This document shows positions 1 to 64,000 of a DNA stretch of 64,000 nt, piece after piece; positions within the stretch are counted from its first letter, which is position 1, and every line of letters begins with the position of its first letter. Both the position numbers and the translations under genes were made by a program. Under the pieces are notes generated by a model. That model was not told the DNA's origin. It searched no databases and saw only the letters and a list, made by a program, of their open reading frames with translations. Origin of the DNA: Kaistia geumhonensis (GTDB lineage: Bacteria; Pseudomonadota; Alphaproteobacteria; Rhizobiales; Kaistiaceae); assembly GCF_030815145.1 (NCBI RefSeq), contig NZ_JAUSWJ010000001.1, positions 2,790,001 through 2,854,000 on the forward strand. The letters are read 5' to 3'.

Positions 1-65
1 TCGAGGTCGATGGCGACGACGATCTCGGTTTCCTTCGTCTTGCGCTCGATCCTGGCGCTGCGCAT
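1..65 (-). CDS. hisB: Imidazoleglycerol-phosphate dehydratase, N-terminal fragment
   Basis: Only the first about 21 codons are inside the window; the gene runs off the left edge. The visible N-terminus, MRSARIERKTKETEIVVAID, matches the conserved HisB opening (the R-x-T-K-E-T-x-I pattern that precedes the first metal-binding region). HisB dehydrates imidazoleglycerol phosphate in histidine synthesis in the cytoplasm. An in-frame ATG nine bases further upstream (position 74) would add MGP; the inner ATG fits the family better. The gene is divergent from hslV, an arrangement familiar in rhizobial genomes, which supports the call despite the short piece. Confidence 0.75.
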   Translation of the reverse strand, partial: MRSARIERKTKETEIVVAIDL

Positions 66-253
66 CGGCCCCATCCCGAAAAGCTAAGTCAGTCCTGACT
101 GTTCGGCGCGCTTTTAGCAGGCGCAGGGCATGAATGCCACCGCCTCCGCCGGCGGCTTTGCAAGCGCCAGATGGCCGCCTACATAAGTCGCCTACTCACC
201 GGGATCGCCGCGGGGCCATCGTGGACCAAGGCGATCCGCCACGAAAGCGTTCC
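66..253. promoter_or_regulatory. Divergent hisB / hslV promoter region
   Basis: This gap between divergent genes must carry both promoters. On the plus strand a possible element is TTTGCA (157-162), a 17-base spacer and TACATA (180-185), the latter preceded by CC so that it reads CCTACATA. That resembles alphaproteobacterial heat-shock (RpoH) -10 boxes, and hslVU is a classical heat-shock operon, but the -35 match is weak. No open reading frame with coding character lies here; the upstream extension of the hslV frame (from 134) is proline-rich and unlike any HslV. Confidence 0.3.
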
Positions 254-820
254 ATGTCCCATCCTCAAACCGAAAACCCCTACGGCCCCTGGCACGGCAC
301 GACGATCATCACCGTGCGCAAGGGCGGCAAGGTCGTGATCGCCGGCGACGGCCAGGTGTCGCTCGGCCAGACGGTCATCAAGCACAATGCCCGCAAGGTG
401 CGCCCGCTCGGCAAGGGCGGCGTCATCGCCGGCTTCGCCGGCTCGACCGCCGACGCCTTCACGCTGTTCGAGCGGCTCGAGGGCAAGCTCGAGCAATATC
501 CCGGCCAGTTGACGCGGGCCTGCGTCGAGCTCGCCAAGGACTGGCGCACCGACCGCTATCTGCGCCGGCTGGAAGCCATGATGCTGGTCGCCGACCGCTC
601 GACGAGCCTCGTGCTGACCGGCACGGGCGACGTGCTGGAGCCCGAAGGCGGCGTCATGGGCATCGGCTCCGGCGGCAACTACGCGCTCGCCGCGGCCCGC
701 GCGCTCATGGACACCGACCAGAGCGCCGAACAGATCGCCCGCAAGGCGATGGCGATCGCCGCCGATATCTGCGTCTACACCAATACCAGCGTCACCCTCG
801 AACAGCTCGATGCCGCCTGA
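254..820 (+). CDS. hslV: ATP-dependent protease peptidase subunit HslV
   Basis: HslV is the proteolytic core of the cytosolic HslUV (ClpYQ) protease and uses an N-terminal threonine as nucleophile. The 188-residue product reads [15 protein letters not shown] followed by [19 protein letters not shown], so the catalytic Thr is residue 16 and a 15-residue propeptide must be removed. The [11 protein letters not shown] and [13 protein letters not shown] blocks are family hallmarks. The ATG at 254 was chosen because the frame open from 134 adds only proline-rich sequence. The stop overlaps the start of the next gene by 11 bases, and hslU follows it, so the three genes are translationally coupled. 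Confidence 0.96.
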
Positions 821-1331
821 CAGCGCATCGCGCTACCTGTTCCGTCCGCTGCGGGGCGACGATCTTCCCATGATCGCCGCCTGGCTGACGGAGGAGCATG
901 TCGCGCTTTGGTGGGATCCGCCGGCGATCGCCGTTCCGAAGATCGCTGGCCATCTCGCCGACGGGGCGGTCCGCGCCTATCTCGTGTCCATCGACGGCCG
1001 GCCGGCCGCCTATCTGCAATCCTATGATCCGCATCTCGAAGCGGATCACCCCTATCGCGACCAGCCCCGGGGGACGCTCGGGATCGACCAGTTCATCGGC
1101 GAGGCGGATCTCGTCGGGAAGGGTCACGGGCCGGGGCTGATCGACCATTTCGCCCGCGCGCGCTTCGACGAAGGCGTGCCGCGCATCATCGCCGACCCGC
1201 ATCCGGACAATCACCGGTCGCTGCGGGCCTATGCCAAGGCCGGGTTCCGCCCGCTCGACCGCCGCACCACGATTTACGGCACCGCGCTCATCATGGGGCG
1301 GGACGCCGGAGAACCGACGAGACCAAGATGA
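810..1331 (+). CDS. GNAT N-acetyltransferase, AAC(6')-like
   Basis: This is a 173-residue GCN5-related acetyltransferase. The opening [17 protein letters not shown], the HVALWW motif (30-35), the acetyl-CoA pyrophosphate loop GKGHGPG (103-109) and the closing block [17 protein letters not shown] (residues about 134-150) match the subfamily that includes aminoglycoside 6'-N-acetyltransferases. The natural substrate is unknown; homologues in chromosomal housekeeping positions need not confer drug resistance. It overlaps hslV by 11 bases and its stop overlaps the hslU start (ATGA), so it is an integral middle gene of the hslV-hslU operon. Confidence 0.85.
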
Positions 1332-2629
1332 CCAATTTCTCCCCGCGCGAGATCGTCTCCGAGCTCGACCGCTACATCATCGGCCAGCAGGAGGCGAAGC
1401 GCGCCGTCGCCATCGCGCTCCGCAACCGCTGGCGCCGCCAGCAGCTGACAGGCCCGATGCGCGAGGAGGTTCTGCCGAAGAACATCCTGATGATCGGCCC
1501 GACCGGCGTCGGCAAGACCGAGATCTCGCGCCGGCTGGCGAAGCTCGCCGGCGCGCCGTTCCTCAAGGTCGAGGCGACCAAGTTCACCGAGGTCGGCTAT
1601 GTCGGCCGCGATGTCGAGCAGATCGTGCGCGACCTCGTCGAGGTCGGCCTCTCGCTCACCCGCGAGAACCGCCGCAAGGATGTCGAGGCCAAGGCGCAGC
1701 TTTCGGCCGAGGAGCGGGTGGTGACCGCCCTCGTCGGCGAGTCGGCGAGCCCGGCCACCCGCGAGAGCTTCCGCAAGAAGCTGCGCGCGGGCGAACTCGA
1801 CGACAAGGAGATCGAGATCGAGGTCCGCGACCAGGGCGGCGCGCCGCAGTTCGAGGTGCCCGGCATGCCCGGCGCCTCGATCGGCGTGATGAATATCGGC
1901 GACATGCTGGGCAAGGCCTTCGGCGGCCGGACCAAGACGCGCCGCGTGACGGTGCGCGACTCGCACAAGATCCTGGTCGACGAGGAATCGGACAAGCTGC
2001 TCGACACCGACGCCATCACGGCCGAGGCGATCGCGACCGTGGAGAACGACGGCATCGTCTTCCTCGACGAGATCGACAAGATCTGCGCCCGCGAGGGGCG
2101 GGCGGGCGACGTCTCGCGCGAGGGCGTGCAGCGCGACCTGCTGCCGCTCATCGAGGGGACGACGGTGGCGACTAAATACGGGCCGGTGAAGACGGACCAC
2201 ATCCTCTTCATCGCTTCCGGCGCGTTCCATATCGCCAAGCCGTCCGACCTTCTGCCGGAACTGCAGGGCCGGCTGCCGATCCGCGTCGAGCTCTCGGCGC
2301 TGCGCGAGGAGGATTTCCGCCGCATCCTGACGGAGACGGAGGCGAGCCTCATCAAGCAGTACATCGCGCTGATGGCGACGGAGGGACTGAATCTCGCCTT
2401 CGCCGACGACGCGATCGACGCCATCGCCCGCATCGCGGTCGAGATCAACGCCTCGATCGAGAATATCGGCGCACGACGGCTGCAGACGGTCATGGAGCGG
2501 ATTCTCGACGAGATCAGCTTCTCGGCGCCCGACCGCAGCGGCGAGACGGTGACGATCGACGCCGCCTATATCGAGCGGCATATCGGCGACCTCGCCCGCA
2601 ACATGGACCTGTCGCGCTACATCCTCTGA
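1328..2629 (+). CDS. hslU: ATP-dependent protease ATPase subunit HslU
   Basis: HslU is the AAA+ unfoldase ring that feeds substrates to HslV. The 433-residue protein is full length: Walker A GPTGVGKT (57-64), the pore-loop segment GYVGRD (90-95), an inserted I-domain (about 110-230), Walker B IVFLDEID (243-250), a sensor region and the C-terminal tail ending LSRYIL that docks into HslV. The start ATG overlaps the stop of the acetyltransferase gene. A strong hairpin lies five bases after the stop codon. Confidence 0.97.
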
Positions 2630-2634
2630 CGGTG

Positions 2635-2666
2635 CGCCGCCTGTTGCCCGCGGGCGACAGGCGGCG
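2635..2666 (+). repeat. Near-perfect inverted repeat just after hslU
   Basis: The arms CGCCGCCTGTTGCCCG (2635-2650) and CGGGCGACAGGCGGCG (2651-2666) pair over 16 bases with one U-G wobble and no unpaired loop by sequence (a few central pairs would open). It starts five bases after the hslU stop codon. There is no following T run, so it is not a standard intrinsic terminator; mRNA 3'-end protection or a Rho-assisted stop is more likely. Confidence 0.6.
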
Positions 2667-2791
2667 GCCCGCGTTCGCCTCCGCCGCCTTGGCGGCGCGC
2701 GAACTGTTGCCGCTCGGCGAGCGGATGCTATACAGCCCGCTTGCCGAGCCGCTCCGAGGGCCGGCGATGACAGGGAACGCGGATCGTCACG

Positions 2792-3751
2792 ATGTCGCGC
2801 ACAAGAGGGGCGCTCGCAGCCCTCATCGCCTTCAGCCTCCTGATGTCGGGCCTCGCGCCCGCCTTCGCCGCCGTCGACGTGCCGCCGGGCAACCGCTTCA
2901 AGCAGCAGCCCGCGATCGACATGAGCTCGATCAAGCGCACCGGCGAGACGAAGGAGAGCTTCGAGGAGAAGTACAAGCGCATCCTGCGCGTGCTTCGCCG
3001 CGACCCGGGCCTCATCCGCCAGATCAAGTCTTCGGCCCGCCGCTACGGCATCGATCCGATCCACATGATCGGGGCGATCGTCGGCGAGCACACCTACAAT
3101 GTCGGCGTCGTCGACAACGCCCAGGCCTATTACGTGAAGGCGCTCGCCTATCTCGGCACCAAGGACCTCGTCTTCGGCTACAAGGGCGAGAGCGTCGACA
3201 GCTTCGTCTCCCGACCGCAATTCGAGGAATGCGCCAAGCTTTCCGACAGCTACGACCTGTGGACCTGCCGCGAATATGTCTGGAACAAGTCGTTCCGCGG
3301 CAAGACGGTGGATGGTGTCTCCTATCCGCGCGACCGCTTCTCCAGGGTGTTCTTCCAGCCGCTCTTCGCCGGTCAAACCTTCGGCCTCGGCCAGATCAAC
3401 CCGCTGACGGCGCTGATGGTCACCGACCGCGTGCATCGCACCAGCGGCCTGCCGCTGCTCGATCCGGAACAGGCGCCTAAGGTCTATGAGGCGATCATGG
3501 ACCCCGATTCCTCGCTCGACTACATGGCGGCGATCATCCGCATGTCGATCGACGTCTATCGCGATACGGCCGGCGTCGACATTTCCGACAATCCCGGCAT
3601 CACGGCGACCCTCTACAATGTCGGCGACGTGAAGGCCCGCGCGCGCGCCCTCGCCGCCGAACGGCGCAAGAGGAAAACGGCCTGGCCGGAAGAGAACTAT
3701 TACGGCTGGCTGGTGAACGACCGCATCGAGGAACTGCGCGGCCTGCTCTGA
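2792..3751 (+). CDS. DUF1402 family exported protein, transglycosylase-like
   Basis: A 319-residue product with a signal peptide (hydrophobic 8-26, cleavage near AFA at 25-27). It matches the DUF1402 proteins of Hyphomicrobiales. Three segments resemble the soluble lytic transglycosylase/lysozyme fold: GAIVGEHTYN (94-103, with E99 where SLT proteins carry the catalytic Glu), FGLGQINPLTA (197-207, like GLMQI-P-TA), and TLYNVG (273-278, like AYNAG). Two cysteines (147, 159) could form a disulfide. A peptidoglycan-cleaving role is therefore inferred, not shown. It lies downstream of hslU with its own 162-base gap and is followed by convergent genes. Confidence 0.8.
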   Translation: MSRTRGALAALIAFSLLMSGLAPAFAAVDVPPGNRFKQQPAIDMSSIKRTGETKESFEEKYKRILRVLRRDPGLIRQIKSSARRYGIDPIHMIGAIVGEHTYNVGVVDNAQAYYVKALAYLGTKDLVFGYKGESVDSFVSRPQFEECAKLSDSYDLWTCREYVWNKSFRGKTVDGVSYPRDRFSRVFFQPLFAGQTFGLGQINPLTALMVTDRVHRTSGLPLLDPEQAPKVYEAIMDPDSSLDYMAAIIRMSIDVYRDTAGVDISDNPGITATLYNVGDVKARARALAAERRKRKTAWPEENYYGWLVNDRIEELRGLL

Positions 3752-3782
3752 GCCTCGCCGCACCCTTCCGCTTGCCGATCAC

Positions 3783-4166
3783 TCAGCCGGAACTGCCGCG
3801 CGGATCGCGGGCCGCCACCTCGTCGAGCAGCGCTGAAAGGCGTCCGAGCGCCTCCGGGCTCAGCCGGCCGATCTCGCCCGCCAGGCGGTGCGCCAGCTCG
3901 CCGGCGGCGGGGTGCAGGCCGGCGGTGTCGATGATCACCTTCGGATGCGAACGGGCAGCGAGCTGCTGGAGCTCTTCCGCCTCGTCCCAGATGACGTTGA
4001 AATAGGCGATGATGCGCTGGATCATCAGCCAGGTCGGCCGTCCGCGGCGGCCATGCTCGAGCGCGGAGAGATAGGCGCTGGAGACGCCGAGCCCCTCGGC
4101 CATCTCCTTCAGCGACAGGCCGCGCTGCTCGCGCATCGCCCTGAGCCGTGCGCCGAGCGGGGTCAC
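3783..4166 (-). CDS. XRE-family helix-turn-helix regulator
   Basis: A 127-residue protein with an N-terminal HTH of the Cro/C1 type: LGARLRAMREQRGLSLKEMA followed by the recognition region GVSSAYLSALEHGRRGRPTW. This version, with the conserved HGRRGRP segment and an FNVIWDEAEELQ continuation, is a conserved alphaproteobacterial family usually beside mltA/Smr genes. The GTG at 4166 was chosen because it overlaps the Smr stop (GTGA) and gives the usual start VTPLGARLR; an upstream ATG at 4283 would duplicate the end of the Smr gene in another frame. The target genes are unknown. Confidence 0.82.
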   Translation of the reverse strand: MTPLGARLRAMREQRGLSLKEMAEGLGVSSAYLSALEHGRRGRPTWLMIQRIIAYFNVIWDEAEELQQLAARSHPKVIIDTAGLHPAAGELAHRLAGEIGRLSPEALGRLSALLDEVAARDPRGSSG

Positions 4167-4771
4167 CGCACCGGCTCCCGCCGCCGCCGCAGCCTGACAT
4201 AGAGCGCGCCGCCGCCGCCATGGCTGCGATGCGCCTCGTCGAAGCCGAGCACGATGTCGCGAAGGCCCGGCTCCGCCAGCCATTGCGGCACGCGCCGGCG
4301 CAGCACGCCGCGCTCCTGTTCACCGAAATGCGCCGCATGCAGATTGGCATGAGCAAGATGCGGCTCGCCGCGGCTCTCGCGAAAACCCTTGCCGGTAATG
4401 ACGAGGACGGTCTTGGCGCCGCGCAGCTGCGCCGAGACGAGGAAGGCGCGGAGCGCCAGATGCGCGTCATGCTGCGTCATGCCGTGCAGATCGATCCGCC
4501 CGTCGATGCCGAGCGTTCCGCGCGCGACACGCGACAAGACGCGGCGCTCGATCGGCGAGAGCGGCGGAACCGAGGGCTTGGCCCGCGCAGCCGGCGCGCC
4601 CGTCGTCTCGGCCGGCGGCACCGACGCGAGCATCGCGGCGTCGATCTCCGGAGGGGCGGGCGGCGCTTCCGGCTCGACGGCGTCGTCGGGCCTGAGCGGC
4701 ACGGCCGTCCGCGCCACCGTGGCCCAGAGCGTCCGCTCCTCCTCGGAGAGACCGCGCCGCCGGCGGGTCAT
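4163..4771 (-). CDS. Smr/MutS2 C-terminal domain protein
   Basis: The 202-residue product has a disordered, proline- and alanine-rich N-terminal half and a C-terminal Smr domain. The diagnostic motifs are DLHGM (94-98) and VITGKG (124-129), with a closing segment HGGGGALYVRLRR. Smr domains are found in nucleases acting on DNA or RNA; the specific substrate here is unknown. It overlaps mltA upstream (ATGA, 4 bases) and the XRE gene downstream (GTGA), forming a coupled mltA-smr-xre unit behind timA. Confidence 0.85.
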   Translation of the reverse strand: MTRRRRGLSEEERTLWATVARTAVPLRPDDAVEPEAPPAPPEIDAAMLASVPPAETTGAPAARAKPSVPPLSPIERRVLSRVARGTLGIDGRIDLHGMTQHDAHLALRAFLVSAQLRGAKTVLVITGKGFRESRGEPHLAHANLHAAHFGEQERGVLRRRVPQWLAEPGLRDIVLGFDEAHRSHGGGGALYVRLRRRREPVR

Positions 4772-5856
4772 GCCCGCGGCACCAGCGTCACGAAGCGGCC
4801 GCGCGCCTGCATCCGGCCGGCGATCTCGCCCGCGGAGCCGCCCGAACCGAAGAAGATGTCGCCGCGCGCCGGGCCGAGGATCGCCGAGCCGGTATCCTGC
4901 GCCACCAGCAGACGGCGGAACGGCTCGCCGCCGCCCGCCGGACCGGGAATGGCGGTGTCGATCCAGACCGGGACGTGGAAGGTGTGGAGCGTGCGATCGA
5001 CCGCGAGGCTGCGGCCGGGCGTGAGCGGCACCTTGGCGGCGGCGATCGGTCCGAGAGCGGGATCGTCGACCGGGGCCTCGCGGAAGAAGATGTAGGAGCG
5101 GTTGGCGCCGAGGACGTCGCGGATTTCGTCCGGATGGGCGGCCAGCCAGGCGCGGATCGACTGCATCGTCACCTTGCCCCGCTCCAGCGCGCCGCGCTCG
5201 ATCAGCACGCGGCCGACCGGCGTATAGGCGTGACCCGACTTCGCGGCATAGGTGACGCGCATCAGCCGGCCGTCCCCGAGGCGGAGGCGGGCAGCGCCCT
5301 GGACATGGATGAAATAGGCATCGACGGGATCGGCGAGAAAGGCGATCTCCAGGCCGCGGCCGTCGAGCGCGCCGTCCATGATGGCGCCGCGGTCGAAGAA
5401 CGGCTCGAAACCGGTCGCCGTCCGGCGGGCGAAGCGCATGCCTGGCTCGAGGCCGGGCGGCGGATCGGCCTCGTCGATCTCGACCAGTTCCTCCGGCGGC
5501 CGCAGGAGCGCCGTCCGGTAGGGGCCGGCCGGGACGAGCGCGGCATCGGCCTCCGGCTCGTAATAGCCGGTGAAGAAGCCGTCGCCGGCCTCGTCTTCAT
5601 GCGGTTCGAAATGGGTTTCGAAGAAGGCGCGGGCCGATGTGGCGTCGAGCGTCTCGGGAAGCTCGAGCGCCCGTGCCGCGACCAGCGCCAGGCTGGCTCC
5701 GTCGACGCCGAGCGCCCGGGTCTTCGGCGGCGCCTCGACGGCTCTCGCGGCTGACAGGCGGAACGCGCGCCAGGCGGCGGCGTGGTCGTCCTCGTCCCAT
5801 CCGGGGAGCGCGGCGAAGCCGACCGGCGACAGCGGACGCGGTTCCCCCGACGGCAC
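4768..5856 (-). CDS. mltA: Membrane-bound lytic murein transglycosylase A family
   Basis: MltA-type enzymes cleave the glycan strands of peptidoglycan, forming 1,6-anhydro-muramyl ends. The 362-residue product contains FFTGYYEPE (94-102) and the long MltA insert domain, then a 3D domain near the C-terminus with VAQDTGSAI (around 318-326) and GDIFFGSG. The likely start is the GTG at 5856, preceded by GGAG at a normal distance. No signal peptide or lipobox is visible, although E. coli MltA is a lipoprotein; the timA stop lies only about 11 bases upstream, so no longer N-terminus is available without overlap. Confidence 0.9.
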   Translation of the reverse strand: MPSGEPRPLSPVGFAALPGWDEDDHAAAWRAFRLSAARAVEAPPKTRALGVDGASLALVAARALELPETLDATSARAFFETHFEPHEDEAGDGFFTGYYEPEADAALVPAGPYRTALLRPPEELVEIDEADPPPGLEPGMRFARRTATGFEPFFDRGAIMDGALDGRGLEIAFLADPVDAYFIHVQGAARLRLGDGRLMRVTYAAKSGHAYTPVGRVLIERGALERGKVTMQSIRAWLAAHPDEIRDVLGANRSYIFFREAPVDDPALGPIAAAKVPLTPGRSLAVDRTLHTFHVPVWIDTAIPGPAGGGEPFRRLLVAQDTGSAILGPARGDIFFGSGGSAGEIAGRMQARGRFVTLVPRA

Positions 5857-5867
5857 GACCGGCTCCG

Positions 5868-6608
5868 CTATTCGACGGTTTCGGTGGCGACGAGCAGCCA
5901 GTTGGGATCGCGCGAGCCGGTGTCGCGCGCGAAGGTCCAGACATCGGTGACGTCGGCAACCACCACCGGGTCGCCGTCAACGACCTCGCCGGCCTTGTTG
6001 CGGGTCGCCGAAATGAGCTTCGACACGAAGCGCACGGTAATCTGCGCGGAGCGGCCGCGCACGGCCGCGTCGGTGATCTCCGCCTTGTCGATGCCGACGA
6101 AGCTGAACTCGACGGTCTCGCCCTTCTGCTCGCGATCGGCGATGGCGCCGGAGAAGCCGTCGAAGACCTCGCGGCCGAGCAGCGGCTTCAGGGCTTTGCG
6201 GTCGCCCTGCGCGAAGGCGGTGACGATCATCTCGTAGGCTGTGCGGGCGCCGTCGAGGAACTGCGCGGGATCGAAGCTGCGGTCGGCGGCGGCAACGGCC
6301 GCCAGCCCTGCTGCGAGCGGCGAGCCGGCGGGGGCATAGGCTGCGATGCGCTCGGCGGCCGGATCGGGGGCGACGGTCACGGTCCCGTCCTCGGCGCGTC
6401 GCGGCAGCGGCACGACCTTGTCGCCCGGCCGCACTTCGGTCGGCTGCGCGTCGATCGTCTTGCCGCCGGCATTCGCGGCATCCTTGCCGCGCCGGCTGAA
6501 CGGATCGAATGGCGGCCGCTCGCTGCCGGTCCTCTGGCCCAGGACGCTCCTGAGCTTCCAGAAGATCACCACAGCGAGAACGAGAAAGATCAGCGTATAG
6601 ATGTCCAC
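5868..6608 (-). CDS. timA: Tim44-like domain membrane protein TimA
   Basis: A 246-residue protein with one N-terminal membrane helix ([16 protein letters not shown], residues 4-19), a charged linker with [11 protein letters not shown], and a C-terminal Tim44-like domain. In alphaproteobacteria this family (TimA) is the bacterial relative of the mitochondrial import motor protein Tim44. The GTG at 6608 was chosen: it gives VDIYTLIF, the expected N-terminus, with AAGAGCGG upstream; the longer frame to 6671 adds unrelated residues. It leads the minus-strand unit timA-mltA-smr-xre and is divergent from secB. Confidence 0.88.
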
Positions 6609-6898
6609 GAAAACCGCTCTTGCCGAAGGCGTCCTACCCCGCGCTGCGCAGCCGGCCTCGAACGGCAGCACGCACCTTACGGTTTATCTGGTATCGACCT
6701 TCGCCGATCCAAGGGCAACCGCGTCCGGATGCCCCGACCGTTCAAGACAGGGACGCGGCCGAGCTGTCAAGGCCCCCCGTCCGGACGGGGGCGCTAGCAG
6801 CCCTCAATCGCTTGTATCACGGGGTCGGAAGTGTTAGCGAGCCGCTGGAAGGAACCGGCCGGAGCGGCCGTTCCGCGTTCGAGGAAACACCCGCGATC
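6609..6898. promoter_or_regulatory. Divergent timA / secB intergenic region
   Basis: A 290-base gap between divergent timA and secB. The secB side ends in GAGGAAA (about 10 bases before the ATG), a good ribosome binding site. Related genomes often have fxsA here; no FxsA-like reading frame was found. No convincing promoter pair was picked out by eye. Confidence 0.4.
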
Positions 6899-7381
6899 AT
6901 GGCCGATACTCCCGCCGACGGCGCCCCGAACCAGGGCCAGCCGAACCTCTCCGTCCTGACCCAGTATGTGAAGGACCAGTCCTTCGAGAACCCGGATGCG
7001 CCGCGCTCGCTCGGCCCGCGCCGCACCGCGCCCGCGATCAATATCGGCATCAATGTCTCGGCCAATCCGCTCGACGCCGAGGATTTCGAGGTCGAACTGC
7101 GCCTTGAAGGCCGCGCCACCGATGGCGAGCAGGTCCTCTTCGTCGCCGAACTGCTCTATGCCGGCATCTTCCGCATCGCCAATGTGCCGAAGGAAAACCT
7201 CGCGCCGCTGCTCATGATCGAGTGCCCGCGCCTGCTCTTCCCCTTCGCGCGGCAGATCCTCGCCGAAATGACCCGCAATGGCGGCTTCCCGCCCCTCCTG
7301 ATCGATCCGGTCGATTTCACCGCGCTCTATCGCCAGCGCCTGATGGAATTCGCCCAGACCCAGCAGACGCGGCCGAGCTGA
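6899..7381 (+). CDS. secB: Protein-export chaperone SecB
   Basis: SecB is a cytosolic homotetrameric chaperone that keeps precursor proteins unfolded and passes them to SecA. The 160-residue protein has the core family blocks [17 protein letters not shown], the acidic stretch [16 protein letters not shown], and [25 protein letters not shown]. The ATG at 6899 is preceded by GAGGAAA; the frame is open further upstream but without family similarity. It converges on dnaQ with only three bases between stop codons. Confidence 0.96.
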
Positions 7382-7384
7382 CGC

Positions 7385-8104
7385 TCAGCCCGCCTCTGTG
7401 GGCTTCTCCGCATAACCGAGCCAGATCGCGCCGCTGAGCTTGCCCACCAGGGCGGCATGGGCGGCGCGATCGTCTTCCGTCAACCGCGAGGGCAGCGGAA
7501 CGGGACGGACATGGATGGCACGCGCCGCGGCGGGCATGGTGCCGTCCGCCAGCTGGGCCGCCGTCTCGTCGGGCACCAGGATGAGATCCGGCTGCCGCCC
7601 GCCGATCAGCTCCAGATACACCTCGGCCAGAAGCTGCGCGTCGAGAAGACCGCCATGCAGCGTGCGCTTCGAGGTATCGACGCCGTAGCGCGCGCAGAGC
7701 GCATCGAGCGAATTCTGGGCGTTCGGATGCTTCCGGCGGGCGAGCATCAGCGTATCGACCACCCGCTCCGCACCGACCGGCGCCATGCCGAGGCGCGCGA
7801 ACTCGGCATTGATGAAGCCGATATCGAAGCTGGCATTGTGGGCGATCAGCTTCGCGTCGCCGATGAATTCCGCGAATTCCCCCGCCACGGAAGCGAAGAC
7901 GGGCTTGTCGGCGAGGAACTCGTCGGAGAGGCCGTGCACGCGGAACGCCTCCACCGGCATCGTCCGCTCGGGATTGATATAGACATGGAAGTGCCGGCCG
8001 GTCGGCAGATGGTTGTAGAGCTCGACGCAGCCGATCTCGACCAGGCGGTCGCCCTTCAAGGGCTCGAGGCCAGTGGTCTCGGTGTCGAAGACGATCTCGC
8101 GCAC
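7385..8104 (-). CDS. dnaQ: DNA polymerase III epsilon subunit (3'-5' proofreading exonuclease)
   Basis: The 239-residue product contains all three DEDDh exonuclease motifs: FDTETTGLEP (from residue 6, Exo I), HNASFDIGFINAEF (Exo II) and HGGLLDAQLLAEVY (Exo III). It proofreads for the replicative polymerase. The GTG at 8104 gives VREIVFDTETTG, the standard start, with AGGAA about ten bases upstream; the longer frame to 8311 reads into coaE. It is the last gene of the ppsR-maf-aroE-coaE-dnaQ run, a common rhizobial order next to the origin. Confidence 0.95.
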   Translation of the reverse strand: MREIVFDTETTGLEPLKGDRLVEIGCVELYNHLPTGRHFHVYINPERTMPVEAFRVHGLSDEFLADKPVFASVAGEFAEFIGDAKLIAHNASFDIGFINAEFARLGMAPVGAERVVDTLMLARRKHPNAQNSLDALCARYGVDTSKRTLHGGLLDAQLLAEVYLELIGGRQPDLILVPDETAAQLADGTMPAAARAIHVRPVPLPSRLTEDDRAAHAALVGKLSGAIWLGYAEKPTEAG

Positions 8105-8186
8105 GCGGCTCGGTTCCTGTTCGGTCTGGCGGAAATGCCAGTTATGGTGGCGGCTGCATCGTCCGGCCGCAAGGGCTTGGGCGTCG

Positions 8187-8795
8187 TTATCCCGCCCGGC
8201 CGGCGGCCGTCGCCGCGAGCGCGGTGAGGATATCGGCCACGGCGCGCTCGGCGGCGGCGAGGCCGCGGCCGGTGTCGATGATGAAATGCGCGCGCCGACG
8301 CTTTTCGGCATCCGGCATCTGTCGCGCCAGGATCGCCTCGAACCGCTCTTCCGTCATGTCCGGCCGCCCGAGGACACGCGCATGCTGGATTTCCGGCGCC
8401 GCCGAGACGACGATCACTGCATCGACGCGGCGTTCGGCGCCCGTCTCGAGCAACAGCGGGACGTCCACGAGCGCGATGCGGCGGCCGGCGGCGCGGGCCC
8501 CGGCGAGGAAGCGGGTCTCTTCCTCGCGCACCAGCGGGTGGACGATCGCCTCCAGCGCCGCGAGCCGAGAGCGGTCGCGCTGGACGATCGACGCCAGCAC
8601 CGCGCGGTCGACCGCGCCCTCCGCAACGGCTTCCGGATGGAGCGCACCGACCGGCGCGACGGCCGCGCCGCCCCGGCCATAGAGCCGATGCACCGCCGCG
8701 TCGGCGTCGTGGACCGCGACGCCGCGGCGGGCAAACATCGCCGCCGTCGTCGACTTGCCCATGCCGATCGAGCCGGTGAGGCCGAGCGTGATCAC
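8187..8795 (-). CDS. coaE: Dephospho-CoA kinase
   Basis: CoaE phosphorylates dephospho-CoA in the last step of coenzyme A synthesis. The 202-residue protein starts [16 protein letters not shown], with the P-loop GSIGMGKST at residues 8-16, and continues with [24 protein letters not shown] and the C-terminal [10 protein letters not shown] segment, all diagnostic. The GTG at 8795 overlaps the aroE stop codon (GTGA), giving tight coupling; the longer open frame is the shadow of aroE. Confidence 0.95.
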
Positions 8796-9646
8796 GCGGC
8801 GTGGCCCATATCGGCGAGAATGACGGCGCGAAGCTCCTCGGTGACCTCGGGCCGGACACCGAACCAGCGCTCGAAGCCCGGCGCCGCCTGATGCAACAGC
8901 ATGCCGAGGCCGTCGACGGTCGAAAGGCCCCGCGCCCGCGCCGCCTTGAGCAGCGGCGTCTCCAGCGGCACATAGACGATGTCGGTCACGAGGCAGTCGT
9001 CGCGCGCCGGCCCGAGATCGATCGCAAGCGGCGGCTGGCCCTCCATGCCGAGCGAGGTGGTGTTGACGATGATCGCGGCCTCGGTGAGGAGGCGCGGCAC
9101 ATCCTCCCAGCCCGCCACAGCGAGCGGCGCGCCGAAGCGTTCGACCAGCGCCTCGGCGCGGTCGCGGCTGCGGTTCACGACATGGATCGGGCCGAAGCCG
9201 CGCGATTTCAGCGCGAAGAGCACGGCACGCGCCGCGCCGCCGGCCCCGAGCACAAGCGCCGGCCCCGCCATGCGAGCGAAAGCCGGCGCGCGCTGGTCGA
9301 GATTGGCGAGGAAGCCGAGCGCATCGGTGTTGCCGCCGACGAGCTGGCCGTTTTCGAGCCATAGCGTGTTCACGGCGCCGAGCGCCGAGGCGACGCCATC
9401 CGCCCGCGCGACGGCGGCGAAGGCGGCCTCCTTGTGCGGCACCGTGACATTGGCGCCGATGAAGGGTCCGCTCGCAAAGCCCGCGAGGAAAGCGTCGATC
9501 TCTTCGGGCGCGACGGCATGGCGGACATAGTCGCCCGCGATGCCGTAGCGCGCGAGCCAGTGGCGATGGATCAGCGGCGAGCGCGAATGTTTGACCGGCC
9601 AGCCGATCACGGCCGCGACCGGCCCGCTGGCCGTCGAAACGCTCAT
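8792..9646 (-). CDS. aroE: Shikimate dehydrogenase (NADP+)
   Basis: AroE reduces 3-dehydroshikimate in the pathway to aromatic amino acids. The 284-residue protein shows the substrate motif [13 protein letters not shown] (15-27), the catalytic NVTVPHKE block (66-73, Lys72), NTDALGF (106-112) and a GAGGAARAV nucleotide-binding turn near residue 135. Its start overlaps the maf stop (ATGA) and its stop overlaps the coaE start. Confidence 0.96.
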
Positions 9647-10251
9647 GGGTTCTTCTCCTGGTCGATGAGGCCGCGCGATCTCAGCCAGCCGAGCAGCGGC
9701 AGCAGCGGCAATCCGAGAATGGTGAAGTAATCGCCCTCGATGGCTTCGAACAGCCGGACGCCGACGCCTTCCAGATGGTAGGCGCCGACGGAGCCGAAGA
9801 TGCCCTCGGCCGCCTCGTCCAGATAGCGCTCGATGGCCGCCGGCGAGAGCCGCCGCATCGTGAGCCGCGCGTCCGACACATGCTGCCAGGCGCTGCCCGG
9901 CCCCTCGGCGACGACCACGGCCGAGACGAGCCGATGCGTCCTGCCTTGCAACTCTTCTATCTGCCGGCGGGCGCCGTCGCGGTCGCCCGGCTTCACCAGG
10001 CGCCGGCCGCCGAGGTCCAGCACCTGGTCGGCACCGATGACGACGGCTCCGGGCCGAAGCGCCAGCACCGCCTCGGCCTTGGCCCGGGCGAGCGCCAGGG
10101 CGATCGCCTCCGATGGCTCGCCGGCGGCGATGAGCGGCGCCTCCAGGGCGCGTTCGTCGACCGGCGCGGCGAGTCTGGCGAAGACGAGGCCGGCATTGGC
10201 GAGCAGGCTTTTGCGCGCCGCGCTGGTCGAGGCGAGGATCAGCGCCGTCAT
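9643..10251 (-). CDS. maf: Maf-family nucleotide pyrophosphatase
   Basis: Maf proteins hydrolyse non-canonical or canonical nucleoside triphosphates to monophosphates as house-cleaning enzymes. The 202-residue product begins with the family signature [14 protein letters not shown] (4-17), has the catalytic Asp in GADQVLDL (D75), and the late [14 protein letters not shown] block. Assignment to the YhdE- or YceF-type subfamily is not certain from sequence alone. Both ends overlap neighbours by four bases (ATGA with ppsR, ATGA with aroE). Confidence 0.92.
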
Positions 10252-11084
10252 TCGCTCGCTCCGAGCGCCGCGCCCTTGCGCAACGACAGGATCGCCGCCG
10301 CGGTCTCCTCGATCGAGCGCCGCGTCACGTCGATCACCGGCCAGCCCTTGCGCGCGCAGATGCGCCGCGTCGATGCGATCTCCGCGGCGACCGCCGCGCG
10401 GTCGACATAAGGATCGTCGCTGCCGAGGCCGGAAAAAGCGAGGACGCGGTTCTCGCGCATCTGCACGATCCGGTCCGGCGTCGCGACGAGCCCGACGATC
10501 AGCGGCCCCGTCACGCGCTCCAGCTCGGCCGGCAGCGACACGCCGGGCACGATCGGGATATTGGCGGTGCGGACGCCGCGATTGGCGAGATAGATGCTGG
10601 TCGGCGTCTTCGACGTGCGGCTGACGCCAATGATGACGATCTCGGCGAGGTCGAGATCCTCCAGCATCTGCCCGTCGTCATGCATCATGGCGAAGGTCAG
10701 CGCCTCGATGCGGCGGAAATAATCGCCGTCGAGCGCATGCTGCGCGCCGGCGCGGCCCTCCGACGAGGCGCCGAGATAGGACTGGAACACCTGCAGCACC
10801 GGATCGAGCACCGAGAAGCAGGGCACGGCGATCAGCCGGCAGCCGGCTTCCAGCGGATCGGCGATGCTGCGATCGACCAGCGTGAACAGAACGATGCCCG
10901 GCTCCCGCTCGATATCGAGCAGAATGCGCTCGACCTGCTTGGGCGAGCGCGTCATGGCGTGGATGTGCTCGACGACCGAAACGCCGGGATACTGCGCCGT
11001 CGCAGCCCGCGCGACGGTCAGGAGGGTCTCGCCCGTCGCGTCGGAGACGAGGTGGAGATGGAGATGCCGAAGCTCGTTCTTCAC
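10248..11084 (-). CDS. ppsR: Pyruvate, water dikinase/PPDK regulatory protein (DUF299)
   Basis: DUF299 proteins are bifunctional kinase-phosphorylases that switch pyruvate phosphate dikinase or phosphoenolpyruvate synthase off and on. The 278-residue product opens LHLHLVSDATGETL (8-21) and carries the P-loop-like GVSRTSKTPTS (153-163). The GTG at 11084 has GGGGACAAGGAC directly upstream; an in-frame ATG at 11108 adds MHRAGDKD and cannot be excluded. This family is the RP001-type gene that flanks the chromosome origin opposite hemE in Caulobacter and Rickettsia. It starts the minus-strand run down to dnaQ. Confidence 0.93.
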   Translation of the reverse strand: MKNELRHLHLHLVSDATGETLLTVARAATAQYPGVSVVEHIHAMTRSPKQVERILLDIEREPGIVLFTLVDRSIADPLEAGCRLIAVPCFSVLDPVLQVFQSYLGASSEGRAGAQHALDGDYFRRIEALTFAMMHDDGQMLEDLDLAEIVIIGVSRTSKTPTSIYLANRGVRTANIPIVPGVSLPAELERVTGPLIVGLVATPDRIVQMRENRVLAFSGLGSDDPYVDRAAVAAEIASTRRICARKGWPVIDVTRRSIEETAAAILSLRKGAALGASE

Positions 11085-11225
11085 GTCCTTGTCCCCAGCC
11101 CTGTGCATGGGGGCGCACAAGTCGGGCCAAAGCCCGTCACCCCCGTCCCTTCTCCCCGATGCGGGGCCGACGATCAACAGCGGCTCGGCCTGGGGAAAGA
11201 ATGGAGCCCCGAACAAGTGAATCGT

Positions 11226-11470
11226 GAATCCGCGGTCCGTTGCCCCACTTCTTAACGAAAGGTTAACAAGATGGCCGGGATGGTTCGAATTTTAACGACC
11301 TTGAAAGACCTGCGTCGATTCAAGGGCCTGATGGGCGCGCTCCGGATCTTGTCCCCGAATCCCCCAGCCGGGATCGGCCGTTGGCCAGCGCCTATGCCGC
11401 AGCGCGGGTCGATTGTGGATGCCCGCGAATGACGCTAATTCCCCCCTCAAGAAGAAGAAACAAAAGATTC
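11226..11470. promoter_or_regulatory. Cluster of four GANTC (CcrM) methylation sites
   Basis: GANTC occurs at 11226-11230 (GAATC), 11317-11321 (GATTC), 11357-11361 (GAATC) and 11466-11470 (GATTC). CcrM methylates this motif in alphaproteobacteria and the methylation state reports passage of the replication fork. Fewer than one site would be expected in a stretch of this length at about 64% GC. Confidence 0.55.
11252..11267 (+). promoter_or_regulatory. CtrA-binding site, full consensus
   Basis: The sequence TTAACGAAAGGTTAAC matches TTAA-N7-TTAAC, the consensus for the alphaproteobacterial cell-cycle regulator CtrA. In Caulobacter, CtrA bound at the origin blocks replication initiation. Such AT-rich spaced repeats are rare by chance at this GC content. 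It could also control hemE or ppsR transcription. Confidence 0.75.
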
Positions 11471-11502
11471 AAGGCTCTCTTTTTAGAGATGAAGGAGGTG
11501 TG

Positions 11503-12549
11503 GTGACGGACGCCGGTACGACGCAGCGCGAGGCCTCCCGGTTCCTCGCCGTTCTCGACGGTGCAGCCGTCTCGCCCCCGCCGATCTGGCTGATGCGCCA
11601 GGCAGGCCGCTACCTTCCCGAATATCGCGCCGTGCGCGCCGAGGCCGGCGGCTTCCTCGACCTCTGCTTCGATCCCGCCCGCGCGGCCCGCGTCACCCTT
11701 CAGCCCATCGAGCGGTTCGGCTTCGATGCGGCGATCCTCTTCTCGGACATCCTCGTCATACCGCATGCGATGGGTCGCAGCGTCCGCTTCGCCGAGGGCG
11801 AGGGACCGCGTCTCGAACCGATCGACGCCGAAGGCATCGAGGCTCTGGAGGTCGAGGGCGTCGTCGCGCGGCTTGCGAGCGTGCTGGAGACCGTCGAGCG
11901 GGTGCGGGGCAGCCTGCCCGCTTCGACGGCGCTGATCGGCTTCTGCGGCGCTCCCTTCACGGTTGCGACCTATATGATCGCCGGGCGCGGGACACCCGAC
12001 CAGGCGCCGGCCCGCCTGCTGGCCGCGCGGCAGCCCGAGCGGTTCGCGATGCTGATCGACCGGCTGGTCGAAGCCTCGATCGATTATCTCGTCGCCCAGC
12101 TCGACGCGGGCGCCGATGCCGTGCAGATCTTCGACAGCTGGGCCGGCGTGCTGGCGCCGCCGTCCTTCCGGCGCTGGAGCGAGGAGCCGATCGCGCGCAT
12201 CGTCGCCGGCGTCCGTGCGCGGAAGCCGGGGGCGCGGATCATCGGCTTTCCGAAGGGTATCGACCGAGCGGTGGCGCCCTTCGCCGCGGCGACGGGCGTG
12301 AACGCGGTCGGCGTCGACTGGACGGTCCCGCTTCGCGCCGTCCGGGACGAACTCGGCGGGCGCTGCGCGCTGCAGGGCAATCTCGATCCGATGCTGCTCG
12401 TCGCGGGCGGTCCCGCGCTCGAGGCGGCGATCGACGACATCCTGGAAGCGATGGCCGGCGCCCGCTTCATCTTCAATCTCGGCCACGGCATCGTGCCGGA
12501 GACGCCGATCGCCCATGTCGAGCAGCTGATCCGCCGCGTGCGGGGCTGA
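11503..12549 (+). CDS. hemE: Uroporphyrinogen decarboxylase
   Basis: HemE removes four carboxyl groups from uroporphyrinogen III to give coproporphyrinogen III. The 348-residue protein has the signature [17 protein letters not shown] (26-42), [19 protein letters not shown] and [12 protein letters not shown] near the end. The GTG at 11503 is chosen because AAGGAGG ends four bases before it and it yields the usual VTD start; the frame is open back to 11413 with an unrelated Lys-rich stretch. It opens the plus-strand block leaving the proposed origin and is followed by hemJ, giving a small haem operon. Confidence 0.95.
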
Positions 12550-12562
12550 GCCGGAGATTCCG

Positions 12563-12994
12563 ATGGCGGACTACTATCTTTGGATCAAGGCGCTGCACAT
12601 CATAGCGGTGATCAGCTGGATGGCGGGCATCTTCTACCTGCCGCGCCTCTTCATCTATCACACGGCCGCGCCGGCCGGCTCCGAGCAGTCGGAGACGTTC
12701 AAGGTGATGGAGCGCAAGCTGCTGCGCATCATCATGAATCCGGCGATGATCGTCGTCTGGCTGACCGGGCTGGCGCTGGTCGGGATCCTGCGCGTCGATC
12801 GCGAGCCGTGGTTCATGGCCAAGTTCGCCCTAGTGATCGTCATGACGGCGTTCCACATGTGGCTTGCAGCGCGCCGCAGGGCCTTCGCCGAGGATCGCAA
12901 CGACCTCACAGGCAGGACCTACCGGATCGCCAACGAGATCCCGACGCTGCTGATGATCGTGATCGTCGTCCTGGTCGTGGTGAAGCCCTTCTGA
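12563..12994 (+). CDS. hemJ: Protoporphyrinogen oxidase HemJ
   Basis: HemJ is the oxygen-independent type of protoporphyrinogen IX oxidase found in most alphaproteobacteria. The 143-residue protein has four predicted membrane helices and the conserved family features: an early His in WIKALHIIAVISWMAGIFYLPR, an Arg/Lys-rich loop ERKLLRIIMNPAM and a closing RIANEIPTLLMIVIVVLVVVKPF. It follows hemE by 13 bases, with CCGGAGAT as the likely ribosome binding site, so both act in the same pathway and are probably cotranscribed. Confidence 0.92.
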   Translation: MADYYLWIKALHIIAVISWMAGIFYLPRLFIYHTAAPAGSEQSETFKVMERKLLRIIMNPAMIVVWLTGLALVGILRVDREPWFMAKFALVIVMTAFHMWLAARRRAFAEDRNDLTGRTYRIANEIPTLLMIVIVVLVVVKPF

Positions 12995-13208
12995 ACGGCT
13001 TCGTCACATTTCAGCAGACGGCTTGCTCCGCGGCGCCCGAGCGATTAAGGTGCGCCATCTTATCGAAGCAGACCGGTGCGGGTCGGCCGAGCCCAAGGGC
13101 CAGCTCACGCACCATGCCGATGCCAATCCCCTGCGCATCCAGGCTCAAGTTCTGCCAATCCCCTCAATGAACGCGTTCGACTGAATCCAAGCGAGATTCG
13201 CAAAACTC
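12995..13208 (+). promoter_or_regulatory. rho 5' region
   Basis: A 214-base untranslated stretch before rho. Long leaders are common upstream of rho, where the protein controls its own synthesis through attenuation, but nothing here is specific enough to show that. The element GCCAATCCC occurs twice (near 13125 and 13155). No clear promoter or intrinsic terminator was found. Confidence 0.3.
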
Positions 13209-14474
<1,266 letters not shown>

Positions 14475-14480
14475 CGCGGC

Positions 14481-16493
<2,013 letters not shown>

Positions 16494-16535
16494 CGGTGGG
16501 ATCCGTCGATCGGCTGGTGAACTAGGATAGGGCGA

Positions 16536-17828
16536 ATGGCGCGCGACACCATCTATGCCGTTTCGAGCGGCCCTGTTCCGGCTGGCCTTGCGGTTGTCAG
16601 GCTATCAGGCCCGGGCGTCCGATTCGGACTCGAAACAATGGTCGGCACTCCGCCTCGGCCGCGCGTCGCGTCGCTCCGACCGATTCGTGATCGAAATGGT
16701 CTCCTGCTCGACCGCGGGCTGGTGCTGTTCTTCCCGGCACCGGGCAGCTTCACCGGCGAGGATGTGGCCGAGTTGCATGTGCATGGCGGCCGCGCCGTGG
16801 TCGCGGCGGTGCTGGCAGCGCTGGCTGACCTCCCCGGCTACCGCGCCGCCGAAGCCGGCGAATTCACGCGCCGCGCTTTCGAGAACGGCCGTGCTGACTT
16901 GACTGAGGTCGAGGGCCTTTCGGACTTGATCGTGGCGGAAACGGAAGCGCAGCGGCGACAGGCCCTGCTGCTGGCGGAAGGCGGCCTCGCGAGGCGACTC
17001 CGCGCATGGTCGGAGGATCTGCTGCGGGCGCGGGCGATGATCGAAGCCGGTCTCGATTTCGTCGATGAAGAAGACGTCCCGGCGTCGGTGATCGATGCCG
17101 CCGTTCGGGAGGCAAGTCGGTTGGCGCTGGAAATGGGCGCTCTCATCGAAGCGAGTTCCTTCGGCGAGCGGGTTCGTTCCGGTTTCGACGTCGTGCTGCT
17201 CGGCGCGCCCAATGTCGGCAAGTCCAGCTTGCTCAACGCGCTTGCCCGTCGCGAGGCAGCGATCGTCACCGCAGAGCCCGGAACCACACGCGACCTCATA
17301 GAAGTTGCGCTGGACATCGACGGCTATGCCGTAACCCTCGTCGACACCGCCGGTCTTCGCGAGGCGGCGGGCCTCGTCGAGCGGGAAGGCATCGAGCGGG
17401 CAAAGAGGCGGAGCGCCGACGCCGACCTCATTCTGTTGCTCGACGATGGAGACGAGCCGTTGGTCGAGCCGCCCTCCGGTGTTCCGATCTTACGGGTGTG
17501 CACCAAGAGCGATCGGCGCGAGTCGTTGCCCGAGGGGCTTGCGGTGTCGTCCGTCACCGGAGCGGGCCTCGATGATCTCCGGCGGGCGATCGGGACGGCA
17601 CTTGGATTGGCGGACCGGCGGCCGGATGCCTTGATTGTCCGTGAGCGTCAGCGGCAAGGCATATCGACGGCGTGCCTCGCGCTGGCCGGCATCCAGGACA
17701 CGCAGCCGCCCGAGCTGATCGCCGAGGAGCTGCGTCGGGCAGCCGATGCGCTCGGCCGTGTCGCCGGGCGCTATGGTGTCGAGGACCTGCTCGGCGAGAT
17801 TTTCAGCGCGTTCTGTATCGGCAAATAG
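16536..17828 (+). CDS. mnmE: tRNA uridine-5-carboxymethylaminomethyl synthesis GTPase MnmE
   Basis: MnmE works with MnmG to modify the wobble uridine of several tRNAs. The 430-residue protein has the N-terminal tetrahydrofolate-binding domain (DTIYAVSSGPVPAGLAVVRLSG), a helical region, a GTPase domain with GAPNVGKSS (about 217-225) and DTAG, and the diagnostic C-terminal FCIGK whose cysteine is conserved. The gene is slightly short for the family but has all domains. A perfect parS site begins four bases after the stop. Confidence 0.96.
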   Translation: MARDTIYAVSSGPVPAGLAVVRLSGPGVRFGLETMVGTPPRPRVASLRPIRDRNGLLLDRGLVLFFPAPGSFTGEDVAELHVHGGRAVVAAVLAALADLPGYRAAEAGEFTRRAFENGRADLTEVEGLSDLIVAETEAQRRQALLLAEGGLARRLRAWSEDLLRARAMIEAGLDFVDEEDVPASVIDAAVREASRLALEMGALIEASSFGERVRSGFDVVLLGAPNVGKSSLLNALARREAAIVTAEPGTTRDLIEVALDIDGYAVTLVDTAGLREAAGLVEREGIERAKRRSADADLILLLDDGDEPLVEPPSGVPILRVCTKSDRRESLPEGLAVSSVTGAGLDDLRRAIGTALGLADRRPDALIVRERQRQGISTACLALAGIQDTQPPELIAEELRRAADALGRVAGRYGVEDLLGEIFSAFCIGK

Positions 17829-17832
17829 GCCC

Positions 17833-17848
17833 TGTTTCACGTGAAACA
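17833..17848. other. parS centromere site 1 (perfect palindrome)
   Basis: TGTTTCACGTGAAACA is the exact 16-base consensus bacterial parS palindrome, the ParB-binding centromere. It lies between mnmE and mnmG, about 6.4 kb from the proposed origin and 3.5 kb from parB. Confidence 0.95.
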
Positions 17849-17911
17849 GCCGTCGTGCTTTACCGGCGTGGCCGGTTCCGCTAAGCGCTGCCCAAGGATC
17901 GAGGTGAGCGA

Positions 17912-19789
17912 ATGAATCGTCTGGACTTTGATGTCGTGGTGATCGGCGGCGGCCATGCCGGTGTCGAGGCCGCAGCTGCTGCCGCCCGGCTCGGCGCGCG
18001 AACGGCCCTGCTGACGCACCGCCGCGACACGATTGGCGTCATGTCCTGCAACCCGGCGATCGGCGGACTCGGCAAGGGTCATCTCGTTCGCGAGGTCGAC
18101 GCGTTGGATGGACTCATGGGCCGCGTTGCTGACGCCGCCGGTATCCAGTTCCGCCTGCTCAACCGCCGCAAGGGTCCCGCCGTTCGCGGACCGCGCGCGC
18201 AGGCCGATCGCAAGCTCTACCGCCAGGCCATGCTGGCGGCGGTCGAGGATACGGTCGGCTTAACGGTTGTCGAGGGCGACGCGCATGAGCTGATCGCGCC
18301 TTCGGGCGCCATCGAAGGCTTGACTCTCGCGGACGGCCGGCAGATCTCCTGCAGAGCCGTGGTCGTATCGACCGGGACCTTTCTGCGTGGCCTGATCCAT
18401 ATCGGCGAAAGGCGCACCCCGGCCGGCCGTGTCGGCGAGCAGCCGGCCATGGGGCTCTCCGCATCCTTCGAGAAGATCGGCTTCACGCTTGGGCGCCTGA
18501 AGACGGGAACGCCGCCACGTCTTGATGGCCGCACGATCGATTGGGCGCGGCTGGAGCGCCAACCGGGCGATGCCGAGCCGGAACCGTTCTCGACCCTGAC
18601 CGGCGCGATCACCAATACCCAGGTCGATTGCGCCATCACGCGAACGACATCCGAAACGCATGCGATCATCCGCGCCAATCTGGCGCGCTCGCCGATCTAT
18701 TCCGGCCAGATCGAGAGCCGCGGTCCGCGCTATTGCCCGAGCATCGAGGACAAGATCGTTCGCTTCGGCGAGCGTGAGGGTCACCAGATCTTCCTCGAGC
18801 CGGAGGGGCTCGATGACCCGACGGTCTATCCGAACGGCATCTCGACCTCGCTGCCCGAGGACGTCCAGGCGGCGCTCGTGGCGTCGATCCCCGGCCTGGA
18901 GCGGGCGGTCATCCTGCGCTCCGGCTATGCCATCGAGTATGATCATGTCGATCCGCGCGAGCTGATGGCCACGCTCGAGACCAAGCGCGCCCGCGGCCTC
19001 TTCCTCGCCGGCCAGATCAACGGCACCACGGGCTACGAAGAAGCGGCGGCGCAGGGCGTGGTCGCGGGCGTTAATGCCGCGCGCCGCGCAGCCGGGAACG
19101 ATGGAATCACTTTCAGCCGCGCCGATTCCTATATTGGTGTCATGATCGACGACCTGGTGACGCGCGGCGTCACCGAGCCCTACCGCATGTTCACCTCGCG
19201 AGCCGAGTACCGGCTCTCACTGCGTGCGGACAATGCGGATCAGCGGCTGACGCCGCTCGGCATCGAGATCGGTGTCGTCGGCGCCGATCGCGCGCGCGCC
19301 TTTGGCGCCAAGCTCGGCGAGATCGAGGCAGCCCGCTGCGCGTTTGCGGAGGCCTCGTTGACGCCCACCGAGGCCGGGCGACATGGGCTGGCGATCAATG
19401 CCGATGGCGTTCGGCGCTCCGCCTTCGACCTGCTCGCCTATCCGGATATCGACGCGGCCAGGCTCACAGCCATCTGGCCGAACCTCGCGCGCTACTCGCC
19501 CGGCGCTCTGGCGCAGATCGAATCGGACGCGAAATATGCTGTCTATCTTGAGCGTCAGAAGGCCGACATCGCCGAAGTCGCCCGTGAGGAGAGCGTCATG
19601 CTCGATGGCGAGCTGGACTATGCGTCGGTCACCGGTCTCTCCAACGAACTCAAGCAGCGGCTTGCGCAGGTACGGCCGGCGACTCTCGGCCAGGCCGGCC
19701 GCGTCGAGGGCATGACGCCCGCGGCCCTCGCCATCCTGCTCGGCGCCGTCAATCGGGCGCGACGAGCCCAGGAGCGGGCGACGGCATGA
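17912..19789 (+). CDS. mnmG: tRNA uridine-5-carboxymethylaminomethyl modification enzyme MnmG
   Basis: MnmG is the FAD-dependent partner of MnmE. The 625-residue protein has the dinucleotide-binding [10 protein letters not shown] (10-19), [23 protein letters not shown], the second FAD motif around [18 protein letters not shown], and a C-terminal helical domain with [13 protein letters not shown]. The start ATG is preceded by GAGGTGA. Its stop overlaps the rsmG start (ATGA). Confidence 0.98.
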
Positions 19790-20427
19790 CAGTGCGGCCG
19801 GAGAGCATCGCGGCGCTGCGCGACATCATTGCTGTTTCACGTGAAACGGAGCAGCGGCTCAACATCTATGTCGAGCTCCTGCGCAAATGGCAGCCGGCGC
19901 AGAACCTCGTCTCGCCGCGAACGATGACGGAGCTCTGGACCCGGCATATCGCAGATTCCGCGCAGCTCGTCGCGCTGTTCCCGGAGGACCGGCACTGGGT
20001 CGATATCGGCAGCGGTGGCGGACTTCCAGGGCTGGTCACCGGAATCCTTCTGGCGGAACAGCCTGGTGCCTCGGTCATCTGCGTCGAGTCCAACCAGAAG
20101 AAATGCGCCTTCCTGCGGACGGTCGCGCGCGAAACCGGCGCCCCCGTGACAGTGCGGGACGGGCGTATCGAATCGGTTCTGAAACAATTGGACGGCCCTG
20201 TTGACCGCATCAGCGCCCGGGCGCTGGCGCCGCTCGACAAGCTGCTCGATCTCTCGGCGCCGCTTCTCGCCCGCGGTGTTCCGGCTGCGTTCCATAAAGG
20301 CGAGGATTTTGATCAGGAGCTGGCGGAAGCCTCTCAATCTTGGTCGCTCGATCTGGTAAGACACAAGAGCTTGATCGATCCGGCGAGTTCGATCGTGGAA
20401 ATCCGACGCGCAGAGCGCAGGCTCTGA
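19786..20427 (+). CDS. rsmG: 16S rRNA (guanine(527)-N7)-methyltransferase RsmG
   Basis: RsmG methylates G527 of 16S rRNA. The 213-residue protein has the SAM-binding motif [11 protein letters not shown] and the downstream [12 protein letters not shown] block. Residues around 18-22 read VSRET, encoded by the second parS site, so DNA centromere and protein sequence share the same bases. The ATG overlaps the mnmG stop. parA follows 17 bases after the stop. Confidence 0.96.
19833..19848. other. parS centromere site 2, inside rsmG
   Basis: TGTTTCACGTGAAACG matches the parS consensus at 15 of 16 positions. It lies within the rsmG reading frame, where it encodes VSRET, exactly 2,000 bases from site 1 and 597 bases upstream of the parA start. 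Confidence 0.88.
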
Positions 20428-20444
20428 GGCTCCGAGGGCACGCC

Positions 20445-21293
20445 ATGTCCGATGCGCACTCCTTCTCTCCCCCCTCGCTGCTGGCGGCCGCGCCGCGCGT
20501 GATCGCGCTCGCGAACCAGAAGGGTGGCGTCGGCAAGACGACGACGGCGATCAATCTCGGCACCGCGCTTGCGGCGATCGGCGAAGAGGTGCTGATCGTC
20601 GATCTCGATCCGCAGGGCAACGCGTCGACGGGCCTCGGCATCGACCGCAAGCTTCGTCTTCGTTCGACCTATGACCTGATGGTCGGTGAGTCGATCCTGT
20701 CCGAGGTGGCGATGGAGACCGCGGTGCCGCGTCTGTCGGTGGCGCCATCGACCATGGATCTGCTCGGCGTCGAACTGGAGATCGCCAGCCGTTCGGATCG
20801 CGCGTTCCGGCTCCGTCGCTCCATCGCCGCGCATGTCCAGCGCGCGGAATCGATTCGCGGGCGAAACTACTCCTATGTTCTCGTCGACTGCCCGCCCTCG
20901 CTCAATCTCCTGACCATCAATGCCCTGTCGGCGTCGCACTCGATCCTGGTTCCGCTGCAATGCGAGTTCTTCGCGCTCGAGGGCCTGTCGCAGCTGCTGC
21001 AGACGGTCGAGCAGGTGAAGCATGCGCTCAATCCGGAGCTGACGGTGCACGGCATCGTGCTGACCATGTTCGACAGCCGCAACAACCTCGCCGGCCAGGT
21101 GGTGTCGGATGTCCGAGCGCATATGGGCGACGCCGTCTACGATACGGTCATTCCGCGCAATGTGCGCATCTCGGAGGCGCCGTCGCATGGCAAGCCGGTG
21201 CTGCTCTACGATTTCAAGAGCACCGGCAGCCAGGCCTATCTGCGGCTCGCCTCGGAGATCATCCAGCGCGAGAAGCGGCTGCGCGCCGCCTGA
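20445..21293 (+). CDS. parA: Chromosome partitioning ATPase ParA
   Basis: ParA is the Walker-type ATPase that moves ParB-parS complexes apart during segregation. The 282-residue product has the deviant Walker A KGGVGKTTT (26-34), VDLDPQGNASTGLG, YVLVDCPPSLNLLT (Walker B) and the FALEGLSQLLQTV block. The ATG at 20445 was selected: the frame is open back into rsmG, but homologues start a few residues before the Walker A region. parB follows 27 bases downstream. Confidence 0.96.
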   Translation: MSDAHSFSPPSLLAAAPRVIALANQKGGVGKTTTAINLGTALAAIGEEVLIVDLDPQGNASTGLGIDRKLRLRSTYDLMVGESILSEVAMETAVPRLSVAPSTMDLLGVELEIASRSDRAFRLRRSIAAHVQRAESIRGRNYSYVLVDCPPSLNLLTINALSASHSILVPLQCEFFALEGLSQLLQTVEQVKHALNPELTVHGIVLTMFDSRNNLAGQVVSDVRAHMGDAVYDTVIPRNVRISEAPSHGKPVLLYDFKSTGSQAYLRLASEIIQREKRLRAA

Positions 21294-21320
21294 CGACGAA
21301 ACGAGAAGAGGAACGATCCC

Positions 21321-22190
21321 ATGGAGGATGGCAACCGTCGTCGGCTCGGCCGCGGCCTTGCGGCGCTGATCGGTGACGTCGATACCGAGTCGGTCGTCAA
21401 CGAGCGCTCGCGCCTGTCGCGGCGCGTGCCGATCGCGTTCCTCCGCCCCAATCCGCGCAATCCGCGCAAGGCCTTCGAGGAGTCCGACCTCGCCGATCTG
21501 ACGGCGTCCATCCGCGAGAAGGGCATCGTGCAGCCGATCCTCGTCCGTTCCGTCGTGGGCGGGGGCGAGGCCTATGAGATCATCGCCGGCGAGCGCCGCT
21601 GGCGGGCGGCGCAGCGCGCCGGGCTCCATGACGTCCCGGTCCTGATCAACAACGTCTCCGACCAGGAGGCGCTGGAACTCGCCATCATCGAGAATGTCCA
21701 GCGCAGCGATCTCAACGCGCTCGAAGAAGCGCTCGGCTATCAGCAGCTCATCGACGAGTTCGCCTATAGCCAGACGGCGCTGGCGGATGTGATCGGCAAG
21801 AGCCGGCCGCACGTCGCCAATACGCTGCGGCTCCTGAAGCTGCCGGAGAAGGTCCAGGCCTATGTCCGCGAGGGCAAGCTGACGGCGGGCCATGCGCGCG
21901 CGCTGGTCACGGTCGACGATCCCGAAGCTGTGGCGCAGCGGATCGTCGAGGGCGGGCTGACCGTCCGCGAGGCCGAGGCCATCACGCAGACGGAGAAGGC
22001 GGAGCGTCCCTCCGCGAAGCCGCGCCGCGAGAAGGACGCCGATACGCGCGCCCTGGAAAAGCTGCTCGGCGACAGCCTCGGCTTGGCGATCAGGATCGAT
22101 CACAAGGGCGACGGGGCCGGCCAGCTCTCGATCCGCTATACGAGCCTCGAGCAGCTCGACGAGCTCTGCCGCCTCCTGAAGCGCGAATAG
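21321..22190 (+). CDS. parB: Chromosome partitioning protein ParB
   Basis: ParB binds parS and spreads as a CTP-dependent clamp. The 289-residue protein starts with the ParA-stimulating basic segment [14 protein letters not shown] (6-19), then the CTPase/Box I motif [21 protein letters not shown] (Box II), a central helix-turn-helix ([22 protein letters not shown]) and a C-terminal dimerisation domain. Both candidate parS sites lie within 4 kb upstream. Confidence 0.97.
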
Positions 22191-22211
22191 CCCTTCCGAG
22201 CCGGCTGCCGG

Positions 22212-23246
22212 TCACCGGCGGCGCTGGCGGGCCGCGAGTGCGATTCCGGTCAGCGTCTTCTCGATCGCCGCGTCGCCGAGCGCCGGCTTGGTCCGGCTTT
22301 CGAAGATCGCGCGCTCCAGCCTTCCGCACATCTCGAACAGCCGGTCGGCGCCCCACAGGCGCAGCTGGGCGGCGAGCTTCGCCTTGCGCTGCGGGAACAT
22401 CGGGCCGCCGACGGCATCGATGGCCGCCTCGGCCGGCCTCCCCTCGCCCATCTCGGTGGCGACGCGGTGCATCAGCTGGAGATGGCGCAGCGCGCTGGCG
22501 GCGATGACGAAGGCCGGCGTTCCGCTTGCGACGAGGCGGCGGAAACTGCGGTCGAACGCGCCGGGATCGCCGCCGGCGACGGCGTCGACCGCATCGTCCA
22601 CCGCGGAGGCCCCGGCATCGCCGACGATGGCGCGGACGGCCTCGGCGGTCACGGTGCCCATGCCCTCGGCGTAGAGGGCGAGCTTCTGCAGTTCCGAACG
22701 GCTGGCGAGGCGATCGGCGCCGAGCGAGGCCTTCAGGATGTCGCGCGCCTCGGCGTCGAGCCCCAGGCCGGCGCCGACGATCTCGCTCTGGATCAGCCCG
22801 TCGAGCATTGCCGCGCTGTCGGCGTAGCAGGCGATCGCCGCGGCGCCCCGTGCGCCCTCGCAGAGCTTGCGCAGGCCGGTGCCCTTCTTGATGTCGCCGC
22901 CCTCGAGAATGATCCAGGCGTCGCTCGGCGGGTCGGCCAGCACGGCCTCGACCGAGGGCTGGATAGTCCGGTTTCCGGCAATGCGGACGCGGATCGCCCT
23001 GTTGCCGCCGAACAGGCCGATGGTGCGCGCCTCGTCGGCGAGACGGCCGGGATCCGCGGCGATGTCGGCTGAATCGAGCCGCACAAGCGCGAAGGGATCG
23101 CTGCTTCCCTCGATGATGCGCTGGGCGAAAGCGGCGGCGCGTTCGGAGACGAGGCCGGTGTCGCTGCCATAGATGAGCACGACCCGCACAGCGGGATCGG
23201 GCCTGGCGAGAAAGCGCTCGGCCTCCTGCGGCCTGATCTGGACCAT
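22212..23246 (-). CDS. holA: DNA polymerase III delta subunit
   Basis: HolA opens the sliding clamp as part of the clamp loader. The 344-residue protein has the family opening with VLIYGSDTGLVSERAAAFA (22-40), a three-domain layout without a Walker P-loop, and the middle ALYAEGMGTVTAEAV segment. It is convergent to parB (21-base gap) and lies downstream of lptE, the order leuS-lptE-holA being standard in alphaproteobacteria. Confidence 0.93.
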   Translation of the reverse strand: MVQIRPQEAERFLARPDPAVRVVLIYGSDTGLVSERAAAFAQRIIEGSSDPFALVRLDSADIAADPGRLADEARTIGLFGGNRAIRVRIAGNRTIQPSVEAVLADPPSDAWIILEGGDIKKGTGLRKLCEGARGAAAIACYADSAAMLDGLIQSEIVGAGLGLDAEARDILKASLGADRLASRSELQKLALYAEGMGTVTAEAVRAIVGDAGASAVDDAVDAVAGGDPGAFDRSFRRLVASGTPAFVIAASALRHLQLMHRVATEMGEGRPAEAAIDAVGGPMFPQRKAKLAAQLRLWGADRLFEMCGRLERAIFESRTKPALGDAAIEKTLTGIALAARQRRR

Positions 23247-23303
23247 GGGTCTTCGCCTCCCGATCGGGCGCCGCTGCGGACCGGAGCGGGCCCGGCGGCC
23301 CGG

Positions 23304-23879
23304 CTAGATGCCGGACCCGATGATGGCGGGCGCGTCGACCTTCGGCGGCGCATAGACCGGGGCGACGGTGACCTTCGCTTCCTTCGCCAGCGCGATGGCG
23401 AGGCGGAGTTGCATCTGGTCGGCGACCGCCTGCGCGGCCCGGTTCTCGGCGTCGATGCGCGCGCGCACATTGGCGAAGTTCTGGTTCGAGCGGTCGTAGC
23501 TCGCGATGCCGCTCGACGACGACCGCAGGATGACGCGGCCGGAGCCGCGCTCCGTCAGCTGGAACTTCACCGCGACCGTCACCTGGTAGGCCGGCGCCGT
23601 TTCGTCCTTCTCGAAGCCGAGCCGGACCTCGGAGGTCGAGACGTTGATCGAGAGGTCGTAGCGCGCCGGCGGGGCCTGCTTGCCGCCGTTGAAGGCGAAG
23701 ACGAGATTGTTGCGCACCTGCTGGGCCACGCGGTCGCCGACATCGCCGACCGAGATGGCCGAAAGATCTGCCGCCGGCGCCTGGCCGGGCGTCGTTGCCA
23801 TATAGACGGGCCGCACCGTGCAGGCGCCGAGCGTGAGGCCGATCATCACGGCGGCGGCCGCGCCGAGCAGCGGGCGCAT
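23304..23879 (-). CDS. lptE: LPS assembly lipoprotein LptE
   Basis: LptE is the outer-membrane lipoprotein that plugs LptD and helps deliver lipopolysaccharide to the cell surface. The 191-residue product has a lipoprotein signal peptide with lipobox LGAC (Cys20), followed by TVRPVYM and a small alpha/beta domain with repeated beta strands (RYDLSINVSTSEVRLGF). The ATG at 23879 gives the signal peptide; the longer frame is a leuS shadow. It follows leuS by 13 bases. Confidence 0.9.
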   Translation of the reverse strand: MRPLLGAAAAVMIGLTLGACTVRPVYMATTPGQAPAADLSAISVGDVGDRVAQQVRNNLVFAFNGGKQAPPARYDLSINVSTSEVRLGFEKDETAPAYQVTVAVKFQLTERGSGRVILRSSSSGIASYDRSNQNFANVRARIDAENRAAQAVADQMQLRLAIALAKEAKVTVAPVYAPPKVDAPAIIGSGI

Positions 23880-23892
23880 GCGGCCCTTCGGG

Positions 23893-26505
23893 TCAGACGA
23901 CGACATTGACGATCCTCTTCGGCACCACGACGATCTTCTTCGGCGCGCGGCCCTCGAGCGCGCGGACGACGCCGTCGAGCTCCAGCACGGCCTTCTCGAT
24001 AGCAGCTTGGTCGGCGCTTGCCGAGACCGTGATCTCGGCGCGCTTCTTGCCGTTGATCTGGATCGGCAGCGTGATCTCGTCGTCGACGAGGAGGGCGGGG
24101 TCGACATGCGGCCAGGCCGCCTCGGCGGCGATGCCCGAACGACCGAGCACGGTCCAGCACTCCTCGGCGAGATGCGGCACCATCGGGCCCACCGCGGCGA
24201 CAAGGAAGGCGGCCGCCTCGTCGAGCGCGAAGGCCATGTCGGGCGCAACGGTGCCGGACGACCGCGCGGACGCGACGGCCTCGCCGAAGACATTGGCGAA
24301 GGCGTGCACGCGCGCCACGGCGACGTTGAAGCGCAGGCGGTCGAAATCCTCCTCGACCTGCGCGATCAGGCGATGCGCGGCGCGGCGGAGCGCGGTCGAT
24401 TCGGCTCCGAAAGCAACCGGATGATCCGGCTTGCCTGCGAGTTCCGCAGCCTCGCCCACGAGGCGCCAGAGCCGCTGCGTGAAGCGCCAGGCGCCCTCGA
24501 TGCCGGCAGCGGTCCATTCGCTGTCGCGCTCGGGCGGCGTGTCCGAGAGCATGAACCAGCGCGCGCAGTCGACGCCATAGGTGTCGGCCACGATCTCCGG
24601 CGGCACGACATTACGCTTCGACTTGGACATTTTCTCGGGCGGTCCGACGGTCACCGGCTCGCCGGTGCCGACGCGGAAGGCGCCGCCGTCGCGATGCTCC
24701 ACTTCCTCCGGGAACAGCCACTTGCCGGCTGAGTCTTTGTAGGTCTCGTGGACGATCATGCCCTGGGTGAAGAGGCCGGCGAAGGGCTCGGCGACCGAGA
24801 TGCGGCCCGCGCTCCTGAGTGCGCGCGTGAAGAACCGCGCATAGAGGAGATGCAGGATCGCGTGCTCGATGCCGCCGATATACTGGTCGACGGGCAGCCA
24901 GTGATCGGCGGCCTCGCGGGTCAGCGGCGGCTCGCCGGGCGCCGCGGTGAAGCGGGCGAAATACCACGACGAGTCCACGAAGGTGTCCATCGTGTCCGTC
25001 TCGCGCGTCGCGGCCGTGCCGCAGCGCGGGCAGGCGACATGCTTCCACGTCGGATGGCGATCGAGCGGGTTGCCCGGCTTGTCGAACGTGACGTCGTCCG
25101 GCAGCAGCACCGGCAGATCGGCCTTCGGCACCGCGACCGGCCCGCAGGACGGGCAGTGGATGATCGGGATCGGGCAGCCCCAATAGCGCTGGCGCGAGAT
25201 GCCCCAGTCGCGCAGGCGGAAATTGACCTGGCGGCGCCCCTGCGGCTTGCCGGCGAGAGCCTGAGTCTCGAGGCGGCGCGTCACCGCCTCCTTGGCAGCG
25301 GGGATCGAGAGCCCGTCCAGGAAATCCGAATGGAACAGGTGGCCGACGCCGTCGAAGGCGACGTCGCCGACGTCGAACGTGGCGGGATCCTCGCCTTCGG
25401 GCAGCACGACCGCCTTGACCGGCAGGCCATATTTGCGGGCGAAGTCGAGATCGCGCTGGTCATGGGCCGGACAGCCGAAGATGGCGCCGGTGCCGTAGTC
25501 CATCAGGATGAAGTTGGCGACATAGACGGGCAGCATCCAGCCGGGCACCAGCGGGTGCTCGGCGCGGAGGCCGGTGTCGAAGCCCTTCTTCTCCTGCGTC
25601 TCGATCGCCTCGGCCGAGGTACCGCCGCGGCGGCATTCGAGCAGGAATTCGGCGAGCGCCGGGTTCGCCGCGCCAAGCGCCTCGGCGAGCGGGTGGTTGG
25701 CGGCAATGGCGAGGAAGGACGCGCCATAAAGCGTGTCGGGACGGGTCGTATAGACCTCGACCTCGCTGGTGCCGGCCGGCGCCGTCGCCGGATCGAGCGC
25801 GAAGCGCAGCGACAGGCCTTCCGAGCGGCCGATCCAGTTGCGCTGCATCAGGCGGACCTTGTCCGGCCAGCGCTCCAGCTCGTCCAGCGCGGAGAGGAGT
25901 TCGTCGGCGAATTCGGTGATGCGGAAGAACCACTGCGAGAGCTTGCGCCGCTCGACCAGCGCGCCCGAGCGCCAGCCGCGCCCCTCGATCACCTGCTCGT
26001 TGGCGAGCACGGTGTTGTCGACGGGATCCCAGTTGACCTCGCTCTCCTTGCGATAGGCGAGGCCCCGCTCGTGCAGGTCGACGAAGATGCGCTGCTGTTC
26101 GGCGTAATAGGAGGGATCGCAGGTGGCGATCTCGCGGCTCCAGTCGAGCGAGAGGCCGAGCAGCTTGAGCTGCGCCTTCATCGTCTCGATATTCTCGTAG
26201 GTCCAGATCTTCGGATGGCTGTTGCGCTCGATGGCGGCGTTCTCTGCCGGCAGGCCGAAGGCGTCCCAGCCCATCGGATGCAGGACGTTGAAGCCCTTCA
26301 TCCGCTTGAAGCGCGCGACGACGTCGCCCATCACATAGTTGCGGCCATGGCCGATATGGATGCGCCCCGAAGGATAGGGGAACATCTCGAGGACATAGTA
26401 TTTCGGCCGCGGGTCGCCGTTCTTCGCCTCGAAGATGCCGCGCTCGGCCCACTCGCGCTGCCAGCGGGGTTCGGCCTCGCGCGGGTTGTAACGTTCTGTC
26501 GCCAT
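23893..26505 (-). CDS. leuS: Leucyl-tRNA synthetase
   Basis: The 870-residue class I synthetase attaches leucine to tRNA-Leu. It starts [16 protein letters not shown], with the HIGH motif HIGHG at residues 50-54, CP1 editing-domain blocks ([21 protein letters not shown] and [17 protein letters not shown]), two Cys pairs (CPSC, CPRC) and [11 protein letters not shown] as the KMSKS loop. The ATG at 26505 was preferred over the upstream frame to 26571, which is not family-like. It heads leuS-lptE-holA and is divergent from yggS. Confidence 0.97.
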
Positions 26506-26673
26506 GATCGTCTTTGATATGCGGGAGAAACGGCGCCGAATTGCGGCGCTGTGAGAGGTTGCGACCATCACCAGAAAGGTGGTTCGCGGTCAACCTTCTC
26601 GGTTGGCGGATGCGTTGAGCGGGCGCGGCGGCCGTGCTAGGCGCAGCCATCTGAGAAAGTCGAGGATCCGCCG

Positions 26674-27372
26674 ATGACCGACACCGTCGCCGAACGTCTC
26701 GCGGCCATCTGCGCCCGCATCGCCGCCGCGGAGCGCGAGGCCGGCCGGCCAGAGGGATCGGCCGCGCTGGTCGCGGTGTCGAAGACCTTCCCGGCCGAGG
26801 ACATGCTGCCGGCGCTCGCCGCCGGTCAGCGCCTGTTCGGCGAGAACCGCGTGCAGGAAGCCGAAGGGAAGTGGCCGGCGCTCGTCGCCGCGCATCCCGA
26901 TATCGAACTCCATCTCATCGGGCCGCTGCAATCCAACAAGGCGCGCGAGGCCGTGGCGCTGTTCGACGTGATCCACACGGTCGACCGCGAGAAGATCGCC
27001 GCCGCGCTCGCCGCCGAGATGAACCGGCAGGGCAGGCGCCCTCGCCTCTTCGTCCAGGTGAATACCGGGCTGGAGCCGCAGAAGGCCGGCATCGCGCCGC
27101 GCGAGGCGGCGGCCTTTGTGGACCGCTGCCGCAGCGTGCACGGGCTCGCCATCGAAGGGCTCATGTGCATCCCGCCGGCCGAGGAATCGCCCGGTCCGCA
27201 TTTCGCGCTGCTGGCGAAGCTCGCGCGCGAGATCGGCGTTGGCGCGCTGTCGATGGGCATGAGCGGCGACTTCGAGACGGCCATCGCCTTCGGCGCGACG
27301 CATGTCCGCGTCGGCTCCGCGATCTTCGGCGGCCGGCCGCCCCTCACCCCGCCGCGAGAGAGCGCGGCCTGA
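26674..27372 (+). CDS. yggS: YggS-family pyridoxal phosphate homeostasis protein
   Basis: These single-domain, fold-type III PLP-binding proteins (PLPHP) keep vitamin B6 and amino acid pools in balance rather than catalysing a known reaction. The 232-residue protein has the PLP lysine in VAVSKTFP (K37), GENRVQEAEGKW, HLIGPLQSNKAREAV and SMGMSGDFETAIAFGATHVRVGSAIFG. The last 29 bases overlap, in antisense, the 3' end of the next gene. Confidence 0.94.
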   Translation: MTDTVAERLAAICARIAAAEREAGRPEGSAALVAVSKTFPAEDMLPALAAGQRLFGENRVQEAEGKWPALVAAHPDIELHLIGPLQSNKAREAVALFDVIHTVDREKIAAALAAEMNRQGRRPRLFVQVNTGLEPQKAGIAPREAAAFVDRCRSVHGLAIEGLMCIPPAEESPGPHFALLAKLAREIGVGALSMGMSGDFETAIAFGATHVRVGSAIFGGRPPLTPPRESAA

Positions 27373-27940
27373 GCCCCGCGCGCTCGGCGAGCAGCGCGAG
27401 GCAGATTTCGAAGGCCGTCGTGTCGGTATAGAGCGCATCGGGCGCTGCCTGGTGCACGACGAGCTTGCCGCCGCGCCGCTCGATGCCGCCTTGCATCATG
27501 AGATTGTCGGCCATGTCGACATCCTCGATCATCAGCCCGTCGGCGCCGCGCAGCCGGCCGGCCGTGTCGACATGCACGTCGCCGCCATAATGCGCCACGG
27601 AGCGGCTGCGCATGTCGGCCGCCACATTGGTATAGCCATAGACGAGCTTGCCGCGAGCGCACATGTAGCCGAGCTCGAAGCAGGTGCCGGTATCGGCCGA
27701 GACGCCGTGATAGGGCGTCAGGTTGGCGATGATGGCATCGGCCTCGTCCATCAGCTTCTCGTCGATGGCGCTGATGGCATGGCCGAGCGCCCGCTTGCTC
27801 GGCTGCGGGGGAATGGCGAGATCGCCGGGCGCCAGCGGCACGAGGCCCGCCGCGCGCGTCAGCGCGATCTTGCGGTCCTGCTGGGCGCGGGCGTCGGGGA
27901 GGAACACCTCCGGACCGGCGAGATAGACTTTGAGGCGCAT
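27344..27940 (-). CDS. Nucleoside 2-deoxyribosyltransferase-like protein
   Basis: The 198-residue product begins MRLKVYLAGPEVFLPDA and contains the family pattern IDEKLMDEADAIIANLTPY and DTGTCFELGYMCARGKLVYGY, in which the Asp and Glu correspond to substrate-binding and catalytic residues of nucleoside 2-deoxyribosyltransferases. Related domains also hydrolyse nucleotide N-glycosidic bonds, so the reaction is uncertain. It converges on yggS with a 29-base overlap of coding ends. Confidence 0.85.
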   Translation of the reverse strand: MRLKVYLAGPEVFLPDARAQQDRKIALTRAAGLVPLAPGDLAIPPQPSKRALGHAISAIDEKLMDEADAIIANLTPYHGVSADTGTCFELGYMCARGKLVYGYTNVAADMRSRSVAHYGGDVHVDTAGRLRGADGLMIEDVDMADNLMMQGGIERRGGKLVVHQAAPDALYTDTTAFEICLALLAERAGLRPRSLAAG

Positions 27941-28031
27941 GAGAACTCCGAAGCGCGGCGCGCCGCGTCATCGGCGCTGCGACGACTATGGCGCCTGCCA
28001 TGCTGCGCTGCAACAGAGTCGGATCGGGAGG

Positions 28032-28232
28032 TCAGTCTTCGGCGAGCGGCCGTGCCTCGTCGGGCAGCATGATCGGAATGCCGTCGCGGATCGGATAGGC
28101 GAGGCGTGCGGCGCGGCTCACGAGTTCCTGCCGCGCCTCGTCATAGGCGAGCGCCGTCTTGGTCACGGGACAGACCAGCATCTCGAGAAGCTTCACGTCG
28201 ATGCGCGCGGCGGGACGGTCGAGCGGCGCCAT
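28032..28232 (-). CDS. Trm112-family protein (UPF0434)
   Basis: A 66-residue protein with the Trm112 fold: [48 protein letters not shown]. The motif CPVTK retains one of the usual zinc-binding cysteines, and the [16 protein letters not shown] end is the family signature. In eukaryotes Trm112 activates methyltransferases; the bacterial role is not settled. It follows the Lon-N gene by 7 bases and is probably cotranscribed with it. Confidence 0.9.
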
Positions 28233-28239
28233 GACGAAC

Positions 28240-28914
28240 CTATTGCAGCAGGGGCGAGGCAGCGCCGTCGCCGCCGCGCGCCAGTGTCATCTCGGTGAGG
28301 GCGATCAGCGTTTCCGCGCGCGTCCTGAGGTCCGCGGCCTCGAGCAAAGCCTGCTTCTCGGCCGGTCCGTAGGGGCTCATCATCGAGAGCGCATTGACCA
28401 GCGTCTCGTTGGAGGTGCGGCCGATATTGTCCCAGTCGGCTTCCAGCCGGTTGGCGTCGAGATAGGCGCGGAACACGTCGAGCAGTCGCGCCCGGTCCAC
28501 GGCCTCGGCGCCGGCATTCTCGGCGAAGTCGTCGATGAAGTCGTCCGCCGCGATGCGGCAGATGCGGAAGCCGCTGCGGCCCTCGATCTCCTCGACCACG
28601 CGGAAGCGCGCGATGCCGGTGAGGACGATCATGGTGCGGCCGTCCTCGGTCTCGGCATAGGACGTGATGCGTCCGACGCAGCCGATCGCCGAGAGGGCAG
28701 GCTCCCCTTCCTCGCCCGAGGGGCCGGCCGGCTGGATCATGCCGATCAGCCGGTCGCCGGCCATGGCCGCGTCGACCATGGCGAGATAGCGGGGCTCGAA
28801 GATGTTGAGCGGCAGCTGCCCGCGCGGCAGCAGCAGCGCCCCGGTCAGCGGAAAGACCGGGATGCTGTCCGGGAGATCGCGCGGACCCTGATAGTTGGCC
28901 TTGCCAGCCTTCAT
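28240..28914 (-). CDS. LON peptidase substrate-binding (Lon-N) domain protein
   Basis: A 224-residue stand-alone Lon N-terminal domain: [31 protein letters not shown] at residues about 17-47 and [29 protein letters not shown] in the middle. It has no ATPase or protease domain. Such proteins are common in Hyphomicrobiales beside the thioredoxin-TPR and Trm112 genes. The ATG at 28914 gives [15 protein letters not shown], the usual start; the open frame to 29079 is a shadow of the next gene. Confidence 0.88.
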
Positions 28915-28939
28915 GAACGCTTTCGTCGGCGACGACGCC

Positions 28940-29878
28940 TCAGGAGAACAGGATCGAGGACAGGCGGCGGCGGCCGCTGAGCGTGGCCTCGTCGGTCGGT
29001 CCCCAGGCCTCGAAGAGCTGCACCAGCTGCTTGCGGGCCTTGTCCTCCTCCCAATTGCGGTCGGCGCGGACGATTTCAAGGAGGAGGTCGGTCGCTTCCT
29101 CGCGATCGCCCTTGCCGTTCCTCAGCAGGGCAAGATCGAAGAGCGCGGCGAAATCCTTGCGGTTGGCGGCGATGCGGGCCCTGAGTTCGCCCTCTTCGCC
29201 GAGCGCGGCGGTCTGCTCGATCAGCGCCAGCTGGGCGCGCACCGCGGCCAGCGCCGGGTCGGCCGCCTTGGCCTCGGGAACGCCGGCGAGCAGCGCCTTG
29301 GCCTCGTCGATCTGCCCGGCCGAGAGATGGCAGGACGCCAGTCCGGCCAGCGCCTTCAGGTTCTCCGGCTCTGCGGCGAGGATCGCGGCATAGAGCTGCG
29401 CGGCCTCGGCGACCGCGCCGCCCGCCACCAGCTGCTCCGCTTCGGCCAGCGCCGCCTCGATCTCGTCGGCACCGCCCGCGCCGCCGAGCCGCTCGATGAA
29501 CTGCTTCACCTGGCCCTCCGGCAGCGCGCCCATGAAGCCGTCCACGGGACGGCCACCGACGAAGGCGATCACGGCCGGGATCGACTGGATGCCGAGCTGC
29601 CCGGCGATCGACGGGTGATCGTCGATATTCATCTTCACCAGCTTCACGGCGCCCTTGGCCGCCTTGACGACCTTCTCCAGCACCGGGGTCAGCTGCTTGC
29701 ACGGGCCGCACCAGGGCGCCCAGAAGTCGACCAGCACGGGCTGCTTCTGCGAGGCCTCGATGACGTCGCGGGCGAAGGCCTGGGTGGTCGTGTCGCGGAT
29801 GAGGTCGTCGGTGCCGCCGCCGGCCGGCTCCGCCGCCGGCTGATAGGAGGATCCGAAGCTGTAGCTGGGCTGGTTCAT
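28940..29878 (-). CDS. Thioredoxin-TPR co-chaperone (YbbN/CnoX-like)
   Basis: The 312-residue protein has an N-terminal thioredoxin domain with the active site WCGPCK (56-61, both cysteines present) and a C-terminal TPR-like region rich in A-L-L-A-x-x-P repeats. E. coli YbbN (CnoX) lacks the second cysteine and acts as a holdase; here both are kept, so redox activity is likely. The ATG at 29878 gives MNQPSYSFG. It leads the minus-strand set with the Lon-N and Trm112 genes. Confidence 0.9.
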   Translation of the reverse strand: MNQPSYSFGSSYQPAAEPAGGGTDDLIRDTTTQAFARDVIEASQKQPVLVDFWAPWCGPCKQLTPVLEKVVKAAKGAVKLVKMNIDDHPSIAGQLGIQSIPAVIAFVGGRPVDGFMGALPEGQVKQFIERLGGAGGADEIEAALAEAEQLVAGGAVAEAAQLYAAILAAEPENLKALAGLASCHLSAGQIDEAKALLAGVPEAKAADPALAAVRAQLALIEQTAALGEEGELRARIAANRKDFAALFDLALLRNGKGDREEATDLLLEIVRADRNWEEDKARKQLVQLFEAWGPTDEATLSGRRRLSSILFS

Positions 29879-29957
29879 GAGCGTCCGCCTCTGATGGCTG
29901 TCGCGCCGGTCGGGCCGGCGCCGTTTCGCTGCTGAAGATGGATCGTCCGGCGCGGAT

Positions 29958-30476
29958 TTACAAATCCGCATCGCCCTCGGGCGCGCCGAAGGCGACAACG
30001 AGCGGCGGATGGCCGGTCGCCTTCGCGAAGGCGAGGAGATCGGCGACGGCGATCCGCGTCGTCGCCGTGTTGACGAGCGGATGGAAATTCGCCTCCTCGC
30101 CTTCCGCGATGCGCCGGTCGAGCACCAGCGTCACCCGCGGCGGCGCGTCATTGACGAGCGCGAAGGGTGTGACCGAGCCCGGCGTGACGCCGAGCACTTC
30201 GAGGAGAAGCTCGGCCGAGCCGAAGGAGAGCCGGCCCGAGGCGCCGATTAGTTCGTGCAGACGCTTCAGGTCGATGACGCTGTCCTCGACGGCGACGACG
30301 AGGAACAGGCGGCCCTTCTTGTCCTTCACGAACAGGTTCTTGCTGTGCAGTCCGCGAAGCGCGCCGCGCAGTTCCTTGCCCTCGGCGACGGTGAAGAGCG
30401 GCGGATGCTCCACCGTCTCGGTGCGGATGCCGAGCGTTTCGAGAAAAGCGAGGAGGTCGTGACGTGTCATCGGCAT
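29958..30476 (-). CDS. Prolyl-tRNA editing protein (YbaK/EbsC-type, ProX-like)
   Basis: A 172-residue trans-editing domain protein that hydrolyses mischarged tRNA-Pro. The YbaK fold is seen in TVEHPPLFTVAEGKELRG, KNLFVKDKKGRLFLVVA (with the conserved Lys) and GSVTPFALVND. Two ATG codons two codons apart (30476 and 30470) are possible starts. The gene is divergent from tRNA-Gly. Confidence 0.88.
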   Translation of the reverse strand: MPMTRHDLLAFLETLGIRTETVEHPPLFTVAEGKELRGALRGLHSKNLFVKDKKGRLFLVVAVEDSVIDLKRLHELIGASGRLSFGSAELLLEVLGVTPGSVTPFALVNDAPPRVTLVLDRRIAEGEEANFHPLVNTATTRIAVADLLAFAKATGHPPLVVAFGAPEGDADL

Positions 30477-30612
30477 GGCGCCGCGGTCCCTGTCGAGGCG
30501 AGAGGCCAAGCGAATGCGCCATCCGCGAGCTTGAGGCAAGGCGTCCGCGCCCGCGGAAGCAGGCGCGCCGGCATCCGTCGCGGCAGCCTGTGGATCGACG
30601 GCAAATTGCCTG

Positions 30613-30641
30613 TTGCAATCCTCCGAACCTTGCGCCATAAC
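30613..30641 (+). promoter_or_regulatory. Promoter of tRNA-Gly
   Basis: TTGCAA (30613-30618), a 17-base spacer and CATAAC (30636-30641) form a sigma-70 type pair, each matching consensus at four of six positions. The expected start near 30648 lies about 23 bases before the tRNA, and the bases after the -10 are GC-rich (CGCGGCCG), as in stable-RNA promoters under stringent control. Confidence 0.5.
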
Positions 30642-30670
30642 GCGGCCGTCCGGCGATGCCGGGCACGGAT

Positions 30671-30745
30671 GCGGGTGTAGCTCAGGGGTAGAGCATAACC
30701 TTGCCAAGGTTAGGGTCGAGGGTTCGAATCCCTTCGCCCGCTCCA
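30671..30745 (+). tRNA. glyT(GCC): tRNA-Gly (anticodon GCC)
   Basis: A complete cloverleaf can be drawn. The acceptor stem pairs GCGGGTG (30671-30677) with CGCCCGC (30735-30741), the D-arm is in AGCTCAGGGGTAGAGC, the anticodon stem TAACC/GGTTA encloses the loop TTGCCAA with anticodon GCC, and the T-arm holds GGTTCGAATCC. The discriminator base is T and the CCA end is encoded. A bidirectional terminator follows at 30771. Confidence 0.98.
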
Positions 30746-30770
30746 ATTTTCCGGCACCCACCGGATTGCG

Positions 30771-30798
30771 AAAAGGCCGCGGTTCACCGCGGCCTTTT
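30771..30798. terminator. Bidirectional intrinsic terminator
   Basis: The stem GGCCGCGG (30775-30782) / CCGCGGCC (30787-30794) with loop TTCA is flanked by AAAA before and TTTT after, so it can stop transcription on both strands. It lies between tRNA-Gly (plus) and the end of the kinase gene (minus). Confidence 0.92.
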
Positions 30799-30827
30799 GC
30801 GTTTCGGGGTCGTGTCGACGGGACCCA

Positions 30828-31532
30828 TCAGGCCCCTGCCCGGTCGTTCAAAAGGCGGTAGTCGGCGGCGCGACTCGCCGCGGCCACGAAGCGGCCGTTG
30901 GGCAGGTCGTTGACGTCGAGCTTGAAGGCGATCTCGTCCGGCGTCAGGCGATAGTGCTGCCAGCGTTCGGTCAGGCGGCGGCGAAGCTCCTCTTCGGGGA
31001 CCTCGATCATCACCGTGAAGTCGAAGAACGGCGCCAGCCCGTCCCAGGGTGTATCGGCCAGCAGCAGGTAGTTGCCTTCGGCGACGATGATGCGCGCCGT
31101 CCGGGGGATGAGCCGCGCCCCGGCGCGCGCGATCTCGATGGCGCGATCGAAGACCGGCACCGCCACGAACTCCTCGTCGTCGCGGGCCAGCCGCTCCAGC
31201 ATGGCGCGCAGCCCGCCGACATCGAAGGTCTCCGGCGAGCCCTTGCGCGGCCTGAGGCCGGCCGGCACGAGATGGAGGTCGTCATAGTGATAGCCGTCCA
31301 TCGGCAGCAGCGCCGCGACGCCCGGCTCGGCGGCGTTGAGGCGATCGACCAGCGCCTCGGCGACGGTCGACTTGCCGCCTCCGGGCGGACCGGCGATGGC
31401 GAGGATGGTGCGCGTCTCCCGCGGCCGAGAGGCCAGCAGTCGCACCAGACCGTCGAGATCGATGACGGCTGGTGCCGGTGAGCCGCTCGCCTCCGATGTC
31501 GCGGCTCCCGAAGCCACCTCTCCCGAAACCAT
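30828..31532 (-). CDS. P-loop nucleoside/sugar kinase-like protein (FrcK/PRK-type)
   Basis: The 234-residue protein has the P-loop GPPGGGKST (48-56), LLPMDGYHYDDLHL with the catalytic-type Asp, and IIVAEGNYLLL plus the ERWQHYRLTPDEI lid region, matching the phosphoribulokinase/uridine kinase superfamily group that includes rhizobial FrcK. The phosphorylated substrate is unknown. The ATG at 31532 is preceded by GGGAGG. It follows the DeoR regulator by 28 bases on the same strand. Confidence 0.8.
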   Translation of the reverse strand: MVSGEVASGAATSEASGSPAPAVIDLDGLVRLLASRPRETRTILAIAGPPGGGKSTVAEALVDRLNAAEPGVAALLPMDGYHYDDLHLVPAGLRPRKGSPETFDVGGLRAMLERLARDDEEFVAVPVFDRAIEIARAGARLIPRTARIIVAEGNYLLLADTPWDGLAPFFDFTVMIEVPEEELRRRLTERWQHYRLTPDEIAFKLDVNDLPNGRFVAAASRAADYRLLNDRAGA

Positions 31533-31560
31533 GCCATCCTCCCTCGTCGCCGGCCGCCCG

Positions 31561-32379
31561 TTATAGCGCGGCGCCCGCCACGACGACATCCGTGCTCCAT
31601 GTCCGGCAGCGCTCCGCGAGGTCTTCCGGCAAAAGCGCATCGGTGAAGAAGGCGTCGATCTCGGCCAGCGAGGCGAGCCTTGCCGGGGCCGTTCGCCCGA
31701 GCTTGGATGCATCGGCGACCAGGAAGGCGCGGCGGGCCTGGCGGATGATCGCCTTCGACACGCGCACTTCGGCGAGGTCGAAATCGAGCAGGTCGCCCTC
31801 CTCGTCCAGCGCCGAACAGCCGATCACCGCGATGTCGACCTTGAACTGCTCGAAGACATGCGTCGTCAGTTCGCCGACGAGGCCGCCATCGCTGCGGCGG
31901 AGCACGCCGCCGGCCACCACAACCTCGCAGGACGGGTTCGCGGCCAGGATGTTGGCGACATTCATGTTGTTGGTGACGACGGTCAGGTTGCGATGGCCGA
32001 GGAGCGCGCGGGCGACGGCCTCGGTCGTGGTGCCGATATTGAGGATCAGCGACGAGTTGTCGGGGATCGCCGCGGCACAGGCGCCGGCGATCGCCGCCTT
32101 GCCGGCCTCGTTCATGCGCCGGCGCTGGTCGTAGCCGATATTGGCGACGCCCGTGCGCAGCACCGCGCCGCCATGGACCCGGTCGAGCAGCCCGGCATCG
32201 GAGAGCTCGGCCAGATCGCGGCGGATCGTCTGCACCGTCACGTCGAAGCGCCGCGACAGATCCTCGACCGCGACGCGGCCCTCGCTGCGGGCGAGATCGA
32301 GAATGTCGGCCTGGCGGATGCTGAGCGCCACGGGGGCCTCGTCGTTCGGTGATCGACCTTGATGCGGGGATGTTCGCAT
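31561..32379 (-). CDS. glpR: DeoR/GlpR-type transcriptional repressor
   Basis: The product has an N-terminal HTH (ALSIRQADILDLARSEGRVAVEDLSRRFDVTVQTIRRDL), the DeoR hallmark RVHGGAVLRTG, and a C-terminal effector domain with NIGTTTEAVARALL and IGCSALDEEGDLLDFD. These repressors sense phosphorylated sugars or glycerol-3-phosphate. The ATG at 32379 gives 272 residues; a GTG at 32331 with CGAGG before it would give a start closer to family length. It is divergent from glpD, which is the likely target. Confidence 0.85.
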   Translation of the reverse strand: MRTSPHQGRSPNDEAPVALSIRQADILDLARSEGRVAVEDLSRRFDVTVQTIRRDLAELSDAGLLDRVHGGAVLRTGVANIGYDQRRRMNEAGKAAIAGACAAAIPDNSSLILNIGTTTEAVARALLGHRNLTVVTNNMNVANILAANPSCEVVVAGGVLRRSDGGLVGELTTHVFEQFKVDIAVIGCSALDEEGDLLDFDLAEVRVSKAIIRQARRAFLVADASKLGRTAPARLASLAEIDAFFTDALLPEDLAERCRTWSTDVVVAGAAL

Positions 32380-32498
32380 GCGCCCAAAACGAAGAAAAGC
32401 GAAAATCCGCGTTGACAGGATCGTGCAATGGCCGCAGGGTTCGATCGCCGGGCGAGGGTCCCGAACCCGCGAGCCCGGCTGGCCGGGGATGACCGAAC
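32380..32498. promoter_or_regulatory. Divergent glpR / glpD control region
   Basis: A perfect -35 TTGACA (32412-32417) faces glpD, but the -10 at normal spacing (CAGGGT) is poor, suggesting activation or a non-sigma-70 element. Just upstream lies an A-rich segment with ACGAAGAAAAGCGAAAA, in which GAA/CGAAA units repeat as in DeoR-family operators. It is a reasonable place for GlpR binding. Confidence 0.35.
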
Positions 32499-34073
32499 GT
32501 GGCGGTTTTCGATCTCTTCATCATCGGCGGCGGCGTGAACGGCTGCGGCATCGCGCGCGACGCGGTCGGGCGCGGCCTTTCGGTGGCGCTCGCCGAGCAG
32601 GGCGATCTCGCGCAGGGGACCTCCTCGGCGTCGACCAAGCTCTTCCATGGCGGGTTGCGCTATCTCGAATATTTCGAGTTCCGCCTGGTGCGCGAATCGC
32701 TGGAGGAGCGCGAGACGCTGCTCGTCGCCATGCCGCACATCTCCTGGCCGATGCGCTTCGTGCTGCCCTGGCGCTCCGACATGCGTTTCGAGGCGGAAAC
32801 GCCGACATCCAAGCTTCTCGCGCGGGTGATGCCCTGGATGAAGGGGCGGCGCCCGGCCTGGCTGATCCGGCTCGGTCTCTTCCTCTACGACACGCTGGGT
32901 GGCCGCAAGATCCTGCCGGCGACGCGGACGCTCGACCTTGCGCGCGATCCCGCCGGCGCGCCGCTCCAGGAGAGCTTCCGCCACGCCTTCGAATATTCGG
33001 ACTGCTGGGTGCAGGACTCACGGCTGGTGGCGCTCAACGCGCGCGACGCCAGGGAGCGCGGCGCCCATATCCTGACGCAGACGCGGGTCGTCGCGGCGCG
33101 GCGCGAGGGCGACCTCTGGCGGATCGACGTGTCTGGACCGGCCGGCGAGGAGACCTTCTCCGCCCGCGCGCTGGTCAATGCTGGCGGTCCCTGGGTCGGC
33201 GAGGTCATCCATGACGTGACAAAGATCGCGACCCGCGAGGGCGTCCGCCTCGTGCGCGGCAGCCATATCGTGACGCGCCGGCTCTACGACCACGACCGCT
33301 GCTATTTCTTTCAGGGGACGGACGGGCGGATCATCTTCGCCATCCCCTACGAGCAGGACTTCACCCTCATCGGCACGACCGACAAGGATCACCACGGCTC
33401 GCCCTCCGAGGCGCGCTGCACCGACGAGGAGCGCGACTATCTCTGCGACTTCGCCAGCCGCTATTTCAAGCGGCCGGTGACGGCGGCCGAAGTCGTCTGG
33501 ACCTATTCCGGCGTGCGTCCGCTCTATGACGACGGCGCCAGCTCGGCGACGGCGGCGACGCGCGACTATGTGCTGCGCTTCGACCGCGACGGCGCGCCGC
33601 TGCTCAACATCTTCGGCGGCAAGATCACCACCTATCGCCGGCTTTCGGAACATGCGGTGGACGAGCTCTGCCGTGAGCTTGGCATGTCGCGCCCGGGCTG
33701 GACGGCCCGCGTGCCGCTGCCGGGCGGCAACTTCCCGCATGACGGCGTCGCCGATCTCGTTGCCGGCCTGCTGCGCGACTATCCCTTCCTCACGGAGCGC
33801 TGGGCGGTCCGCCTCGTGCGCGGCTACGGCACGGAGGCGCGCGAGATCCTGGGCGAGGCGAAGACGGAAGCCGATCTCGGCCGTTCCTTCGGCGCGACGC
33901 TCACCGAGGCCGAGCTTCGCTGGCTCATGACGCATGAATTCGCGCATGAGGCGGTCGATGTCGTCTGGCGCCGCACCAAGCTCGGGCTGCATCTCTCGGC
34001 CGAGGAGATCGCCGCGATCGATGCCTTCATGGCCGAGCACCGCGCGCTGCGGGCAAGGGCGACGGCGGCCTGA
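32499..34073 (+). CDS. glpD: Aerobic glycerol-3-phosphate dehydrogenase
   Basis: GlpD oxidises sn-glycerol 3-phosphate to dihydroxyacetone phosphate at the inner membrane and passes electrons to quinone. The 524-residue protein has the FAD-binding GGGVNGCGIARDA (10-22), TSSASTKLFHGGLRYLE, RGSHIVTRRLY, YSGVRPLYDD and a C-terminal cap domain. The start is a GTG at 32499. glpK and glpF are not in the window. Its stop is three bases from the stop of the convergent DUF1810 gene. Confidence 0.95.
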   Translation: MAVFDLFIIGGGVNGCGIARDAVGRGLSVALAEQGDLAQGTSSASTKLFHGGLRYLEYFEFRLVRESLEERETLLVAMPHISWPMRFVLPWRSDMRFEAETPTSKLLARVMPWMKGRRPAWLIRLGLFLYDTLGGRKILPATRTLDLARDPAGAPLQESFRHAFEYSDCWVQDSRLVALNARDARERGAHILTQTRVVAARREGDLWRIDVSGPAGEETFSARALVNAGGPWVGEVIHDVTKIATREGVRLVRGSHIVTRRLYDHDRCYFFQGTDGRIIFAIPYEQDFTLIGTTDKDHHGSPSEARCTDEERDYLCDFASRYFKRPVTAAEVVWTYSGVRPLYDDGASSATAATRDYVLRFDRDGAPLLNIFGGKITTYRRLSEHAVDELCRELGMSRPGWTARVPLPGGNFPHDGVADLVAGLLRDYPFLTERWAVRLVRGYGTEAREILGEAKTEADLGRSFGATLTEAELRWLMTHEFAHEAVDVVWRRTKLGLHLSAEEIAAIDAFMAEHRALRARATAA

Positions 34074-34076
34074 TCC

Positions 34077-34523
34077 TCAATCCGCGGCGAGGAGATCGAG
34101 CGTCGCGGCGTCCCGATCGCCGCCGCACCAGCGCGTGAGCGCCCGCTCGAAGACGTTTCCCGCCGCCCCGCCGGCGACCGCGAACAGCGTCATCGAGGAG
34201 CGGAATTTCAGATCGTCCGGCGTGCCGAACAGCGCCGTCAACGACGGCGCATCCGCCGCGATCGCCAGTTCCGTCAGGCGGCGGATCCGATCGCCGAGCA
34301 GCGGATCGGCGAGATAGGCCCGCGCCTCGGCCAGCGAAGCGATGCCGTAGAAAAGCGCCGTCTCCGAGCGGCCGAGCGCGCGCAGCTGCGGAAAGACGAA
34401 CCACATCCAGTGGCTCCGCTTGCGGCCGGCCGCGAGTTCCGCCTCGACGCGGTCGATCACCGGGACCTGTGCGTCGCGAAAGCGTTGCAGATGGAACGGG
34501 TCGGATGCGCCCGCGCCGGTCAT
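34077..34523 (-). CDS. DUF1810 family protein
   Basis: A 148-residue protein with the DUF1810 signature: DPFHLQRFRDAQ, then RKRSHWMWFVFPQLRALGRSETALFYGIAS, and LKFRSSMTLFA near the end. The family has no known function; it is often annotated calpastatin without evidence. The start overlaps the DUF763 stop (ATGA), so it is the last gene of the cassette that begins with the SbcD-like nuclease. Confidence 0.9.
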   Translation of the reverse strand: MTGAGASDPFHLQRFRDAQVPVIDRVEAELAAGRKRSHWMWFVFPQLRALGRSETALFYGIASLAEARAYLADPLLGDRIRRLTELAIAADAPSLTALFGTPDDLKFRSSMTLFAVAGGAAGNVFERALTRWCGGDRDAATLDLLAAD

Positions 34524-35818
34524 GGGGACCCGCTCCCGCGCGGTCTCGGATCGGACGATGCAAAGCCGGCAAAGAGATCGCCTTCGGGCGCCGGTTCCGG
34601 TCCGAAGACGCTCATGCCGCCATAGCCATGCGAGCGCACGCGCTCGCGGGCGACGAAGGCCTCGAAGGACGGGCCGCTCGCGCTGCGCTCCAGCCGCCGC
34701 GACGCCTCGTCGAGCCGGCGGATGGCGTCGAGCCGCTCGTCATTGCCGAGCTTCGCCCTGGCGACGGCCGATTTCATGACGCCGATCGTCTCGTCATAGA
34801 CCTTGAGTGGCACCGGATAGGGGTGGCGGTCCTTGCCGCCATGGGCGAGCGAGAACCGCGCCGGATCGGCGAAGCGGCAGGGCGCGCCATGCACCACCTC
34901 GGCGACGAGCGCCAGCGCCTCGACCGTGCGGGCCCCGACGCCGGGAACCATCAGGAGATCGGCGAAATCGCGCGGCCCGCTCTCGCTGGCGGCGGCGAGC
35001 GCGCCATGCAGGCGGCGCAGCATGACGTCCTTCGGCCGGACGTCGTGATGCGCGGGCATCACCAGATGCGGCAGCAGCGGCGCCTCGGGCGGCTTTGGCG
35101 CCGCCGAGCGGCCGGTCGCGGCGGCGAGCTCGCGCACGATGCCGTCGGGGCCGAATTCGGCGAGCAGCGAGAGCTGCCCGCGCCGCGATGCTTCGGCGCG
35201 GTGGTCGGTCAGGTTGACGATCTCGCCGCGATTGCGCCCGTCGATCGCGGCATGCGGCGCATCGACGAAACTCGTCAGCCCCTCCGATTGCCAGTGATAG
35301 CGGCGGGCGGTACGCGTCCCCTCGTTCATGCCCTGCTGCACGACGACCCATTGCCCGTCATCGGCGACGATGAAGCCGTGCAGATAGAGGTCGAACCCGT
35401 CCTGGACCGCGGCGCTGTCGACCTTGGCCACCAGGCGGCTGGCCGCCGCGAGGGCCGATCCGTCGAAGCCGGCGCGCATGCCGGCCGCGACCAGCTCATC
35501 GGGCGTCTTCCGCGACTGCGCGCCGCGGCCGCCGCAGACGGTGATGCCGAGTTCGCCGGAAAGGGGGCCGAGCCCGCGCTTCAGCGCGCCGATCACGCTG
35601 GTGGTGATGCCGGAGGAGTGCCAGTCCATGCCCATGACGGCGCCGAAGGACTGGAACCAGAAGGGATGGGCGAGGCGGCGCAGGAATTCCTCCCGCCCGT
35701 AATGCAGCACGATCGCCTCGGTGATGACGGCCCCGAGCCGGGCCATGCGCTGGCCGAGCCAGGCCGGCACCCGGCCGCCATGCAGCGGCAGGTCGGCACT
35801 TCCCGCGCGTCGGGTCAT
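34520..35818 (-). CDS. DUF763 domain protein
   Basis: The 432-residue protein matches DUF763: ADLPLHGGRVPAWLGQRMARLG, FWFQSFGAVMGMDWHSSGITT, GGRGAQSRKTP and the NEGTRTARRYHW block. A helix-hairpin-helix-like segment (LLMVPGVGARTVEALALVAEV) suggests DNA binding. No enzymatic function is known for the family. The ATG at 35818 fits homologues. It lies 37 bases after the SMC-like ATPase gene and overlaps DUF1810, so the genes are probably one transcript. Confidence 0.9.
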   Translation of the reverse strand: MTRRAGSADLPLHGGRVPAWLGQRMARLGAVITEAIVLHYGREEFLRRLAHPFWFQSFGAVMGMDWHSSGITTSVIGALKRGLGPLSGELGITVCGGRGAQSRKTPDELVAAGMRAGFDGSALAAASRLVAKVDSAAVQDGFDLYLHGFIVADDGQWVVVQQGMNEGTRTARRYHWQSEGLTSFVDAPHAAIDGRNRGEIVNLTDHRAEASRRGQLSLLAEFGPDGIVRELAAATGRSAAPKPPEAPLLPHLVMPAHHDVRPKDVMLRRLHGALAAASESGPRDFADLLMVPGVGARTVEALALVAEVVHGAPCRFADPARFSLAHGGKDRHPYPVPLKVYDETIGVMKSAVARAKLGNDERLDAIRRLDEASRRLERSASGPSFEAFVARERVRSHGYGGMSVFGPEPAPEGDLFAGFASSDPRPRGSGSP

Positions 35819-35855
35819 CGGCCCGCTCCGTGAACGAAAGACGAACGGAAACCTA

Positions 35856-38800
35856 TCACGAGGCCAGTGCGTCAACAACCTCGCCGGTTGCCGCCTGCTC
35901 CAGCCGGTGGATGCGGACCTCGGGGCAGACGGCTTGCGCGATCGGGATCAGATGGCGGTGGTGCGTCAGATAGATGACCTGCCCGACGGCGGCCATGCCG
36001 GCAAAGAGGCGGAAGGCCTCCTCGGCGCGGAAGTCGTCGAAGCTCTCCATGATGTCGTCGGCGATGAACGGCACCGAGCGGCCGCCGGCGGCGAATTCGT
36101 GATAGCCGGCGACGCGCAGCGCCAGATAGAGCTGGAAGCGGGTGCCCTTGGAAAGCTCGCTCGCCTCGCGCGAGCCGCCGCCGGCGATGAGCGCGATCAG
36201 CCGCTCGCCGTCCTTGGCCGGCTCGGCGGCGAGGCCGGAATAGGCGCCGCGGCTGATGGTGCGGAAGGCGTCGGAGGCGCGGGTCATCATCGCGCTGCGG
36301 TGGCGCTCGCGATAGAGGCGGATCGCCGTCTCGGCCGCGGCGATGCCGGCGGTGAGGCGCAGGAAGGCGAGGGCGCCCTCCTCGATCTCGACCAGAACGG
36401 TGCGCCGCGCGGCCTCGATCGCCGCCACGCGGCCGTCGCCGCCGATCGCCGCCAGCCGGTCCTCGGCCTTCGACTTCGCGGCGAAGAGTTCCCTGCAACG
36501 CTGGTCGAGGCCCTCGCTCTCCTGTTCGAGCGCCGGCCGTTCGGCGGCGAGCGCTTCGCGATCGATCGCGGCGAGCACCGCCTCGGCCTCCTCGAAGGAC
36601 GGGGCGTCGAGGAGGGCGCGGATGTCGCGCCGGGCGGCCTCGATATCGGCTTCGAGGCGCTGCCGGTCGGCGAGTCGGGCGAGGAGCGCCGCCGCCTGGC
36701 CGAGCGTCGCGACGCCGAGGACGCCTGTCACCGCGGAAATTTGCCGGCTACGGACCTCCTGCTGTGCGGCCAGCCGTGCGCCAGCCTCGCGGTGGCGGGC
36801 GAGGCGCGCGTCGAGTTCGGCGCGCTTTCGCGCCGCCATGCCGGCGGCTGCGATGCGCGCCGTGATCCTCGCCGCGAGGGCGCCGACATCGACGTCGCCG
36901 GAGAGGCCGAGTTCGGCCGCGAGGGCCCGGATCGCAGCGGCATAGGCGCTGCGGTCGTCCTCCATCTTGCGGATGCGGTCGGCGAGGCTCGCGGCATTCT
37001 CGGCCGCCTTGGCAAGCTCACCGAGAACCGTGAGGCTGTCGCGGACGATCCGCGGCGTCGGGGGAACGGGAGCGCTGCCCAGCCATGTCGCGGCCAGCGC
37101 CGCCTGCCAGTCAGCCTGCCAGGCCGCGTCGCGGGCTTCGGCGTCCTTCAGCGCAGCGAGTCGCTGCTGGTGTTCCCGCCGTCGCTCGTCGAGCCGCTGA
37201 CGATCGGCATTCTGCTCCGACCAGCGGGCGAGACGGTCCTCGGCATGGGCGACGAGCGCGGCGAGCGTCAATCCCTCGGAGCTGTCGCCCGCCCGCGCGA
37301 GCGCATCGGCCAGCCGGGCCGTCGCCGAGCCGACGGCGGCTTCGCCCGCCGTGACCTCGTCCCGCGCTTCCCTGGCGGCCGCGAAGGCCTCCAGCGCCTT
37401 GTCGCGCCGCCGCAGCCATTCCTCGAGCCCGTCGAGCCCGGCCGTCGCGGCCAGTCCCGGCGCGATGGCGTCTGCCGCGGCGCAGATCGTCTCGTCTATG
37501 CGGCCAAGCTCTGCCTCCGCCTCGCCGCGGAGCGTGGCCGCCCGCCCGGCCTCGGCGCGGGTCACCGCGAGCGAGGTGGCGATCTCGGCCCGGCGGGCCG
37601 CGTCGCCGACATGGGCGAGCCGGGCCAGCGCGGCGGCATCGTCGCGGCGCATGGCGAGTTCGAATCTCTCGGCGCTCGCGGCATCGAGCCGCTGCCGATG
37701 TGCCGCCCAGGCCGCGTCGCGCGCGGTCCGGGCCGCCTCGGCTTCGCTCTCGACGCGGGCGCTGCTGCGCGCGGCCAGCGCCTCCGTCTCCGCCGTCAGC
37801 CGCGCGATCTCGTTGGCGAGACGGGCGGTGTCGGCCGAGTACTGGACAAGCGCCGCCTCGGCGCGCTGGCGGCGCGCGCGCCAGTCGGCGATGGTCGCCG
37901 GCCCCGGCGCGATCATGGTGGCGAGCGCGGCGGCGTCGCCGGCGAAGGGAACGAGCAATGCCATCGCTTCGCCGAGCCGCGCCTCGGATCGCCGGGCCTC
38001 GGCCGTGGCGCGCGCCAGTCCCCCTTCCGGGTCATCGCCACGGATGAGCGCGAGGATCGCCCGAAGCTCGGCCGCCACGGCCGCATCGAGCGGCGATGCA
38101 TTGCCGGCACCCGCCGCGATCGCCGCCTCGGCCTCGGCGAGCCGCGCCGCTGACGTCTCGCGCTCCGACCGCGCTGCCTCGAGCTGCGCCTCGATGCCGG
38201 AGCGGGCGTCGATCAGCTCGTCGAGACGGGCCGTGCGCGCCGTATCGATGAGGAGGGCTTCGGGCCGCTCCTCGTCCGGCCGGCCGAGCCGGCGGAGCAG
38301 CGTCGCGACCGCCTGCCTGGCATCGGCAAGCCGCTGTCGGCGGTCTGGCAGATCGGGCGCCGCGGAGCGCTCGCGCGATCCGAGCGTCTCCTGCAGCGCC
38401 GCGAAGCGATCGGCGAGCGCCAGCGCCGCAGGATCTTCCTCGATGGCGGCATCCTCGGAGGCCAGCGTTTCGGCTTCCTCGGCGAGCGACGCGCTGCGGG
38501 TCGCCAGCTCCACCTCCAGCGTCTGCAGGCGCGGGAGGTCCTCGGCGAGGCCGGGCGGCAGTGCCACGAGTTCGGGCAGGTCCGCCCGCCGCGCGAGAAG
38601 CTCGGTCAAGGCGTCGAGCCGCGGCAGCGCCGAGAGGATGCGCTGGGTCCGCTCCAGTCGCGCCTTGACCGTGCCGCGCTTCGCCACCGCCTCGCGATAG
38701 GCCGTGTCGGCGGCGGCTTCCTCCGCGACCAGCCGGTGATGGTCGGCGGCGAGCGTGTCGATCTCGGCCCGCTCATCGCGGAGCGCTGCGAGCCGCGCCT

Positions 38801-39359
38801 TCAGTTCGGCGAGCCCGGTCTTGTGGGCGCGCGGCTTGTGGAACGCCTCGGCGCTCGCCTTGAGCGCATCGAGGCGGCGGGTGAGGGCAGCGAGGCCGGC
38901 ACTTGCCGAGAACAGCAGCTGGCCGAGATCGCCGCGGCTGGCGAGGATGCTCTCGCCGCCCGCGACCAGCGTTTCCTCGTCGAGCGAGAACATCGCCTTG
39001 TAGGCGTCGCGGCCGATGCCGCCGAGTTCGGCGAGGATCGCCGCATCGGGCAGTGGCTGGTCGGCGCCGTCGAGAAGGCTCGCCTGCGGCCGCTTGATGC
39101 GGGAAAACCGCCGCTCGGCGCCGCCAAGCTCGAGAACCGCGTCGATGCGCATGGTCGCATAGGGATGCAGGAAGCTGTACGGGCTCTGCGCGCCGATGCC
39201 GTAGAGAAGGTCGAGCCAGGCGGCCAGCGTCGTCGACTTGCCGGCCTCGTTGGGGCCGTAGACGAGATGGAAATCGGCACCCCCCGGCTTCGGGCCGAAA
39301 TCGAGGCTGTGGTCTGTGAAGCGCCCATAGCGGGTGAGGCCGAGCCGCTCGATGCGCAT
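35856..39359 (-). CDS. SMC/SbcC-like AAA ATPase (YhaN-type)
   Basis: A 1167-residue ATPase with Walker A GPNEAGKST (35-43) right after MRIERLGLTRYGRF, a long alanine/arginine/glutamate-rich coiled-coil centre (roughly 170-1050), and a C-terminal half with the signature-like ELSKGTRFQLYLALRVA and Walker B PFIADDIMESFDDFRAEEAF, followed by YLTHHRHL. This is the layout of SbcC/Rad50-related YhaN proteins. The start is two bases from the nuclease stop, and the pair resembles SbcCD and Bacillus YhaN-YhaO, acting on DNA ends. Confidence 0.9.
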   Translation of the reverse strand: MRIERLGLTRYGRFTDHSLDFGPKPGGADFHLVYGPNEAGKSTTLAAWLDLLYGIGAQSPYSFLHPYATMRIDAVLELGGAERRFSRIKRPQASLLDGADQPLPDAAILAELGGIGRDAYKAMFSLDEETLVAGGESILASRGDLGQLLFSASAGLAALTRRLDALKASAEAFHKPRAHKTGLAELKARLAALRDERAEIDTLAADHHRLVAEEAAADTAYREAVAKRGTVKARLERTQRILSALPRLDALTELLARRADLPELVALPPGLAEDLPRLQTLEVELATRSASLAEEAETLASEDAAIEEDPAALALADRFAALQETLGSRERSAAPDLPDRRQRLADARQAVATLLRRLGRPDEERPEALLIDTARTARLDELIDARSGIEAQLEAARSERETSAARLAEAEAAIAAGAGNASPLDAAVAAELRAILALIRGDDPEGGLARATAEARRSEARLGEAMALLVPFAGDAAALATMIAPGPATIADWRARRQRAEAALVQYSADTARLANEIARLTAETEALAARSSARVESEAEAARTARDAAWAAHRQRLDAASAERFELAMRRDDAAALARLAHVGDAARRAEIATSLAVTRAEAGRAATLRGEAEAELGRIDETICAAADAIAPGLAATAGLDGLEEWLRRRDKALEAFAAAREARDEVTAGEAAVGSATARLADALARAGDSSEGLTLAALVAHAEDRLARWSEQNADRQRLDERRREHQQRLAALKDAEARDAAWQADWQAALAATWLGSAPVPPTPRIVRDSLTVLGELAKAAENAASLADRIRKMEDDRSAYAAAIRALAAELGLSGDVDVGALAARITARIAAAGMAARKRAELDARLARHREAGARLAAQQEVRSRQISAVTGVLGVATLGQAAALLARLADRQRLEADIEAARRDIRALLDAPSFEEAEAVLAAIDREALAAERPALEQESEGLDQRCRELFAAKSKAEDRLAAIGGDGRVAAIEAARRTVLVEIEEGALAFLRLTAGIAAAETAIRLYRERHRSAMMTRASDAFRTISRGAYSGLAAEPAKDGERLIALIAGGGSREASELSKGTRFQLYLALRVAGYHEFAAGGRSVPFIADDIMESFDDFRAEEAFRLFAGMAAVGQVIYLTHHRHLIPIAQAVCPEVRIHRLEQAATGEVVDALAS

Positions 39360-39360
39360 G

Positions 39361-40641
39361 TCAGCCGCCCTCCCCGTCCTCGGCATCCGCCGCGATGCGG
39401 GCCAGCACATCCTCGCTGCCCTCCGCCGCGATGCGGGCGAGCAGCGCGTCGGAGCCTGCCTCGTCGGCGCCGAGGAGATCGCGCAGTTCGGCCGGGAGGA
39501 GGCCGCGCAACTGCGCCGCCACGCCGCCGAGGCCGGTGCGGAATCCTTCGGACGGCAGCACGTCCCCGGCCATCAGCCGCGCCAGTTCGCCGAGCGCGTC
39601 GCCGGCGATGGGCGTGACGGCCGCCGGCGGGGCGATGCTGAGTTCCAGCTTCTCGACATGTGCCTGGCCGAGAGCCGCGGCCGCCTGGTCGGCTTCGGTC
39701 TTGAGCAGGTCGGCGTCGCGCCGGATGCGCCAGGCGAGCGGCGTCGCGCCGGTGATCGCGACCCGCGCGACGAGATGCGGCGTGCCCGTCGCCTCCCGCG
39801 CCTCGCGGAGCCGCCGCGAAAGCGCCGCGACCAGATCCGTCCACGAGGCGATCCCGGTTGCGTCGAGCGGCACGCGGCGGAATTCGGCGATGCCGGTCAT
39901 CCGTTCCTCGACGGTGATCGCGCCGTCGTCGCGGACCGTGACGAGGCTCACCGATTTCGCGCCGGCCTCGTTGATGTCGCGGCCCTGCGGAATGCCGGCC
40001 ATGACCACGGTCGCCGCGCCTTCGTGCACGGCGCGCTGGTGGATATGGCCGAGCGCCCAGTAGCGGAAGCCTGAGGCATCGAGGTCGGCGAGCCGGCAGG
40101 GCGCATAGACGTCGTGGCCGGGGGCGCCGTCGAGGCTCGTATGCATGAGGCCGATATTGACGGCGCCCTCGACCGGCGGGCGGAAGGAAGGGAGGAGGCT
40201 TTCCGGCGCCAGCGGCTTCTGGAAGCTGAGCCCGTGCACGACGACCGGGCGCTCGCCCCGTCCACGCTCGATCTCGATCGCCTCGGCGCGGCCACGGAAC
40301 AGCTTGACGCCCTCGGGCAGCACCAGCTCGGCGGTGATCTTCGACAGCGCGTCGTGGTTGCCGCGGATGACGAATACGCGGATTCCGGCCTCGTCGAGCC
40401 GCTTCATCTCGGTGGCGAGGAAGCGCGCCGTCTTCATTGAGGTCTGGTCGCCGTCATAGAGATCGCCGGCGACGAGCAGCGCGTCGACATGCTCCGCCAG
40501 CGCGAGGTCGACGATGGCGGTGAGCGCCCGGCGGGTGGCGTCGCCGATCAGCGCCGCGAGATCGGCGTCGCGCAGCGCCAGCGAGCGCAGAGGCGAATCG
40601 AGATGGATGTCCGCCGCATGGATGAAGCGAAAGGCTGCGAT
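39361..40641 (-). CDS. SbcD/Mre11-like DNA exonuclease (YhaO-type), unusual start codon
   Basis: The calcineurin-like nuclease motifs are all present: FIHAADIHLDSP (motif I, D11/H13), VAGDLYDGD (59-63), RGNHD (93-97), and GHIHQ (198-202). The first two motifs lie before the first ATG at 40437. Upstream of them, back to the in-frame stop, there is no ATG, GTG, TTG or CTG. The best start is ATC at 40641-40639, three bases after the possible ribosome binding site GGGAGAGGA, giving 426 residues. The alternative start at 40437 would produce a protein lacking half of the metal site. A start-codon mutation or sequence error is the other explanation. Confidence 0.8.
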   Translation of the reverse strand: MAAFRFIHAADIHLDSPLRSLALRDADLAALIGDATRRALTAIVDLALAEHVDALLVAGDLYDGDQTSMKTARFLATEMKRLDEAGIRVFVIRGNHDALSKITAELVLPEGVKLFRGRAEAIEIERGRGERPVVVHGLSFQKPLAPESLLPSFRPPVEGAVNIGLMHTSLDGAPGHDVYAPCRLADLDASGFRYWALGHIHQRAVHEGAATVVMAGIPQGRDINEAGAKSVSLVTVRDDGAITVEERMTGIAEFRRVPLDATGIASWTDLVAALSRRLREAREATGTPHLVARVAITGATPLAWRIRRDADLLKTEADQAAAALGQAHVEKLELSIAPPAAVTPIAGDALGELARLMAGDVLPSEGFRTGLGGVAAQLRGLLPAELRDLLGADEAGSDALLARIAAEGSEDVLARIAADAEDGEGG

Positions 40642-40701
40642 CGTTCCTCTCCCGGTCGAGCGCCTCTAGCTAGACGCTGGCCGGCCCGCTGCGCAAGCGG
40701 C

Positions 40702-41474
40702 TCAGCGCTTCAGCCGGTATCCGGTGCGGAAGATCCAGGAGATGACGGCGAGGCAGATCAGCATGAAGACGAAGGTCATGCCGAGGCTGATGCCGACCGG
40801 AACGTCGGAATGGCCGTAGAAGCTCCAGCGGAAGCCCGAGACGAGATAGACGACGGGGTTGAACAGCGTCACCGTGCGCCAGAAGGGCGGCAGCATGTCG
40901 ATCGAATAGAAGCTGCCGCCGAGAAAGGTCAGCGGCGTGACGATCAGCAGCGGCACGAGCTGCAGCTTCTCGAAATTGTCGGCCCAGATGCCGATGATGA
41001 ATCCGGTCAGGCTGAATGTGACGGCCGTCAGCAGCAGGAAGGCGATCATCCAGAATGGATGGTCGATCCTGAGATCGACGAACAGCGCCGCGGTGCCGAG
41101 CGTGATGAGGGCGAGCAGCGTCGATTTCGTCGCCGCCGCGCCGACATAGGCGATGACCGTTTCGAGCGGCGAGACCGGCGCGGAGAGCAGCTCGTAGATC
41201 GTGCCGACGAAGCGCGGGAAATAGATGCCGAACGAGGCGTTCGAGATGCTCTGCGTCAAGAGGCCGAGCATGATGAGCCCCGGCACGAGAAAGGCGCCGT
41301 AACTGACGCCGGCGATCTCGTTCATATGCGGGCCGATCGCCGATCCGAAGACGACGAAATAGAGCGAGGTCGAAAGGACGGGCGAGACGATGCTCTGCAG
41401 CAGCGTGCGCCGCGTGCGCGCCATCTCGAAGCCGTAGATCGCGCGGATGGCGTGGATGTTCAGCGACAATGCGC

Positions 41475-41478
<4 letters not shown>
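40702..41478 (-). CDS. ABC-2 type transporter permease
   Basis: A 258-residue membrane protein with six hydrophobic segments and the ABC-2 pattern: [22 protein letters not shown], the cytoplasmic EMARTRRT start, and [36 protein letters not shown], typical of YadH-type exporters. The start overlaps the end of the ATPase gene (ATGA). The substrate is unknown; related systems export drugs or polysaccharides. Confidence 0.9.
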
Positions 41479-42419
<941 letters not shown>

Positions 42420-42453
42420 CGGATCGCTCCTTCGCTCGCGCGGGCGACAAGCG

Positions 42454-42518
42454 AATCGCGGCGGCGCGTCAGCGCACCGTCCTATCCCAAACGGCCGTCA
42501 CAGGACACCGCCGCGATT
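42454..42518. repeat. Inverted repeat upstream of the ABC exporter
   Basis: AATCGCGGCGG (42454-42464) and CCGCCGCGATT (42508-42518) are perfect reverse complements separated by 43 bases, in the non-coding gap between the exporter start and the stop of the SIS gene. It may be an operator pair or a leader stem; no T run follows on either strand. Confidence 0.45.
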
Positions 42519-42531
42519 GGAGACGCACCGT

Positions 42532-43491
42532 TCAGGCGGAGGCGAGCATCACAACCTTGGTGAGGTGGCGCGGCTGCACCGTGTCGAGCCCCTTGGCCCC
42601 GGCGACCCGCTCGCCCAGCAGCTGCAGTGCCGGCAGGGCGGCGAGGCCGGCCAGCGCCGGCGCGACGCCGAGCGGAACCGAGACGTCGCCCGGTCCGCCG
42701 AAGCCGAGCACGAGGGCGCCCTTCGCCTGCATCTCGCCGACCAGCACCGCCTCGTCGTCGGGCCGCGCGTCGCCATAGAGCATGATCGCGACCGTGCGCT
42801 CGTCGAGCAGGCTGATCGGGCCGTGGCGATATTCGAGCGGATGAAAGGCCTGCGCATAGGTCTGGCTCATCTCGAGCAGCTTCAGCGCGCCTTCGAGCGC
42901 CACGCCATAGAGCGCGCCGCCGCCGAGATAGACGAAATGCGAGCGGCCGGCGATGAGCGCGTCGGCAGCGGTGTTCGTCGCCGCCAGCGCCGCCTCGGCC
43001 GCCGCGACCACGTCCTCGCCGACCGTGACGCCGATGATCTGCAGGCCCATCAGCAGCATGAGGCTCGCCGACGAGGTCATGACGATGCCCTCGAGCGGAT
43101 GGGTCTCGGCATGGACGACGCGGTCGGACTCCGCCGCGAGGCTCGACCCCTCGGCGCAGGTGATGCCCGTGACATGGATGCCGGCGGCGCGGCTGGCGGC
43201 CGCGGCGGCGACGGTCTCGGTCGTCTCGCCGCTGCGCGACAGCGCCACCACGGACGCCTCCTGCCAGCGCGGCCAGTAGGCGGTCGGCCGGTCGAGCCAT
43301 TCGCGGGCCGGCACGGCGATGGCGGCGATGCCGGCGCCGTTGGCCGCGGCGGCGAGCGAGAGGGCCAGATTGTAGGAGGTGCCGCAGCCGACGAAGACGG
43401 TGACCGGCGCCGCCGGCAGCCGGCCCCTCGGAACCAGCGCGGCGCGCCAGAAGGGGAACTGCTCGACGATCGTCTGTTCGGTGATGCCCAT
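42532..43491 (-). CDS. SIS-domain sugar isomerase/deaminase-like protein
   Basis: The 319-residue protein contains two SIS phosphosugar-binding domains: the first with FVGCGTSYNLALSLAAA and VVALSRSGETTETV, the second with VYLGGGALYGVALEGALKLLEMSQTYAQAFHPLEYRHGPISLL. It resembles the isomerase half of GlmS and AgaS, which act on amino-sugar phosphates. It is the last gene of the DeoR-kinase-ABC operon, 28 bases after the second permease gene, and would process the imported, phosphorylated sugar. Confidence 0.88.
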   Translation of the reverse strand: MGITEQTIVEQFPFWRAALVPRGRLPAAPVTVFVGCGTSYNLALSLAAAANGAGIAAIAVPAREWLDRPTAYWPRWQEASVVALSRSGETTETVAAAAASRAAGIHVTGITCAEGSSLAAESDRVVHAETHPLEGIVMTSSASLMLLMGLQIIGVTVGEDVVAAAEAALAATNTAADALIAGRSHFVYLGGGALYGVALEGALKLLEMSQTYAQAFHPLEYRHGPISLLDERTVAIMLYGDARPDDEAVLVGEMQAKGALVLGFGGPGDVSVPLGVAPALAGLAALPALQLLGERVAGAKGLDTVQPRHLTKVVMLASA

Positions 43492-43519
43492 GATGGTCTC
43501 TTGTCGTTGGTAAGCGGGA

Positions 43520-44377
43520 TTACTTGACGGAACCGGCCGTCAGCCCGCTCACGAGATAGCGGTTGAGGAAGATCACGATCAGGATCGGTACGATCATCGC
43601 GATGGTGCCGCCGGCGTTGATGAGCCCGTAGTCGATGAAGTTCTTGGTCGAGAACTCCGGGATCAGCACCGTGAGCGGCTTGGTCTTGTTCGGCGAAAAG
43701 ATGAGCGGGACCATGTACTGGCCCCAGGCGCCGAGGAAGGTGATGATCGAGGCGGCGACGAGGCCGGGCGCGGCAAGCGGCATCACGATGCGGAAGAGGA
43801 TCGTCAGCCGGCCTGCGCCGTCGATGCGGGCCGCTTCCTCGATCGAGAGCGGCAATTGCTGGAAGACGCTGCGCATCAGCCACAGCGCCAGCGGCAGGAA
43901 GGCGGAGAGATAGATGAGCGTGACGCCGGTATAGGTGTCGAGCAGCTTGGCGCCGATCATAATCCGGTAGAGCGGGATCAGCACCGTGTAGCCGGGGATG
44001 GCGATGGTGGCGATGACGATGAAGAAGATCACCGTGCGGCCGGGGAAAGTCAGCCGGGCGAAGGCGTAGCCGCCCAGCGTCGCCAGGAACACGGAGATGA
44101 GCGTCGCGGCGAAGGATGTAATGATCGAGTTCACCAGCGCCTTGCGGAACTGCAGCGCGACGGTCACGTCGTTGGAGGCGATGTAGCCGAAGCCGGCGAG
44201 GCGCTCGTAGTGATAGGTCGTCAGCCGCTGCGGGAAGAAGTGGATCGGCTGCGACATGAGATCGGGGGTCGGCGTCAGGCTGGTGGCGATGGCCCAGTAG
44301 ATCGGGCCGATCGACCACAGGATCAGGACGGCGAAGCCGATGCCGAGCAGGATGCGCTGGGAAAGACGCAGCTCCAT
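43520..44377 (-). CDS. Carbohydrate ABC permease, MalG/CUT1 type
   Basis: The 285-residue inner-membrane protein has about six helices and the EAA loop for ATPase docking: EEAARIDGAGRLTILFRIVMPLAAPG. It opens MELRLSQRILLGIGFAVLIL. Its start shares one base with the stop of the first permease gene (TGATG). It forms the transport channel with the neighbouring permease. No ATPase gene is present in the operon. Confidence 0.93.
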   Translation of the reverse strand: MELRLSQRILLGIGFAVLILWSIGPIYWAIATSLTPTPDLMSQPIHFFPQRLTTYHYERLAGFGYIASNDVTVALQFRKALVNSIITSFAATLISVFLATLGGYAFARLTFPGRTVIFFIVIATIAIPGYTVLIPLYRIMIGAKLLDTYTGVTLIYLSAFLPLALWLMRSVFQQLPLSIEEAARIDGAGRLTILFRIVMPLAAPGLVAASIITFLGAWGQYMVPLIFSPNKTKPLTVLIPEFSTKNFIDYGLINAGGTIAMIVPILIVIFLNRYLVSGLTAGSVK

Positions 44378-45300
44378 CAGTCCATCCTCGTGACGCGCTG
44401 GACGCGCAGGACATAGACGAGCGAGACGGCGAGCGAGGCGAACATGACCAGCACGCTGAGCGCCATGCCATAGGAGAAATGCAGGTTCTGGAACGCCTCG
44501 AGATAGACCTGCACGAGGATCGGCCGTGTTCCCCGCGAGGAGCCGGTGAGGATCCAGGCCTCGTCGAAGAAGTTGAACGCCGCCACCGTCGACTGCGTCA
44601 TGGCGATCGCCACGCCGCCACGGATGAGCGGCAGCGTGATGTTGGTGAACATCTTCCCCCGGCTGGCGCCGTCGATGCGCGCCGCCTCGTAGAGATCGGC
44701 CGGGATCGACTGCAGCGCGGCGAGGACGATCACCGCCGTCAGCGGCAGCATGCGCCAGACATGCACCAGCGACACGGCGAACAGCGCCACGGTGCGGTCG
44801 TTGAACCAGACATATTTTTCGAAATCGAGCCCGGCGGCGACGAGCAGCCCGTTGAGCAGGCCAAAGGCCGGGTTGTAGATCCACTGCCAGACGACGGCGT
44901 TGACGACGCCGGGCAAGGCCCAGGGAAGGATGACGGCCGCCAGCACGAAACGGCGCCAGCGGCCGGCCTGGTTGATGAGCAGGGCTGCGCCGATTCCTCC
45001 GGCGGTCTCGAGCGTCACGCAGATCACCACATAGATGAAGGTGTTGCGCCACGCTTCGTTGACGATCGGGTCCTTCAGGAGGTCCTGGTAGTGCTGCAGC
45101 CCGATGAAGGGCGTGCCGGCCTGCATCGGATTGACCCGGTGCAGGCTGTCCCACAGCGTCGAGGCGACGGGGAACAGCACCAGCGCGACCATCGCGATGA
45201 CGATGGGGGCGGCGAGGAGCAGCCCGAGAAAGGCATCGGCGGTGCCGTCGATGCCCTTGCGCCGGGAGCGTCGCGCCGGAAGGACGGCGCCGAGGCTCAC
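44377..45300 (-). CDS. Carbohydrate ABC permease, MalF/CUT1 type
   Basis: The 307-residue protein has six predicted helices and the EAA loop YEAARIDGASRGKMFTNITLPLIRGG. The GTG at 45300 overlaps the stop of the binding-protein gene (GTGA) and gives VSLGAVLPARRSRRKG, a basic N-terminus before the first helix; the longer open frame to 45591 is a shadow. It pairs with the MalG-type permease downstream. Confidence 0.92.
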   Translation of the reverse strand: MSLGAVLPARRSRRKGIDGTADAFLGLLLAAPIVIAMVALVLFPVASTLWDSLHRVNPMQAGTPFIGLQHYQDLLKDPIVNEAWRNTFIYVVICVTLETAGGIGAALLINQAGRWRRFVLAAVILPWALPGVVNAVVWQWIYNPAFGLLNGLLVAAGLDFEKYVWFNDRTVALFAVSLVHVWRMLPLTAVIVLAALQSIPADLYEAARIDGASRGKMFTNITLPLIRGGVAIAMTQSTVAAFNFFDEAWILTGSSRGTRPILVQVYLEAFQNLHFSYGMALSVLVMFASLAVSLVYVLRVQRVTRMD

Positions 45301-46571
45301 TGCTGCTGCGCCTTGGCGGTTTCGTCGGCGATGGACTTCACCGCGTCGGCGACGCTGATCTCGCCCTTGGCGGCCTGGTTGATCGCGTTGTTCACCGCGC
45401 TGGAGAACTGCGGATACCAGGTGGGCGTGCCCTGCTTGAACAGCGGGCCGACGGTGCCGGCCTGCTCGATCACGACGTCGCCGTCGAGGATCTTGCCCTG
45501 CTTGTTCAGCTCCTCGAAGGCCGAGGTGCGCGTGGCGAGGAGGCCCTGCTCGGCGGCGAGCTTGATCTGCTCGTCCTTGCTGGTCATCCACTTCACGAAG
45601 GCGAGCGCAGCTTCCTTCTTCTCCGAAGCGGCCGGAATGCCGAGCGCCTCGGGCAGGCCGTAGCTGACGGTCTTGCCGCTCGCAGTCGGCACGAGGCCGA
45701 GCGTCGTGTTGCCGGCGATCTTGGACTTGGTCTTGTCCTCGAAGGCGCCGACCCAGCCCGGACCGACGCCGAGGTCGAAGGTGACCTTGCCGTCCATGAA
45801 CATCTGGTGGACGTCGGAGTCCTTGAGACCCGTCGAGGCGGGGTCGATCAGGCCGGCCTTCAGCATGTCGACATAGAACTGCAACGCCTTGTAGCCGCCG
45901 GAATCGGGGCTCGTGAACAGCGGCTTCCAGTCCTTGTCGAACAGATCGCCGCCGAAGGCGAAGGTCATCAGGTACCAGAGCGTCGAGGTGCCTTCCGTCG
46001 GCGAGAGCGGCACGCCGAGCGGATATTCGGCGATGCCCTTCTCCTTGATCAGCTTGGCGTCGGCGACGAGCTCGTCGATCGTCGTCGGCATCTTGGTGAT
46101 GCCGGCCTTGGCGAGGTGGTCCTTGTTGGCGATCAGGATGCGGAAGTCGTTGGCATAGGGAACGCCGAGCAGCTTACCGTCGACCGTGAAGATCGAGGCG
46201 GTCGGCATGTCCTTGATCGTCTCGGCGTCGACGAGGGGCGTCAGGTCCTCGTACCAGCCGGCGGCGCCGAACTGGCCGGTCCACGACCAGTCGAATTCCG
46301 TGACGTCGGCCGGCGGCGTGCCGGCGATCAGGCCGGTGATGAGCTTGGGACGGATGTCGTCCCACGAGAGCATCTGGAGATCGACCTTGATGCCGGTCTC
46401 CTTCTCGAAGTCCGAGGCGATGTTGGGCGACTGGCCGGAGGGCAGCAGCACGGTGATGCTCTGCCCGGCGAGGGGCTTGGCGTCATCGGCGAGGGCAGGC
46501 ACGGCAAGGGAAGGCATGGCGAGGGCGAGCGCCGCAAGGGCGACGGTCGTTCGAAGCAGCTTGTTCATCAC
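45297..46571 (-). CDS. Extracellular sugar-binding protein (family 1)
   Basis: The 424-residue periplasmic protein has a signal peptide (hydrophobic 8-24, cleavage near PALA at 25-28) and the ABC solute-binding family 1 layout: FEKETGIKVDLQMLSWDDI, GVPYANDFRILIANKDHL and GGDLFDKDWKPLFTSP. It delivers the sugar to the two following permeases. The ATG overlaps the kinase stop (ATGA). The ligand is not determined; kinase and SIS neighbours suggest an amino sugar. Confidence 0.92.
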   Translation of the reverse strand: MMNKLLRTTVALAALALAMPSLAVPALADDAKPLAGQSITVLLPSGQSPNIASDFEKETGIKVDLQMLSWDDIRPKLITGLIAGTPPADVTEFDWSWTGQFGAAGWYEDLTPLVDAETIKDMPTASIFTVDGKLLGVPYANDFRILIANKDHLAKAGITKMPTTIDELVADAKLIKEKGIAEYPLGVPLSPTEGTSTLWYLMTFAFGGDLFDKDWKPLFTSPDSGGYKALQFYVDMLKAGLIDPASTGLKDSDVHQMFMDGKVTFDLGVGPGWVGAFEDKTKSKIAGNTTLGLVPTASGKTVSYGLPEALGIPAASEKKEAALAFVKWMTSKDEQIKLAAEQGLLATRTSAFEELNKQGKILDGDVVIEQAGTVGPLFKQGTPTWYPQFSSAVNNAINQAAKGEISVADAVKSIADETAKAQQQ

Positions 46572-47584
46572 TGATCATCCCGTCTTGGTGAAGGTGTGCG
46601 GCCGTTCCTCGCGTGGATCGCATTGTTTTCGATCGAGGCGGCCAGCCGTCCGATCCATGCTTCGTCCACGGGCCAGTCGAGGTCTCGAGCGGCGCCGTAG
46701 AGGGCGCCGCCGATGGGAGGGAGCCTTGGCGGCACCGGCTCCGAGCCGATGCGGGCCGCGGTCCGCTCGCGGAGCAGGCGGCTGGCGAAGGTGCCGCCGG
46801 CCGTGCTCCAGGGAAGGGCGGGATCGCCGATCCGCCGCCGCGCCGCCGCGACATGGGCGGCGAGATGCTCGGCGGCGGCGTCGATGATGGAGAGCGCCGT
46901 CGGCTCGCCGCTCGCGGCGAGCGTGTCGACGAGGCGGGCGAGGGCGGCGATCTCGGAGCGGGCATGCTCGACCGAGGCGCGCCAGGCGATGAGCCCGTCC
47001 TGCGGCGAGGCCGGGTCGAGGCCGAGATGGGCAAGGAAGGCGGCAAGGAAGTCGGGCGCGTCGATGCGGCCGTCCATGGCGCGGCTGGCGCGGGCGATCG
47101 CCTCGATTCCGATCCAGTGCGCGCTGCCCTCGTCGCCGATCGCCTCGCCGAAGCCGCCGACGCGCAGCGAATGGCCGGCGGCGTCGCGCGCCCAGGCCAT
47201 GGAGCCGGTGCCGGAGAGGATCAGCACGCCCGGTCCCCCCGCGAAGGCGCCGATATGCGCGGCCTCGACATCGTTGACGACGCGCTGCGGCTTCCGGCCG
47301 AAGAAGGCGGCGATGGCCGCCTCCTGCTCGGCGGAGAGCGGCGGCAGTTCGCCATAGGCCGGAAGGCCCGCGACGACGGCGCCGATATCGGAGAGGCGGG
47401 CGGCATAGGGCGCCAGCATGCCGTCGAGCGCGGCGCGCCAGTCGGGTCGGTCCATCGGGTTGATGCCGGAGCCGCCGCTGGTGGCGACGATGGTACCCTC
47501 GCGATCGGCCAGCGCGATCAGCGTCTTGGAACCGCCGCCATCGATGCCGAGGACCAGCGGGCCGCGTTGATGGGAACCGCTCAT
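46568..47584 (-). CDS. BadF/BadG/BcrA/BcrD-type kinase, N-acetylglucosamine kinase-like
   Basis: The 338-residue ASKHA-fold kinase has the phosphate-1 motif GIDGGGSKT (13-21), NDVEAAHIGAFAGGPGVLILSGTGSMAWA (phosphate 2 and surrounding), RVGGFGEAIGDEGSAHWIG, and a late adenosine motif. It matches the eukaryotic/bacterial GlcNAc kinase group. It probably phosphorylates the imported sugar. Its start overlaps the DeoR stop (ATGA) and its stop overlaps the binding-protein start. Confidence 0.88.
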   Translation of the reverse strand: MSGSHQRGPLVLGIDGGGSKTLIALADREGTIVATSGGSGINPMDRPDWRAALDGMLAPYAARLSDIGAVVAGLPAYGELPPLSAEQEAAIAAFFGRKPQRVVNDVEAAHIGAFAGGPGVLILSGTGSMAWARDAAGHSLRVGGFGEAIGDEGSAHWIGIEAIARASRAMDGRIDAPDFLAAFLAHLGLDPASPQDGLIAWRASVEHARSEIAALARLVDTLAASGEPTALSIIDAAAEHLAAHVAAARRRIGDPALPWSTAGGTFASRLLRERTAARIGSEPVPPRLPPIGGALYGAARDLDWPVDEAWIGRLAASIENNAIHARNGRTPSPRRDDQ

Positions 47585-48381
47585 GCCGCGTCCCCCGCCG
47601 GCTCGGCGATGATCGCCTCGACGCCGAGTTCGGAGAGACGCCGCTGCCACTCCTCGGGGAGGCCGCTGTCGGTGACGACGCGGCCGGCGCTCGCCAGCGG
47701 CGCCACCTTCCAGGTCGAGAGCGTGCCGTATTTCGTGGAATCGGCCACGACATAGCGCTCGGCGGCGCGGGTCAGCATATGGGCGTTGAGCGAGGCCTCG
47801 GCGGCGTCGATGCTGTAGATCGCGGCGTCCGGGCCGATGGCGCTGGCGCCGAGGAAGAGCTGGTCGAGCCAGATGCCGTCCAGCATCGCTTCGGCGAGCG
47901 GGCCGACCAGCGAGGCGTTCTCGCTGCGGAGCTGGCCGCCGAGCATCACGACCTGCAGCTTCGGAACGTCGATGAGTTCCTGCGCGACGGCGAGCCCGTT
48001 GGTGAAGACGCGCAGCGGCAGCGGGTTGACCTTGAGCAGCCGCGCCAGCTGCAGCACCGTCGTGCCGGCATCGAGGAACACGCTGCCATGCGGCTTCAGC
48101 GCCGCGTAGCAGGCGGCCGCGAGCGCGCGCTTGGCGCCGAGATTCTGCTTGGCCCGCTGCTGGAAGGCGACCTCCACGCTGGAGCCTTCGGCGATCCGGG
48201 CGCCGCCATGGACGCGGTCGATCGCGCCTTCGTCCTCGAGCACCTGGAGATCGCGGCGGATGGTGGCGAGCGAGGCGCCGACCGCGTCGGCGATCGCCTG
48301 GATCGTCGAGGGCCCGTTCGCGTAGAGATGGCTGCGGATCGCGTCGAGCCGCCCCACCTTCATGCCGCCGCCATGCGCCAT
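47581..48381 (-). CDS. DeoR-family transcriptional regulator
   Basis: The 266-residue regulator has the HTH RLDAIRSHLYANGPSTIQAIADAVGASLATIRRDLQVLEDEG, the hallmark DRVHGGARIAEG and a C-terminal phosphosugar-sensing domain (SVFLDAGTTVLQLARLL, ADSTKYG). It is the first gene of the amino-sugar operon and most likely represses it until a phosphorylated sugar accumulates. A second ATG six codons in (48363) is also possible. Confidence 0.9.
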   Translation of the reverse strand: MAHGGGMKVGRLDAIRSHLYANGPSTIQAIADAVGASLATIRRDLQVLEDEGAIDRVHGGARIAEGSSVEVAFQQRAKQNLGAKRALAAACYAALKPHGSVFLDAGTTVLQLARLLKVNPLPLRVFTNGLAVAQELIDVPKLQVVMLGGQLRSENASLVGPLAEAMLDGIWLDQLFLGASAIGPDAAIYSIDAAEASLNAHMLTRAAERYVVADSTKYGTLSTWKVAPLASAGRVVTDSGLPEEWQRRLSELGVEAIIAEPAGDAA

Positions 48382-48499
48382 TCGTCACGCCGCGCTTGTT
48401 GAGGAGTTGTCCCGGCAAAGCGCCGGAACCGCTCAATCAATCCATAGCGGATGATCGCAGTCAATCAGCTTTCTGATCGAAATTGACGCAATGATGACG
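48382..48499 (-). promoter_or_regulatory. Promoter/operator region of the DeoR-kinase-ABC-SIS operon
   Basis: The only non-coding stretch ahead of the six coupled genes. The minus strand carries TTGACT (complement of 48459-48464), a -35-like element, and the palindrome TTTCGATCAGAAA (48470-48482 on the plus strand as TTTCTGATCGAAA), with the TTTC-N5-GAAA form seen in several DeoR-family operators. Confidence 0.35.
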
Positions 48500-50002
48500 T
48501 CACTGCGGCAGGGGCGTCGCGGTCGGGCGGTCGATGCGGACGATGTAGTAGTCGGCGATGGTGACGCCGCGGAAGCGCCGCGGCACGACCGCGATCCGCT
48601 CGGCGCTGCCGAAGAGGCCGGCGAGTTCCTGCTCGATCGGGTCGCGCGTGACGACGATGCCGGGGCCGACCAGCGCATCGGCGTCATGGCCGAGGAAGTC
48701 GTAGCGCTGGCTCTCGTTGGCCTGCACGACCGGGACGTCCGGCAGCAGCCAGGCCAGTTCGGCGTTGAGCTGGTAGTCGTAGGTGAGGATGTAGCGCGCC
48801 CCGGTCTCGCGCCGGATCGTGTCGATCGCCTCGCCGAGCCCGTGCCAGCCGCATGTCAGGCGGAGGATCGGGTCGCGGGAGCCGAGCAGCGTCACCGGCA
48901 CGACCAGCGCATAGATGAAGGCGAAGGCGAGGAAGCCGAGTGCGACCGGGATCGTCGCGCGCCGGAGCCGCGAAAGGCGATTGCCGGCATCGGCGGGAAC
49001 GAGGGTGAGCGCCGCCGCCGTGGCGACCGCGAGCGCGGGATAGAGGAAGCCCGGCCAGTTGCCCTCGACGCGGCTTCTGAGCGCGTGGAACAGGAAATAG
49101 GCCGTCGGCACGAGGACGAGCGCCAGCACCAGCCGCATCGCGCCATTGGCGCGCCAGCCTTTCCGATAGCCGGGCAGCAGGCCGAGGACGGCGAAGAGGA
49201 AGACGAGCGGCGTCGCGAGGCCGATCTGCGCCGCGAGGAATTCGAGGAGATATTGCGGCTGGAACTGCCAGGCCTCGGTCGTGCGCCCGCCCTGCTTCAT
49301 GATCGTCGCCCAGCCGTTGAGCGCATTCCAGATCAGGTTGGGCGAGAAGACGACGAGCGCCGCGAGAAGCGCAGCCCAGGGCCAGGGCGACAGCAGCCGT
49401 CGCCGCCAGGCGGGGACCAGCAGCACCGCGATGCCGAAACCGGCCGCCGCGAGCGCCGCGGAATATTTCGAGAGCAGCGCCAGCCCCGTCGCGACGCCGA
49501 CCGCGAGCCACCAGAAAGGGCGCTCGTCGTCGAGCAGCCGCGCGGCGGCATAGAGCATCGCCGCCGAGAACAGGATCAGCGGCGCATCCGGCGTCGCCAC
49601 GGCGAGGCCGAAAAAGCCGAGCAGCGTCAGGTTGAAGACGAGCGCCGCGATCGCGCCCGCGCGGGGATCGGCGACGAGGTGCCGCGCCGCCCGCCAGATG
49701 AAGAAGGTCGCCGGCAGGGCGGAGAGCACCGGAACGAGGCGGACGCCCAGCGGCGTCTCGCCGAGCAGCATCGTGCCGGGCCGGATGAACCAGGCGATCA
49801 TCGGCGGATGATCGAAATAGCCGGCCGAGAGCCGCGTCGACCACAGCGCGTAATAGGCTTCGTCGGGAACGAGCGGCACCAGCGCGGCGAGGAGGAGCCG
49901 CGCGAGGACGGTTAGTGCCACGAGGCCGAGCGCGAGCGGCAGCCGCTCCAGCGGCGCCAGCGCCGGGCGAAGGACCGGAGCTTGCGGCGCGCCGTCCGTC
50001 AC
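48500..50002 (-). CDS. Glycosyltransferase of the ArnT/PMT family (GT39/83)
   Basis: A 500-residue multi-spanning membrane protein with about ten helices and the diagnostic periplasmic loop PDEAYYALWSTRLSAGYFDHPPMIAWFI, including the acidic residues needed for catalysis. It transfers a sugar from a polyprenyl-phosphate donor to an acceptor in the periplasm (lipid A, glycan or protein). The GTG at 50002 overlaps the stop of the GT2-GtrA gene. That gene likely makes the donor. Confidence 0.88.
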   Translation of the reverse strand: MTDGAPQAPVLRPALAPLERLPLALGLVALTVLARLLLAALVPLVPDEAYYALWSTRLSAGYFDHPPMIAWFIRPGTMLLGETPLGVRLVPVLSALPATFFIWRAARHLVADPRAGAIAALVFNLTLLGFFGLAVATPDAPLILFSAAMLYAAARLLDDERPFWWLAVGVATGLALLSKYSAALAAAGFGIAVLLVPAWRRRLLSPWPWAALLAALVVFSPNLIWNALNGWATIMKQGGRTTEAWQFQPQYLLEFLAAQIGLATPLVFLFAVLGLLPGYRKGWRANGAMRLVLALVLVPTAYFLFHALRSRVEGNWPGFLYPALAVATAAALTLVPADAGNRLSRLRRATIPVALGFLAFAFIYALVVPVTLLGSRDPILRLTCGWHGLGEAIDTIRRETGARYILTYDYQLNAELAWLLPDVPVVQANESQRYDFLGHDADALVGPGIVVTRDPIEQELAGLFGSAERIAVVPRRFRGVTIADYYIVRIDRPTATPLPQ

Positions 50003-51111
50003 GGACGGGTCCTCCAGACGAGCGCGGTGCTGGAGAGATAGTTCCAGACCGCGCCGACCACCGATCCCGCGAGGCCCGCCACCCACCAGCGGTCGGTCTC
50101 GATGAACACCCAGCTGCCGACGCCGATATTGGCGAAGGCGCCGAAGCCGCAGACGGCATAGAAGAGGAGCAGGCCGGGGATGAGCCGCCAGCCGGACAGG
50201 CGGCGGTCGCGATAGGTCAGCGCGTTGTTCATGAAGAAGTTGAAGGTCATCGCCACGACGGTCGCGAGCGTCTGAGCCGTGGTGAACGGCGCCCCTCCGA
50301 CCAGCGCGAGGCGCAGCGCCGCGAGATGGACGACGAGGCCGAGCCCGCCGACCGCCGCGAAGGAGACGAACCGCATCGAGATCGCGCCGCCGGTCGCCTT
50401 GGAGAGCAGCAGGCCGAGGAAATCGACCATCACGCGATTGTCGAGCTTGCTGGCACCGCTCGTCCGGACGCCGAAGGAATAGGGCACCTCGGCGACGGTG
50501 AGCCCGGGCGGCACGCTGGCGAGGATGTCGAGCAGGATCTTGAAGCCCTGCGTCGAGAGCTTCGGCGCCGCCGCCTCCACGACGGAGCGCCGCAGCATGA
50601 AGAAGCCGCTCATCGGGTCGCTCGACGGCACCTTCAGCAGCAACCGGGCGGCCGTGGTGGCGGCCCGGCTCATCGCGCCGCGCGCGGCATCGAAGGACGA
50701 GGCGTCGCCGCCGCCGGCATAGCGCGTGGCGACCACGATGTCGGCGCCGGCCTCGATCCGCGCGAGCATGGTCGGTAGCACAGTCTCGTCATGCTGGAGA
50801 TCGGCGTCGATCACCGCGACGACGGGCGCCTGCGCAGCGAGCATGCCCTCGATGCAGGCGCCGGCAAGGCCTCGGCGGCCGATGCGGCGGATGCAGCGGA
50901 TGCGCGGATCGCCGGAGGAGAGGGCGCGCACCGCCTCGGCCGTTCCGTCTGGGGAATCGTCGTCGACGAAGATCGCTTCCCAGCGCCGGCCTTCGAGCGC
51001 CACGGCCAGCCGGCCGGCCAGAACCGCGACATTGCCGCGTTCGTTGAAGGTGGGCACCACGACCGTGAGCTCGGGCGCGCCGCCGCCACCGTCCACCGGC
51101 CGTTCATCCAT
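49999..51111 (-). CDS. Polyprenyl-phosphate glycosyltransferase fused to GtrA domain
   Basis: A 370-residue fusion: an N-terminal GT2 domain of the dolichol-phosphate mannosyltransferase type (VVVPTFNERGNV at 17-28, FVDDDSPDGT, IDADLQHDE) and a C-terminal GtrA-like region with four membrane helices (FVSFAAVGGLGLVVHLAAL onwards). It should charge undecaprenyl phosphate with a sugar and flip it. Together with the downstream PMT-type transferase it forms a two-gene surface-sugar module. Confidence 0.9.
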   Translation of the reverse strand: MDERPVDGGGGAPELTVVVPTFNERGNVAVLAGRLAVALEGRRWEAIFVDDDSPDGTAEAVRALSSGDPRIRCIRRIGRRGLAGACIEGMLAAQAPVVAVIDADLQHDETVLPTMLARIEAGADIVVATRYAGGGDASSFDAARGAMSRAATTAARLLLKVPSSDPMSGFFMLRRSVVEAAAPKLSTQGFKILLDILASVPPGLTVAEVPYSFGVRTSGASKLDNRVMVDFLGLLLSKATGGAISMRFVSFAAVGGLGLVVHLAALRLALVGGAPFTTAQTLATVVAMTFNFFMNNALTYRDRRLSGWRLIPGLLLFYAVCGFGAFANIGVGSWVFIETDRWWVAGLAGSVVGAVWNYLSSTALVWRTRP

Positions 51112-51201
51112 CGAGCGCCTCGGCCCTTCGCTTGCGCGCGGGCGACAGGCCCGCGCGGGGGTTCCGATACAGGCAGCGCGCGCGTGAGTAAAGCTGCGCC
51201 G

Positions 51202-51579
51202 TTATCCGGCGGCGGCGCGCATCGCCGCGATCATGGCCGGCGGCAGGAAGCCGAAATAGACGTCGATCGAGCGGATGCGCCCGTCGGCATCGAAGCGGAA
51301 GCACTCGGCGTTGCGGAAGGTACCGCCCGGCTTGTCCTCGGTCTCGTAGAGCACGACCACCTCGTCCTCGCCCCCATGGACCCGCATGGCGGCGGCGAAG
51401 CGGAAGCTGCCGGCGAAGGGCCAGCAGCGCTCGAACCAGGCGGCGCGGTCGATATGGTCGTCGAACGGGCTGGTGAAGGCAAAGCCCGGCGCGAGCAGAG
51501 CCTCCATCGCGTCCCGGTCGGCGGACTGGAAAGCCGCGAAATAGCGCCGCGCCGTGGCGGCGGTGTCGAGAGCGGTCAT
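51202..51579 (-). CDS. Nuclear transport factor 2 (SnoaL-like) family protein
   Basis: A 125-residue single-domain protein with the cone-shaped NTF2-like fold: ATARRYFAAFQSADRDAMEALLAPGFAFTSP, DRAAWFERCWPFAG and RIRSIDVYFG. These domains bind small molecules or act as simple isomerases or hydrolases; the ligand is unknown. It overlaps the SRPBCC gene (ATGA) and is the last gene in the ArsR set. Confidence 0.85.
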   Translation of the reverse strand: MTALDTAATARRYFAAFQSADRDAMEALLAPGFAFTSPFDDHIDRAAWFERCWPFAGSFRFAAAMRVHGGEDEVVVLYETEDKPGGTFRNAECFRFDADGRIRSIDVYFGFLPPAMIAAMRAAAG

Positions 51580-52100
51580 GGCGTCTGTTCCTTCCCTTCG
51601 AGCGAGGCGGCGAGCTGCTCCATGAGGGCGCGCGTGCCGTGCTCGCGGCTCACGACATCGTCGTGGCCATCGAGGAAGGCGCCCTGTTCGGTGAGTTTCA
51701 GTCGGGTGCCACGTCCCTCGGCGAAGAGCTCGATGGTCGCCAGCGAGACCGAGATCCGCCGGTCGCCGAGATGCATCTCGTAGCTGTAGACGATGCGCTC
51801 GTCCGGGACGATGTCCTGATAGACGGCACGGAAGGCATGCGCCGGGCCGCCCCTGGGGCCGGTGCGGCTGGTCTCGATGCCGCCGATCCGGAAGTCGGAC
51901 GTCCGCTCCGGCGGTCCCCATTCCGGCGGTCCGAAGAACCAGAGATCTTTCATCGCAGGATCGGCGAAAGCGGCAAAGACGCGGGCCGGACTGGCGTCGA
52001 ACAAGCGGGTGATGGTGAAACTGGCATGCACCACGGAGCGGGCAGTCCGCCCTGCGGTGCCGGAAATGGGCGGGGTATCCGTCCGGGTTGCGCCGGGCAT
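51576..52100 (-). CDS. SRPBCC domain protein (AHSA1/START type)
   Basis: A 174-residue protein with the helix-grip START/AHSA1 pattern: SFTITRLFDASPARVFAAFADPAMKDLWF, then GPPEWGPPERTSDFRIGGIETS and TRLKLTEQGAFLDG. The ATG at 52100 overlaps the ArsR stop by one base (TGATG). ArsR-SRPBCC pairs are frequent in actinobacteria and alphaproteobacteria, where the binding domain is the regulated partner. Confidence 0.88.
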   Translation of the reverse strand: MPGATRTDTPPISGTAGRTARSVVHASFTITRLFDASPARVFAAFADPAMKDLWFFGPPEWGPPERTSDFRIGGIETSRTGPRGGPAHAFRAVYQDIVPDERIVYSYEMHLGDRRISVSLATIELFAEGRGTRLKLTEQGAFLDGHDDVVSREHGTRALMEQLAASLEGKEQTP

Positions 52101-52450
52101 CAGTCGTCCTCCTGGTCCGATGCGGGCCGCGTGGCGGCGAGGAGTGCATCGAGGCGGTCGAGCCTCCGCTCCCAGAGCGCGCGCCGCTCGGCGATCCATG
52201 TCTCCGCGGCGCTGAGCGCGGCGGTGTCGAGCGTGCAGGTGCGCACGCGGCCGGTCTTCTGCGAGCGGACGAGCCCGCTCTCCTCGAGCAGCTTCAGATG
52301 CTGGACGATCGCCGGCAGCGAGATGGCGAAGGGTTCGGCGAGTTCGCTCACGCTGGCGCTGCCTCGCGACAGCCGTTCGACGATCGCGCGCCGCGTCGGG
52401 TCGGCGAGCGCCTGATAGGTCCGGTCGAGGCGATCCTGATACTTAAGCAT
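52100..52450 (-). CDS. ArsR-family transcriptional regulator
   Basis: A 116-residue winged-helix protein: ALADPTRRAIVERLSRGSASVSELAEPFAISLPAIVQHLKLLEESGLV followed by RVRTCTLD. It lacks the usual metal-binding cysteine pair in the recognition helix, and belongs to the subgroup paired with AHSA1/SRPBCC proteins. It leads ArsR-SRPBCC-NTF2 and probably represses this operon. Confidence 0.9.
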   Translation of the reverse strand: MLKYQDRLDRTYQALADPTRRAIVERLSRGSASVSELAEPFAISLPAIVQHLKLLEESGLVRSQKTGRVRTCTLDTAALSAAETWIAERRALWERRLDRLDALLAATRPASDQEDD

Positions 52451-52568
52451 GTCATTAAGTATCAGCGGATCCGCGCCGGCGTCAAGCCGTGACGGATTGA
52501 AAGGCGGGCGCCGGCTCGCTAGCTCTGGCGGGAGGGCGCCGCGCGGCGCTGCCCAGGAGGGAACAAGG

Positions 52569-52892
52569 ATGACTGCCGGAATGCTCGAAGACCTCGATCC
52601 GGCGGCGATCGCCGCCGGCCTCGCCGAAGACCGTATCCTGCTCGTCGATGTGCGCGAGCCGGCCGAGTTCGATGCCGGCCATATCGAAGGCGCGGTGTCG
52701 TTCCCGCTCTCGACCTTCGACCCGGCCGCGCTGCCCGATCCCGAAGGACGGACGATCGTCTTCCAGTGCGCGGCCGGCGCCCGTTCGGCGCGCGCCGCCG
52801 AGGCGGCCGTCGCTGCCGGCGTCGATGGCGGCCGTCATCTCGCCGGAGGCATCAAGGCCTGGGTCGCCGACGGACGACCGCTCGTCCGCTGA
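52569..52892 (+). CDS. Rhodanese-like sulfurtransferase
   Basis: A 107-residue single rhodanese domain with LLVDVREPAEFDAGHIEGAVSFPL and the active-site loop FQCAAGARSARAA (Cys67). It likely moves sulfane sulfur; the partner is unknown. The ATG at 52569 follows AGGAGG and AAGG; the frame is open upstream without similarity. It stands alone between divergent arsR and convergent gntR (stop codons three bases apart). Confidence 0.9.
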   Translation: MTAGMLEDLDPAAIAAGLAEDRILLVDVREPAEFDAGHIEGAVSFPLSTFDPAALPDPEGRTIVFQCAAGARSARAAEAAVAAGVDGGRHLAGGIKAWVADGRPLVR

Positions 52893-52895
52893 TCG

Positions 52896-53624
52896 TCAGG
52901 CGGCGTCGACGGTGAGCGGCAGCAGCCGCTCGCGCGAGGCGGCGAGGAGATGTTCCATCGCCTTGGCGGCTTCGGCGGGGCGGCGGCCGACGATCGCCGA
53001 GCGCACCGCGTCATGCAGCGCGACATCCTCGCTCGGCCGCTTGGTGTGCCGCTGCAGCATTTCCGACGAGACGCGCAGCGCCGATTTGACGGCGCTGCCG
53101 ATCGTCACGAACAGGCCGTTGTGCGAGGCGTTGATGATCGCGAGGTGAAATTCCAGCGCCGCCTCGGAGATCGTCTTGACCGGCAGCCCCTCGAGCTGCG
53201 CCGCCGCGAGCTCGCGGAAGAAATGCTCGATCTGCGCGAGGTCCTCGTCGGTGCCGTCGCGGGCGGCGAGGAACGAGGCGCGCGGTTCGAAGCAGAAGCG
53301 CATCTCGAAGATGTCCTCGACGATCTTGGCGTCGAACTGGGTCTGAAGCCGCCACGCGAGCACGTCGCGGTCGAGCAGGTTCCATTCGTTGAAGGGCAGG
53401 ACGCGCGTGCCGACCTTGGGCGAGACCTCGACGAGGCGCTTGCCGGCGAGGCTCTTCACGGCCTCGCGCACCGTCGTGCGGCTGACGCCGTAATATTCGC
53501 ACAACTCGCTCTCGATCGGCAGCGCGGCGCCGGGCAGGAATTCGCCCGAGACGATGCGGCTGCCGATGTGATTGGCAACCTGCGCGCTCATCGTTCCGAC
53601 CGATAGAAGCTCGCGCTCCAGCAT
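52896..53624 (-). CDS. GntR-family regulator with FCD effector domain
   Basis: The 242-residue protein has a GntR winged helix (ALPIESELCEYYGVSRTTVREAVKSLAGKRLVEV) and a C-terminal FCD domain (FEMRFCFEPRASFLAARDGTDEDL, and the metal-type His in FHLAIINASHN). FadR-type regulators bind organic acids or sugar acids. It is divergent from the second sugar operon, which is the likely target. The ATG at 53624 was chosen; GGGAGAG lies upstream. Confidence 0.88.
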   Translation of the reverse strand: MLERELLSVGTMSAQVANHIGSRIVSGEFLPGAALPIESELCEYYGVSRTTVREAVKSLAGKRLVEVSPKVGTRVLPFNEWNLLDRDVLAWRLQTQFDAKIVEDIFEMRFCFEPRASFLAARDGTDEDLAQIEHFFRELAAAQLEGLPVKTISEAALEFHLAIINASHNGLFVTIGSAVKSALRVSSEMLQRHTKRPSEDVALHDAVRSAIVGRRPAEAAKAMEHLLAASRERLLPLTVDAA

Positions 53625-54029
53625 CCCGCGCTCTCCCGACACCGTCTCTTCCCCTACGCGGTTTTTCTTGAGCCGGCCACACCAAACCGATGCCGGCCAC
53701 CCTCCCTCGGCGGCCAAACGATCCGGTTGACAAAGCTGCGGATCATCAGGATGATCGCCGCATATGATAATACCATTGGGGAGGCGATGGGGAGGGGCCG
53801 GCAAGGAATTTCATTCTTGCCCGCGACAAGCACCTGAACCTCGGCTTTGATGGATATCCGCCGGCGCGCTCCGCCGGGGGGAGGATAGCGTGCATGGCCG
53901 GCGGCCGCTGCGCGCCAGAACGACGGTGTCGGAGGACCGAGGGTTCCGACGGCGCCGACAGAGGCATGTCGCCGGAGGACGGGTCTGGTTCAGGCCTGGA
54001 AGTGCGACAAAGGACGGAGGAGACGAAGA
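53625..54029. promoter_or_regulatory. Divergent gntR / sugar-binding protein control region
   Basis: A 405-base non-coding gap. Facing the sugar operon are TTGACA (53727-53732), a 17-base spacer and GATGAT (53750-53755). The palindrome GATCATC-AG-GATGATC (53741-53756) covers the spacer and -10, and TGATAATACCA (53765-53775) has the TGGT-N3-A(C/T)CA form of FadR-group operators when read on the other strand. The transcript would have a long leader, ending in the ribosome binding site GGAGGAG (54016-54022). No gene was seen in the rest. Confidence 0.45.
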
Positions 54030-55307
54030 ATGCGTGGATTGATGACGAAGGCGCTGGCGACGGCCGCGCTGCTGGCGCTCACGATGGGCGCCCAGGCCAA
54101 GGAGACCGTGGTCTGGTGGGACTTCCTTGGCGGCGGCGACGGCGTGCGCATGAAGGCGCTGCTCGAGAAGTTCAACAAGGAAAATCCCGACATCGAGATC
54201 CAGGCGACGACCCTCGAATGGGGCGTTCCCTTCTACACCAAGGTCCAGACCTCGGCCGCCGTCGGCGAGGGTCCGGACATCATGACCTATCACCTGTCGC
54301 GCCTGCCGCTCGGCGTCTCGACCGGAACGCTGCGCGAGATCACGCCGGACGAGCTGAAGGCCGCTGGCATCGACGCCAAGAACTTCACCCCGGCCAACTG
54401 GGAAGCCGCCCAGGTCGATGGCAAGCAGTATGCCGTTCCCTTCGACATCCATTCGGTCGTCCTCTACTACAACAAGGACCTCCTGAAGAAGTCGGGCCTG
54501 CTCGGTGACGATGGCCTGCCGAAGGGTCTCGACGGCGTCGAGAACTTCAATGCCGCGCTGAAGAAGCTGAAGGCCGACGGCGTCGAGGTTCCGCTCTCGA
54601 CCCATACCGCGGCCGGCGACTCGCAGTGGCGCATCTTCTATTCGCTGCTCGGCCAGCAGGACGTTCCCTTCCTGAAGGACGGCAAGGTCCTCGACGGCGG
54701 CGACGAGCAGAAGGCCGTCGACACGCTGAAGGAGATGGCGAGCTGGGTCGCCGACGGCTACACGCCGGCCAATGTCGAGTATCCTGCCTCGATCGCCCTG
54801 TTCACCTCGGGCAAGGCGGCGATGCACATCAACGGCGTCTGGGAAGTCCCGACCTTCACCGACCTCGCCAAGAACGGCAAGCTCGGCTTCGAGTGGGGCG
54901 CGGTGCGCATCCCGGTCCTCTACAACCATCCGGCCACCTGGGCGGACAGCCATTCCTTCGCCGTCCCGAACAACAAGGGCAAGGAAATCAGCCCGGAGAA
55001 GCTGAAGGCCGTCCTCACCGTTGTCGACTGGATGAACAAGAACTCGCTGTTCTGGGCGACTGCCGGTCACCTGCCGGCCTATCTGCCGGCTCGCGACAGC
55101 GAGGAGTTCAAGACCATGCAGCCGAACGCCACCTATGCGGTGCTGGCCGATACGGCTGTCTTCGACCCGTCCTCGACGATCGCCGGCGTCGCCTCGCCGA
55201 TCTATGAGGGCATGCAGAACTACTTCGTGCCGGCCGTGAACGGCCAGCTCGATCCCGAAGAGGCGGTCAAGAGCCTCAAGGACGAGCTCCAGGGCCTGAT
55301 CGAGTAG
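54030..55307 (+). CDS. Extracellular sugar-binding protein (family 1)
   Basis: The 425-residue periplasmic binding protein has a signal peptide (residues 5-22, cleavage near AQA-K) and the family 1 layout: VVWWDFLGGGDGVRMKALLEKFNKENPDIEIQ, SAAVGEGPDIMTYHLSRLP, AVPFDIHSVVLYYNKDLLKKSG and MHINGVWEVPTF. It feeds the permeases downstream; the neighbouring arabinofuranosidase suggests an arabinose-containing oligosaccharide. A GC-rich hairpin lies between it and the permease gene. Confidence 0.93.
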   Translation: MRGLMTKALATAALLALTMGAQAKETVVWWDFLGGGDGVRMKALLEKFNKENPDIEIQATTLEWGVPFYTKVQTSAAVGEGPDIMTYHLSRLPLGVSTGTLREITPDELKAAGIDAKNFTPANWEAAQVDGKQYAVPFDIHSVVLYYNKDLLKKSGLLGDDGLPKGLDGVENFNAALKKLKADGVEVPLSTHTAAGDSQWRIFYSLLGQQDVPFLKDGKVLDGGDEQKAVDTLKEMASWVADGYTPANVEYPASIALFTSGKAAMHINGVWEVPTFTDLAKNGKLGFEWGAVRIPVLYNHPATWADSHSFAVPNNKGKEISPEKLKAVLTVVDWMNKNSLFWATAGHLPAYLPARDSEEFKTMQPNATYAVLADTAVFDPSSTIAGVASPIYEGMQNYFVPAVNGQLDPEEAVKSLKDELQGLIE

Positions 55308-55325
55308 TCTTTCCCGACCTCGCTG

Positions 55326-55355
55326 CCGGCCGGCTCCCAACGAGGATCCGGCCGG
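55326..55355 (+). repeat. Stem-loop between binding-protein and permease genes
   Basis: CCGGCCGG (55326-55333) and CCGGCCGG (55348-55355), each self-complementary, can pair around a 14-base loop and are followed by only three T. Such hairpins after a binding-protein gene commonly stabilise its mRNA and reduce read-through into the permeases, matching the need for excess binding protein. Confidence 0.5.
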
Positions 55356-55383
55356 TTTCGCGCTGAACGAGCGGGACGATCGC

Positions 55384-56253
55384 ATGGACCGTAAACAGAA
55401 TCTGACGGCCCTTCTCTTCACCGGGCCGTTTCTCGTCGCCTATCTGGTGATCTTCATCTATCCGACGATCCAGCTGGTGCATCTCTCCTTCACGGACGCA
55501 CCCCTGATCGGCGCGGGCGCCTGGATCGGCTTCAAGAACTACATCCGGCTGTGGAACGACGGCCAGATGTGGAAGTCGGTGTTCAACACCTTCTATTTCG
55601 TCCTTTTGACGGTCATTCCGACGACGATCATCGGGCTGGCGCTGGCGCTCATGGTCAACCGCCTCAGCGGCTGGTTCCAGAGCATCGTCCTCGCCTGCTT
55701 CTTCCTGCCCTATATCCTGCCGGTCTCGGTGGTCATCCTCATCTGGCAGTGGGTGCTCGACACCCAGTTCGGCATCGCGCAGCCGATCATCAGCTATTTC
55801 ACCGGCAAGCCGGTGGCCGTGTTCCGCGACCGCTACTGGGCGATGCCCATGGTCGCCTTCATCACCATCTGGTGGACCAACGGCTTCAACCTGCTGCTCT
55901 TCATCGCCGGTCTTCGCAACATCTCGCAGGACTACTACGACGCCGCGGCGCTCGACGGCGCCGGCCGCTTCAAGCAGTTCGTCTACATCACGCTGCCGCT
56001 GATCTGGCCGGTCACGGCGCTGGTGCTGACCATCCAGCTCATCCTGCAGCTGAAGATCTTCGATCAGGTCTATCTCCTGACCCAGGGCGGCCCGGCCAAC
56101 GCCACCTATGTCATGGTGCAGTACATCTACAAGCAGGCCTTCCAGCTCAACAAGGGTGGCTATGCCGCGACGGTGTCGCTGGCGCTGTTTGCGCTGATCG
56201 TCATCCTCTCAGTGATGCAATACCAGGTGCTCCGCTCGCGAGGCCAGAAATGA
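55384..56253 (+). CDS. Carbohydrate ABC permease, MalF/CUT1 type
   Basis: The 289-residue protein opens MDRKQNLTALLFTGPFLVAYLVIFIYP, has six predicted helices and the EAA loop YYDAAALDGAGRFKQFVYITLPLIWP. The middle GGPANATYVMVQYIYKQAF is typical of CUT1 MalF-type subunits. It forms the channel with the next gene, whose start overlaps its stop (ATGA). Confidence 0.93.
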   Translation: MDRKQNLTALLFTGPFLVAYLVIFIYPTIQLVHLSFTDAPLIGAGAWIGFKNYIRLWNDGQMWKSVFNTFYFVLLTVIPTTIIGLALALMVNRLSGWFQSIVLACFFLPYILPVSVVILIWQWVLDTQFGIAQPIISYFTGKPVAVFRDRYWAMPMVAFITIWWTNGFNLLLFIAGLRNISQDYYDAAALDGAGRFKQFVYITLPLIWPVTALVLTIQLILQLKIFDQVYLLTQGGPANATYVMVQYIYKQAFQLNKGGYAATVSLALFALIVILSVMQYQVLRSRGQK

Positions 56254-57080
56254 TCAGGCGTCTCAACATCGCCGGCGGACTGATCTCCGTCTTCACCGTG
56301 CTCTGCGCCGTCGTCTGGGCCTTCCCGCTCTACTGGGCGGCCGTCACGACGCTGAAGCCGGAGGACGAGGTGGTGCAGTCCGGCTTCGGGCTGCTCCCGA
56401 AGATCTGGACCATCGGGGGCTATGCGTTCGTCCTGCTCAACACGAACATCGCCCGCTGGTACATGAACTCGATCATCACCTCCGTCTCGGTGACGGTTCT
56501 GGTGCTGATCCTCAGCGCGACCTGCGGCTATGCGATCTCGCAGCTGAAATTCACCGGCCGCACCTTGCTGTGGCTGGCGATCCTGGCCAGCTTCATGGTG
56601 CCGACGCAGACGCTGATCGTCACGCATTTCGTGCTGATGAACGATTTCGGCCTCATCAACACGCTGGCCGGCGTCGTGCTGCCGCAGCTCATCGTTCCGG
56701 TCACGATCATCGTCTACAAGCAGTTCTTCGATTCGATCCCGAAGGACTACCGCGAGGCGGCGCTCATCGACGGCGCCAAGGAATACCAGATCTTCTGGCA
56801 TATCTTCATCCGGATGAACTGGGGCATCACCACCGCGCTGGCGATCATCACCTTCATCGGCGCCTGGAACAACTTCATGTGGCCGTTCATCGCGGTGACG
56901 CAGCAGGCCAAGATGAACGTGACGGTCGGCATCACCCAAGTCGACGATGCCTTCGGCCTCGCCTATGCCCGCAATCTCTCGGGCGCGGTGCTCGCCGCGC
57001 TGCCGGTCGCGCTCGCCTATCTCATCTTCCAGCGTCGCGTGACGCAGGCGATCATGCTGTCGGCCGGCATCAAGGGATAA
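56250..57080 (+). CDS. Carbohydrate ABC permease, MalG/CUT1 type
   Basis: The 276-residue protein has six helices and the EAA loop DYREAALIDGAKEYQIFWHIFIRMNWG. The ATG at 56250 overlaps the preceding stop. The usual ATPase gene does not follow; instead the arabinofuranosidase gene starts 61 bases downstream. Confidence 0.93.
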   Translation: MIRRLNIAGGLISVFTVLCAVVWAFPLYWAAVTTLKPEDEVVQSGFGLLPKIWTIGGYAFVLLNTNIARWYMNSIITSVSVTVLVLILSATCGYAISQLKFTGRTLLWLAILASFMVPTQTLIVTHFVLMNDFGLINTLAGVVLPQLIVPVTIIVYKQFFDSIPKDYREAALIDGAKEYQIFWHIFIRMNWGITTALAIITFIGAWNNFMWPFIAVTQQAKMNVTVGITQVDDAFGLAYARNLSGAVLAALPVALAYLIFQRRVTQAIMLSAGIKG

Positions 57081-57141
57081 AGTCCATCATTCTGGACCCG
57101 GCCCCGCCGGGTCCGCCCGCATCACCCGCCAAAGGTCCGCC

Positions 57142-58662
57142 ATGCTGAAAGCCCGCCTCGTCGTCGACCGCGACTTCGTACTCTCCGACATCGACCGCCG
57201 CGTCTTCGGCGCCTTCGTCGAGCATATGGGCCGCTGCGTCTATGGCGGCATCTTCGAGCCGGGCCATCCGACCGCCGACGAGCAGGGCTTCCGCGGCGAC
57301 GTGCTGGAGCTGACGCGCGAACTCGGCGCGACCATCATCCGCTATCCGGGCGGCAACTTCCTCTCCGGCTACAACTGGGAGGACGGCGTCGGCCCGCGCG
57401 AGGACCGGCCGGTGCGCCGTGACCTCGCCTGGTTCTCGACCGAGACCAACCAGTTCGGCACCAACGAGTTCATGGACTGGTCGAAGAAGGCCGGCATCGA
57501 GCCGATGTTCGGCGTCAATCTCGGCACCAAGGGCCCCGACGAGGCGCGCCGCTTCCTCGAATACTGCAACCATTCCGGCGGCTCGGAACTCTCCGACCTG
57601 CGCCGCAGCCATGGCTACGAGAAGCCGCACGACATCAAGTTCTGGTGCCTCGGCAACGAGATGGACGGTCCCTGGCAGATCTGCCACAAGACGGCCGAGG
57701 AATATGGCCGCGTGGCGCTCGAAACGGCCAAGGTGATGCGCTGGGTCGATCCGACGATCCAGCTCGCGGCCTGCGGTTCCTCGCATCGCAACATGCCGAC
57801 CTACGGTTCCTGGGAATACCAGGTCCTCGATCATTGCTATGACGAGGTCGACTTCATCTCGCTGCACACCTATTTCAACAACAACGCCGACTCGGCGTCG
57901 GAGTATTTCGGCGTCATCGAGCTGCTCGACGCCTTCATCAAGGAAGTCGCGGCGATCTGCGACGCGGTCGGCGCCAAGCGCCGCTCCTACAAGAAGATCA
58001 TGCTGTCGCTCGACGAGTGGAACGTCTGGTACAAGACGCACAAGATCGAGCATATGAGGAAGCCCGGCTGGCCCGAGGCGCCGCCGCTGATCGAGGAAGT
58101 CTACAACGCCGAGGACGCGCTGATCGTCGGCGGCGCCCTCATCGCCATCCTGAACAATGCCGACCGCGTGAAGACCGCCTGCCTCGCGCAGCTCGTCAAC
58201 GTCATCGGCCCGATCATGACAGAGACCGGCGGCGCCGCCTGGCGGCAGACGATCTTCCATCCCTTCGCGCTGGCTTCGAAATACGGCCATGGCCGCGTGA
58301 TGCGGACGGTGTCGGATTCGCCGAGCTATTCCGCCAAGACCTTCCCGGAGATCCCCTATCTCTACGCGACGGTGATCGACAATCCGGCCGACGGCACCAC
58401 GACGGTGATCGCGCTCAACCGCAGCCTCTCCGACAATCTCGAGGTCGATATCGAGCTGCGCGGCCTCGGCGCCGAGCGCAGCCTCGTCGCCGCGACCGAG
58501 ATCCATCATGCGAACCTCAAGGCGGTCAACACCAAGGACGCGCCGAACACCGTGGCGCCGAAGACCAATGCCGATGTCGCGATCGACGGCGAGACCGTGC
58601 GGGTCAAGCTGAAGCCGGCGTCGTTCAACGTCATCGTGACCAGGGCGGCGCAGCCCAACTGA
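57142..58662 (+). CDS. Alpha-L-arabinofuranosidase (GH51)
   Basis: The 506-residue enzyme releases terminal L-arabinofuranose from arabinan, arabinoxylan or small glycosides. It has the GH51 opening VDRDFVLSDIDRRVFGAFVEHMGRCVYGGIF, the acid/base Glu in CLGNEMDGPW (E173), the nucleophile Glu in SLDEWNVW (E292), and the C-terminal beta-sandwich domain. There is no signal peptide, so it acts in the cytoplasm on imported oligosaccharides, consistent with its place after the importer genes. Confidence 0.95.
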   Translation: MLKARLVVDRDFVLSDIDRRVFGAFVEHMGRCVYGGIFEPGHPTADEQGFRGDVLELTRELGATIIRYPGGNFLSGYNWEDGVGPREDRPVRRDLAWFSTETNQFGTNEFMDWSKKAGIEPMFGVNLGTKGPDEARRFLEYCNHSGGSELSDLRRSHGYEKPHDIKFWCLGNEMDGPWQICHKTAEEYGRVALETAKVMRWVDPTIQLAACGSSHRNMPTYGSWEYQVLDHCYDEVDFISLHTYFNNNADSASEYFGVIELLDAFIKEVAAICDAVGAKRRSYKKIMLSLDEWNVWYKTHKIEHMRKPGWPEAPPLIEEVYNAEDALIVGGALIAILNNADRVKTACLAQLVNVIGPIMTETGGAAWRQTIFHPFALASKYGHGRVMRTVSDSPSYSAKTFPEIPYLYATVIDNPADGTTTVIALNRSLSDNLEVDIELRGLGAERSLVAATEIHHANLKAVNTKDAPNTVAPKTNADVAIDGETVRVKLKPASFNVIVTRAAQPN

Positions 58663-58688
58663 GGCGCGCCGCGTCGCCGACCTGAAAT

Positions 58689-58722
58689 CGCGCTTCCGCC
58701 GCGCGGCGGGGCGCGGTTTTTT
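58689..58722 (+). terminator. Intrinsic terminator after the arabinofuranosidase gene
   Basis: A GC-rich hairpin whose inner stem is CCGCC (58696-58700) with GGCGG (58705-58709) around the loop GCGC, extended by wobble pairs and a lower CGCG stem with one bulge, is followed by six T (58717-58722). It should end the sugar operon and isolate ccmC. Confidence 0.65.
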
Positions 58723-58780
58723 GATCGGCGCGCGGATCGGCGCCGTTGCGGCTCCGCGGCGGCGCCCCTATGACAAGGGC

Positions 58781-59521
58781 ATGCCGCTCGTCGACCTCGC
58801 CAATCCGACCCGCTTCATCGCGCTCGCCGACCGGGTGCTGCCGATCCTCTGGGTCGTGGCGGTGCTGGTGCTGGGCATCGGCCTTTATCTCGGCCTCTTC
58901 GTCGCGCCGCCGGATTACCAGCAGGGCGAGACGGTGCGGATCATGTTCATCCATGTGCCCGCCGCCTGGCTGTCGATGTTCGGCTATGGGCTGATGGCGG
59001 CCTCGGCGCTCGGAACGCTGGTCTGGCGCCATCCGCTCGCCGATGTCGCCGCGCGCTCGATCGCGCCGATCGGCGCCGCCTTCACGCTGATCGCCCTCGT
59101 CACCGGCTCGCTCTGGGGCAAGCCGATGTGGGGCACCTGGTGGGAATGGGATGCGCGGCTCACCTCGGTTCTGGTGCTCTTCCTCATGTATCTCGGCCTC
59201 ATTGCGCTCTGGAACGCCATCGACGATCCGAACCGCGCCGGCCGCGTCGCCGCCGTGCTGATCCTCGTCGGCTCGGTGAACATCCCGATCATCAAGTTCT
59301 CGGTCGACTGGTGGAACACGCTGCATCAGGGCGCCAGTGTCTTCCGCATGGGCGGCTCGACCATCGACGCCAGCATGCTCTATCCACTGCTGATCTCGGC
59401 GTTCGGCGCGACGCTCGTCTTCATCGCCCTCGTGCTCATGGCGATGAAGAACGAGATCCTGCGCCGCCGCATCCGCGCGCTCCGCCTCGTCGCCGCCAGC
59501 CAGCCGGTCGGAGCCGCCTGA
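58781..59521 (+). CDS. ccmC: Haem transporter/handling membrane protein CcmC
   Basis: CcmC positions haem for transfer to CcmE in cytochrome c maturation. The 246-residue inner-membrane protein has six helices, the tryptophan-rich haem-handling WGTWWEWDARLTS (117-129) and flanking conserved His residues in RIMFIHVPAAW and WWNTLHQGAS. The ATG at 58781 gives MPLVDLANPTRFI. ccmA and ccmB, which normally come first, are not in the window. Confidence 0.95.
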   Translation: MPLVDLANPTRFIALADRVLPILWVVAVLVLGIGLYLGLFVAPPDYQQGETVRIMFIHVPAAWLSMFGYGLMAASALGTLVWRHPLADVAARSIAPIGAAFTLIALVTGSLWGKPMWGTWWEWDARLTSVLVLFLMYLGLIALWNAIDDPNRAGRVAAVLILVGSVNIPIIKFSVDWWNTLHQGASVFRMGGSTIDASMLYPLLISAFGATLVFIALVLMAMKNEILRRRIRALRLVAASQPVGAA

Positions 59522-59523
59522 GC

Positions 59524-59724
59524 ATGCTGGGCGATCATGCCGGGTTCATCCTCGCCGCCTACGGCCTCTCGGCGCTGATCGTGCTGGCGCTGGTCGTCTG
59601 GGTGGTCGTGGACGGCCGCACGCAGCGCCGCCGCCTCGCCGATCTCGAGGCGCGCGGCATCCGCCGCCGCTCGCGCCGCGCCGGGAGCGAGGCGGAGAGC
59701 GGAGCGGGGGAGGGCCGGGCATGA
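59524..59724 (+). CDS. ccmD: Haem exporter protein CcmD
   Basis: A 66-residue protein with one membrane helix (FILAAYGLSALIVLALVVWVVV), followed by a basic cytoplasmic tail DGRTQRRRLADLEARGIRRRS, the typical CcmD layout. It stabilises CcmE-CcmABC complexes. It starts two bases after ccmC and overlaps ccmG by four bases. Confidence 0.9.
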   Translation: MLGDHAGFILAAYGLSALIVLALVVWVVVDGRTQRRRLADLEARGIRRRSRRAGSEAESGAGEGRA

Positions 59725-60311
59725 GCGGCACCGACGCCGATCCGAAGCCGCAGCGCCGGCTCGGCCGCCGCATCGCCATCGTTGCGCCGCTCGTGGTGTT
59801 CGCCGCGCTTGCGGTGCTGTTCCTCGTCCGCCTCGAGCAGGGGGGCGATCCCTCGCTGGTGCCCTCGGTGCTGATCGGCAAGGAAGCGCCGGCGACCGCG
59901 CTGCCGCCGGTGGAGGGGCTGGACGTGCCCGGCCTCGCCAGCGCCGACCTCGCGACGGGCAAGCCGATGCTGGTCAATATCTGGGCCTCGTGGTGCGCGC
60001 CCTGCCGCGAGGAGCATCCGGTTCTCGAAAAGCTCGCGACCGATCCGCGCCTCACCGTCGTCGGCATCAACTACAAGGACAAGGCGGACAACGCCCGGGC
60101 CTTTCTCGGCCAGTTCGGAAATCCCTATGCCCGCATCGGCGCCGACCAGAACGGCCGCACCGCGATCGACTGGGGCGTCTATGGCGTTCCGGAGAGCTTC
60201 CTCGTCGATGGCAAGGGCATGATCCGCTTCAAGTTCATCGGCCCGCTCACCGAAGAAGCCGTCGCGGCGCAGCTCGTCCCCGAGCTCGAGAAGATCGCCA
60301 AAGGCGGCTGA
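59721..60311 (+). CDS. ccmG: Thiol:disulfide interchange protein CcmG (DsbE)
   Basis: The 196-residue periplasmic thioredoxin-like protein is anchored by one helix (RRIAIVAPLVVFAALAVLFLV) and has the active site WCAPC (91-95) plus the family loop YGVPESFLVDGKG. It reduces apocytochrome c or its carrier before haem attachment. It overlaps the ccmD stop (ATGA). Confidence 0.95.
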   Translation: MSGTDADPKPQRRLGRRIAIVAPLVVFAALAVLFLVRLEQGGDPSLVPSVLIGKEAPATALPPVEGLDVPGLASADLATGKPMLVNIWASWCAPCREEHPVLEKLATDPRLTVVGINYKDKADNARAFLGQFGNPYARIGADQNGRTAIDWGVYGVPESFLVDGKGMIRFKFIGPLTEEAVAAQLVPELEKIAKGG

Positions 60312-60336
60312 GAGGGCGGCTGACGTCTCGTTGCGC

Positions 60337-61242
60337 TCAGAGCGCGGCGATGATCGTCCACCAGGCCCAGGCCGTCACCATGGACAGCGGCACGCCGATG
60401 CCGATCAGCAGCGCGCCGAGATCGGGCTCGAGGTCGTGGTCGAGGGCGATGATGCTGGCCCCGAGCATCGGCGGCATGGCCATTTCCAGCATCGCGACCT
60501 TGGCGACCGGATCGCCGGCTTGCCCCATCGCCACGTAGAGCCCGACCAGCAGCAGCGGTGCCAGCAGGAGCCGGTGCGTGAGCCCGAGGGCGATCGGCGC
60601 CGCATGCCCCCTCAGCCGGTCGAAGCGCAGCGCGCAGCCGACGGCGGCCAGCGCGATCGGCGTCAGCGTGCCGGCCAGCGCGTCGAGCAGCGAGGTCAGC
60701 CAGAGGGGACGCTCGACATCGTTGACGAGCAGCGCCACCACGATGGCGATGAAGGGCGGAAAGGTCACGATCCGCCGTGCGACCTCGCGCCAGTCGAGCT
60801 TGCCGGAACTTGCGACGGCGGCGATGGCGAGGCCGAGGGTCGAGAGCGCCAGATAGGAGCCGAACAGATCGATGACGATGCCGAGGCCGAGCCATTGTTG
60901 CCCGGCGAAGGCGGTGATCATCGGCAGGCCGACGAAGGAGGTGTTGCCCCAGCCGGCGCCCAGCAGCAGCGCGCCGGTGCGCTGGCGCGACCAGCCGAGC
61001 GCCCTGCAGACGGGAACGAGGATCGCGATGGCCGCCAGCGCGCCGAGCCAGGGCGTCGCGGCGGCGAACCACCAGCCGGCGTCGACCGCGAGATGTTCGA
61101 GGCTCTTCAGCGCCGCGGCCGGCAGCGCGACATTGATCACCCAGCCGCCGAGCACCTTGGTCGCGTTCTCGGGCAGCCGCCCCGACCGGCGCAGCACGAT
61201 GCCGATCACGAGGCAGGCGACGATGAGAAGCACTTCCTGCAT
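60337..61242 (-). CDS. AEC-family transporter
   Basis: A 301-residue membrane protein with eight to ten helices and the auxin efflux carrier pattern: LGGWVINVALPAAAL near the start and GWGNTSFVGLPMITAF in the middle. Bacterial members export or take up organic acids; substrate unknown. It is convergent to ccmG (25-base gap). Confidence 0.88.
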   Translation of the reverse strand: MQEVLLIVACLVIGIVLRRSGRLPENATKVLGGWVINVALPAAALKSLEHLAVDAGWWFAAATPWLGALAAIAILVPVCRALGWSRQRTGALLLGAGWGNTSFVGLPMITAFAGQQWLGLGIVIDLFGSYLALSTLGLAIAAVASSGKLDWREVARRIVTFPPFIAIVVALLVNDVERPLWLTSLLDALAGTLTPIALAAVGCALRFDRLRGHAAPIALGLTHRLLLAPLLLVGLYVAMGQAGDPVAKVAMLEMAMPPMLGASIIALDHDLEPDLGALLIGIGVPLSMVTAWAWWTIIAAL

Positions 61243-61280
61243 GGCGCCCCCCGGCTGCCGTCAGAGAGCGTGACGATGCC

Positions 61281-61925
61281 TCAGTCGCGTCCCTTCACGC
61301 CGTCCTTGGCCCCGTCCGGAACCGTCGTCCGCTGGATCAGCGGCAGCTGCGAGAGCGTGAAGAGGAAGGTGAGCGGCATGATGCCGAACACCTTGAACTT
61401 CACCCAGAGATCGGTGGCGGCGGTCGGATCGGCGATGAAGTGGCCGGCGCCGCGCCAGATCACCTCGTTGAGGATCGCCAGCGCGAGGAAGAACAGGCCC
61501 CAGCGGAAGGTGAGCGTCCGCCAGCCCTCGTCGGTGAGGTGGAACACCGAATCGAACACATAGCCGAGCAGCGGCTTGCCGAAGGCGAGGCCGCCGAGCA
61601 GCGTCACCCCGAACAGCGCGTTCACGATGGTCGGCTTCATCTTGATGAAGGTGTCGTCGTGCAGCCAGAGCGTCAGGCTGCCGAAGACGAGCACGATGAC
61701 GCCGGTCACGACCGGCATGATCGGCAGCCGGCGGGTCAGCGCATAGGAGACGGCCAGCGCCAGCAGCGTCGCGACCATGAAGGCGCCGGTCGCCATGTAG
61801 ATGCCGCTGCGCCCGTTCATCACGAAGAACACGCCGAGCGGGCCGAGCTCGAGCGCGAGCTTCAGCACCGGGTTGAGGTCCTTGTGCTTCGGGTCGTTGG
61901 GCGCGCGTTCAAAGAGACTCGGCAT
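61281..61925 (-). CDS. yciB: Septation protein A (YciB/IspZ family)
   Basis: A 214-residue inner-membrane protein of the intracellular septation protein A family with five or six helices: [42 protein letters not shown] and [24 protein letters not shown]. It influences envelope synthesis and division in E. coli; its role here is inferred. It follows ftsY by 32 bases on the same strand. Confidence 0.92.
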
Positions 61926-61957
61926 CGATGGTTCTTTCCGGACGCTGGAGGCGGTGC

Positions 61958-63082
61958 TCAGCCGGCGAGGCCGGCGATGGCACGGGCGAAATCCTCGGCC
62001 TCGAAGGGCTCGAGATCGTCGACGCCCTCGCCGACGCCGATGAAATGGATGGGCAGGCGGTATTTTTCGGCGATGGCGACGAGGATACCGCCGCGGGCCG
62101 TGCCGTCCAGCTTGGTCATGACGAGGCCGGTCACGCCGGCCGTGCGGCCGAAGATCTCGACCTGGCTCAGCGCGTTCTGGCCCGTCGTCGCGTCGAGCGT
62201 CATCAGCACGGTGTGCGGCGCGGCGGGGTCCTGCTTCTTGATGACGCGGATGATCTTCTCGAGCTCGGCCATCAGCTCGGCGCGGTTCTGAAGGCGCCCG
62301 GCGGTGTCGATGATGAGCACCTCGGTGCCGGCGGCCTGCGCCTCCTTCAGCGCGTCGAAGGCGAGGCCGGCCGCGTCGGCGCCGATGGCGCGCGAGACGA
62401 CGGCGGCGCCGGTGCGCTCGCCCCAGATCTTGAGCTGCTCCACCGCGGCGGCGCGGAAGGTGTCCCCGGCCGCCAGCATCACCGTGCGTCCCTCGGCGCG
62501 CAGCTTCGCCGAGAGCTTGCCGATCGTCGTCGTCTTGCCGGTGCCGTTGACGCCGACGACGAGAATGACATGCGGCTTCAGCGCCGGATCGAGCACCAGC
62601 GGCTTCGCCACCGGGGTGAGGATCTTGGCGACTTCCTCGGCGAGGATCGTCTTGACCTCGTCGCCCTCGATCTCCTTGTCGAAGCGGCCCTTGGCGATCG
62701 CGGCGGTGATGGCGGTCGCCGCCGGCAGGCCGAGATCGGCCTGGATCAGCACGTCCTCGAATTCCTCCAGCGTCTCGGCGTCGAGCTTGCGCTTGGTGAA
62801 GACCGAGGCGATGCCCTGCGAGATCGCGTTCGAGGAACGCGACAGGCCGGCCTTAAGGCGCTGGAACCAGGAGACGCGCGGCGGCTCGGGCGCCGCGACC
62901 GGCTCGGGCTCGGGGGCGGGCGGTGGCGGTGCCACCGGCGGCTCCGGCGTCATCGGCGCGAGCTCGGCCTCGAAGAGCGACGGCCTCGGCTGCTGCGGCT
63001 CCTCGGGGCTCGGCTGCGGCTCGGCGGGCGCGCCGCCGCGGCCGAAGATGCGCTGGAAGAAGCCCTTCTTCTCCTCGGTCAT
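61958..63082 (-). CDS. ftsY: Signal recognition particle receptor FtsY
   Basis: The 374-residue GTPase receives SRP-ribosome complexes at the membrane. It has an acidic and proline-rich N-terminal region (about 1-75, with [18 protein letters not shown]), an N domain, and the G domain with [36 protein letters not shown] and [12 protein letters not shown]. It is followed on the same strand by yciB, and mtaB ends three bases upstream. Confidence 0.97.
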
Positions 63083-63085
63083 GGT

Positions 63086-64000
63086 TCAGGCGGCTCCTGC
63101 GATCGGCGTGGCGAGCAGCCGGCTTTCGGCGCGCCCGGTGATGCGGACATCGACGATCGCGCCCGGCGGCGGGCCCTCGATCGCGACATCGGTGAAATGC
63201 TCCGTCCGGCCCCGCCCGCCGCGCTCGACGAGCACGCGCCGGCGATGACCGATCTCGCCGTCGAGGAAGGCGTCGAGCCGCCTCCGGCCGAGGGTGCGCA
63301 GCGCGGCCGCTCGCGCCTTGACCGTTTCGTGCGGCAGCTGCGGCATGCGCGCCGCCGGCGTGCCGGGTCGTGCCGAGAACGGAAAGACATGGAGATGCGT
63401 CAGCCCGCACGCCTCGACGAGTGCGAGGCTGTTGTCGAACATCGCATCCGTCTCGGTCGGGAAGCCGGCGATGAGATCGGCGCCGAACACGGCATCGGGG
63501 CGCAGCGCCCTGACCTCGGCGCAGAAGCGGATCGCGTCGTCGCGCAGGTGCCGCCGCTTCATGCGCTTCAGGATCATGTCGTCGCCGGCCTGTAGCGACA
63601 GGTGGAAATGCGGCATCAGGCGCGGCTCGCCGGCGATCGCCGCCATCAGCGCCGGGTCGACCTCGATCGTATCGAGCGAGGAGAGGCGGAGGCGCGGCAG
63701 GTCCGGCACCAGCTTCAGGATCGTCGCGACCAGCCGGCCGAGCGTCGGCCGTCCCGGCAGGTCGGCGCCATAGGCGGTGAGATCGACGCCGGTCAGCACC
63801 ACTTCGCCAAAGCCGCGCGCGACGAGGCTGCGCACCGTCTCGACGACGCCGCCCATCGGCACCGAGCGCGACGGACCGCGGCCATAAGGAATGATGCAGA
63901 AGGTGCAGCGATGGTCGCATCCGTTCTGAACGGCGACGAAAGCGCGCGTATGCCCCTCGATGCCCGTCACCGCTTCGCCGGCGGCGAGCGCCGCCGTGCC
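63086..64000 (-). CDS. mtaB: tRNA threonylcarbamoyladenosine methylthiotransferase MtaB, 3' part
   Basis: The frame runs off the right edge, so the N-terminal UPF0004 domain is missing from the window. The visible part has the radical-SAM cluster motif GCDHRCTFCIIPYGRGPSR, LTGVDLTAYGADL, HFHLSLQAGDD, GADLIAGFPTETD and a C-terminal TRAM domain. MtaB adds a methylthio group to t6A37 of tRNAs. The order mtaB-ftsY-yciB is common in Hyphomicrobiales. Confidence 0.93.
   Translation of the reverse strand, partial: GTAALAAGEAVTGIEGHTRAFVAVQNGCDHRCTFCIIPYGRGPSRSVPMGGVVETVRSLVARGFGEVVLTGVDLTAYGADLPGRPTLGRLVATILKLVPDLPRLRLSSLDTIEVDPALMAAIAGEPRLMPHFHLSLQAGDDMILKRMKRRHLRDDAIRFCAEVRALRPDAVFGADLIAGFPTETDAMFDNSLALVEACGLTHLHVFPFSARPGTPAARMPQLPHETVKARAAALRTLGRRRLDAFLDGEIGHRRRVLVERGGRGRTEHFTDVAIEGPPPGAIVDVRITGRAESRLLATPIAGAA

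Follow-up and report, generated by a model that had tools for sequence, protein, structure and literature searches.

The ppsR-hemE gap of Kaistia geumhonensis as a probable chromosome replication origin with a predicted CtrA box and a candidate unwinding module

The hemE-linked origin is an already known kind of chromosome origin. RP001 is a border gene of the Caulobacter crescentus Cori; Hyphomonas neptunium is not known to belong to the Hyphomicrobiales, and Sinorhizobium meliloti, whose origin is also hemE-linked, belongs to the same order as Kaistia. The Caulobacter Cori borders hemE and contains five CtrA boxes (PMC8959179), and the sequences of its W-boxes and G-boxes have been given (PMC4285127). 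The origin of H. neptunium was placed close to hemE by marker frequency, with parAB about 7 kb away, while GC skew, dnaA and searches for DnaA sites gave no clear origin (PMC6650430), and CtrA binds next to that origin (PMC7200025). The chromosome origin of S. meliloti was reported to be without a CtrA motif and unbound by CtrA (PMC4433202). For unwinding, the DnaA-box/DnaA-trio system has been described (PMC8287927); PMC4468827 and PMC2877005 were also consulted.

We analyzed a window of 64,000 bases (bases 2790001-2854000) of the K. geumhonensis genome, which is a single contig of 4,587,821 bases (4.59 Mb). An earlier note on this window had proposed a chromosome origin between divergent ppsR (RP001-type) and hemE, and its coordinates proved exact, as the 418-base gap at 11085-11502 fills precisely the interval that separates the GTG start of ppsR on the minus strand from that of hemE on the plus strand. 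On the chromosome, the gap lies at 2.8011-2.8015 Mb, 433 kb distant from dnaA (2368328; 2.368 Mb). The borders of the gap and the nearby partitioning elements are as follows.

10248..11084, minus strand: ppsR (PEP synthase regulator), left border of the proposed origin; NCBIfam PRK05339, E 2.6e-93; GTG start
11085..11502, no strand: ppsR-hemE gap, proposed oriC; skew and octamer switch, divergent pair common in order and class
11503..12549, plus strand: hemE, right border of the proposed origin; TIGR01464, E 2.3e-116; GTG start at 11503
17833..17848, no strand: parS, perfect 16-mer, by motif scan
19833..19848, no strand: parS, one mismatch, by motif scan
20340..22190, plus strand: parA (ORF 20340-21293) and parB (ORF 21321-22190)

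The two parS sites, 6.3 and 8.3 kb from the gap, were the only parS-like sites of the whole chromosome when as many as two mismatches were allowed, and the earlier placement of parAB and parS about 6-10 kb away was confirmed. The matches of parA to ParA-family models fell under the models' own cut-offs, with homology beginning at about residue 51, indicating a true start later than 20340; parB matched TIGR00180 over its cut-off. Genes run leftward from the gap as dnaQ-coaE-aroE-maf-ppsR and rightward as hemE-hemJ-rho and mnmE-mnmG-rsmG-parA-parB. The view that gene blocks radiate to both sides thus held near the gap and failed farther out, where secB lies on the plus strand on the left and holA on the minus strand on the right. 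The features of hemE-linked alphaproteobacterial origins found at this locus were the divergent ppsR/hemE borders, a strand switch (resolved to tens of kb) and parS/parAB close by, and they suggested that the gap is very probably the chromosome replication origin.

Motif scans and comparison with the gaps of other Kaistia genomes (14 gaps in all, 401-427 bases long) outlined the following elements within the gap.

11089..11097, plus strand: TTGTCCCCA, W-box-like candidate for a weak DnaA site (TCCCCA at 11092-11097); block largely conserved in Kaistia
11149..11159, plus strand: CTTCTCCCCGA, W-box-like, directly repeated at 11348-11358; TCCCCGA block conserved for the most part across the 14 Kaistia gaps
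11173..11180, plus strand: ATCAACAG, identical in all 14 Kaistia gaps; no match to familiar motifs
11191..11196, minus strand: TCCCCA W-box (TGGGGA on plus), unchanged in all 14 Kaistia gaps
11219..11230, no strand: two GANTC (CcrM-type) sites, at 11219 and 11226, by motif scan
11252..11266, no strand: CtrA box TTAACGAAAGGTTAA (TTAA-N7-TTAA), predicted site, by motif scan
11317..11321, no strand: GANTC site, by motif scan
11348..11358, plus strand: CTTGTCCCCGA, W-box-like repeat of 11149-11159, overlapping the GANTC at 11357
11413..11419, minus strand: TTGTGGA, DnaA-box core (GCATCCACA at 11414, read on minus), unchanged across the 14 Kaistia gaps

No 9-mer with zero or one mismatch to the consensus DnaA box TTATCCACA was found in the scan of 11085-11502, and two 9-mers with two mismatches were present (11089, plus; 11414, minus) against 0.24 expected, in agreement with the earlier description of weak DnaA-like boxes without a consensus box. 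The same scan, for 9-mers within one mismatch of the consensus, found no Caulobacter G-box TGATCCACA in the gap, which is therefore not classed as a Cori proper. The gap resembles the Caulobacter Cori in its RP001/hemE borders, CtrA box, TCCCCA W-boxes and AT-rich element, and differs from it in its single exact CtrA box, where the Cori has five. The window's only one-mismatch DnaA box, of the G-box form, lies at 26969-26977, 15 kb from the gap.

The predicted DnaA sites of the W-box kind comprised two exact TCCCCA and two TCCCCG. On both strands of the 14 Kaistia gaps, TCCCCA occurred 36 times, against 0-3 for seven permuted words, and TCCACA 31 times, against 0-8 for six permuted words; in 81 gaps from the order, described below, the counts were 79 (controls 7-23) and 162 (controls 6-41), respectively. 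GANTC occurred five times in the gap (11219, 11226, 11317, 11357 and 11466), and not four times as first counted, against 0.5 expected. Such a density, five per 418 bp, was reached by only 3 of 1272 segments taken at 50-bp steps, all three overlapping the gap. A RAMA-domain frame of the CcrM type was found in the genome, and among 14 controls RAMA matched Caulobacter only. The conserved Kaistia blocks also included TCCCCAG...CTGTGGA next to ppsR, the right part of which is lost in K. geumhonensis, followed by TCCCCGA, ATCAACAG, TGGGGA, the CtrA region and, ahead of hemE, TTGTGGA followed 16 bases on by TAAT and a stretch rich in AAG. A chance origin of the gap motifs was ruled out by the permuted words, other spacings and shuffles.

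From these elements we infer DnaA binding, CtrA binding, unwinding, firing and its timing, and methylation at the gap. DnaA would be recruited through weak sites, namely the W-box-like TCCCCA/G and one TTGTGGA core, and not through consensus boxes, and would open the AT-rich element adjoining hemE, from which two forks would depart, toward ppsR and toward hemE. In non-replicating cells, phosphorylated CtrA on the mid-gap TTAA-N7-TTAA box would exclude DnaA, and GANTC methylation by a CcrM-type enzyme would mark replicated origins. This full account, in which an origin in the gap is opened by DnaA at weak sites, gated by CtrA and marked at GANTC, appears likely to us.

The exact CtrA box at 11252-11266, whose presence in the gap had been pointed out before, was the sole one in the window; the chromosome has 10 such boxes in all. 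The genome encodes a CtrA ortholog with 82% identity to Caulobacter CtrA. An exact box was present in 9 of the 14 Kaistia gaps (5 were without it), and all 14 had one with at most one mismatch, while other TTAA spacings at one mismatch occurred in 0-7 of 14. Some Kaistia gaps hold the exact box twice, and two alternative places within the gap are used; TTAA-N8-TTAA, arising from neighboring half sites, was also found in 6 of 14. This pattern of predicted sites is one of turnover with retention. CtrA is quite likely to bind the box at 11252-11266, and the chances that it directly restrains initiation seem evenly balanced.

To see how far these features extend, we surveyed 149 genomes of the Hyphomicrobiales, 130 of which had ppsR. 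Eighty-seven loci were examined, all outside the genus Kaistia and one of its family, with the 3 rows from Kaistia and the 40 rows of lowest score left out, and a divergent hemE lay within reach of ppsR in 81 of them. An exact TTAA-N7-TTAA was present in 39 of these 81 gaps and in 14 of 27 families, and spacings of 2-6 and 8-13 were each present in 0-2 of 81. With one mismatch allowed the contrast shrinks, to 50 of 81 for N7 versus 10-24 of 81 when the spacing is 3-6 or 8-11. In a set of 21 named loci (16 of Ancylobacter), N7 was not enriched (1 of 21, against 3 for N5 and 1 for N4). A draw at the class level matched 80 of 115 genomes, two of them Hyphomicrobiales; 68 loci outside the order were examined, nine lowest-scoring ones and one at a contig end being excluded, and 62 of the 68 had a divergent ppsR-hemE gap, with the exact N7 box in 9 of 62 and other spacings in 0-3. 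Predicted CtrA boxes are therefore rich in Hyphomicrobiales gaps and not universal there. The origin of S. meliloti, reported to be without a CtrA motif, differs in this respect from the Kaistia gap with its one exact box.

Among the order loci, the six exceptions included four of the five sampled members of one family (f29; L197, L200, L201 and L207), which had no hemE within 2 kb of ppsR, and the origin neighborhood may be rearranged in this family.

The place of the CtrA box within the gap differs widely between families, which speaks for repeated gain. The same variation is also what would be expected if the gap were the origin and its CtrA box a promoter element, of hemE, of ppsR or of a CcnA-like small RNA of the origin, rather than a replication gate. 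We regard this reading as possible and somewhat less probable than not. A consensus scan, which misses some promoter types, detected only one promoter-like site in the gap (minus strand, 11318-11289) and no terminator, which speaks weakly against it. An Rfam search for an origin RNA gave a single match, with an E value of 5 and outside the gap, and this weighs lightly against a CcnA-like RNA, since Rfam may hold no CcnA model.

The earlier note had suggested the minimum of the cumulative GC skew as a check on the origin. Strand tests were carried out on 60 evenly spaced 20-kb stretches, fillers and the window, a total of 1,821,100 bases or 39.7% of the chromosome, of which 0.86 Mb was contiguous. 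On this share of the chromosome, the raw minimum did not fall at the gap: the spaced sample placed it at about 2.24-2.29 Mb and the contiguous part at 2.16 Mb, 80-210 kb from dnaA. Strand-specific signals located the switch elsewhere. For the polar octamer GGGNAGGG, 274 sites were scored with tandems collapsed, and the forward share was 82% on one arm versus 20% on the other. The optimum for the octamer switch was 2.835 Mb, with 1.92-unit support between 2.73 and 2.84 Mb; the grid point at 2.800 Mb, at -2.9 log units, was outside this support yet within its outer bounds, and a switch at dnaA was 22.5 log units worse than the optimum. Eight-mers trained on the arms placed the switch at 2.826 Mb (support 2.822-2.836). 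The orientation-corrected skew at fourfold sites, based on crude ORF calling (1285 frames) and with the terminus fixed at 345 kb, gave a free likelihood switch at 2.78 Mb; relative to it, a switch at 2.80 Mb was 1.4 log units worse and one at dnaA (2.37 Mb) 33.9 log units worse. In 300 gene resamplings, the middle half of the switches lay at 2.77-2.80 Mb, 89% lay in 2.70-2.90 Mb and 1% at or below 2.45 Mb, the distribution tailing down to 2.58 Mb. The octamer and fourfold switches were both within about 35 kb of the gap, and in this way they upheld the earlier reading of the gap as the origin. As the resolution of the switch is only tens of kb, the gap itself is singled out by gene order, parS and motifs.

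The strand term of the fourfold T-A skew, with a border at 2.801 Mb chosen by us, was below zero throughout the six regions of 0.345-2.801 Mb, among them that of dnaA, and above zero throughout the five regions past this border. The G-C term was weaker; to the left it stayed close to zero, with 2 of 6 regions positive, and to the right all 5 regions were positive. Because the T-A term holds its sign across dnaA and flips beyond 2.801 Mb, the position of the raw GC-skew minimum away from the gap is probably an effect of gene orientation, and raw GC skew, being confounded in this manner, was set aside as an origin locator. A relative (a genome of one contig, 5.35 Mb) had 4 forward and 15 reverse octamers in four stretches to the left of ppsR, against 13 forward and 6 reverse in the four that lie between ppsR and dnaA (Fisher p 0.008 for the two groups); its stretch at 4.98 Mb was mixed (5/5), and a ninth stretch, beyond dnaA, had 2/0. 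A short tandem GGGCAG repeat at about 1813879-1813941 of genome G000 (contig C1), which could inflate octamer counts, is outside the counted stretches.

In many bacteria oriC lies beside dnaA, and the raw skew minimum, which is nearer dnaA than the gap, would favor an origin there (2.368 Mb) or at that minimum itself, the gap being merely a promoter region. However, neither octamers nor fourfold sites switch beside dnaA, both parS sites lie by hemE, and we consider such a location very improbable. The gap as origin is also in line with H. neptunium, which shares with Kaistia the position at hemE, parAB within about 10 kb and an uninformative GC skew, and in which CtrA is bound nearby; the evidence for that origin is experimental, whereas the one in Kaistia is proposed from sequence. 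That the conserved blocks are only promoters and leaders of hemE and ppsR, with no role in replication, is scarcely credible in spite of a strongly conserved block within about 100 bp upstream of hemE, given the enriched W-box and TCCACA words, the GANTC cluster and the chromosome-wide switch at the gap.

Next to hemE, two overlapping features in the gap pointed to a site of opening.

11436..11470, plus strand: TAAT / GC-rich / AAGAAGAAGAA, candidate unwinding module, with GANTC at 11466; matrix score and conservation
11446..11485, no strand: lowest-GC 40-mer of the window (13/40), by GC scan of 64 kb

The lowest-GC 40-mer is likely a DNA unwinding element. Across the order, the candidate module reads TTGTGGA, AAT with following Cs, TAATCCAC, about four GC-rich bases, and triplets of period 3 with a middle A, at a median distance of 66 bases from hemE. 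Five successive middle positions had A at 0.80-0.92 (42 sites with enough flank). The family-weighted matrix used to score the module was seeded by eye and both trained and counted on the same 81 order gaps, and in this training set 56 of 81 gaps (22 of 27 families) exceeded the 99% shuffle level, 55 of the 56 in the same orientation to hemE. Outside the training set, which here means the 14 Kaistia and 62 class gaps, the threshold was passed by 14 of 14 and by 9 of 62 (0 of 62 when shuffled), respectively. K. geumhonensis barely passed, with a score of 14.1 versus a null 99% level of 13.7, its TAATCCAC being degraded to TAATTCCCCC. All 14 Kaistia gaps and 22 of the 81 gaps from the order had the spacing TGTGGA-N16-TAAT, while any other spacing was seen in 0-3.

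A strand test of the triplets was anchored only on the box core and made no use of the matrix. Runs of at least five middle-A triplets directly after TCC[AC]C on the box strand were observed in all 14 Kaistia gaps, in 22 of the 81 order gaps (spread over 13 families) and in 6 of the 62 class gaps; the gap of K. geumhonensis has six in succession. No such run followed TCC[AC]C on the opposite strand in any of these 14, 81 and 62 gaps, and shuffled gaps gave 0-0.6, the shuffles for both module and triplets preserving single bases or two-base blocks and not true dinucleotide content.

The order consensus exhibits the layout of a DnaA-trio element (a DnaA box, a short GC-rich spacer and at least three.A. 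triplets), and like the basal unwinding system of B. subtilis it has a box core TAATCCAC, about four GC-rich bases and period-3 middle-A triplets. In Hyphomicrobiales, however, the middle-A triplets are on the box strand, opposite to the B. subtilis trios. The module was accordingly rejected as a trio element of the B. subtilis type, which would have its triplets on the strand opposite the box reading TTATCCACA, running 3'->5' away from this box. The B. subtilis sequence opposite the DnaA-trios is given as CTACTATTACTTCTACTA (PMC10201434), and no letters of the B. subtilis oriC were found in PMC6669920 and PMC10721633. In the E. coli oriC, the A-rich TAATAAGAG is likewise on the box strand; the putative KAK triplets of E. 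coli (PMC13220808) may, however, be assigned to the opposite strand as well, which makes E. coli no guide to the strand of the triplets.

New here are the N7-specific box, a predicted CtrA site, over much of the Hyphomicrobiales and the shared hemE-proximal module, the functions of both of which we infer; in the consulted parts of the open-licence literature, no report of CtrA boxes in Hyphomicrobiales origins was found. As N7 enrichment covers about half of the sampled Hyphomicrobiales gaps, CtrA control of replication outside Caulobacter becomes directly testable, and the enrichment suggests that S. meliloti, the model rhizobium, need not typify the order. Where raw GC skew and consensus DnaA boxes are of no help, the module would define the probable unwinding element by its sequence. 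We put forward, as a tentative proposal that is rather more doubtful than not, that direct gating of the origin by CtrA is common in Hyphomicrobiales, having been repeatedly gained and lost with site turnover, and that a large part of the order has in common a module (inverted TTGTGGA, N16, TAATCCAC, four GC bases and middle-A triplets) with its triplets on the box strand, the reverse of B. subtilis. If this were true, DnaA would act at the module on the other strand or with the other polarity, and CtrA gating would be no peculiarity of Caulobacter.

Some minor observations concern the CtrA box and the genomes compared. The PpsR identities of two loci, L076 (Bosea sp.) and L078 (Mesorhizobium sp. 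BR1-1-16), put both in the Kaistia group, and these genomes are probably misnamed. The 15-mer of the origin's CtrA box also occurs in Kaistia soli, and a box identical to it (as the reverse complement) lies at 7941-7955 of locus L061 (G000, 4519298), upstream of an ORF resembling a transglutaminase and downstream of a PilZ-like one, both named by eye.
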